A DNA stretch of 33,104 nt from the NCBI GenBank assembly GCA_001871925.1, contig MNWZ01000146.1, positions 1-33,104 on the forward strand. Reading direction: 5' to 3'. The translations under genes and the position numbers were made by a program. Every line of letters starts with the position of its first letter. Position 1 is the stretch's first letter. This document shows positions 1 to 33,104 of this stretch, piece after piece. Below the pieces are notes generated by a model that saw nothing but the letters and a program-made list of their open reading frames with translations, made no database searches and was not told where the DNA came from. Origin of the DNA: Zetaproteobacteria bacterium CG1_02_53_45 (GTDB taxonomy: Bacteria; Pseudomonadota; Zetaproteobacteria; Mariprofundales; Mariprofundaceae).

Positions 1-180
1 TGGGCGACCCATGCCGCCAGAGTAATCATTCAGATGCTCTTCAATCCGGATAAGTTCAAGGATGGTCACAAATTGCTGCTGCTTCTCAGTCAGCGGTCCA
101 AGCTCTTCCTCTAGCCATGGAAACAGCGATCCTTGAATTATTAGCCAGCTCTGTGATAATCCCTCTCGAAGATGATTCAT
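1..180 (-). CDS. Transposase, N-terminal part (IS5/IS4-like), cut by window edge
   Basis: The first 60 codons of a minus-strand gene run without a stop from an ATG at 180 off the left edge. An AGGAG ribosome site lies about 7 nt upstream of the ATG. The protein begins MNHLREGLSQSW and continues with FPWLEEELGPLTEKQ and IRIEEHL, ending in a Gly-Arg-Pro stretch. This resembles the start of DDE transposases related to IS5/IS1182, which carry an 'LTEKQ..LV.ILE..R.E' opening followed by GRPPKDR. The catalytic DDE residues would lie outside the window. The family is recalled from memory, so the IS family is tentative while the transposase call is firmer. The right end of the element should lie between 181 and about 340, but I could not define its terminal repeat. 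Confidence 0.72.
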   Translation of the reverse strand, partial: MNHLREGLSQSWLIIQGSLFPWLEEELGPLTEKQQQFVTILELIRIEEHLNDYSGGMGRP

Positions 181-346
181 CTTTGATCTCCTTTCTGGTT
201 TGGTTGTCGTCGATGACTTACCCTACCAGAAGGGAGTTTTTTCGCCTCTTCTCAAAGGCTGAATTCAGCAGGTTTGAAGACTTTTGCAAGAGGCTCAGAA
301 AGTAACAGTTTTAATGCGATTGCCCTGCATCTCTCTGGCGATAGCA

Positions 347-375
347 TTGACAGCCAACAGCCTAAAACGTAAATT
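347..375 (+). promoter_or_regulatory. Sigma70-type promoter for the R1-R2-R3 Roadblock operon
   Basis: A perfect TTGACA (347-352), a 17-nt spacer and TAAATT (370-375) predict transcription from about 382. This leaves a 30-nt leader before the ATT start at 412, with the AGGAGG ribosome site at 399-404 inside it. It lies only about 170 bp from the transposase start, so it may be native to the island or supplied by the end of the insertion element. Confidence 0.5.
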
Positions 376-411
376 TTGATTGTTTTACATGGTTTTACAG
401 GAGGATAGAGC

Positions 412-774
412 ATTTCACTTCATGACGAGCTTGAACAACTGCGCCAGGAAATGAAGTTAATCTTCATTCAGGCCTCAAATGATGAGGGGCTGGTGATGAC
501 TGAAGCCGGTGAGTCACCTGGTGAAGACTTTGCACCCTACTCGACTTCGGTGATGGAGTCCTCACAGAAGATGTCTGAGATTGCCGGTTTCGGAGATCCT
601 ATTTGTAGTGCTCTCGTGTTAAAGGGAGGGCGTATGCTGATTATGCATGAAGCCAGGATTGACGGGCAATCCGTGTATTTGTCCATACTGTGCAGCAGAG
701 TGCCTGCTGGCGTACAGGCATTGATCAAGAGGATCGTTGCATGCCTGACCAGGGCATTGACCGGAAATGAGTAA
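412..774 (+). CDS. Roadblock/LC7 domain protein R1 (probable ATT start)
   Basis: A 120-residue Roadblock/LC7 (longin-like) protein, a fold that acts as GAP, scaffold or regulator for small Ras-like GTPases such as MglA. The first in-frame ATG (451) lies after the N-terminal helix. Reading from ATT at 412 gives ISLHDELEQLRQE before the first strand. ATT sits 7 nt after a perfect AGGAGG (399-404), and an in-frame TAG at 406-408 blocks any earlier start. The protein aligns without gaps to R6 (9506-9859): both share a G-E-(S/T)-P-x-G-E-(D/E)-F-A segment, a VME(S/T) and a GFG(D/E)P(I/V)C motif, and begin at the same residue. It is first in an operon with R2 (12 nt gap) and R3. The shorter ATG form would lose helix 1. 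The fold call is from pattern recognition; the start is an inference. Confidence 0.75.
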   Translation: MSLHDELEQLRQEMKLIFIQASNDEGLVMTEAGESPGEDFAPYSTSVMESSQKMSEIAGFGDPICSALVLKGGRMLIMHEARIDGQSVYLSILCSRVPAGVQALIKRIVACLTRALTGNE

Positions 775-786
775 CAGGAGCAGTAA

Positions 787-1269
787 TTGAGTAACTACAA
801 AGAGTCCTGCCGCAGAGAACTCGAGCGCCTTGTTGAAAGAGAGGCCCACCTTGATGCCGCTTTGCTTTGTAGCGTCGATGGCTTGCCTGTGGCTTATGCA
901 TCATCTATTCAAATCGAGGCCGATGCCCTTTCAGCCATGTGCTCTTCCATGCTTTCACTGGGTGATGCCCTGGCCATTCAGGGTGGTGATGATACATGTA
1001 TTCAGGTTGTCACCCAATCCAGAGGTCGCACAGTTGCCCTGATTCACGCCGGAGAGGATATGCTGCTGGGCCTGATGGGAAGCCGTGAACTGAAACTCGG
1101 CATGTTACTGGGCCACGCCCGCAAAGAGGTGGAGGTGATTGTCGAACTGATCAATAAATCGCATCACGAAGCCAAACAGTCCGAGAACGCTAAAAAACCT
1201 GCAGAAAGGCAACCTGCCCTGCTGGAAGAACTGGTCAAACGTGTAATGCAGGAAGCTCAGGAGAGGTAA
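787..1269 (+). CDS. Roadblock/LC7 domain protein R2
   Basis: A 160-residue protein starting at TTG (787), with AGGAG at 776-780 just after the R1 stop. Residues about 5-125 have the LC7 pattern: an N-terminal helix (RRELERLVERE), the strand-turn 'AALLCSVDGLPVAYAS', a helix with SAMCSSMLSLGDALA, then strands ending in 'LLGLMGSRELKLGMLLGHAR'. A charged C-terminal extension (about 125-160, rich in Lys, Glu and Gln) ends in a predicted helix and could be a partner-binding tail. It is the middle gene of the R1-R2-R3 operon, 7 nt ahead of R3. LC7 proteins usually work as homo- or heterodimers, so consecutive genes may encode heterodimer partners (inference). Confidence 0.85.
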   Translation: MSNYKESCRRELERLVEREAHLDAALLCSVDGLPVAYASSIQIEADALSAMCSSMLSLGDALAIQGGDDTCIQVVTQSRGRTVALIHAGEDMLLGLMGSRELKLGMLLGHARKEVEVIVELINKSHHEAKQSENAKKPAERQPALLEELVKRVMQEAQER

Positions 1270-1276
1270 CACGACC

Positions 1277-1675
1277 ATGAACAAATTGTTGGGAAATCTT
1301 GTCAATGAGCTCGATGGTGCACTTGCAGCTGCAGTCGTTGATTTGAATAACGGCCTCTTGCTCGGTGCACATCATAACGTCCCCTATTTCACACAGTCTT
1401 ACGTTGATGCTGTCGGCGCCGCCGCAGTTGATATGTTTCGCGGCAAAACGATTACGGCTGTAGAAACCATGATGGCAGCACAACGTGGCGATGAAATTAA
1501 ATACCACATCAAAGAAATCCAGATGACAACTGACGGCACCTTCCATTTTATGGCCGTGGTGCCGGATAAACCGGATTACCTGCTTATTCTGGTGACCCGC
1601 ACCAACATCAGTCTGGGTGCCGGTTGGATGGCAGCCAGACAGGCGCTGAGAGAAGTATCTCCCGCCTGTCCGTAA
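1277..1675 (+). CDS. Roadblock/LC7-like protein R3
   Basis: A 132-residue protein starting at ATG 1277, with an AGGAGAGG purine stretch at the end of R2 as a somewhat distant ribosome site. It opens with LLGNLVNELDGALAAAVVDLNNGLLLGAHHN, which matches the helix, strand and turn of the Roadblock fold but with NNG where the other copies have xDG. A helix containing AAAVDMFRGKTI and strands around FHFMAVVPDKPDYLLILVTR follow. It is more divergent than R2, R4 and R5 and may be an LC7-like domain outside the core family. It closes the operon and converges on the kinase/phosphatase gene, whose stop lies 5 nt away. No hairpin terminator is visible in that gap, so read-through into the opposing gene is possible. 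Confidence 0.75.
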   Translation: MNKLLGNLVNELDGALAAAVVDLNNGLLLGAHHNVPYFTQSYVDAVGAAAVDMFRGKTITAVETMMAAQRGDEIKYHIKEIQMTTDGTFHFMAVVPDKPDYLLILVTRTNISLGAGWMAARQALREVSPACP

Positions 1676-1680
1676 ATCGT

Positions 1681-3204
1681 CTATTTCCCTGCGCGTAATC
1701 GCTCTATCACCAGGGCAGGAAAGCCGGCAGCCTCCATATCCCGGGCCACCATCTCGACATCATAAGGTAGAGAAAAAAGCTCCAGCTCCAGACTATCCGG
1801 ATAAAACACCGCCCCTTCCGCCTCCGCCTTACCTGCACTGCGAGGTTGCCCCACTGATCCGGGGCAAACCAGCGCCGCACTGTAAGACGCCAGATTCATG
1901 TGATCCTGACAGATTAATGGCAACACCAATCTGCCGCGCATGGCGTAAACCCCCTGAATATGGGAGTGCCCGTGCAGGCAGATTGGCATGTTTATGGAGA
2001 GCAGGTGATTCAGGTTTTTTTCAGCTGTCATATTATACACATAACCATTGAAAAAGGTTTTATCGATGGGCGAGCCATGCACCGCCATCCATCCATTTGC
2101 TTTATGACGTACAGGTAAAGCGCCCAGCCACTGTTTCTCCTGCCCATCAAGCTGATTCAGCGTCCAGTCCAGCGTCCACTTTGCAGTACTGCTTGAAGCA
2201 ACACTGACATCACCGTCATGCGCCACATAATGGTCATGGTTACCTCTGATGCAAAACACCTTGCGCTGCGCTGCCAGAGCGATACAGGCTTTCGGATGCG
2301 GGCCATAACCTACAATATCACCCAGCATCATAATCTGGGCAATGCCACGCCTTTCAAACTCTGCCAGTACTGCCTCAAAAGCCGGCAGGTTGGCATGTAC
2401 ATCTGCGATCAAACCAATGGGTTCACTTGACGAAAAATCACCCGATGTGGACTGAGCCATTGTTGTCCGGTAAGCGGGCCTGAGTTCAGCCAGAAACACC
2501 TGTTTCAGCTCTTCATGTGCACCAACCAGTTGATCGGCAAGTCCTTCATACAACACATCGTCTGCACCCGATGAATAATTTCTGAGCAACGGCCATAAAA
2601 AACGCCCCAGTTCCAGCCACGACGGCTCATGCAAACAGAATGCATCTGATTTCCTTAACCAGTTTGCCAGCATGGCGGAGAGCGATGAAAAGTTATCCCA
2701 TGGGTAGATGTCATCATCGACATACCAGAGTTTGCCGTCCAGGCAGGCAAAATTGGACAGCCCTTCATCCAGCCGCTTGCCAAAACCCCGGGTAAACTCG
2801 CAGTAAACCCGTAACACCTCTTTAAACACCCACAGTCGATCCTTTTCAGAAAAGGCTCTAAAATCAAACAGGTGCAGTGGCTTCAGTCTGGGCGTGATAT
2901 TGGCCACCAGCCAACGTTCGGTTTGAATAACCAACCATGTACGATCCGGATGATAGATCTGATACTGCTTCTCTTTCTGAATCTGCAACTCACACCACCT
3001 CAACGCGACCGACTCTGAGGAAAAGCTGCGATTGCCATTGATTTTCAGCACATGGCATGCATCAGTATAAATTTGCGTAGCAGGCTTGCCCGTAAAGGCA
3101 CCACCATGTGATAAAACCTGTGGCGTTGTCTGCAACAGTCTTTCCACCATTTTTGCAGTCGCCTTGATCTCATCAGAGAGGCTGCCAACAATATAAATCT
3201 CCAA
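1681..3204 (-). CDS. Kinase-like domain fused to calcineurin-like metallophosphoesterase
   Basis: A 507-residue protein starting at TTG (3204), with GGGGAGG 5 nt upstream. The C-terminal half (about 262-430) is a calcineurin-type metallophosphoesterase: ADVHAN (D268, H270), GD at 295-296, GNHD at 321-324, VHGSP (H376) and GHSH at 412-415 provide the usual dinuclear-metal ligands. The N-terminal half (about 1-240) looks like a divergent protein-kinase/aminoglycoside-kinase fold: a glycine-containing turn (HGGAFTGK), VLKI with Lys54, a catalytic-loop-like DEGLSN (D146, N151, the same five-residue spacing as HxDxxxxN) and VDDD (163-165) in the DFG/DFD position. The phosphatase call is firm from motifs; the kinase call is inference from residue spacing. 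It is divergent from R4 and convergent with R3, which suggests that it acts on the neighbouring LC7/GTPase module. If the N-terminal half is not a kinase, it is an uncharacterised domain. Confidence 0.8.
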   Translation of the reverse strand: MEIYIVGSLSDEIKATAKMVERLLQTTPQVLSHGGAFTGKPATQIYTDACHVLKINGNRSFSSESVALRWCELQIQKEKQYQIYHPDRTWLVIQTERWLVANITPRLKPLHLFDFRAFSEKDRLWVFKEVLRVYCEFTRGFGKRLDEGLSNFACLDGKLWYVDDDIYPWDNFSSLSAMLANWLRKSDAFCLHEPSWLELGRFLWPLLRNYSSGADDVLYEGLADQLVGAHEELKQVFLAELRPAYRTTMAQSTSGDFSSSEPIGLIADVHANLPAFEAVLAEFERRGIAQIMMLGDIVGYGPHPKACIALAAQRKVFCIRGNHDHYVAHDGDVSVASSSTAKWTLDWTLNQLDGQEKQWLGALPVRHKANGWMAVHGSPIDKTFFNGYVYNMTAEKNLNHLLSINMPICLHGHSHIQGVYAMRGRLVLPLICQDHMNLASYSAALVCPGSVGQPRSAGKAEAEGAVFYPDSLELELFSLPYDVEMVARDMEAAGFPALVIERLRAGK

Positions 3205-3296
3205 CGTTCCTCCCCTGCTGATGATGATGAAGTGATGCGATGTGCCCTACAAACGTTGAGGACACTACCCTCTCCAGGCGTTGAATAAAATTATCA

Positions 3297-3326
3297 TTGG
3301 AAACCTCAGGCCAATTAGGGTTAAAT
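3297..3326 (+). promoter_or_regulatory. Possible promoter for the R4-ODP-R5 genes
   Basis: TTGGAA (3297-3302), an 18-nt spacer and TTAAAT (3321-3326) lie just upstream of the R4 ribosome site. The intergenic region is divergent (minus-strand kinase/phosphatase starts at 3204), so it should hold promoters both ways. Both boxes are imperfect, so this is only a candidate. Confidence 0.3.
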
Positions 3327-3348
3327 AGGCCCGTTACAGGGGGATGAG

Positions 3349-3756
3349 TTGAGCAACGCATCGGGTTTAACATTGGAAACGCGCTTGCAGGCGATTCTTG
3401 AGGAAACGCGCCAACTGCATAAGCTGCATTCACTGCTGCTTGCCGATAAAAACGGCTGGCCGGTCAGCCATGTGGGAAAAATAGCCCATGCAGGCATGGC
3501 TGCCATTGCCCCTGAACTGATTCGCGTTGGCGAGCATGCTGTTCGTTTAGGTGAATACAACAGCATCACCTGTATCGCACTTGTGCTCGAAGACAGTCAT
3601 CTGATGGTCATCAAAGATATTGAAATTAACGGGGAACCTTTTGTACTGGTCATGGACACGGCCACTGTTCCAAAAGGCATGAGAAAGCTGCTGGCTTCCT
3701 TGCGTGATCGCATCGCTCTGGCGATGCATACGGATAGAGAAAAAAGTCCCGAATAA
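3349..3756 (+). CDS. Roadblock/LC7 domain protein R4
   Basis: A 135-residue protein starting at TTG (3349), with an AGGGGGA ribosome site 6-7 nt upstream. The LC7 pattern is clear: the N-terminal helix ETRLQAILEETRQ, the strand-turn 'SLLLADKNGWPVSHVG' (D-x-x-G-x-P as in MglB-like proteins), the helix with APELIRVGEHAVRLG, and the strands 'CIALVLEDSHLMVIKDIE' and 'PFVLVMDTA', then a final helix. It heads a run with the ODP protein (38 nt downstream) and R5, which suggests that a redox or oxygen input and two LC7 proteins are made together. No catalytic residues are expected in this fold. Confidence 0.85.
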   Translation: MSNASGLTLETRLQAILEETRQLHKLHSLLLADKNGWPVSHVGKIAHAGMAAIAPELIRVGEHAVRLGEYNSITCIALVLEDSHLMVIKDIEINGEPFVLVMDTATVPKGMRKLLASLRDRIALAMHTDREKSPE

Positions 3757-3794
3757 ATCGCTGCAGCAAGACATTGTCAGGAGGACATAAAACT

Positions 3795-4544
3795 ATGGCA
3801 GATATACTTTTTGAAAATGATGAACACCGGTGCATCTTCTTTGAAGATTTCACTGAAGGTGAAATGGTCTCGGCAAACCAGCATCTGATTATCCATAAAG
3901 GTAAAGGCATGCTGCTCGATCCGGGTGGCCATAAAGTGTATTCGAAAATCATGTCCTCCATGCCGGAGTTCCTTGCGCCATCAGCCCTGAGATATCTCTT
4001 TCTCTCGCACCAGGATCCGGACATCGTCGCTTCGGTAAACGGCTGGCTGATGATTACCGATGCGGATGCCTACCTCTCCGCTATCTGGAAACGATTTGTC
4101 GCCCACTTCGGTGTTGATGGCAGCGTGATGGATCGCATGATAGAGATTCCCGACCAGGGCATGCGCCTTGACCTTGAAGGCTGTGAACTGATGATTATCC
4201 CGGCCCACTTCCTGCACTCTGCCGGCAACTTCCATGTCTACGATCCAATATCAAAGATTCTGTACTCCGGTGATCTCGGTGCTGCTCTGGTGGATTATCG
4301 TTTTGTTGAGGACTTCGAAGCCCACACGGCCCATATGGCCGGATTCCACAAGCGTTACATGGCCAGCAACACAGCCTGCAAGGCATGGGCGAAGATGGTT
4401 CGCGAGCTGGACATTGAAATCATCGCACCCCAGCACGGTGCCATGTTCTGCGGCAAAACTATGGTGAATCAGTTTATCGACTGGGTTGAATGCCTCGATG
4501 TGGGGGCTGACGCCATGCAAGATATCTACAAGCTACCTGCATAA
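3795..4544 (+). CDS. Flavodiiron-type metallo-beta-lactamase (ODP) protein
   Basis: A 249-residue protein from ATG 3795, with AGGAGG at 3779-3784. It has a metallo-beta-lactamase fold of the oxygen-reducing/oxygen-binding diiron kind. SHQDPD supplies H72, D74 and D76, matching the H-x-E-x-D of flavodiiron proteins with Asp for Glu. PAHFLHS supplies H138 or H141, YSGDLG supplies D160 and PQHG supplies H214. There is no flavodoxin or rubredoxin domain, so electron transfer to FMN is absent. Stand-alone ODP proteins are known as O2- or NO-binding sensors in chemotaxis-like systems. It sits between two Roadblock genes (R4 upstream, R5 21 nt downstream), which suggests that it provides a gas or redox signal to the LC7/GTPase module. 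Metal binding is inferred from motifs; hydrolase activity on another substrate cannot be excluded. Confidence 0.8.
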   Translation: MADILFENDEHRCIFFEDFTEGEMVSANQHLIIHKGKGMLLDPGGHKVYSKIMSSMPEFLAPSALRYLFLSHQDPDIVASVNGWLMITDADAYLSAIWKRFVAHFGVDGSVMDRMIEIPDQGMRLDLEGCELMIIPAHFLHSAGNFHVYDPISKILYSGDLGAALVDYRFVEDFEAHTAHMAGFHKRYMASNTACKAWAKMVRELDIEIIAPQHGAMFCGKTMVNQFIDWVECLDVGADAMQDIYKLPA

Positions 4545-4565
4545 TCAATACAGAAGGAGGTTAAA

Positions 4566-4931
4566 ATGGCGACAAAACAGGAAAGAATCAACGCTGTACT
4601 GGATGAGTTGAAAATGGCTACATCCGATATTCAGGGCAGTGGTGTTATCAGCCCGGACGGCATGATGATTGCCAACAAGCTGGACGGCGACCAGGGCGAT
4701 GCGGCTGCAGCCATGGGCGCTGCACTGGCAAGCCTTTCCAAACGTGTGTCGGACACACTGAAGGTCGGCGACTTCCAGGAGGTAAACATCCGCGGTGCCA
4801 ACGCCGGCATCCTGCTCTTCGATATTGAACACCGGGCCTCACTGATTGTGAAAGTATCCAAGGGCGCAAACCTTGGACTGGTATTTCTGGAAGCAAGGCA
4901 GGCCCAGAATCAGCTCGGCCAGATTATCTGA
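4566..4931 (+). CDS. Roadblock/LC7 domain protein R5 (MglB-like)
   Basis: A 121-residue, single-domain Roadblock/LC7 protein and the most canonical copy here. ATG 4566 follows a strong AAGGAGG 5-6 nt upstream. The helix ERINAVLDELKMA leads into 'GSGVISPDGMMIANKL' (SPDGxxIA is the classic LC7 beta-turn), then an Ala-rich helix AAAAMGAALASLSKRV, the strand pair around FQEVNIRGANAGILLFDI and SLIVKVSKGANLGLVFLEA, and a C-terminal helix. It resembles archaeal and bacterial MglB-type GAPs. As the last gene before the GTPase operon it is the best candidate for the direct GTPase partner (inference). Confidence 0.88.
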   Translation: MATKQERINAVLDELKMATSDIQGSGVISPDGMMIANKLDGDQGDAAAAMGAALASLSKRVSDTLKVGDFQEVNIRGANAGILLFDIEHRASLIVKVSKGANLGLVFLEARQAQNQLGQII

Positions 4932-4952
4932 TAAAATAACAGGAACGAACAT

Positions 4953-4982
4953 GGGCTCCCCCGTTCATCATACAGGGAGCCC
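4953..4982 (+). terminator. Hairpin after R5, possible terminator or attenuator
   Basis: GGGCTCCC (4953-4960) and GGGAGCCC (4975-4982) form a perfect 8-bp GC-rich stem with a 14-nt loop, 21 nt after the R5 stop. There is no T-run after it, so it is not a classic intrinsic terminator. It may slow or end transcripts with Rho, or protect the 3' end of the R4-ODP-R5 mRNA. Confidence 0.4.
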
Positions 4983-5054
4983 GCATTCCTATTCAAACAG
5001 CAAGGCGGAGGCAGAGACCCGGGCTGCTCAATCTGACTTGATTGCATCCGCTTT

Positions 5055-5085
5055 TTGTCCATCACAGCGTGTGCATGATGGACAA
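5055..5085. promoter_or_regulatory. 31-bp inverted repeat upstream of the GTPase operon, candidate operator
   Basis: TTGTCCATCA (5055-5064) and TGATGGACAA (5076-5085) are perfect 10-bp inverted arms with an 11-nt spacer. The centre lies about 66 bp upstream of the predicted transcription start for 5164-6383, a position typical of class I activator sites. Neither strand has a T-run after it, so termination is unlikely. Confidence 0.45.
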
Positions 5086-5101
5086 CTGTGAGCGATTTCA
5101 T

Positions 5102-5129
5102 TTGCGACTAACCGCCCAGTCTGTATATT
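5102..5129 (+). promoter_or_regulatory. Candidate sigma70 promoter for the GTPase operon
   Basis: TTGCGA (5102-5107), a 16-nt spacer and TATATT (5124-5129) predict a start near 5136 and a leader of about 28 nt before ATG 5164. The strong inverted repeat at 5055-5085 lies immediately upstream. Confidence 0.45.
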
Positions 5130-5163
5130 TCCTAACATATTGGGCTTTGAGAGGGTATTCATA

Positions 5164-5799
5164 ATGAATTCACTTGTATATCTACGCCGTATGATCATCA
5201 ACCAGAAACCTGCGCGAGTTGATTATACAGTGGGCAGTGAAACGAACAGTATTTATTACGAGCGAGCCGGCTTTGAGGGCTCCTATGATGAAGTGACGAC
5301 GCAACTCAGGGATATTTTCGAGTCTGATAATGTCAATGTTATCACCACATCGGATTTCAATCCCCTGAGCAGCAAAAGGATATTTGCCCCGCAGGCCATA
5401 TCGGCTGCCCTTGCCGGTTACACATTTAATGCTGAAACACGCGCATCACTGCTCAGCTTTGTCATGCGTTTACCGCCCCTCGTGGTCAGACTTTATCCCA
5501 TGCAGCGATATGCATTTCAGGATAACTCCGCTTATATGAAGATGCATATGATGTACCAGCAGAACGGCGTGCTGCGTATGCAGAATTACATCTCCCAGTC
5601 TGAAAACTCCCGTGATGAGATGATCCGCCTGAGGGTGATGATGGCCACCTATATTCTGGGCCTGATTGCACCACTGAATTCCAGCGCACAGCAGAAAAGC
5701 ATACGAACGCAGCAGATAAACACGCAACGCGATGAAAAGAAGAAAAGCGGCAAGGTTTCCATCCTGACCAGACTTATCAACAGAATCAGAGGACTATAA
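5164..5799 (+). CDS. Unknown protein coupled to the small GTPase
   Basis: A 211-residue protein that I do not recognise. ATG 5164 has an AGAGGG site upstream; a TTG at 5140 would add eight residues but precedes that site. It looks soluble: an alpha/beta N-terminal part (about 1-80) with an acidic stretch around TTQLRDIFESDNVNVITTS, and a helical middle part (about 90-175) with many Met and aromatic residues (MKMHMMYQQNGVLRMQ). The basic tail (about 180-211) is rich in Lys and Arg and could bind membrane, nucleic acid or the acidic tail of the GTPase. Its stop overlaps the GTPase start by one base (TAATG), implying translational coupling and probably a shared complex. A role as effector or exchange factor is only inference from position. 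Confidence 0.7.
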   Translation: MNSLVYLRRMIINQKPARVDYTVGSETNSIYYERAGFEGSYDEVTTQLRDIFESDNVNVITTSDFNPLSSKRIFAPQAISAALAGYTFNAETRASLLSFVMRLPPLVVRLYPMQRYAFQDNSAYMKMHMMYQQNGVLRMQNYISQSENSRDEMIRLRVMMATYILGLIAPLNSSAQQKSIRTQQINTQRDEKKKSGKVSILTRLINRIRGL

Positions 5800-6383
5800 T
5801 GGTGGGCGAAGAGAAACAGATTGTAAAACTGGTGATTACCGGACCGGTAAATGCCGGTAAAACCACTATGGTACAGAATCTGAGCGATTCCCAGATTGCC
5901 GCCACCGATGTGGCCGCCACCGACTCCGTTTCACAACTCAAGGCGATGACCACTGTCGGACTGGATTTCGGTATCCTCAAAATTGATGAGCACCTGGAAT
6001 TGCATCTGTTTGGAACACCGGGTCAGTCCCGTTTCAATTTCATGTGGAATATTCTCTCCAAAGGAGCCATTGGCGCTATTTTTCTGGTGGACAGCACCAG
6101 TGACGATTCGATGGCCGAGATGAAAAAGATGTTCGCATACTACGCGGAACATGTTGATTTGCCGGTCATCGTAGGTGCCACCAAGCAGGACCTGCCGGGT
6201 GCCCGAAGTGTCGATGAAATCGCTGCGCTGCTGGATCTCGGTGATGTCATGGTTATCCCGGTCGACGCACGCGAGAAAGAAGGCAGTAAAATGCTGGCTC
6301 TGACCCTGCTCGGCAATGCTCTTGTTGAAGCCGGAGCTGAAGACGAATACGACGATGAAATGGAATACGATGACCTGTTTTAA
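5799..6383 (+). CDS. MglA/Arf-like small GTPase (COG2229 type)
   Basis: A 194-residue Ras-superfamily GTPase. The P-loop is GPVNAGKTT (15-23); switch I holds T51/T52; the G3 region is FGTPGQ (71-76), with Gly in place of the usual Asp of DxxGQ, as known in COG2229/MglA-like bacterial GTPases. G4 is TKQD (128-131), a variant of NKxD, and G5 is around PVDAREK. The C-terminus (about 176-193) is strongly acidic (EDEYDDEMEYDD), an unusual tail. No membrane anchor or Cys prenylation site is visible, so it is likely cytoplasmic. Coupled by one-base overlap to the unknown gene upstream and surrounded by six Roadblock genes, it is the only small GTPase in the island and presumably their common partner (inference). 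Confidence 0.9.
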   Translation: MVGEEKQIVKLVITGPVNAGKTTMVQNLSDSQIAATDVAATDSVSQLKAMTTVGLDFGILKIDEHLELHLFGTPGQSRFNFMWNILSKGAIGAIFLVDSTSDDSMAEMKKMFAYYAEHVDLPVIVGATKQDLPGARSVDEIAALLDLGDVMVIPVDAREKEGSKMLALTLLGNALVEAGAEDEYDDEMEYDDLF

Positions 6384-6410
6384 CAGTTCCCGCCCCGCAC
6401 AGTAATCGCC

Positions 6411-7739
6411 ATGTCTACACCTGCAATCAGAGCACGGCCCACTGTGGCCGGCAAAACAGCTGCCCTGCTGTTTTGCTGTTGTGCTTTTTCTGCTTCCCTG
6501 TCGGCGCAGTCCTTTCACAAGCCTGAAGCTCAAGATGAGACCACACTGACAGCACAGCATGGTACAGACCTGCTCCACTCAAAACTGAAACAGAGCCGAA
6601 CACTGCAACCCGTGCAAGCAACAGACCCGCTGTTAAGAGGCTTAAGCGATGAAGATCTGCAGATGGCCGAAGCTCAAGCCCGCAAGCACTTCAGCCGGAG
6701 CTGGGACACAACCATGGAACGCTCCCGATTCGTCAGATACCGTCTGAATGAAAAATTATCGCAACTGGGGGCACCGGCTTCGCTGCAGATGATTCCGGTC
6801 GTAGAGTCCACCTATAATCCCTATGCCCTGTCCCATGCCGGAGCGCTCGGCCTTTGGCAACTGATGCCGAAAACCGCCCGTAGTCTGGGCATTGATTCAA
6901 ATAAAAAGGTCAATGGCAGGCGCGACATCAACCGCTCAAGCAAAGCCGCCATCCAGTATCTGCTACAACTGCATGACCGCTATGATAACTGGCCACTGGC
7001 GCTTGCAGCCTACAATATGGGCCCCAATGGCTTATCACGCCGGCTAAAACAATCGCAATGGGATATCGCAGACGGCCTGGAGAACATGCCGATCCCTGTA
7101 ACCACCCGGGCTTATGTTCAGCAGATCATCGGACTTGCTTCACTGGTCAATAAAAACATGCTTTCATTGCCCGAGCCGATCAGAACGCAGGCGATCAAAC
7201 TGGAGCCACCAGTAGACATTCATGCGCTGGAAGCACTCAGTGGTATGCAGGAAGATGATATATTCCGTTTTAACCCGTCACTTAATCAGGCGCAGTATTT
7301 TACCTACCCGGTGACCATTCATGTGCCCGAAGCAAGCTTCAGTAAAGTTCACAGCAACATCACTCATGCCGGGCCCAAATTTGTTCAGGCCAGTGTAAAA
7401 CCCGGTGACTCGTTGTGGAGCATTGCAAAAGAATATGGCACAACGGTAGAGATGTTAAATCAGCTCAACCGCAACCTTGGTAAATACCTGCGCGCCGGAC
7501 AGCGTTTAAAAGTACCGGCCAATCAACTGGCCAAAGCCAGCGCCGATGAGAATCCGCTGTTGCCGTCAAGCCACCGTATCCGCTACAAGGTGCGCGCCGG
7601 TGACTCCCTGTGGGGCATTGCCAGCCGATTCGGCACAACAGCCAAAGCCATTGCTCAGGTTAACAGTCTTTCACTGAACAGCACGATTCGCGCAGGAGAT
7701 ACACTGTGGGTTCTCGCACATCGGGTACAATCAAGCTGA
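6411..7739 (+). CDS. mltD: Membrane-bound lytic murein transglycosylase D with two LysM domains
   Basis: A 442-residue periplasmic enzyme that cleaves the MurNAc-GlcNAc bond of peptidoglycan, releasing 1,6-anhydro products. Residues 1-33 form a signal peptide (basic start, hydrophobic LLFCCCAFSASLSA core). The SLT domain (about 105-230) has the catalytic Glu132 in PVVESTYNP, then GLWQLMPKTA and ALAAYNMGP. Two LysM repeats (about 327-369 with PGDSLWSIA, and 391-436 with AGDSLWGIA) bind glycan. Unlike E. coli MltD, no lipobox is obvious, since the Cys run lies within the signal core. It starts 27 nt after the GTPase and overlaps the next gene by 34 nt, so it may share the GTPase transcript. The ribosome site is weak. 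Confidence 0.92.
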   Translation: MSTPAIRARPTVAGKTAALLFCCCAFSASLSAQSFHKPEAQDETTLTAQHGTDLLHSKLKQSRTLQPVQATDPLLRGLSDEDLQMAEAQARKHFSRSWDTTMERSRFVRYRLNEKLSQLGAPASLQMIPVVESTYNPYALSHAGALGLWQLMPKTARSLGIDSNKKVNGRRDINRSSKAAIQYLLQLHDRYDNWPLALAAYNMGPNGLSRRLKQSQWDIADGLENMPIPVTTRAYVQQIIGLASLVNKNMLSLPEPIRTQAIKLEPPVDIHALEALSGMQEDDIFRFNPSLNQAQYFTYPVTIHVPEASFSKVHSNITHAGPKFVQASVKPGDSLWSIAKEYGTTVEMLNQLNRNLGKYLRAGQRLKVPANQLAKASADENPLLPSSHRIRYKVRAGDSLWGIASRFGTTAKAIAQVNSLSLNSTIRAGDTLWVLAHRVQSS

Positions 7740-9400
7740 ATCTCTTCAAATTTACTGTTCTTCTGTGCCTTGCCTGTTCTATTGTCGCCTGCTCCGAGCA
7801 GGGACAGAACAGTGAAAGTTCAGAGGATTTTCTGGCCCAGTCCTATACAGATACACCGGCCCGTGGCGATCGGCTGATTGAAGCCAGTATCGGGGATGCA
7901 ACCAACCTGATCCCCATGATTGCCGGCGATGCCTCCAGCCATGCTATTGCCGGCCAGCTCTACCTTTCACTGCTGAAATACGATAAGGAGCTGAATCTGG
8001 TTGGCCAGCTGGCCCGCTCATGGCAGGTCTCCAGTGACAATAAAACCATTACATTTCAGCTGCGTCCGGAACTGCGCTGGAGTGATGGTAAACCGTTCAC
8101 CTCAGCAGATTGCGCCTTTACTGTGAAACTGATGCAGGATGAAAAAACGCAGAGCGCCTACAAGGCTGACTATATGCTGGTCACGGATATAAAAACTCCC
8201 GACCCGCAGACCTTTATCGTCCATTATGACGAACCGTTCTCGCCCGCCCTCTCCTCCTGGTCCTCACTGGCCATATTGCCTGAGCATGTGTTTAAGGGTG
8301 AAAATATCATGGACACCAAATTGTCCAGGCAACCACAGGTCACCATCGGCCCCTACAGGCTGGCACAGTGGCAACCCCAGCAATCGATTCTGATGCGGGC
8401 CAACGAGACCTATTTTGACGGTCCTGTATGGATTACGGAGCGCTTGACACGCATTATCCCCGATCATGCCACCCAGTTTCTCGAACTCACCGCCGGGCGC
8501 CTTGATTCAGTCGGCTTAAGCCCCATGCAGTACACACGCCTGTTTGATACCAAGGCATCATTGAAGAACAACTATAACCGCTATAAATATCTCGATTTTG
8601 TGTATACCTATCTGGGTTTCAATTTACAGCGCAAACCTTTTGATAATCAAAAAGTGCGTGAAGCCATTGCCTATGCCATAGATCGTCAGGAGATCCTCGA
8701 CGGTGTTCAACTGGGGCTCGGTGAAACCATTGCCTCGCCCTATAAACCCGGCACCTACTGGGTCAATGACAAGCTGAAACCGCGCCCGTTTGATCCGCAA
8801 AAGGCACGTGCGCTGCTGGCTGAAGCCGGCTGGACAGACTCCGATGGTGACGGCCTGATCGACAAGGATGGCAAAGCGCTCTCTTTCACCGTTTTAACCA
8901 ATAACGGTAACAAACAGCGTTCTGATGCTGCCACGATTATGCAGCAGCGACTGAAATCAGTCGGCATCACCATCAACATCAGGCTGGTTGAGTGGTCGGC
9001 CTTTATTCAGAATTTCATTAACAAACGTGATTTTGATGCGGTCATACTCGGCTGGTCACTGTCACCTGATCCTGACCAGTACACCATCTGGCACTCATCC
9101 CAGACTGGGCCGCGCCAGTTTAATTTTCTGACCTACAAGAATGCAACTGTCGATGTCGCTCTGGACACCGCGCGCAGAACATTTGATCGCAAAGTGCGCA
9201 AACAGCAATACGATATCATGCAGGAGGAGATCTACAAGGATGTACCGATGGTATTTCTTTTTGCTCCCTATTCGCTGCCGGTGATGCACAAACGCTTCCA
9301 CGGCATTAAACCGGCACCAGCCGGTATCGGTTATAACAGTGAGCACTGGTATGTACCGCAAGCCCTGCAAAAGTACCGGATTACCTCCATCACTCCATGA
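7706..9400 (+). CDS. Oligopeptide ABC-transporter substrate-binding lipoprotein (SBP family 5)
   Basis: A 564-residue DppA/OppA-type binding protein. The GTG start at 7706 lies within mltD and has AGGAG 8 nt upstream. The signal peptide ends in a lipobox-like SIVAC with Cys29 as the probable lipidated residue. The body shows family marks: ARSWQVSSDNKTITFQLR, LRWSDGKPFTSADCAFTV, AYAIDRQEIL, and near the end RDFDAVILGWSLSPDPDQ. An insertion DSDGDGLIDKDG resembles a calcium-binding loop and is common in this family. No permease or ATPase genes are adjacent, so it is an orphan binding protein. Overlap with mltD suggests a link to muropeptide or cell-wall peptide recovery (inference). Its stop overlaps a small ORF leading into R6. 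Confidence 0.9.
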   Translation: MGSRTSGTIKLNLFKFTVLLCLACSIVACSEQGQNSESSEDFLAQSYTDTPARGDRLIEASIGDATNLIPMIAGDASSHAIAGQLYLSLLKYDKELNLVGQLARSWQVSSDNKTITFQLRPELRWSDGKPFTSADCAFTVKLMQDEKTQSAYKADYMLVTDIKTPDPQTFIVHYDEPFSPALSSWSSLAILPEHVFKGENIMDTKLSRQPQVTIGPYRLAQWQPQQSILMRANETYFDGPVWITERLTRIIPDHATQFLELTAGRLDSVGLSPMQYTRLFDTKASLKNNYNRYKYLDFVYTYLGFNLQRKPFDNQKVREAIAYAIDRQEILDGVQLGLGETIASPYKPGTYWVNDKLKPRPFDPQKARALLAEAGWTDSDGDGLIDKDGKALSFTVLTNNGNKQRSDAATIMQQRLKSVGITINIRLVEWSAFIQNFINKRDFDAVILGWSLSPDPDQYTIWHSSQTGPRQFNFLTYKNATVDVALDTARRTFDRKVRKQQYDIMQEEIYKDVPMVFLFAPYSLPVMHKRFHGIKPAPAGIGYNSEHWYVPQALQKYRITSITP

Positions 9401-9480
9401 AGGCAGATGAGTTAAATCGCCTAATACTTGAACTTCTTGTCCACAGTAGCGATACTACTTTCTTCATATCACAGGTCTGA
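9397..9480 (+). CDS. Possible 27-residue coupled small ORF
   Basis: The ATG at 9397 overlaps the stop of the binding-protein gene (ATGA). The ORF encodes MKADELNRLILELLVHSS and nine further residues and stops at TGA 9478-9480, directly followed by another ATG (9481) for a 13-codon ORF running past the R6 start. It has no ribosome site of its own. It could be a real small helical protein, a relay that carries ribosomes towards the non-canonical R6 start, or a degraded gene remnant. I do not recognise it. Confidence 0.3.
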   Translation: MKADELNRLILELLVHSSDTTFFISQV

Positions 9481-9505
9481 ATGGATTTTCAGCCGGGGAG
9501 CGCAT

Positions 9506-9859
9506 ATCTCTATTCAAAATAAACTGGAAAAACTGAGAACTGAGCGTGAACTGACATGTGTCATCATTATTGATGGCGAAGGCAATATCATTGCACAGGT
9601 TGGAGAGACGCCGGAAGGTGAGGAATTCGCGCTGTATTCACCGATGGTGATGGAAACAACCCGATGCATGTCGCTGTGCGGCGGTTTTGGCGAACCGGTC
9701 TGCAACGGTGTTATCCTGACCAGGGGTCGTATTCTGATTACCCATCAGGCGACGGTGAAAGATGAGGTCATCTACACTTCACTGCTCTGTCACAAGGTTC
9801 CGGGCGGACTTCTCGGCCTGCTTAATGAAATCACCTCTTATGTAGAAGAGGCCATCTAG
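9506..9859 (+). CDS. Roadblock/LC7 domain protein R6 (probable ATC start)
   Basis: A 117-residue LC7 protein, the paralogue of R1: both share the N-terminal (D/N)-x-LE-x-LR helix, a G-E-(S/T)-P-x-G-E segment, VME(T/S) and GFG(E/D)P(V/I)C. The only conventional in-frame start nearby, TTG 9428, has no ribosome site and adds 26 residues unlike anything in R1. ATC at 9506 lies 5 nt after GGGGAG (9495-9500) and gives ISIQNKLEKLRTE, matching R1 read from its ATT. ATT at 9512 is an alternative. It ends the cluster, with an opposing small ORF immediately beyond its stop. The CDS is well supported; the exact start is inference. Confidence 0.75.
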   Translation: MSIQNKLEKLRTERELTCVIIIDGEGNIIAQVGETPEGEEFALYSPMVMETTRCMSLCGGFGEPVCNGVILTRGRILITHQATVKDEVIYTSLLCHKVPGGLLGLLNEITSYVEEAI

Positions 9860-9997
9860 TCACTGGAGATACTCTGAAAAACTCAGCGTATCCATCCAAT
9901 CCGGATTGGACGGTTCCACTGCCTTCAGGCGAACGGCACGATGTCGCGAGTCAAAAGCATGCGCTGTAAGTGCTTGATTTTCATGCCACACGTCCAT
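9860..9997 (-). CDS. Hypothetical 45-residue protein
   Basis: A minus-strand ORF from ATG 9997 with a GAAGG site about 9 nt upstream, ending one base from the R6 stop in convergent orientation. The product is polar and mixed, with HENQALTAHAFDSRHRAV and a DWMDTLSFSEYLQ end. It has no recognisable domain or membrane segment. It could be a genuine small protein, since composition looks protein-like, or a chance ORF. A TTG at 10045 would lengthen it to 61 residues but has no ribosome site. Confidence 0.3.
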   Translation of the reverse strand: MDVWHENQALTAHAFDSRHRAVRLKAVEPSNPDWMDTLSFSEYLQ

Positions 9998-10084
9998 GTC
10001 TGGCAGCCTTCGGGTGTAACGCGTGCAAAGATTGCTATCCTGCAATCTAGTGTGAGCAAAGGAAAAATCACACTGCCTTTGCGT

Positions 10085-10118
10085 GCTGAAAAAACTACAA
10101 GGATGTAGTTTTTTCAGC
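10085..10118. terminator. Bidirectional intrinsic terminator at the ald 3' end
   Basis: A perfect 15-bp inverted repeat (arms 10085-10099 and 10104-10118; GCTGAAAAAACTACA and its complement) with a 4-nt loop AGGA. Each arm carries a run of six A or T, so both strands give stem plus U-tract. The ald stop codon (10095-10097) lies inside the left arm. It would end ald transcripts and also rightward read-through from R6. Confidence 0.75.
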
Positions 10119-11237
10119 GGTTCCCTGGATTTTTCCAGCCAGCGTTGATGCGACTGCCGGGTTTATAATTTCACCCGCCAGTGTATTGATACCCCGGGCC
10201 AGTGCAGGGAAATCCCTCAATACTCCGGCCACGCCGTGAGCCGCCACTGTCTGAATATATGGCAAGGTTGCCTCTGTCAGCGCAGATGTGCTGGTTTGCG
10301 GTACCGCTGCCGGCAGATTGGGCAGGCAGCAGTGAATGACCCCCTCCTCCACATAAACAGGATCATCATAGCTGGTGGCACGACTGGTTTCACTGATACC
10401 TCCCTGATCAATGGACACATCAACGAATACGCTGCCGGGCTGCATCAGCCTGAGATCACTCCGGTTGAGCAATTGAGCAGCATGTTTGCCGGGAATCAGC
10501 GTAGCCCCGACAAGCAGGTCACAGGTTGGCAGCAGCGCATAAAAGCCGTCATGGCTGAAGTGCACGACCGTGATATTCTCATGTGTTTCACGCTGTAGTT
10601 GCCGGATACGGCTTTCATTGGTTTCCAGCAACGTCACCCGTGCTCCAAGGCCTGCCGCCGCATCCGCCGCATTCATGCCGACATTGCCCGCGCCAACAAT
10701 CACTGCATGCATGGGCGGCGCGCCACCGATTCCGGCAGGCAAACACCCCTTGCCGGGGAATGCGCTGCCATTCTCCTTCTGCAGGAAATATACGCCCATC
10801 TGTACAGCCACTCTGCCGGCCACCTCCGACATCGGCTTGAGCAGTGGCAACACACCGGCATCGGTCTGAACCGTCTCATAACCGATTGCACACACCTTTT
10901 TAACAAGCAGTTCGCCTGCAAGCTCGGGGAATGCCGCCAGATGCAGGTAGGTAAACAGCGTCAACTCCGGCCGCAGGAAAATATACTCGGAAAGCTGAGG
11001 CTCTTTCACCTTCACAACCAGATCCTGCGACCAGGCCTGATGCGCATCAGGCACGACCAATGCACCGGCCTGTTCATATGCGGCATCAGAAAAGCCGCTA
11101 TCTGCACCGGCTTTGGACTGCACTACAACCTGATGCCCGGCACTGATCAGTAGCACAGCTCCTGCAGGTGTCAGTGCCACACGATGTTCATGATTTTTTA
11201 TCTCTTTAGGAACGCCTATCCGCATAGCTTTGATCAT
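10095..11237 (-). CDS. ald: Alanine dehydrogenase
   Basis: A 380-residue NAD-dependent L-alanine dehydrogenase (alanine + NAD+ + H2O to pyruvate + NH4+ + NADH). It opens with MRIGVPKEIKNHEHRVALTP, typical of the family. Substrate-site Lys78 (VKVKEP) and His99 (YLHLA) are in place. The Rossmann motif GAGNVGMNAADAAAGLGA is followed by E204/E206-region residues (LLETNES). The typical RGGIS region reads DQGGISETSRAT, with a conserved C-terminal NLPAAVP and LTEATLPY. ATG 11237 has only a weak GAAG site; ATG 11225 (giving MRIGV directly) is a plausible alternative start matching homologues. It is divergent from the HD-GYP-like gene; the shared spacer has a TATAAT (11313-11318) on the plus strand. 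It ends in a strong terminator, so it is monocistronic. Confidence 0.95.
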   Translation of the reverse strand: MIKAMRIGVPKEIKNHEHRVALTPAGAVLLISAGHQVVVQSKAGADSGFSDAAYEQAGALVVPDAHQAWSQDLVVKVKEPQLSEYIFLRPELTLFTYLHLAAFPELAGELLVKKVCAIGYETVQTDAGVLPLLKPMSEVAGRVAVQMGVYFLQKENGSAFPGKGCLPAGIGGAPPMHAVIVGAGNVGMNAADAAAGLGARVTLLETNESRIRQLQRETHENITVVHFSHDGFYALLPTCDLLVGATLIPGKHAAQLLNRSDLRLMQPGSVFVDVSIDQGGISETSRATSYDDPVYVEEGVIHCCLPNLPAAVPQTSTSALTEATLPYIQTVAAHGVAGVLRDFPALARGINTLAGEIINPAVASTLAGKIQGTAEKTTSL

Positions 11238-11379
11238 ATTTCTTCAGCATGCATTAGTAAATGATGGAAACTGCAGCAAGTTAGTTTTCTAATGAAGCAT
11301 TGGTTTTATTCATATAATATTTAGCGCTTGCAGAAGCATGTTGATGAACTGTAAGCCTATTGGCCATGGAGCATTGTGA

Positions 11380-11979
11380 ATGAGCAAAGTGATTACTGGA
11401 GTGGACAATGCCCCCGATGCGTTGATTGCCCTTATCGGAGTTCTTGAATCCCGGGATGTCTATACAAAGGACCACTCCGTTCGGGTCAGCCAGATTGCGG
11501 TTCGTTTCGGCCAGCTGATGAAACTGGACAGTGAACTGCTCGGGCAAATCAAAAGGGCTGCACTGCTGCATGATATCGGCATGATCGGCATTCCCGATAC
11601 TATCTTGCTGAAACCGGGCAACTTCACACCGGCCGAGCGAAAAATTATTACTGCAACGCCGGCGACAGCGGCAAAAATTCTGGCGCCAATCAAATCACTG
11701 GCAGCGGAACGCGAAATGATTCTGCATCATGGCGAACGCTGGGATGGATCCGGTTATCCTGATGGTCTGAGCGGAGAGGATATCCCTCTGGGGGCCCGTC
11801 TGATTGCAGTAGCCGAAGCGATTGACGCCATGACCCAGAACCGAGCCTACCGCAGGACACGACCGATCTCATTCTGCCTGGAACAACTTGAACTGCATTC
11901 AGGCAGTCAGTTTGATCCCAGGATTGCCCAACTCGCTATTACGGAGTTGTGCAAAGGGTTGGTCAAGAAAGCGACGTGA
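11380..11979 (+). CDS. HD-GYP-like protein with altered metal site
   Basis: A 199-residue, single-domain HD-GYP-type protein; active members hydrolyse cyclic di-GMP using two or three metal ions. Visible: His32 (DHSVRV), the HD pair H64-D65 in LLHDIGMIGIP, and HHGERWDGSGYPDGL with GYP at 125-127. The next conserved block is AVAEAIDAMTQNRAYR. Departures: the HPxxG histidine is replaced (TPATA, Thr93), the Lys of HDIGK is Met, and VAD is VAE. These suggest weak or no phosphodiesterase activity, perhaps a c-di-GMP receptor role. No receiver or sensor domain is attached. ATG 11380 lacks a strong ribosome site. It converges on the peroxiredoxin-like gene, 6 nt away. Confidence 0.88.
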   Translation: MSKVITGVDNAPDALIALIGVLESRDVYTKDHSVRVSQIAVRFGQLMKLDSELLGQIKRAALLHDIGMIGIPDTILLKPGNFTPAERKIITATPATAAKILAPIKSLAAEREMILHHGERWDGSGYPDGLSGEDIPLGARLIAVAEAIDAMTQNRAYRRTRPISFCLEQLELHSGSQFDPRIAQLAITELCKGLVKKAT

Positions 11980-11985
11980 CACTGC

Positions 11986-12573
11986 TCAAAGGCTGGCTAA
12001 ATCGCGCATATCATTTTCAACAGCCTGTAACTGGGATTCAATCTCCAGTCCTGCATATACTTTTTTGATAATGCCGGCACCATTCACAAGATAAGCAATA
12101 TTTTTAGCCATGTGACCCATCGACGTATGGGCTGAATATTCACTGATCACATCGCCCTCAGGATCAGACAGCAGGTCATGCGTCAGATGCAACCGTTCAG
12201 CCAGATCGTGATGGACAGGCACAGAGTCATAACTGATACCGACCAGTTGCAACTTCATCTGCTGCAAGGCCTCGTAATGTGCCTTGATATGTTTAGCCTG
12301 ATTCAGGCCTTCAGCTCTGCTGGCATTATGGAAATAGATCAGGCACCAGTTACCCGTATAGTTACTGTTTTTCACGTAGGCACTGTTCTGATTCAGCAGC
12401 CCGAATTCTGGCGCCTGTTTGCCAATGGGCAACGGCTTGCCGTTGTTGATCATCACGCCGATGGCATAAACTGCAGGCAAAATGGTAAACAGAAGCATGC
12501 CGGCCACAATTTTCATGATGGCACGATGCACCTTTTTCTGCAGTTCGAAATTGTCCGCTCTTTTTCTTTCCAT
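11986..12573 (-). CDS. Membrane-anchored peroxiredoxin-like protein without peroxidatic Cys
   Basis: A 195-residue AhpC/TSA-fold protein with one N-terminal membrane segment (about 20-42, IMKIVAGMLLFTILPAVYAIGV), placing the thioredoxin-like domain in the periplasm. Fold marks are GKQAPEFGLLNQNSAYV, then WCLIYFHNAS, LVGISYDSVPVHHDLA, LLSDPEGDVISEYSAH and IAYLVNGAGIIKKVYAGL. The place of the peroxidatic motif (PxxxTxxC) reads NASRAEGLNQ with no Cys. The only Cys is C77, before the strand. So it keeps the bacterioferritin-comigratory/AhpC scaffold but probably not peroxidase chemistry. It has no good ribosome site; the promoter lies so close that the mRNA may be leaderless. The partner is unknown. 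Confidence 0.82.
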   Translation of the reverse strand: MERKRADNFELQKKVHRAIMKIVAGMLLFTILPAVYAIGVMINNGKPLPIGKQAPEFGLLNQNSAYVKNSNYTGNWCLIYFHNASRAEGLNQAKHIKAHYEALQQMKLQLVGISYDSVPVHHDLAERLHLTHDLLSDPEGDVISEYSAHTSMGHMAKNIAYLVNGAGIIKKVYAGLEIESQLQAVENDMRDLASL

Positions 12574-12578
12574 GACGC

Positions 12579-12607
12579 TTTATAATCCCCCACTTAAAAT
12601 AAGTAAA
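12579..12607 (-). promoter_or_regulatory. Promoter giving a probably leaderless mRNA for the peroxiredoxin-like gene
   Basis: Read on the minus strand: TTTACT (12602-12607), a 17-nt spacer, TATAAA (12579-12584), then only five bases before the ATG at 12573. Transcription would start at or next to the start codon, which fits the lack of a ribosome site. Confidence 0.45.
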
Positions 12608-12611
12608 GTCT

Positions 12612-12625
12612 AATATGCGCATATT
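12612..12625. promoter_or_regulatory. 14-bp perfect palindrome, candidate regulator site
   Basis: AATATGCGCATATT is a perfect palindrome directly upstream of the -35 box of the promoter at 12579-12607, and between two minus-strand genes. The position suits an activator or regulator dimer. The protein that binds it is unknown. Confidence 0.35.
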
Positions 12626-12662
12626 GCATGCCGGTCTGTCCGATTTAAAAACGGCCAAGCAA

Positions 12663-13499
12663 TTACCTCATCGACACCAGCATCAACATTTCACGCACAC
12701 ATTTGGCAGCCAGTACCGATGAGCAGCCACTGCTATCGAGTTGCGGCGCCAGTTCCACGGCATCGAGCCCGACAATATCGCATCCTTTAAGTGCCCCCAG
12801 AAAACGCTGGAAGGTCCACCAGTCGATACCGCCCGGTTCAGGCGTACCTGTTCCCGGAAAACAGGCAGGATCAAAAACATCGAGATCCACAGTCAAATAG
12901 AGCGGACGATCCCCGATCCAGGCCCGCAGTTCAGTCAGATCATGTTCCTTGAAGGTTGTCAGCGTACCGTAATCTCGCATCAGCCGGTATTCATCTCTTG
13001 TGCCGGAGCGGATGCCGAGCTGGCGGATATGCTCCTGCCCGAGGAACTCTGAAACGCGCCGCATCACACAGGCGTGAGAGAGTTTTACACCCAGGTAATC
13101 TTCACGTTGATCAGCATGGGCATCGAGCTGAACGACCACCAGGTCCGGGTACTTTTCATAAACCGCTTCTATGGCGGGAAGTGAAACCAGATGTTCGCCG
13201 CCAAGCAGGAACGGAATGGCCCCCTCTCTGAGCGCATCTTCAACCGACTCCTTAATAATGGCCAGCGCCACATCGACACTGCCCATCGGCAATTCAAGAT
13301 CACCGACATCGGCATAACTGACCGACTCCATATCAGCATCCAGCAGCGGCGAATAGGTCTCGACACCATCGGATGCATCACGGATGGCAGAGGGGCCAAA
13401 TCGGGCGCCGGGACGGAATGAAACCGTGCCATCAAAAGGCACGCCGATGATGCGGATATCGTGGGGTTCTTTTATATCTCTGTCAGTAAAATCAAACAT
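12663..13499 (-). CDS. speB: Agmatinase
   Basis: A 278-residue ureohydrolase that converts agmatine to putrescine and urea using two Mn ions. Metal ligands are visible in order: GGEH (H103), DAHAD (D126, H128, D130) and DLDVFDP (D205, D207). FGPSAIR near the N-terminus and SHACVMRR with the GIRSGTRDE block agree with agmatinase rather than arginase or formiminoglutamase. Length is slightly short of the usual 290-310 but complete. It is divergent from a carboxy(nor)spermidine dehydrogenase, across 154 bp that should contain both promoters. This context supports putrescine supply for the spermidine pathway encoded next door. Arginine decarboxylase, which makes agmatine, is not in the window. 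Confidence 0.93.
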   Translation of the reverse strand: MFDFTDRDIKEPHDIRIIGVPFDGTVSFRPGARFGPSAIRDASDGVETYSPLLDADMESVSYADVGDLELPMGSVDVALAIIKESVEDALREGAIPFLLGGEHLVSLPAIEAVYEKYPDLVVVQLDAHADQREDYLGVKLSHACVMRRVSEFLGQEHIRQLGIRSGTRDEYRLMRDYGTLTTFKEHDLTELRAWIGDRPLYLTVDLDVFDPACFPGTGTPEPGGIDWWTFQRFLGALKGCDIVGLDAVELAPQLDSSGCSSVLAAKCVREMLMLVSMR

Positions 13500-13653
13500 G
13501 GCAACAGATTAACTGTTTGTCGCGCAGGCGTGAAGAGCGCAAATCATGATTCAGTGGCGGCAAGAGACGTGTGAAATCTGGTATCCTCCACCATGAGCCA
13601 TTATGATCCCCCTGCCCTGTAGCGGGCAAACTATCCAGACAGAGGTCTCTTCC

Positions 13654-14868
13654 ATGAGCAGAGTACTTATTATCGGCGCCGGCGGCGTTGGACGTGTTGT
13701 AACCCATAAATGCGCACAGAATCCGGACACCTTCTCCGACATCTGGCTGGCCAGCCGCACCAGATCCAAGTGCGACCGGATTGCGTCGGAAATCACCGAA
13801 AAGACGGGACGCACCATTCAGACGGCGGCTGTCGATGCCGACAATGTGCCCGAACTGGTTGCGCTGATTAAACAGGTTCAGCCCTTCATGATAATCAATG
13901 TGGCGCTGCCCTATCAGGATCTGACCATCATGGATGCCTGTCTTGAGACCGGTGTGCACTATCTGGATACCGCTAATTATGAGCCGCTGGACGAAGCGAA
14001 ATTCGAATACAGCTGGCAGTGGGCCTATCGCGAACGTTTTGAGAAGGCAGGCCTGATGGCGCTGCTCGGTTCCGGCTTTGATCCGGGCGTAACCAATGTC
14101 TTTTCCGCCTATATGCAGAAACACCATTTCGACACCATGGATTATGTCGATATTCTCGACTGTAACGGCGGTGACCACGGTTATGCCTTTGCCACCAACT
14201 TCAATCCGGAAATCAATATTCGCGAAGTGACCAGCAATGGCCGCTATTTCGAAAACGGCGAATGGATCGAAACCACACCGATGCAGTTTAAAAAGCAGTT
14301 CGATTTCGAACAGGTCGGACCGAAAAACATGTACCTGCTCTACCATGAGGAGATGGAGTCACTGGCCATCAATCTCAAAGGTGTGAAACGCATGCGTTTC
14401 TGGATGACGTTTGGCGATGCCTACCTCAAACATCTGGAAGTGTTCCGCAATATCGGGCTGGATTCGATTGAACCGATTATGTTTGAAGGGCGTGAAATTG
14501 TGCCGATCCAGTTCCTCAAAGCGCTGCTGCCCGACCCTGCATCACTGGGGCCGCGTACTGTCGGCAAAACCAATATCGGCGTGATCGTCAAAGGCACCAA
14601 GGATGGCAAACCTGTTTCCCGTTATATCTACAACATCTGCGATCATCAGGAGTGTTACAAGGAGACCAATGCACAGGGTGTCTCCTACACCACCGGTGTA
14701 CCGGCCATGATTGGTGCGATGATGATGATTCAGGGCCACTGGATGAAAGCCGGCGTTCACAATATGGAAGAGTTTGATCCCGATCCGTTTATGGCCGCCC
14801 TGAATGCACAGGGACTGCCCTGGACCGATATCGAAACCGACATCGATGTTGATGCCCTGCCGGAATGA
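13654..14868 (+). CDS. Carboxynorspermidine/carboxyspermidine dehydrogenase
   Basis: A 404-residue saccharopine-dehydrogenase-like enzyme. The start at ATG 13654 (MSRVLIIGAGGVG) has AGAGG upstream; an ORF from 13603 would add 17 non-homologous residues. The Rossmann motif is GAGGVGRVV, followed by FMIINVALPYQDL, GVHYLDTANYEP and GSGFDPGVTN, which are typical of the carboxynorspermidine dehydrogenase branch. It reductively condenses L-aspartate beta-semialdehyde with putrescine or diaminopropane using NADPH. The decarboxylase nspC follows 195 nt downstream, separated by a small inverted-repeat element. With agmatinase alongside, putrescine and carboxyspermidine are the likely substrate and product. 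Confidence 0.93.
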   Translation: MSRVLIIGAGGVGRVVTHKCAQNPDTFSDIWLASRTRSKCDRIASEITEKTGRTIQTAAVDADNVPELVALIKQVQPFMIINVALPYQDLTIMDACLETGVHYLDTANYEPLDEAKFEYSWQWAYRERFEKAGLMALLGSGFDPGVTNVFSAYMQKHHFDTMDYVDILDCNGGDHGYAFATNFNPEINIREVTSNGRYFENGEWIETTPMQFKKQFDFEQVGPKNMYLLYHEEMESLAINLKGVKRMRFWMTFGDAYLKHLEVFRNIGLDSIEPIMFEGREIVPIQFLKALLPDPASLGPRTVGKTNIGVIVKGTKDGKPVSRYIYNICDHQECYKETNAQGVSYTTGVPAMIGAMMMIQGHWMKAGVHNMEEFDPDPFMAALNAQGLPWTDIETDIDVDALPE

Positions 14869-14874
14869 GTTTTC

Positions 14875-15045
14875 ACCGCAGAGGACGCAAAGGTACGCAA
14901 AGGAAAATCATTAAATGACTGTCCGTATTCCATTAGTTCATTCCGGCTTAACGAAACAGCGTTCTCTTTGTTTTCAGACGCCGAATGACGAGAATCCAAT
15001 GAATCTCACCATATTACCTTTGCGTACCTTCGCGCCATTTGCGGT
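14875..15045. repeat. 171-bp element with 29-bp imperfect terminal inverted repeats
   Basis: The left end (14875-14903) contains ACCGCAGAGGACGCAAAGG, extended by TACGCAAAGG. The right end (15017-15045) is its reverse complement at 25 of 29 positions. The outer flanks TTTTC and GAAAA-like bases extend the symmetry. The inside (about 113 bp) has no gene-like ORF. Related GCAGAGG/GCAAAGG repeats are, from memory, widely found between genes in proteobacteria. It looks like a small non-autonomous mobile or REP/MITE-type element inserted inside a polyamine operon. It leaves the nspC ribosome site (AAAAGGA, about 15049-15056) intact. Confidence 0.65.
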
Positions 15046-15063
15046 TCAAAAAAGGATATTCGC

Positions 15064-16197
15064 ATGAGTCCGGATATTTCCAAGGTTCCCTCCCCCTGCT
15101 ATCTGCTGGAGGAAGAGAAACTGATCGCCAACCTGAAGGTGCTCAACCGGGTACAGGACGAGGCAGACTGCACCATCATTCTGGCGCTGAAAGGTTTTTC
15201 CATGTGGGCAGTGTTTCCGCTGGTCAGGCAATACCTGCCCGGTTGCACAGCCAGCTCTTTGTACGAGTTGCAGCTTTCGCATGAAAAGTTCGGCGGTGAA
15301 AACCACATCTATTCGGCGGCTTACCGTGAAGATGAGTTCGATGAAATTCTCGGCCTTGCCGATCACCTTGTGTTCAATTCGGTGTCGCAGTGGCAGAAGT
15401 TCGGCGCCACAGCTCTGAAAGCCGGAGCCTCATGCGGCCTGCGCGTAAACCCAGGCATTGCCGAAGTTGCTACCGACCTCTACAACCCCTGCTTTTCAGG
15501 CTCGCGTCTGGGTATCCGTCCGGAACATCTGGCAGGTGTGGACATGACCGGTGTGCAGGGGCTGCATGCCCATGCCCTGTGTGAAAACCTGGCCGACTCT
15601 TCCATTACCCTGATTGATGCATTCGAAGAAAAGTTTGCGGCATGGATTCCAGGGCTAAAATGGGTCAATTTCGGTGGCGGCCACCTGATGACACATGCCG
15701 ATTATGATGTCGACAAGTTGATCAAGCGCATTAAAGATTTCCGCACCAGATGGGGCGTTAAAGTCTATTTCGAACCGGGCGGTGCCATTGCCTGGCGTAC
15801 CGGTACGCTGGTGACTTCCGTACTGGATATTGTGCCGACTGACGGGCTCCCCGTCGCCATACTCGATATCTCGGCTACCGCGCATATGCCGGATGTGCTG
15901 GAGATGCCCTATCGCCCGACCATTACCGGTGCCGGTGAAGCTTCGGAGAAAGCTTATACCTATCGTCTCGGCGGCACTTCATGTCTGGCCGGTGATGTGA
16001 TCGGTGATTACGCCTTTGATGAACCACTGCAAGCCGGAACCCGGCTGGTGTTTGAAGATATGATTCACTATACCATGGTGAAAACGACCATGTTCAATGG
16101 TGTGCGCCACCCCGATATCGGCATCTGGCATACGGACAACTCATTTGAACTGGTACGTCGATTCAACTACGAGGATTTCCGCGACCGCCTTTCATAA
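15064..16197 (+). CDS. nspC: Carboxynorspermidine/carboxyspermidine decarboxylase
   Basis: A 377-residue PLP-dependent fold-III decarboxylase that converts carboxyspermidine (or carboxynorspermidine) to spermidine (or norspermidine). The N-terminal SPCYLLEEEKL is typical. PLP Lys43 lies in ILALKGFS. Later marks are GLRVNPGIAE, GLHAHALCENLADSS, NFGGGHLMT, YFEPGGAIAWRTG (EPGxA) and GTSCLAGDVIGDYAF (catalytic Cys). AAGGATATTCGC precedes the ATG at 15064. Together with the dehydrogenase upstream it forms the aspartate-semialdehyde route to spermidine, used instead of S-adenosylmethionine decarboxylase plus SpeE. No terminator hairpin is seen directly after it. Confidence 0.95.
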   Translation: MSPDISKVPSPCYLLEEEKLIANLKVLNRVQDEADCTIILALKGFSMWAVFPLVRQYLPGCTASSLYELQLSHEKFGGENHIYSAAYREDEFDEILGLADHLVFNSVSQWQKFGATALKAGASCGLRVNPGIAEVATDLYNPCFSGSRLGIRPEHLAGVDMTGVQGLHAHALCENLADSSITLIDAFEEKFAAWIPGLKWVNFGGGHLMTHADYDVDKLIKRIKDFRTRWGVKVYFEPGGAIAWRTGTLVTSVLDIVPTDGLPVAILDISATAHMPDVLEMPYRPTITGAGEASEKAYTYRLGGTSCLAGDVIGDYAFDEPLQAGTRLVFEDMIHYTMVKTTMFNGVRHPDIGIWHTDNSFELVRRFNYEDFRDRLS

Positions 16198-16629
16198 CGG
16201 CACAAAAAAAGGTTCTTCGCGGATGTCCGGAAATGCTCCTTTGGGCATACAAGGGAAAAGGCATAGTGACGTGAAAGATAAGCTAGCCATCAGGTGAAGA
16301 GTATGCCCCAGGGCACCCTCTTAACCTTGTCCCCTGGGGGACGAATACACACGACAATCACGAATAATAATCAGTGAACATGTGTGAAATCATTGCCCCC
16401 GGGTACTCTCTCCGGCTTTGCTATTTCACCTGACGGCTGATGTTTGGCATAGCGATGAAAATGAAGCAATGAATTAGTCTTGTCATTCGTGTGCAATTCG
16501 TGGCTGGATTTTTATCCTTGAGTAACGCTGAACAGTTGGCATAAGTTGATGTTTCCCGTTAATGCGCGATGAGCCAAAGAAACAGGGGCGACAGATTACT
16601 GCCGCCCCTGTCCACATAAACACTCAGGC
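16198..16629. other. 432-bp gene-free stretch with degenerate inverted repeats
   Basis: No supported gene lies here. It contains CCCCAGGG (16306-16313) facing CCCTGGGG (16332-16339) across 18 nt. GCCATCAGGTGAA (16286-16298) faces TTCACCTGACGGC (16425-16437) with 12 of 13 matches. GGCATAG occurs twice in the same orientation (16260-16266 and 16446-16452). Degenerate CGTGTGcAATTCGTGG-type words near 16488-16503 are loosely mirrored around 16341-16365. The pattern suggests remains of one or two small palindromic elements. A terminator for the pentapeptide gene lies at its right end. Confidence 0.5.
16582..16611 (-). terminator. Intrinsic terminator of the pentapeptide-repeat gene
   Basis: ACAGGGGCG (16582-16590) and CGCCCCTGT (16603-16611) form a 9-bp GC-rich stem that extends past one mismatch by three more pairs. 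On the minus strand it is followed by TTTCTTTGG. It lies about 20 nt past the stop of the minus-strand gene at 16630. Confidence 0.75.
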
Positions 16630-17181
16630 TTATTTGTAAGCAGTCGCTCCGGTGATATAACATTTTTTCATGGCCCACTTGGAGATTTTGGCGCCGGTAC
16701 GGATGGCACGCGTCAGATTGGCGCGTTTGAGTGATGCACCGGTGAAATCCACGTTGGTCAGGTTGGCAAAAGAAAGGTCGGATTCATTGAGCACCGCACC
16801 GCGCAGGTCAGCCCCTTCAAGGTTACAGCCGGACATGTTGGCATAGATGATTTTGGCATTGCGCAGATCCTGACCGGAAAGATCCATATCTGAGATATCC
16901 ACCCCGTCCATGGTCCAGCCGCTGCGAATGCGCGAGAGCACGCGCTGCAGATCAATGCGTGTACCGATCTGTTTACAGTTCACCAGCGATGCACCATCCA
17001 GCTTGGCGTTGCGTATGTCAGCACCGGAGAGATCAGCTCCGGAAAAGTTACAGCCGTTGAGGTTTGCTCCCGAGAAATCCGCACCGCTCAAATCCTGGTT
17101 TGAGAAATCCAGGCCAGGCAGGTTGGCACCGGCCAGGCTCTTTCCCGCTTTGATTTGAGCAATCACTTCTGTAACTGTCAT
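16630..17181 (-). CDS. Pentapeptide-repeat protein
   Basis: A 183-residue protein of A(D/N)LxG repeats that should fold as a right-handed quadrilateral beta-helix. Two repeat blocks are visible: about residues 17-70 (ANLPGLDFSNQDLSGADFSG and so on) and about 92-165 (DMDLSGQDLRNAK, GCNLEGADLRGA). They are joined by a non-repeat segment (about 71-91) containing DLQRVLSRIRSGWTMDG. An N-terminal helix TEVIAQIKAGKSL precedes the first block. It has no signal peptide and is probably cytosolic. Some members (Qnr, MfpA) mimic DNA and protect gyrase, but most have no known role and nothing here argues for that. The ribosome site AGGAGGGG is very strong. It is monocistronic with its own terminator. Confidence 0.9.
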   Translation of the reverse strand: MTVTEVIAQIKAGKSLAGANLPGLDFSNQDLSGADFSGANLNGCNFSGADLSGADIRNAKLDGASLVNCKQIGTRIDLQRVLSRIRSGWTMDGVDISDMDLSGQDLRNAKIIYANMSGCNLEGADLRGAVLNESDLSFANLTNVDFTGASLKRANLTRAIRTGAKISKWAMKKCYITGATAYK

Positions 17182-17239
17182 AACCCCTCCTGAAAACCCC
17201 TGTCATGGTAAAATGAAACCTGTAAAGCGCAAGCAGTAT

Positions 17240-17551
17240 CTATCCGTTATCCTCTGCAACACGCTCTTTTTTGGCCCGAATACGCTCTTTTTTATCATCA
17301 ACGGCATGGGCATTGCGTGGCTTGCGCGGCAGAGGCCGGTAAATCTCCACACGATCACCGTCACTCAGAACCAGATCATTTTTTACAAGCTTGGCATAAA
17401 TTCCCAGTTTATTGACCGACAGATCAATTTCCGGGTGCTGTTCAAGCAGACCTGACATGCGCACGGCATCTTCTGCAGTCGTACCTTCGGCAACATCGAG
17501 CTGCTCAATAAACTGCTCCTGAGCAAGCGCATAAATCACGGAAACGTGCAT
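17240..17551 (-). CDS. rnfH: RnfH family protein
   Basis: A 103-residue ubiquitin-like small protein (RnfH/RatB, UPF0125). It shows the family sequence flow: VSVIYALAQEQ, LDVAEGTTAEDAVRMSGLL, NKLGIYAKLVKND and LSDGDRVEIYRPLPRKP, the last being characteristic. The C-terminal tail is highly basic and acidic mixed (KKERIRAKKERVAEDNG). ATG 17551 overlaps the ratA stop by one base (TGATG). The ratA-rnfH order is conserved in many proteobacteria. The molecular function is unclear despite the link in the name to the Rnf complex, none of which is nearby. Confidence 0.9.
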   Translation of the reverse strand: MHVSVIYALAQEQFIEQLDVAEGTTAEDAVRMSGLLEQHPEIDLSVNKLGIYAKLVKNDLVLSDGDRVEIYRPLPRKPRNAHAVDDKKERIRAKKERVAEDNG

Positions 17552-17985
17552 CAGGACCCCTTCAGCTCCAGCGCCCGCTTTTCAAACGCCTGCACCATCG
17601 ATTTGCATGCCGTGGCAAAAATCGGGCTGGCCACCAGATCAACCATCATACTGCGGAATTCAAATTCGATGGAGAAATGGACACGACAGCGCTCCTCTTC
17701 CAGGGGCTCAAATGTCCAGACACTTTCGAGAAAGCGGAACGGCCCTTCCAGCAGCCGGATCTCCACCAGCTTGTTGGTGATAAAGCGATCAACCGTTTTA
17801 AAGCTGTGCCGAGAGCCGGCCAGATCAGCAACCAGCTCCGCAGTCAGTTCGCCGTCCTGTCGGGTCAGTACCGATGATCCAGCCACCCAGGGCAAAAAGG
17901 AGGGGTAAGCATCAATATCCATGACGACATCGAACATCGTCGATGCAGCGCAGGCAATGGTACGTGTCTCCTCAAAACTTCGCAT
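17551..17985 (-). CDS. ratA: RatA/COQ10-like START-domain protein
   Basis: A 144-residue START/Bet v1-like fold protein. RTIACAASTMFDVVMDIDAYPSFLPWV is the diagnostic opening, followed by a SFKTVDRF..N segment, LLEGPFRFLESVWTFEP, and the C-terminal helix ATACKSMVQAFEKRALEL. In E. coli RatA was described as a toxin that blocks 70S assembly; homologues (COQ10) bind ubiquinone, so a lipid or quinone role is equally possible. It lies 3 nt after der, with rnfH overlapping downstream, suggesting one transcript. Confidence 0.92.
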   Translation of the reverse strand: MRSFEETRTIACAASTMFDVVMDIDAYPSFLPWVAGSSVLTRQDGELTAELVADLAGSRHSFKTVDRFITNKLVEIRLLEGPFRFLESVWTFEPLEEERCRVHFSIEFEFRSMMVDLVASPIFATACKSMVQAFEKRALELKGS

Positions 17986-17988
17986 GGC

Positions 17989-19305
17989 TTAGTGTTTTTT
18001 CTCCGGCGCATAGGGGTTGCTGCTGCCTGAAAAACTGAAGCGAATCGGTACACCGATCAGGTTAAATGTTTTACGGAATGACTGCTCAAGATACTTGCGA
18101 TAACTGGATTTCAATCCCTGCGGGCGATTACAGAATATCTTGATGCTGATCGGAGATGTTGCAATCTGGGAGGCATATTTCATTTTGACTACAGAGCCGT
18201 TGTCACTGGGCGGATGCATTGCTTCCTGAGCGGCACCGAGCCAGCGGTTCAACTCGCCGGTTCCGATTTCAAAACGGTTCTGCTTGGCGGCATAGATAGC
18301 CTTACCCAACAACTGTTTCACGCCCTTGCCTGTTCTGGCAGTGATGCGGAAAACCGGAATCTCCGGAAATCCACGCATACGGAAATCAAGTCGCTCCACA
18401 TAATGTTTCCACTCTTCTTCACTGAGCAGATCCAGTTTGTTCACCGCAACTATCAGCGCACAGCCTTCGTCAAAGGCCAACTGCATCAAGCGCATATCCT
18501 GCTCAACCACGCCTTCAGAACCATCGAGCACCATCACAGCCGTATCTGCCAGCTTGAATGCCTGCACGGCTTTGACGCGGGCAACAAATTCGATGACATC
18601 GGCAATGCGGCCATGTTTACGCTGGCCGGCTGTATCGACAAGGCGAATAAAACCGTCGCCGTAGACCAGTTCACTGTCAATGGCATCACGGGTTGTGCCG
18701 GCAATATCACTGACCACCATACGCTCACGTCCGAGCCAGGCATTGATCAGGGTGGATTTACCCACATTGGGGCGTCCGATTACGGCAATACTGGCAATCG
18801 GTTTAGCGTGTTCTTCACTGTCCCTGGCTTGTGGAAGGCTATCTGCCAGTTTGGCGACAAACTCTTTTACACCGTTACCGTGGGAAGCGGAAACCGCGAT
18901 GGGGTCGCCCATGCCAAGGGCAAAGAAATCCATTTCTGAATTGGGTTTCTCAGCTTTGTTCACAATCATGAACACGGGAATATGATGGCGGCGCAACTTG
19001 TCGGCGATGGCCGCATCGACCGGCGTACAACCGGCCTGGGCATCGCCAACGAACAGCACGATGTCGGCAATGGCCAGAGCCGCTTCCACCTGCGCATCAA
19101 TCGCCGGCTGCATGGCGTCATGGGTGCCTTCACCGATACCGCCGGTATCGACCAGCACAACCTGCTGTTCACCAATCAAACACTCGGTTTCCAGCCTGTC
19201 TACGGTGACACCCGGGCGATCGCCCACAATGGCCGTACGTTGACCGACAATACGGTTGAACAGTGTGGATTTGCCCACATTGGGACGGCCGACAATAGCA
19301 ATCAC
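17989..19305 (-). CDS. der: GTPase Der (EngA)
   Basis: A tandem-GTPase ribosome assembly factor for the 50S subunit. Two P-loops GRPNVGKST(L) occur, each with its own DTGG/DTAGQ (VDTGGIGEG and LVDTAGQRKHG) and NKAE/NKLD specificity motifs. The C-terminal KH-like domain has RPQGLKSSYRKYLEQSFRK. I chose GTG 19305 because GGGAGG lies exactly 6 nt upstream and the protein then begins just before AIVGRPNVGKS, as homologues do (438 residues). A GTG at 19347 would add 14 residues with a weaker GGTGA site. It follows yfgM-bamB, a conserved order in proteobacteria. Confidence 0.95.
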   Translation of the reverse strand: MIAIVGRPNVGKSTLFNRIVGQRTAIVGDRPGVTVDRLETECLIGEQQVVLVDTGGIGEGTHDAMQPAIDAQVEAALAIADIVLFVGDAQAGCTPVDAAIADKLRRHHIPVFMIVNKAEKPNSEMDFFALGMGDPIAVSASHGNGVKEFVAKLADSLPQARDSEEHAKPIASIAVIGRPNVGKSTLINAWLGRERMVVSDIAGTTRDAIDSELVYGDGFIRLVDTAGQRKHGRIADVIEFVARVKAVQAFKLADTAVMVLDGSEGVVEQDMRLMQLAFDEGCALIVAVNKLDLLSEEEWKHYVERLDFRMRGFPEIPVFRITARTGKGVKQLLGKAIYAAKQNRFEIGTGELNRWLGAAQEAMHPPSDNGSVVKMKYASQIATSPISIKIFCNRPQGLKSSYRKYLEQSFRKTFNLIGVPIRFSFSGSSNPYAPEKKH

Positions 19306-19370
19306 GGGAAGCCTCCCGATTGCAATCTCGCGAACAGTTGTAGTCACAGTATCACCAGCCGATATTCAAT

Positions 19371-20579
19371 TTAACGTAACAGATACAGAATGCCGAGGTT
19401 GTTACGAACCAGCACACCGTTTTTTGTCGCCACAGGTTCCCGATCAAAGCGACCGTTCAGTTCCGCCGTGGCTTTAATTTTGCCCTCTTCACTGATACGG
19501 AACACTTTGCCATGTTCATTGGCAACCCAGAGGTCACCCTGCCACAGGGCCGGGCCGCTCAGTTCACTGGCAGTGACCTGCTGCTTCCACAGGGTTTGAC
19601 CATTGGATGCATCAAGCGCACTGACTGCACCGCTTGCATCAGCAATATATAAACGTTTGTCTTTTAACAGGGCGGAAGATTTTGTCGATATGGTACGGCT
19701 GTTTAAAGTGCTGCCGTCCTGCAGTGATAAAAAGGTGATGTCGCCCTGAAAAACTGGCACAACCAGTGCATCTTCATCACGACCGGAGTTCTCAGCGGTG
19801 ACTACTGTCGGTGATGCAACAGGCACTTTCAACTCGCTTAGCACTGCGGCCGTGTTATTAAGCAGCAGCTGACGGGCCCATAAAAAACTACCATGGTCTG
19901 CTTTGAGTGCAACAATCTCACCGTTATTCATCGCAGCATAGACACGGTTCTGATGCACCACCGGGGACGGGTTCAAATGCATACCCAGACCACCCTGCGA
20001 ACCGGAGAAGCTCCACAGCTTTTCTCCACTGGCCGTAAAGCGGTAGACCTGATTATTCACTGTCTGAATCACGAAGTCTTCGTCAATGGCTACCGGCGTA
20101 CCGGTGAAAGAGGAGGCGAGTTCAACCTTCCAGCTCACTTCACCCTTGTCGATATCCAGTCCGTACAAACCGCCTTCAACATCACCGACAACAACCAGAC
20201 CGTTGGCCAGCTGCAATGCGCCTGATTCACAGGCAGCTGCCAGGGCAATACGTTTGAGTTCGGAGCCGTCAGCGCTATAAATTCTAACTCGCTGGTCCTG
20301 CGCACCGGCAATAATTTTCTCGCCGCTGCCTGTCTGGTAAGCCAGCGGCAGACTGAACCCCGGCACTGATGCCGCCAGCCTTTGATCCAGATCAACCCGC
20401 CACACTGTATCCATGCCGCCAACGTTCGTTTCGACGAATACCGGTGCGACTACAGCAGCTTCACGTTTTACAGGGTGCTCATCATCCCCGAACCATGAGG
20501 ACATGGTTGAACAGCCGCTGAGTGAAAGTGAGCACAAAGCGATTGCAGCAGTCTGTTTCCAATGTTTATGGATTGCCAT
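19371..20579 (-). CDS. bamB: Outer membrane assembly lipoprotein BamB
   Basis: A 402-residue lipoprotein and eight-bladed beta-propeller of the BAM complex, which inserts outer membrane proteins. The signal peptide ends in the lipobox LSGC (Cys23). PQQ-like blades are visible as repeats such as GLYGLDIDKGEVSWKVEL, NGEIVALKADHGSFLWAR, GAVSALDASNGQTLWKQ and HGKVFRISEEGKIKATAEL. The motif DTVWRVDLDQR starts the propeller. Its start overlaps the upstream YfgM-like stop by one base. Position directly before der matches the common yfgM-bamB-der order. Confidence 0.93.
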   Translation of the reverse strand: MAIHKHWKQTAAIALCSLSLSGCSTMSSWFGDDEHPVKREAAVVAPVFVETNVGGMDTVWRVDLDQRLAASVPGFSLPLAYQTGSGEKIIAGAQDQRVRIYSADGSELKRIALAAACESGALQLANGLVVVGDVEGGLYGLDIDKGEVSWKVELASSFTGTPVAIDEDFVIQTVNNQVYRFTASGEKLWSFSGSQGGLGMHLNPSPVVHQNRVYAAMNNGEIVALKADHGSFLWARQLLLNNTAAVLSELKVPVASPTVVTAENSGRDEDALVVPVFQGDITFLSLQDGSTLNSRTISTKSSALLKDKRLYIADASGAVSALDASNGQTLWKQQVTASELSGPALWQGDLWVANEHGKVFRISEEGKIKATAELNGRFDREPVATKNGVLVRNNLGILYLLR

Positions 20580-21241
20580 CAGGATACTTTCTTGGCCAGC
20601 AGCGATTCGATTTTCTGTTTCAGATTATTATCTACCGACGGTGCATCCAGAGACTGTTGCAAATGTTTTGCCTTTTCAGCTTCATCTGCAGAGGCCTCTG
20701 CCATCAGATAATGGCGCTGCTGCTGGTACTGGTTGCCAAACTGACCTTCCAGCTGCTGCATCGCAGCGGCCTTGTCGCCCTGCTGAATTTTCAGTGCAGC
20801 CAGATCAAGCTTTGCTTCCCACACCCACTCAGCCATAGCTGCAGGATGCGCAATCAACGCATTTAAATGGGCCTCACGGCTGGCTCTGTCCAGATTAGCC
20901 AGCTGCATCAGGGCCAGTGCGCCATAAGAGCCTGCCCCGAAATCCTTGATCACAGCTTCCATCATTGCCTGCTTCTGTGTGGCATCTGCAGCCATAACCG
21001 CCTGCTGGTAAAGATTCGCAGCCGATTCTGCCTGCGCTTTACGGTTTTCTATCCAGATACCGCCGGCCATCAGCGCGACAAGCAGAAAAGCGACAGCGAT
21101 CATCATGCTCTTCTGGTTTTTCTGCACCCATTCAGCCCACTGGGCAGAACGCATCTCGCGTTTGAGCTCTTCCATTTCAGCTTCAAAAGCAGATGGTTGC
21201 TCATCCTTCACCGGACTCTTCTCTGCAATTTTATCAGTCAT
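20579..21241 (-). CDS. YfgM-like TPR-type membrane protein
   Basis: A 220-residue ancillary protein with an acidic cytosolic N-terminus (about 1-44), one membrane helix (about 46-64, MMIAVAFLLVALMAGGIWI) and a periplasmic helical TPR-like domain rich in Ala and Gln (ANLYQQAV, GALALMQLANLDR, AWVWEAKLDLAALK-like segments, AAAMQQLEGQF). In E. coli YfgM associates with PpiD at the Sec translocon and with periplasmic chaperones. Identification rests on architecture and on its place before bamB and der, since TPR sequence itself is weakly conserved. Confidence 0.85.
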   Translation of the reverse strand: MTDKIAEKSPVKDEQPSAFEAEMEELKREMRSAQWAEWVQKNQKSMMIAVAFLLVALMAGGIWIENRKAQAESAANLYQQAVMAADATQKQAMMEAVIKDFGAGSYGALALMQLANLDRASREAHLNALIAHPAAMAEWVWEAKLDLAALKIQQGDKAAAMQQLEGQFGNQYQQQRHYLMAEASADEAEKAKHLQQSLDAPSVDNNLKQKIESLLAKKVS

Positions 21242-21337
21242 TCAATTTTCCCCGCAAACATCGATGAACATCGGCTCAACCATGCGATCAAAAGCAATAT
21301 CTAAAGCCGCTGCACCCTAAAAGGCACCCTGCTGCTG

Positions 21338-22402
21338 TCAATTGCTTACTGACCCCTGACGCCGTTCAAGCACAATAGATACCACGCTTTTTACCAGTGC
21401 CGCCATCGGAATGGCAATAATCACCCCGATGATACCCCAAAGCGCGCCAAACATCAGAATGGCGACGATAATGGCCACCGGATGCAGATTTACAATTTCA
21501 GAAAAAAGCCAGGGCACAATCACATTCGCGTCTACCGCCTGCACAATGCCGTAGGCCAGTACGCTATATGCCATAGTTTCTGTCCAGCCCCACTGGAAAA
21601 ATGAGAGCAGAATGACCGGAATGGTCACCACAGCCGCACCGACAAAGGGAATCCACACCGAGATGCCGGTCAGTACACCCAACAGCAACGCGTACTCATG
21701 GTCCATCCACCAGAAAACCAGCCACATGGTGATGCCGACAATAAAGGCTTCCCAGAATTTGCCGCGAATATAATTACCGATCTGGACATCCAGTTCCAGC
21801 CATACACGTTGCAACAGGGAGTGCTCTGTGGGTAAAAACTGCTGCCCCCAGATGATAATTTTCTCTTTATCCTTGAGGAAAAAGAAGACCATCACCGGCA
21901 CCAGTACCGCATAAACCAGCAGCGTAATTATGCCTGGAATCGATGCGATCGAGAATGAGAGCAGTGCCCCCCCCCACTCCTGCAGCTGCGCTGCAAGCGA
22001 TGCCGTAATTTTCTGAACATAAACCGGATTAATCCATTCGGCATAGTTGACCTGCAGTTGCTGCAGCATATCCCGGGTCGACTGCACATATTGCGGCGCC
22101 CGCGAAACCAGGCGTCCGATCTGTACAGTCAGCAGAGGTAAAATCGCCAGCAACGTCACCAGCAGCACCAGCATTGCACCACCGCCGGTCACGGCAATGG
22201 CCAGCATGCGCGGACACTTGCAGCGTCCCAGCAGATTGATAATACCATCGAACACATAAGCCAGCGCGATGGCCAGCAGTACCGGGGCCAGAATAGGCCC
22301 CAACAGCAACAGCAGTATAAAAATAACCAGCAGCGAGCCCAGCAGCATCACCAGTTCGGTGTCTGCCATGCGCTTGTCCAGCCACGCTTTTATGACGTAC
22401 AT
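21338..22402 (-). CDS. AI-2E family (PerM/TqsA-type) membrane permease
   Basis: A 354-residue polytopic inner membrane protein. I placed the start at ATG 22402 (MYVIKAWLDKRMADTE), which has AAGGA close upstream; a longer reading to 22498 adds a Cys-rich, unconserved stretch. Family marks are the N-terminal helices (LLLLLGPILAPVLLAIALAY), the PVMVFFFLKDKEKI segment, FLPTEH, GNYIRGKFWEAFIVG, ISVWIPFVGAAVVTIPVIL and the C-terminal GALWGIIGVIIAIPMAALV. Members export small molecules or act as Na+/H+ antiporters; the substrate cannot be told here. It overlaps the DUF4149 gene by 13 nt. Confidence 0.9.
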   Translation of the reverse strand: MYVIKAWLDKRMADTELVMLLGSLLVIFILLLLLGPILAPVLLAIALAYVFDGIINLLGRCKCPRMLAIAVTGGGAMLVLLVTLLAILPLLTVQIGRLVSRAPQYVQSTRDMLQQLQVNYAEWINPVYVQKITASLAAQLQEWGGALLSFSIASIPGIITLLVYAVLVPVMVFFFLKDKEKIIIWGQQFLPTEHSLLQRVWLELDVQIGNYIRGKFWEAFIVGITMWLVFWWMDHEYALLLGVLTGISVWIPFVGAAVVTIPVILLSFFQWGWTETMAYSVLAYGIVQAVDANVIVPWLFSEIVNLHPVAIIVAILMFGALWGIIGVIIAIPMAALVKSVVSIVLERRQGSVSN

Positions 22403-22887
22403 GAATCCTTGTTGGAGGGAGCTTTTGCGCCCAGTGCCACCAGTGTCGCAGCAGCAATGGCTGAGAGCAGGTGAATAACAGCGCTGACGCCATGCCACAT
22501 AGCAAACAGCTTGCGTTGCGGATTATCGTCTGCCACCTGATCCATCGGGCCGAGTTGCGCTTTCAGGTCAGCCAGAATCGGAGAAACTGCAAACTCGTTT
22601 GCGACAACGAACAGTGCAAGCAGAAGCAGTAAAATCCAGCGTAAACGGCCGATTTCGGCACCACTTTTCTGCATTCTCAACCAGAATACCATCACGGCAG
22701 CAGCCAGAAATATCAGTCCCAGGTTTGCCATATGAAAAATGGAGCCGGCCAGCGAACCGGCCAGTGCCAAACTGCCCGCCTTGGCAAACAGTACGGGTAC
22801 GACGACATAGCCCGACACCACCAGCAGCCCCAACATCAGCGCCAAGGCCAAACGCACGGCACCTGCGCGAACACAATCCACCTTCAT
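22390..22887 (-). CDS. DUF4149/TMEM205-like membrane protein
   Basis: A 165-residue protein with four membrane segments (about 10-35, 46-68, 80-98 and 133-155). It matches the DUF4149 pattern: GYVVVPVLFAKAGSLALAGSLAGSIFHMANL in the first half, and a short loop with LFAMWHGVSAVIHLLSAIAA in the last helix. Function is unknown in bacteria. It lies 24 nt after greA and overlaps the permease gene, suggesting one transcript carB-greA-DUF4149-permease. Confidence 0.85.
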   Translation of the reverse strand: MKVDCVRAGAVRLALALMLGLLVVSGYVVVPVLFAKAGSLALAGSLAGSIFHMANLGLIFLAAAVMVFWLRMQKSGAEIGRLRWILLLLLALFVVANEFAVSPILADLKAQLGPMDQVADDNPQRKLFAMWHGVSAVIHLLSAIAAATLVALGAKAPSNKDSCTS

Positions 22888-22911
22888 GTAATCACAACTC
22901 CCGCAGTCGCA

Positions 22912-23385
22912 TTAAACATACTTAATCGATTGAATTTCAAACTCACGTTCACCACCGGGTGCCTGAACCACTGCCACATCACCCTCTTCCTTGCCGATCA
23001 GGGCACGGGCAATCGGAGAAGTGATCGAAACCTTGCCATGTTCGATGCTGGCTTCATCAACACCGACAATCTGATAGGTCGTCTCGGTTCCCTCATTCAT
23101 ATCAATCAGTTCAACAGTTGCGCCGAAGACAATTTTTTCCGCACTAATCGCGGATGGATCAATCACATGCGCACGCGCAAGCCTGTCTTCTATATCAGCC
23201 ACACGCGCCTCATTCATGCCCTGCTCTTCCTTGGCTGAATGGTATTCGGCATTCTCTGAAAGGTCGCCATGCGCACGCGCCTCTTCGATCGTGGCAACGA
23301 TCTGATGCCGTTTTTCACCTTTCAGATAAGCAAGCATTTTGCGCAATTCCTCTGCGCCCTGCCTTGTCATTGGAACACGTTCCAT
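22912..23385 (-). CDS. greA: Transcription elongation factor GreA
   Basis: A 157-residue cleavage factor that rescues backtracked RNA polymerase. The start is ATG 23385 (MERVPMTRQGAEELRKML) because AAGGAG lies 7 nt upstream; a longer in-frame reading to 23436 adds 17 unrelated residues. The coiled-coil N-terminal domain carries the catalytic acidic tip HGDLSENAEYHSAKEEQ. The C-terminal FKBP-like domain has ATVELIDMNEGTE and SPIARALIGKEEGDVAVV. It follows carB by 79 nt, a frequent order in proteobacteria. Confidence 0.96.
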   Translation of the reverse strand: MERVPMTRQGAEELRKMLAYLKGEKRHQIVATIEEARAHGDLSENAEYHSAKEEQGMNEARVADIEDRLARAHVIDPSAISAEKIVFGATVELIDMNEGTETTYQIVGVDEASIEHGKVSITSPIARALIGKEEGDVAVVQAPGGEREFEIQSIKYV

Positions 23386-23464
23386 CTTTACTCCTTGGTT
23401 TAAAACAGTCAAAACGGGCAAGATATCAGACATCAATTATCCTTCCTTTCTAATATTTTAGAGC

Positions 23465-26400
23465 TTACTGTTGATGATATTCCTGAATACTTTTCACAGC
23501 CGTGACATCGGAATGCCCGGCGATGGCCTGAGCTGCCGCAAGACCGCCGGCCATGGTAGTGAAGTAGGCGATACCGCGCTCCAGAGCTGCCTGACGAATT
23601 GATTTGGAGTCACTGATGGTCTGTTCACCTTCTGTGGTGTTGATAATCAGCTTCACTTCATCGTTAAGCAGGCGATCGACAATATGCGGACGCACACCGT
23701 CAGTCACTTTGGCAACCTTTTCAGCCGCTATGCCTGCATCCGCCAGCGCCTTAAACGTGCCACTGGTCGCCAGCAGTGTAAATCCGGCATCCTTCAATAC
23801 ACGTCCGGTCTCAACAGCAATGGCCTTGTCTGCTTCCCTGACCGAGATAAATACACGGCCTGATTCCGGCAGGCGTACACCGGCACCGAGCTGCGCTTTG
23901 GAGAACGCTGCGGTAAAGCAGGCGGCGATACCCATTACTTCACCCGTAGATTTCATTTCAGGACTGAGCAACGGATCAACACCGCGGAACTTCACAAACG
24001 GGAACACCGCTTCTTTCACTGCGCGGAAGGTTTTCGGCTGTGGAATCTCGTATATGGCCTGCTCATCAAGTGACTGTCCGGCCATGATGCGCGCGGCAAT
24101 CTTGGCCAGTGGTTTACCTGTAGCCTTGGAAACAAACGGCACCGTGCGTGAGGCGCGCGGATTCACTTCGAGCACGTAAATCGTTTCACCCTGGATAGCG
24201 AACTGGATATTCAGCAGTCCTTTCACATTCAGGGCCAGACCAAGTGCTTCCGTCTGGCGGGTCACTTCAGCAATAATGTCATCAGAGATCGAGTGCGGAG
24301 GCATACAGCAGGCCGAATCACCTGAATGCACACCGGCCTCTTCAATATGTTCCATGATGCCGCCGATCACAACGCGCTTGCCATCGGCCAGTGCATCGAC
24401 ATCCAGCTCAATGGCCTGATTAAGGAAACGATCCAGCAGTACCGGATGATCCGGTGAGGCCTGTACAGCTTCTTTCATGTAGCGCAGCAGTCCCTTCTCA
24501 TTGTGCACGATCTGCATCGCACGACCACCGAGCACATAGGACGGACGCACCACAACCGGATAGCCGATCTCGTTGGCAACCAGGACAGCTTCTTCTGTGG
24601 AACGTGCCGTGCCGTTTTCCGGCTGCTTCAGCTTCAGTTCGTGCAGCAGCTTCTGGAAGCGCTCACGGTCTTCCGCCAGATCAATCATGTCGGGGCTGGT
24701 GCCGATAATCGGAACACCGGCAGCTTCCAGCGATTCGGCCAGCTTCAACGGTGTCTGGCCGCCGAACTGTACAATCACACCATACGGCCTTTCAGTCTCA
24801 ACGATGGCCATCACATCTTCAAAGGTCAGCGGCTCAAAATAGAGTCGATCCGAGGTGTCGTAATCCGTGGAGACGGTTTCCGGGTTACAGTTGACCATAA
24901 TGGTCTCATAACCGTCATCAGAGAGAGCGAACGCGGCATGCACACAGCAGTAATCAAACTCGATACCCTGACCGATACGGTTAGGGCCGCCGCCAAGCAC
25001 CATGATTTTCTTCGCATTGGTCGGACGCGCTTCACACTCATCTTCATAGGTGGAATAGAGGTAAGGTGTGTGTGCTTCAAATTCTGCAGCGCAGGTATCC
25101 ACGCGTTTGAATACAGGATTCACACCGGCAGCCTTGCGCGCCTTGCGCACACTCATCTCATCCGTGACCAGCAGTTGCGCCAGGCGAAGATCGGATAGAC
25201 CTTCACGTTTGGCTTCGAGCCACTCTGCTCTGGTCAGTGATGCCACATCACGCGCACACAGGGTGGCTTCGAGCAGAATCACGATGGTGATTTCACGGAT
25301 AAACCACGGGTCAATGCGGGTCGTTTCACAAACACGCGCTTCAGACCAGCCTGCACGCAATGCCTCGCCGACCCACCACAGACGCTCAGCGCCCGGCACA
25401 GCCAGCATTTCCTGCAGGAAGCGCTCTTCATCGACATCATCCGGAATAGACTTGTCAAAACCGCAGGAACCGGTTTCCAGTCCGCGCATAGCTTTGCCGA
25501 GACTTTCGTTGAATGAGCGGCCGATAGCCATCACCTCACCCACGGATTTCATCTGCGTGGTCAGGCGCGCATCCGCGCCCGGGAATTTCTCAAAGGCAAA
25601 GCGCGGCAACTTGGTCACCACATAATCGATTGTCGGCTCAAAGGCCGCCCATGTTTCGCCGGTAATATCGTTACGGATCTCATCCAGTGTGTAACCCACG
25701 GCCAGCTTGGCCGCAATTTTGGCAATCGGGAAACCGGTAGCTTTTGAGGCCAGGGCCGAGGAGCGCGACACGCGCGGATTCATCTCGATCACAATCAGGC
25801 GACCGTCAGCCGGATTGACGGCGAACTGTACATTCGAGCCGCCTGTTTCCACGCCGATCTCGCGCAGGATGGCAATAGAGGCATCACGCATGCGCTGATA
25901 CTCTTTATCCGTCAGCGTCTGTGCCGGTGCCACGGTGATCGAATCACCTGTGTGTACGCCCATGGCATCAAAATTTTCAATCGAGCAGATGATGACACAG
26001 TTATCCGCATGATCGCGCATCACTTCCATCTCGTACTCTTTCCAGCCGATAATCGACTCTTCTATCAGAATCTCATCGGTCGGTGATGCATCCAGGCCGG
26101 AGGCCGCGATCTGCTCAAACTCTTCCGGATTGTAAGCGATACCGCCGCCGGAACCGCCGAGGGTGAAGGATGGACGGATAATGATCGGATAACCGATCTC
26201 TACAGCCAGATTCCGCGCATCCTGCATGGTGTGGGCAAAACCACCGCGCGCCATTTCCAGACCGATATGATCCATGGCATGTTTGAAGCGTTCGCGGTCT
26301 TCTGCTTTATCAATCGCATCAGGCTGTGCGCCGATCAGCTGCACATTGAATTTTTCCAGAATGCCATGTTTATTCAGCGACAGTGCGCAGTTAAGCGCAG

Positions 26401-26680
26401 TCTGTCCGCCCATGGTCGGGAGGATCGCGTCAGGCCGCTCTTTCTCGATAATCTTGGCAACAACTTCCCAGGTGACCGGTTCGATATAGGTCGCATCGGC
26501 GAACTCCGGATCGGTCATAATGGTGGCCGGGTTGGAGTTGACCAGAATCACCCGGAACCCCTCTTCTTTCAGTGCCTTACAGGCCTGAACTCCAGAGTAA
26601 TCAAACTCGCAGGCCTGACCAATAACAATGGGTCCTGCTCCTAAAATCATGATGGATTGAATATCACTACGACGTGGCAT
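23465..26680 (-). CDS. carB: Carbamoyl phosphate synthase large subunit
   Basis: A 1071-residue, full-length enzyme making carbamoyl phosphate from bicarbonate, ammonia and two ATP for pyrimidine and arginine synthesis. The opening [22 protein letters not shown] is diagnostic. There are two homologous ATP-grasp halves: the first with [28 protein letters not shown] and [18 protein letters not shown]; the second with [30 protein letters not shown] and [18 protein letters not shown]. The C-terminal MGS-like domain (about 940-1065, [11 protein letters not shown] and NTTEGEQ) is the allosteric site for UMP and ornithine. carA, usually adjacent upstream, is absent: the next genes upstream form an unrelated operon, with a 200-bp gap. 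The AAGGAG is a rather long 12-13 nt before the ATG. Confidence 0.97.
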
Positions 26681-26821
26681 GCGCTTTTCTCACTCCTTGA
26701 ACGGATGATCCGGTTCCAGACACAGAAAACGGGCAAGTTGGGGACTCACCCGTCAGTGCCGCCAACCCTAGCGTGATGAGGCTATCGGGAAAAGGAGCAA
26801 GGTGACATTTCTTATGTGTCA

Positions 26822-26852
26822 TTGATCATTAGCGGGGCTATCATGGTATAAT
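26822..26852 (+). promoter_or_regulatory. Orphan plus-strand promoter facing an antisense direction
   Basis: TTGATC (26822-26827), a 19-nt spacer and TATAAT (26847-26852) preceded by TGG form an extended -10 promoter. It points right, where only minus-strand genes lie, so it would make an antisense RNA to the 3' end of the TIGR04282-like gene. It could also be chance in an AT-richer gap. Confidence 0.25.
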
Positions 26853-26880
26853 CACAGCAAAAAGGCGGACTGAAAAGGTT

Positions 26881-27519
26881 TTACAGCCCTGCATTCCCTG
26901 ACTTGTTCAGTTTACTGATGTGTTCCCAGCCTGCCCTTATCGCCCGATCGACATCGGCCGGATGATCCACATCGAAACCGGTATCAAGCAATCTGCATGA
27001 GAGTTTTAAAGCATCGATATTGACCAAGGTCTGCTGCAACACCTGCGGCGTTGACCACTGCACCGCTTCAAAAATCCGGTGAGCGGCAGACAAGGCGACA
27101 AAATCGTACCCGCCATCCTCAACCGGCCCCAGCACGACATTACATTCATGCAATAAACCGGCGGCCTCCAGCAGTCGCGTCTCCGGCATATGCGGAGAAT
27201 CCGTGCCAAGCAACAGCACTGCATCCACCCCGTCAGCAAAAGCCTGATTGAGCTGCCTCTGCATGCGCATACCCAGATCACCCTCACCCTGAAGTTTCAC
27301 CGGCAAACCGAACGCTGCAAAAAAAGCATGCCCCGGATCATCGGCGGCAATCTCCACATCCTCAAACAACCGTATTGCCCTTTCGATCACCGTTGTAGCC
27401 ATGGCTGAATGTAACTCCGCGGCTCTGGCGGCTGAAAACCGGCGCATCAGGCGGGTTTTAACCTGTCCCGCCACCGGCGCTTTGCACATAATGATGACCC
27501 GCACATCAGCCACCTTCAT
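26881..27519 (-). CDS. TIGR04282/DUF2064 family glycosyltransferase-like protein
   Basis: A 212-residue nucleotidyl/glycosyltransferase-fold protein. Marks are VIIMCKAPVAGQVKTRL (the nucleotide-binding loop of this family), GDLGMRMQRQLNQAF, LLGTDSPHMP (metal-binding DS) and GPVEDGGYDFVAL. The family is annotated 'arsenosugar biosynthesis' because members sit in such operons, but no arsM or arsS-type radical SAM gene is present here, so that role is unsupported. Its ATG overlaps the TIGR04283 stop by one base. The two form the common TIGR04282/TIGR04283 pair, last in a three-gene operon headed by an ATP-grasp gene. Confidence 0.85.
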   Translation of the reverse strand: MKVADVRVIIMCKAPVAGQVKTRLMRRFSAARAAELHSAMATTVIERAIRLFEDVEIAADDPGHAFFAAFGLPVKLQGEGDLGMRMQRQLNQAFADGVDAVLLLGTDSPHMPETRLLEAAGLLHECNVVLGPVEDGGYDFVALSAAHRIFEAVQWSTPQVLQQTLVNIDALKLSCRLLDTGFDVDHPADVDRAIRAGWEHISKLNKSGNAGL

Positions 27520-28208
27520 CAGCGGACATGCCGGTACATCAGGACCAGTTCATCTGCAGGAGTCCCCAGCCAGTACAACAGGCGTATTTTCCACATCAGC
27601 AATACTGTTTTGATCACCCCGTGCAACTCCCAGCGGCGACCGCTGGTGATCGCCCTCTGTTTCAAACAACTGATGCGCCCTGCCCTGCGCAGCAGGGCTG
27701 AAAAGGCAATATCTTCCATCAGCGGCAACTCGGGAAATCCGCCCAGCGTTTCAAACAGGGAGCGGCGAACAAAGATACACTGATCTCCCGTACTGATTCG
27801 GGTCAGTCGTGAACGCATATTCATAAACCAGCCGATAACAGAGAGGGCGGGATGTCTGCCGGCAAGTCTCACATCAAAGCGACCGCCCACGCATCCAGCA
27901 TCAGCCATGGCCTTGCGAACAGCTGACACATGGCTTGAATCAATCACTGTATCCACATGAATAAAAAGAAGAATATTACTATTGCAATGGATCGATCCTG
28001 CATTCATCTGTATGGCTCTTCCCGCGTCCGAAGCTATCCAGCGCAACCCCGATTCAGCCAGCAGTGCCCGGCTGCCGTCAGTCGATCCGCCATCAACAAG
28101 AATCAATTCATCGGCTTTAAGGGCCGACAAACGCCGGATAAATTCCGGCAGTTCCCGCTGCTCATTGAGGACGGGAACAACAATTGCGACACTCACTTCA
28201 GCCTGCAA
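27519..28208 (-). CDS. TIGR04283 family GT2 glycosyltransferase
   Basis: A 229-residue family 2 glycosyltransferase without transmembrane anchors. It has VVPVLNEQRELPEFI, LILVDGGSTDGS, the DxD-like FIHVDT, GGRFDVRL, STGDQCIFVRR (donor-site GDQ) and a terminal RRWELHGVIKTVLLMWKIR that is typical of the family. The TTG start (28208) lies inside the upstream ATP-grasp gene; GTG 28196, four codons later, is an alternative. As with its partner gene, the 'arsenosugar' label in databases should not be taken as function here. The acceptor is unknown. Confidence 0.87.
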   Translation of the reverse strand: MQAEVSVAIVVPVLNEQRELPEFIRRLSALKADELILVDGGSTDGSRALLAESGLRWIASDAGRAIQMNAGSIHCNSNILLFIHVDTVIDSSHVSAVRKAMADAGCVGGRFDVRLAGRHPALSVIGWFMNMRSRLTRISTGDQCIFVRRSLFETLGGFPELPLMEDIAFSALLRRAGRISCLKQRAITSGRRWELHGVIKTVLLMWKIRLLYWLGTPADELVLMYRHVR

Positions 28209-29325
28209 TATCCAGAACCACCCAGCCGCTGCCGGGCTCCCGGAAGTTGGTTACCTGCCCTTTCCAGACACGGCCGGCCAGTGCAATCAGCTTCTCGCCA
28301 TGCATAAACAGGCGTATGTCGAGTTTCAGCGTTTGGCCGTTCACCTCAACTTCGGAGGCCGGAACCAGTTGTTGTGCGATGGTCTCCTCCCTTTCCAGCG
28401 AATCAAAACGCGTGCGACTGATCCCCTTGCCGATCACCACGCCCTTGCCGCCGTGGCGTGCAGCAGGTTTAAACACCCACTGTTTGCGCTCTGTCCATGC
28501 CTGCTCCATATCCATTTCAGACAGCTGCAACGTTTGCGGCGTCACGGCGCGAATCCGCTCAACCAGTTCAGGTGTCAGACACTGCTCCAGCAAGCCCTCC
28601 CTCCACCAGTCCACCATACGTGATTTATCCCCGATCAGGGCATAACTGCGCGGGTAGGGATTAAGCACCACCTGCCCTCTCTCATAAGCCTGCCGGATAT
28701 GGGCAACAGCTTCGCTTTCCAGATAAAAGTCGGTGTGCCTGTTGTAGATTGCATCGATCTTTTGACCGGCAAAAAACAGTCCGCCATCCTCCAGTTGCAG
28801 ATCTTCCGGACTGACCAGCACCACCCTGCGCCCCGCATTCTCAAGCAGTTGTGCATAAGCCTGCATTTCCTGATACATGTATTGAGCCGTCACATCTTCA
28901 TCCATAATAGCAACAGTCGTCCAATCGGCATGAAACATTTCAATCAGGCGCTGCTCCAGTGTCCCGACAAACTCCGGCATGTCAGACTGAGGCAGCCAGC
29001 GTCCCTCTCCGATATACAGGCCACCGGCGTTATTATTGATTTCTATGAGTTTAGGACCGTCTGCGGTCAAATGAAAATCGTACCCCATCAACAGGCTCGG
29101 CCATGCTGTTTTAATGCGGGCCGTTTCAGGCAACTGTGCAGAGATAAGCTGCAGATAGGCCGGGTTATCTTTCAGTTTGAACACAGCTCTGGCAAACGAG
29201 AGCATGGTATCAAATTCATGTTTCGAAATGGAAACAGCTGTTTCACTGGCAAGTGCGGTAGTCATGGGCGAAGCATAACCCAGTTGTTTTCTTTTGGCTT
29301 CACACTGCCGCCAAACCATCTGCAC
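28198..29325 (-). CDS. ATP-grasp enzyme of unknown substrate
   Basis: A 375-residue protein with ATP-grasp features: WVFKPAARHGGKGVVIGKGI (ATP-binding Lys and Gly-rich loop, about 286-305) and LKLDIRLFMHGEKLI followed by VTNFREPGSGW near the end. Unusually, PKLIEINNNAGGLY, which resembles the metal-binding ExN motif normally found at the C-terminal end, lies near residue 93-106, ahead of the nucleotide loop, hinting at a permuted or duplicated arrangement. The GTG 29325 start has no clear ribosome site; ATGs at 29319 and 29265 are alternatives. It overlaps the glycosyltransferase gene by 11 nt. ATP-grasp enzymes join an acyl group to an amine or thiol, so a peptide or amide bond on a glycosylated product is possible (inference). 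Confidence 0.78.
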   Translation of the reverse strand: MQMVWRQCEAKRKQLGYASPMTTALASETAVSISKHEFDTMLSFARAVFKLKDNPAYLQLISAQLPETARIKTAWPSLLMGYDFHLTADGPKLIEINNNAGGLYIGEGRWLPQSDMPEFVGTLEQRLIEMFHADWTTVAIMDEDVTAQYMYQEMQAYAQLLENAGRRVVLVSPEDLQLEDGGLFFAGQKIDAIYNRHTDFYLESEAVAHIRQAYERGQVVLNPYPRSYALIGDKSRMVDWWREGLLEQCLTPELVERIRAVTPQTLQLSEMDMEQAWTERKQWVFKPAARHGGKGVVIGKGISRTRFDSLEREETIAQQLVPASEVEVNGQTLKLDIRLFMHGEKLIALAGRVWKGQVTNFREPGSGWVVLDIAG

Positions 29326-29432
29326 AGGCTGAAATCAGGGGCGATCTGCAGAGATATTTTGCACTGTTCTCAACCTCGCTTACGCAAGCTAGACTCGATT
29401 CGCATATATAGCCGGTCATGAGGGGGAGACAA

Positions 29433-30413
29433 ATGAGCAAAGTGAAAGTCATCGGAGAAGCCTTGGCCAACCTGCCCTGGCAGGAGAAGCCGCAGGGCTC
29501 AACAGATGTGGTCTGGCGCTATGACCGGAACCCGATCATTCCGCGCAATCCATTTTTCGGTGCCAACAGTACCTTTAACAGCGCGGCCGTGCCGTTTAAC
29601 GGCAAGTTCGCCGGCGTCTTCCGCTGCGACTCCACTGCGCGCGAAATGCAGATCCATGCCGGTTTCAGTGATGACGGTATCAACTGGCGGATCAATCCCG
29701 AGCGCATCCGCTTCATCAACGCGGATCCGGAAGTCACACGCTGGGAATACGGTTATGACCCGCGCGTGGTCTGGATCGAGGATCGCTATTACGTCACCTG
29801 GTGTAACGGTTACCACGGTCCGACCATCGGTGTGGCCTGGACGAAGGATTTCAAGACGTTCCACCAGCTGGAAAACGCATTTCTGATCTTCAACCGCAAC
29901 GGCGTACTGTTTCCGCGCAAAATCAACGGTAAATATGTGATGTTGTCGCGCCCCAGCGATAACGGCCATACACCGTTCGGCGACATCTTTCTCAGCCAGA
30001 GTCCGGATATGATTCACTGGGGCTGCCACCGCCATGTCATGGGCACAACTGATGGCTGGCAATCCACCAAAATCGGCGCCGGGCCGATCCCGATTGAAAC
30101 CAGCCAAGGGTGGCTGATGATCTATCACGGCGTGCTGACCTCCTGTAACGGCTTTGTTTACAGCTTTGGCGCCGCCCTGCTCGATCTCGATGAGCCGTGG
30201 AAAGTGATCCATCGCTCGAAGAACTTCTTGATTGCGCCGTGGGAGCAGTATGAATGTGTGGGCGATGTGCCCAATGTCACCTTCCCGTGTGCGGCGCTGA
30301 CGGATGCGCCGAGCGGCCGCATTGCCATCTATTACGGATGCGCCGATACGGTGACCGGGCTCTGTTTTACCACCGCGCAGGCGGTGATCGACCATCTCAG
30401 GGCCGGAAACTGA
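29433..30413 (+). CDS. GH130 family glycoside phosphorylase or hydrolase
   Basis: A 326-residue, five-bladed beta-propeller enzyme of glycoside hydrolase family 130, which mostly phosphorolyses beta-1,4- or beta-1,2-mannosides. ATG 29433 ([20 protein letters not shown]) follows AGGGGGAG; an upstream ATG at 29418 adds five residues. Marks are [107 protein letters not shown] and GWLMIYHG. There is no signal peptide, so it is cytosolic. The sugar transporter begins 3 nt downstream, so transport and intracellular phosphorolysis of a mannosyl-type oligosaccharide are likely coupled. The exact linkage cannot be read from sequence. Confidence 0.9.
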
Positions 30414-30416
30414 GTT

Positions 30417-32249
30417 TTGACCGAACAACAGGCTGAAGCAGCGCCTGTGAGCGGAAAGCTGCCGGTTAAGACCAAGCTTGCCTGGGGTGTGGGCGGTTTC
30501 GGTGAGAATATCGCCAATGCCGCCATACTCTCGCTGGTATTTCCGATCTTTAACGTCGCCCTCGGTTTCAGTACGCTGGCTATCGGTCTGGCCATGGCGG
30601 TCTCTCGCATTGCCGATGCCATCATTGATCCGATCATCGGTAACCTGACCGACAATACCCGTTCGCGCTGGGGACGGCGCCGTCCATGGATGTTTGTCGG
30701 CTCCATCCTGATGACGCTGTTTTTCTCTGCCGTCTGGTTTTTACCCTCGCTGGTGCCGCAGCTGCCCAAACTGGTCACCGTGCATGTGCAATCGGAGACG
30801 GTGGTACAGAGTCCTGCATCAACCACCGCATTAAAAGACAGCCTGTCGTGGTATGTTGTCAGCAACAAGGATATCCGGCTCGGGCCTGACGCAACCTCCG
30901 GCAGCTTCAGCGTGGCATTGCGCCAGGCGCCTGAAACTGAGATGGCGTTCAGCATTGAACATGTGGCAAACGGCGGTATTCCGCCTGGCTTGAGCGTTTC
31001 GCCAGCGCAGCTGAGCTTCAGCCCGGAGAACTGGCAGGCAGCGCAAACCGTGACCGTCACTGCGCCGGATAGACTCGCGACAGGCGCGACTGAAGTCACC
31101 ACATCGCTACGCATTCTGCCGGCTGCCGATATGCTGGATTCTCCGCTGTTGCACAGGATCGGCATCACCTCCTGGTCGGCGTTATGGATGTTTGTAGCCT
31201 TTGCGTTGCTCTGTCTGCTCTTCTATTTCAGCTTCTCCGTATTTGTCATCCCCTATTCCGGCCTCGGCATCGAGCTGACGGACGATTATGCCGAGCGCAC
31301 CAATCTGCAGATCTACCGACTGGTTGCCTCCTTCTGCGCCAGCCTGCTGGTCGGTTATCTCTATCTCTGGTCGCAAATGGCCGGCGCCTGGCTGGGAGGT
31401 GATGAGGTGCTGGGCGTTCGCGTTGTCGGCATCGGCATCGGCCTGCTGGTTTTGATATCCACCATGCTTCCGGCCTTGTTATGCCGCGAACGTTTTGCCG
31501 ATATTGAGAAAAAGAAACATCACCTGTCACTATTCAAAGCCATCAAGCTCACGGCCGAGAACAGAAGTTTCCGCATGCTCATGGGCTCGGTCTTCTCGGT
31601 GTTCATGGGCCTGTTCTTCGCGCTGCCGTTTATGACCTATATCGGCATCTACCATGTCTGTCAGGGCGATAAAATGCTGGCAGCGGAGATCGGCGGTGTG
31701 ATGACTATCGTACAGGTCACCGGCCAGTTTCTCGCTATGCCGCTGATTTCATGGGCGAGTGAACGGGTGGATAAAAAGACCATTCTGTTCACCGGCCTCT
31801 CCATCTCCATTGTCGGTTATGCATCAAGCTGGTGGCTGTTCACGCCGGCAAATCCCTGGCTGCAGATTATCCCCGTGGTCGTGGCGGCCTGGGGATTGTG
31901 TGCCTGCTGGGCGGTCAACGGCTCGTTTGCGGCAGATATCTGTGATGAGGATGAACTGAATACGGGGCACCGTCGTGAAGGTGTTTACAGTGCGGTATTC
32001 GCGCTGGTCTATAAAACCGCGATCGGCATCGTGGCGCTGGGCAGCGGCGCCCTGCTGGCCTGGGCAGGCGTAGTCGGACAGGAAACCATGCTTGGCGAAG
32101 AGATACTGTTCAAGGTGCGTATAGCCTATCTGGCCATTCCGGTCGGCTTTTTGAGTCTGGCTGTGTTATCGATGTGGTTCTATCCGCTTACGCGTGAACG
32201 CGTAGAGGAGATCCAGTCACAATTGCGTCCCCCGCAGGATCAAAGCTGA
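30417..32249 (+). CDS. GPH-type sugar:cation symporter with beta-sandwich insertion
   Basis: A 610-residue transporter of the glycoside-pentoside-hexuronide family (usual size about 450-480). The family motif DPIIGNLTDNTRSRWGRRRP is at 71-90. The late helices contain WAVNGSFAADICDEDELNTGHRREGVYSA, typical of GPH proteins. Residues about 111-250, between helix 3 and helix 4, hold a soluble insertion. Its core GGIPPGLSVSPAQLSFSPENW is followed by QAAQTVTVTAPD, resembling the last strands of secreted Calx-beta/Ig-like repeats. By topology this loop is periplasmic. The TTG 30417 start is weakly supported; GTG 30447 is an alternative. Co-transcribed with GH130, so the substrate is probably an oligosaccharide. 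Confidence 0.88.
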   Translation: MTEQQAEAAPVSGKLPVKTKLAWGVGGFGENIANAAILSLVFPIFNVALGFSTLAIGLAMAVSRIADAIIDPIIGNLTDNTRSRWGRRRPWMFVGSILMTLFFSAVWFLPSLVPQLPKLVTVHVQSETVVQSPASTTALKDSLSWYVVSNKDIRLGPDATSGSFSVALRQAPETEMAFSIEHVANGGIPPGLSVSPAQLSFSPENWQAAQTVTVTAPDRLATGATEVTTSLRILPAADMLDSPLLHRIGITSWSALWMFVAFALLCLLFYFSFSVFVIPYSGLGIELTDDYAERTNLQIYRLVASFCASLLVGYLYLWSQMAGAWLGGDEVLGVRVVGIGIGLLVLISTMLPALLCRERFADIEKKKHHLSLFKAIKLTAENRSFRMLMGSVFSVFMGLFFALPFMTYIGIYHVCQGDKMLAAEIGGVMTIVQVTGQFLAMPLISWASERVDKKTILFTGLSISIVGYASSWWLFTPANPWLQIIPVVVAAWGLCACWAVNGSFAADICDEDELNTGHRREGVYSAVFALVYKTAIGIVALGSGALLAWAGVVGQETMLGEEILFKVRIAYLAIPVGFLSLAVLSMWFYPLTRERVEEIQSQLRPPQDQS

Positions 32250-32251
32250 TA

Positions 32252-32547
32252 TTAATTCGCCCGACTTTGCCAGTAGCCGGGCTTCCTGTGCAGATGTGCT
32301 ACTGCAACGATCAGCAACTCACCCCTCTTTCTAATCTGGTAAATCAATCCATAAGGAAAACGACGCAACCGGCAGCGGCGGGTTCGCCTGGACAACGGAT
32401 GCCATGCTTCTGGAAATGCTGCGATGCTGTTTATCGCATGGTCAGCTTCGCGAAGAAAATCATACCCAAGCCCCGGGCGTTCAACTCATAAAAGGCAATG
32501 GCTTCATCCAGCTCATGGCGCGCTGAATTCAGAAACCTGATGTTCAC
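32252..32547 (-). pseudogene. ParE/RelE-like toxin gene with 1-nt frameshift
   Basis: Reading from GTG 32547 gives NIRFLNSARHELDEAIAFYEL, a typical ParE opening, but this frame stops after about 40 codons. The next frame continues with RPGLGYDFLREADHAIN, then FPEAWHPL, YGLIYQIRKRGELLIVAVAH and LHRKPGYW, matching the rest of a ParE toxin through TAA at 32252. The switch lies at about 32478-32486; one missing base there, most simply an A after TTGAA, restores a 98-residue ORF. The gene therefore seems inactivated, unless it is a sequencing error. Its start overlaps the antitoxin stop (GTGA), the usual arrangement. Confidence 0.8.
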
Positions 32548-32762
32548 TTAGCCTTATACCGCGCCATCACCTCATGCACGGAAAGCGATGTTATTTCTCC
32601 CCGGTCATAAGCATCGATCCGGCTCTCTGCCTCCTCAGCCCAGAACGCATCAAGCACCTTGTCCGGCTGATCCAGACTTGCCAGCAACTCATCAACGAGC
32701 TCAATCCGACTTGCCGCTTCCAGAGACAAGGCATCCTTCAATATATTTTCAGGCACAGCCAT
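32544..32762 (-). CDS. Addiction-module antitoxin (TIGR02574-like)
   Basis: A 72-residue putative addiction-module component. ATG 32762 follows a GGGGGGAGAA ribosome site; a longer reading adds eight residues. The helical sequence ENILKDALSLEAASRIELVDELLASL, then FWAEEAESRIDAYDRGEI and a C-terminal SLSVHEVMARYK, are typical of the antitoxin partners of ParE-like toxins. The downstream toxin gene is frameshifted, leaving an apparently orphan antitoxin. Such antitoxins can still repress their promoter or neutralise related toxins elsewhere (inference). Confidence 0.85.
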   Translation of the reverse strand: MAVPENILKDALSLEAASRIELVDELLASLDQPDKVLDAFWAEEAESRIDAYDRGEITSLSVHEVMARYKAK

Positions 32763-32993
32763 TTCTCCCCCCCGATCAATCAACATCCACTTGTCTGTTC
32801 CGGCACCAGGCCCAGGGCAATCGCATTAAAATCATGAGCAGCCATTGGTTGCAAAAATGGTTATTTCGACAATAACAGATTAAATTTGGTTAAGACGGAG
32901 TGAGTGTTTCTTAGTCGAAATTTGTCTTCACGAATATAACAATTATCATTATAAAACAATGCTTTATACATCATTTTGTGGTAGCCTGACAAC

Positions 32994-33104
32994 ATGAAAA
33001 CACTCACTATTCCAACCACATCCATCATCTCACATTTCTCATCTATTGAAGACCCACGCATTGAAAGACGGAAACGACACGAGCTCAAGGACATCTTTTT
33101 TATC
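32994..33104 (+). CDS. ISAs1-family transposase, N-terminal part cut by window edge
   Basis: The first 37 codons from ATG 32994 to the right edge. The segment FSSIEDPRIERRKRHELKD matches the opening of ISAs1/H-repeat-associated transposases (HFxxIxDPRxxRxKxHxLxDIL). The DDE core would lie outside. The ribosome site is poor. The upstream stretch 32860-32990 is markedly AT-rich and should hold the left end of the element, but I could not identify its inverted repeat. Confidence 0.75.
   Translation, partial: MKTLTIPTTSIISHFSSIEDPRIERRKRHELKDIFFI

Follow-up and report, generated by a model that had tools for sequence, protein, structure and literature searches.

A putative AceK-like kinase fused to a calcineurin-like phosphatase and associated with roadblock and small-GTPase genes in Zetaproteobacteria and other bacteria

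Proteins that both attach and remove phosphate within one chain are already known. AceK, the isocitrate dehydrogenase kinase/phosphatase, runs both reactions in a single shared active site (PMC6591243). HPr kinase/phosphorylase, a P-loop kinase, has one active site, and bacterial Pnkp, the polynucleotide kinase-phosphatase, combines a kinase and a calcineurin-like phosphatase in one chain. Known regulators of bacterial Ras-like GTPases, for their part, include roadblock proteins and response regulators; the Myxococcus polarity module MglA/MglB/MglC/RomR, for example, contains a Ras-like GTPase together with roadblock regulators. A survey of prokaryotic Ras-like GTPases uses neither the word phosphatase nor the word phosphoesterase anywhere in its text (PMC4316618).

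In this work, we analyze a gene of Zetaproteobacteria bacterium CG1_02_53_45 located in a stretch of 33,104 nucleotides (contig MNWZ01000146.1), which is called the window below. The reading that we prefer, with a probability of about 0.6, is that the product combines in one chain an AceK-like kinase and a calcineurin-like phosphatase dedicated to a roadblock/MglA-type GTPase module. The computational support consists of the fusion itself, the predicted kinase-like fold, the conservation of the catalytic residues, the intact phosphatase motifs and a tight co-occurrence with one roadblock protein, LC7a. The features of the region are as follows.

451..774, plus strand: small protein in the same blastp cluster as the product of 3349-3756; no Pfam match
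787..1269, plus strand: LC7b, roadblock/LC7 protein (Robl_LC7 9e-10)
1277..1675, plus strand: LC7a, MglC-like roadblock protein, 132 aa, the constant companion of the fusion (matches to the 7ct3 and LC7b profiles, co-occurrence)
1681..3204, minus strand: kinase-like/metallophosphoesterase fusion protein, 507 aa, TTG start at 3204
1684..2424, minus strand: calcineurin-like metallophosphoesterase domain, residues 261-507 (Pfam, hmmsearch, Foldseek; closest solved relative 3rqz)
2476..3204, minus strand: protein-kinase-like domain, residues 1-243 (AlphaFold2, Foldseek, hhalign; outside all Pfam families, nearest to the kinase domain of AceK)
2710..2718, minus strand: D163-D164-D165, putative metal-binding (DFG-equivalent) segment; D163 and D164 in 81/81
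2752..2769, minus strand: D146-EGLS-N151, putative catalytic loop; D and N in 81/81 and kept in divergent members
2971..2973, minus strand: E78, putative alpha-C glutamate (helix 64-81); 80/81, outside the search pattern
3043..3045, minus strand: K54, putative beta-3 lysine (VLKI); 81/81, outside the search pattern
3349..3756, plus strand: weakly roadblock/LC7-like protein (LAMTOR5 0.012, Robl_LC7 0.025, both below cut-off)
3774..4544, plus strand: ODP-family protein with a metallo-beta-lactamase fold (ODP 1.2e-74)
4566..4931, plus strand: roadblock/LC7 protein (Robl_LC7 1.2e-11)
5140..5799, plus strand: c7, a conserved neighbor of unknown family, present in 17 loci; no Pfam match
5799..6383, plus strand: small Ras/MglA-like GTPase (Arf 2.8e-13, Ras 1.4e-8; P-loop GPVNAGKTT, G3 segment GTPGQ)

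A preliminary description, made from the sequence alone, had proposed a kinase-phosphatase fusion at 1681-3204. These coordinates are right, the strand, which was left unstated, is minus, and the presence of both motif sets in a single reading frame is confirmed. The TTG coincides in the alignment with the ATG at which close homologues begin. The ODP-family protein of the window lies within the roadblock island, and the family is seen again at nine of the fusion loci. The G3 segment of the window GTPase reads GTPGQ where Ras has DTAGQ, so that the aspartate is replaced by glycine.

Residues 1-243 belong to no family in Pfam or NCBIfam, no kinase HMM in either library detects them, and no credible sequence match was found in the PDB. 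The AlphaFold2 model of this domain, built with 61 homologues, has a pLDDT of 95.5 and a pTM of 0.91 (95.0 and 0.90 for the full-length model). In this model, strands 43-47 and 51-61, the latter carrying K54, are followed by helix 64-81 with E78 and by strands 89-94 and 98-105; then come helix 120-141, the loop D146-N151, strands 152-155 and 158-161, D163, and further helices. The elements thus appear in the order found in kinases, that is, beta-beta3(K54)-alphaC(E78)-beta4-beta5-linker-alphaE-loop(D146/N151)-beta7-beta8-D163. The N-lobe is not canonical: the model shows residues 25-42, including a conserved FTG[KR]P, as coil. When the model is compared with the PDB by Foldseek, 48 of the 50 listed matches bear the names of kinase-fold proteins (GCN2, AceK, APH(2''), CK1, Syk, PknG and WbdD among them), with probabilities of up to 1.00; the two others are 8cba (TraF domain) and 7cyr (MSMEG_1954, with no kinase in the record). 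The scores are weak, with a best E-value of 1.8e-3, none reaching 1e-3, and TM-scores mostly between 0.25 and 0.45.

A problem to be considered is that the domain might be a ligand-binding domain other than a kinase, in which the motif spacing arose by chance. The lack of any HMM match in the family libraries and the modest Foldseek E-value speak for this explanation; the confident model, the predominance of kinases among the listed structural matches and the invariant residues at the expected positions speak against it, and we regard it as very improbable. In our judgment it is very likely that the N-terminal domain has a kinase-like fold, although this rests on a predicted model and not on an experimental structure.

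To assess conservation, we aligned the window protein with 80 of its relatives. The homologues were gathered from relatives, from a genome-wide motif scan with the patterns [RK]LD[ED]GLSNF and DDD[IL]Y[PA]WD, and from two profile searches of the sampled genomes. K54, D146, N151, D163 and D164, as well as G39, T43 and W90, are invariant in all 81 sequences, and E78 is present in all but one. The search patterns include D146-N151 and D163-D164, so that selection accounts for part of the invariance there; K54, E78, G39, T43 and W90 lie outside the patterns and are free of this bias. In addition, the whole-profile search, which requires no fixed motif, recovered members with divergent loops (LDISLSNF, LDLCLSNF, LDLSLSNF, LDFAPSNF and LDEDLTNF, and in one case YLDDQ), and these divergent members keep K54, D146, N151, F152, D163 and D164. 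Such variation around fixed residues is what a catalytic site would show and a merely frozen motif would not, as far as can be inferred from sequence, catalysis itself being an inference. The catalytic Asp and the Asn are 5 positions apart; of 77 members, 58 have a spacing of 13 from the Asn to the metal Asp and 16 have a spacing of 12. The features of the protein-kinase-like superfamily are thus present: the order of elements, the beta-3 Lys, the alpha-C Glu, the catalytic Asp, the Asn at D+5 and the metal Asp. The histidine of HRD and the lysine at D+2 are missing, with LDEG at the HRD position.

The preliminary description had placed K54 in VLKI, D146 and N151 in DEGLSN and D163-D165 in VDDD, and all of these hold. 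It had also named two checks of its kinase interpretation: a kinase-like fold of residues 1-250, which is favored by the AlphaFold2 model and Foldseek, and conservation of K54, D146, N151 and D163 among homologues, which is met and favors a kinase. The interpretation is thus supported.

Two rival explanations accept the fold but assign it another function. First, the domain may be a pseudokinase or an ATP sensor with control over the phosphatase to which it is fused. The atypical N-lobe, the weak fold scores and the absence of experimental activity leave room for this. Pseudokinases, however, usually lose some of the Lys, Glu, catalytic Asp, Asn and metal Asp, all of which are retained here in essentially all members, and we consider this explanation unlikely. 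Second, the domain may transfer a group other than phosphoryl, such as AMP, as does the kinase-fold protein SelO, with the metallophosphoesterase removing the modification. Kinase-fold AMPylators do exist, and the metallophosphoesterase superfamily includes phosphodiesterases. On the other hand, no SelO-like protein is among the listed PDB matches, and the order and spacing of the motifs fit phosphotransferases; there is very little to recommend this explanation. We thus return to an active phosphotransferase as the likely function of the N-terminal domain, with catalysis remaining inferred.

Which kinase family comes closest was examined by structure and by profile-profile comparison. AceK appears at ranks 2, 6, 36 and 41 of the Foldseek list. 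In hhalign, a profile of nine genome-derived AceK kinase domains gives a score of 34.5, an E-value of 3.4e-4 and a probability of 38%, with partial coverage of the domain that does not include K54. As a control, 40 column-permuted queries scored at most 21.2 against this profile; this control is limited to the columns filled in the window protein, for which the real score is 27.4. Note that the probability depends on the settings, being 38% in the default local mode and 5% with other settings. Among the five kinase families compared in this way, AceK is the only one above background. The alignment pairs TPRLKPLH of the fusion with ERRMTPLN of AceK, DEGLSNF with DMLLKNF, and the VDDD segment with YDYD; outside the local alignment, VFKI of AceK corresponds by eye to VLKI around K54. 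The motif order is accordingly VFKI/ERRMTPLN/DMLLKNF/YDYDE in AceK and VLKI/TPRLKPLH/DEGLSNF/VDDD in the fusion, and the Asn-to-Asp spacing of 13 in AceK is the one seen in the majority of fusion members. The profile match taken alone is too weak to establish a remote relation to AceK, but together with the Foldseek ranks, the aligned motifs and the spacing it makes a relation in fold probable, and the earlier remark that isocitrate dehydrogenase kinase/phosphatase has an unrelated fold is probably wrong. Nevertheless, the fusion is not an AceK: AceK_kinase (PF06315) does not match it in Pfam scans, and the domain architecture is different.

Other kinase relationships were considered and rejected. 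The profile signals of the Hanks, APH, Kdo and ABC1 kinases are at background. An identity as a eukaryotic-like (Hanks) Ser/Thr kinase is further disfavored by the lack of a Pkinase (PF00069) match, of HRD and of the D+2 Lys. A Walker-A P-loop kinase was suggested by GxxxTGKP at residues 34-41; here K40 is often Arg, and P41 occupies the S/T position.

The C-terminal half comprises an entire metallophosphoesterase of the calcineurin-like type. Residues 262-458 match Metallophos_2 (1.3e-15) and Metallophos (8e-12) in the Pfam scan, and the half as a whole matches 3rqz, a Sphaerobacter enzyme, with E-values of 7.6e-57 in hmmsearch and 2.6e-18 in Foldseek at 32-33% identity. All five metallophosphoesterase motifs are present (D268xH270, G295D296, G321N322H323D324, H376 and G412H413xH415), as had been claimed at the outset, and the corresponding metal-ligand motifs DxH, GD, GNHD, H and GHxH are almost invariant in the 81-sequence alignment. 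The relatives of this half include the nucleotide hydrolase SapH (Ap4A), found by Foldseek, and YfcE-type phosphodiesterases; with a nucleotide hydrolase among its relatives, the phosphatase may act on something other than a protein. The stand-alone enzymes 3rqz, 1nnw and SapH (3qfm) have the same fold and motifs but, unlike the fusion, no kinase domain.

These relatives bear on a further rival explanation, in which a small-molecule kinase (APH-like or fructosamine-kinase-like) and a metabolite or nucleotide phosphatase make or remove a signal that is sensed by the roadblock/GTPase module. In its favor are the Ap4A hydrolase and phosphodiesterase relatives of the phosphatase and the presence of APH(2'') among the Foldseek matches. 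Against it, the APH, Kdo and ABC1 profiles give no signal while AceK, a protein kinase, stands out, and the tight link to one roadblock protein shown below suggests a protein partner, although a metabolite signal could mimic such a link. This explanation seems unlikely, and the AceK-like protein kinase remains our preferred reading.

In every complete homologue examined, the kinase-like domain is fused to a metallophosphoesterase, and the length is in essentially all cases about 500-530 aa or somewhat more. No stand-alone N-terminal domain without the phosphatase was found among the sampled homologues; the apparent exceptions trace to truncation at a contig end, to short frames or, at one locus, to masking of the sequence. 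Fusion loci occur in Mariprofundus and other Zetaproteobacteria, in Methylovulum and other Methylococcales, in Thiomargarita, Beggiatoa, Contendobacter, Solimonas and Marinobacterium, and in single MAGs labelled Nitrospira and Phycisphaerales. Annotation probably describes these genes merely as metallophosphoesterases, since neither Pfam nor NCBIfam has a family for the kinase-like half. As a separate observation, phosphatase and kinase are encoded as an unfused pair at one locus (L015, G038:C1:628742-629476 and 629569-630336), where a Hanks-type kinase domain is immediately preceded, in the same orientation, by a stand-alone relative of the phosphatase half.

The neighborhood of the fusion was examined by profile searches of six-frame translations. 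A roadblock or GTPase gene flanks 74 of the 81 fusion loci: a roadblock gene is present at 66 loci, a GTPase gene at 58 and both at 50. These neighbors are found in either orientation and in varied orders, including a co-directional c3-GTPase-LC7a-fusion arrangement. The association with LC7 and GTPase genes, first noticed in the window, thus holds and recurs across lineages. The directly adjoining gene of the LC7 island, LC7a at 1277-1675, is not recognized by Pfam, and its roadblock identity had to be demonstrated. Its profile matches Myxococcus MglC (7ct3) with an E-value of 6.7e-4, and LC7b, which is confirmed by Pfam, with an hhalign E-value of 5.6e-5; because of these matches LC7a is identified as a divergent MglC-like roadblock protein. 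The LC7a family is the most constant partner of the fusion.

Several details of the neighborhoods are recorded here in their own right. Across loci L016-L095, the order and orientation of the genes around the fusion have been reshuffled repeatedly with a similar set of partners. Cluster c3 (25 loci; for example, L031:11201-12214) is a conserved neighbor of about 340 aa, often preceding the GTPase gene; it has no Pfam match, and its N-terminal part resembles by eye a degenerate receiver domain. In several Thiomargarita, Beggiatoa and Methylococcales loci (L036, L044, L049, L064 and others), the separate small GTPase is replaced by a neighbor of about 240 to 1080 aa containing a GTPase-like region.

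The co-occurrence of the fusion and LC7a was counted at three levels. Within the genus, both are present in 11 genomes and neither in 11, and in one more there is only a fragment of the fusion. The second sample covered 274 genomes of a single class, which we take to be Gammaproteobacteria because two members match Thiotrichaceae and Thiomargarita loci. Here, a close LC7a, scoring above 150 bits, is present in 12/12 fusion-positive genomes and in only 2/262 fusion-negative ones (Fisher p 3e-19); one weakly matching short frame was left out of the counts. In a sample of 398 Pseudomonadota genomes, 28 have both, 4 the fusion only, 2 LC7a only and 364 neither (Fisher p 2e-36), one weak match with internal stops being omitted. 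The mismatches in the latter sample may stem from fragmented assemblies (160-470 contigs or more). Note that the p-values are not corrected for shared ancestry. Moreover, in all eight genomes checked in which the fusion has no adjacent roadblock gene, LC7a is present elsewhere in the genome, so that the coupling does not rest on adjacency alone.

The LC7a copies associated with the fusion also differ from others in sequence. They share a PYFTxxYxDAV loop and EVQM(T/S)T...T(Y/F)H(F/Y)M, whereas distant LC7a proteins of fusion-free genomes mostly replace P36, Y37, T39, Q82, M83, K98, T107, G116 and W117. Among the potentially phosphorylatable positions, fusion-associated copies conserve Y37, T39 and T107, which most fusion-free relatives have replaced, and T88 is invariant in the former and retained in 4 of 10 of the latter. 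The residues that differ with the presence of the fusion are possible sites of interaction or modification, which has not been demonstrated.

In the mechanism that we propose, the kinase domain (1-243) would use ATP to phosphorylate a Ser, Thr or Tyr residue on LC7a or on a direct partner, and the phosphatase domain (261-507) would take that phosphate off, so that writer and eraser reside in one chain. Because roadblock proteins regulate Ras-like GTPases, the phosphate on the roadblock protein or its partner would set the state of the small MglA-type GTPase switch. Catalysis, the opposition of the two domains on one substrate, the role of LC7a as that substrate and the effect on the GTPase are all inferred, and direct evidence on the substrate is lacking. 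That the target lies somewhere within the roadblock/GTPase module is a likely inference; that it is LC7a itself is also inferred, and here we lean slightly against. A bolder reading is that an AceK-related kinase fused to a phosphatase reversibly phosphorylates an MglC-type roadblock protein, forming a Ras-like GTPase switch under the control of phosphorylation, distributed over Zetaproteobacteria, Gammaproteobacteria and a scatter of other phyla. The present evidence falls a little short of favoring it.

In the open-licence literature that we searched, nothing relevant was found on kinase-metallophosphoesterase fusions or on roadblock/MglA proteins with metallophosphoesterases, and in particular no AceK-like kinase with a metallophosphoesterase tied to a roadblock/GTPase module; this absence is weak evidence. 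The comparison with HPr kinase/phosphorylase and AceK made in the preliminary description had already acknowledged the one-chain precedents. With HPr kinase/phosphorylase, the likeness is in logic only, one protein adding and removing phosphate, and no resemblance to the fusion emerged in the searches made. Pnkp has a P-loop kinase, whereas the predicted fold of the fusion is kinase-like. Compared with the Myxococcus module, LC7a is MglC-like, but no kinase-phosphatase was found mentioned with that module, unlike the roadblock/GTPase context of the fusion. AceK is, as proposed for the fusion, a bifunctional kinase/phosphatase in one chain. In AceK, however, an N-terminal regulatory domain precedes a C-terminal kinase domain, whereas in the fusion the kinase-like domain precedes a separate metallophosphoesterase domain, in place of a shared active site, and the gene lies among roadblock and GTPase genes, unlike that of AceK. 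If our reading is true, the fusion adds reversible protein phosphorylation to the control of Ras-like GTPases, and represents a second solution, with two active sites, to the bifunctional logic of AceK, possibly derived from a common kinase ancestor.
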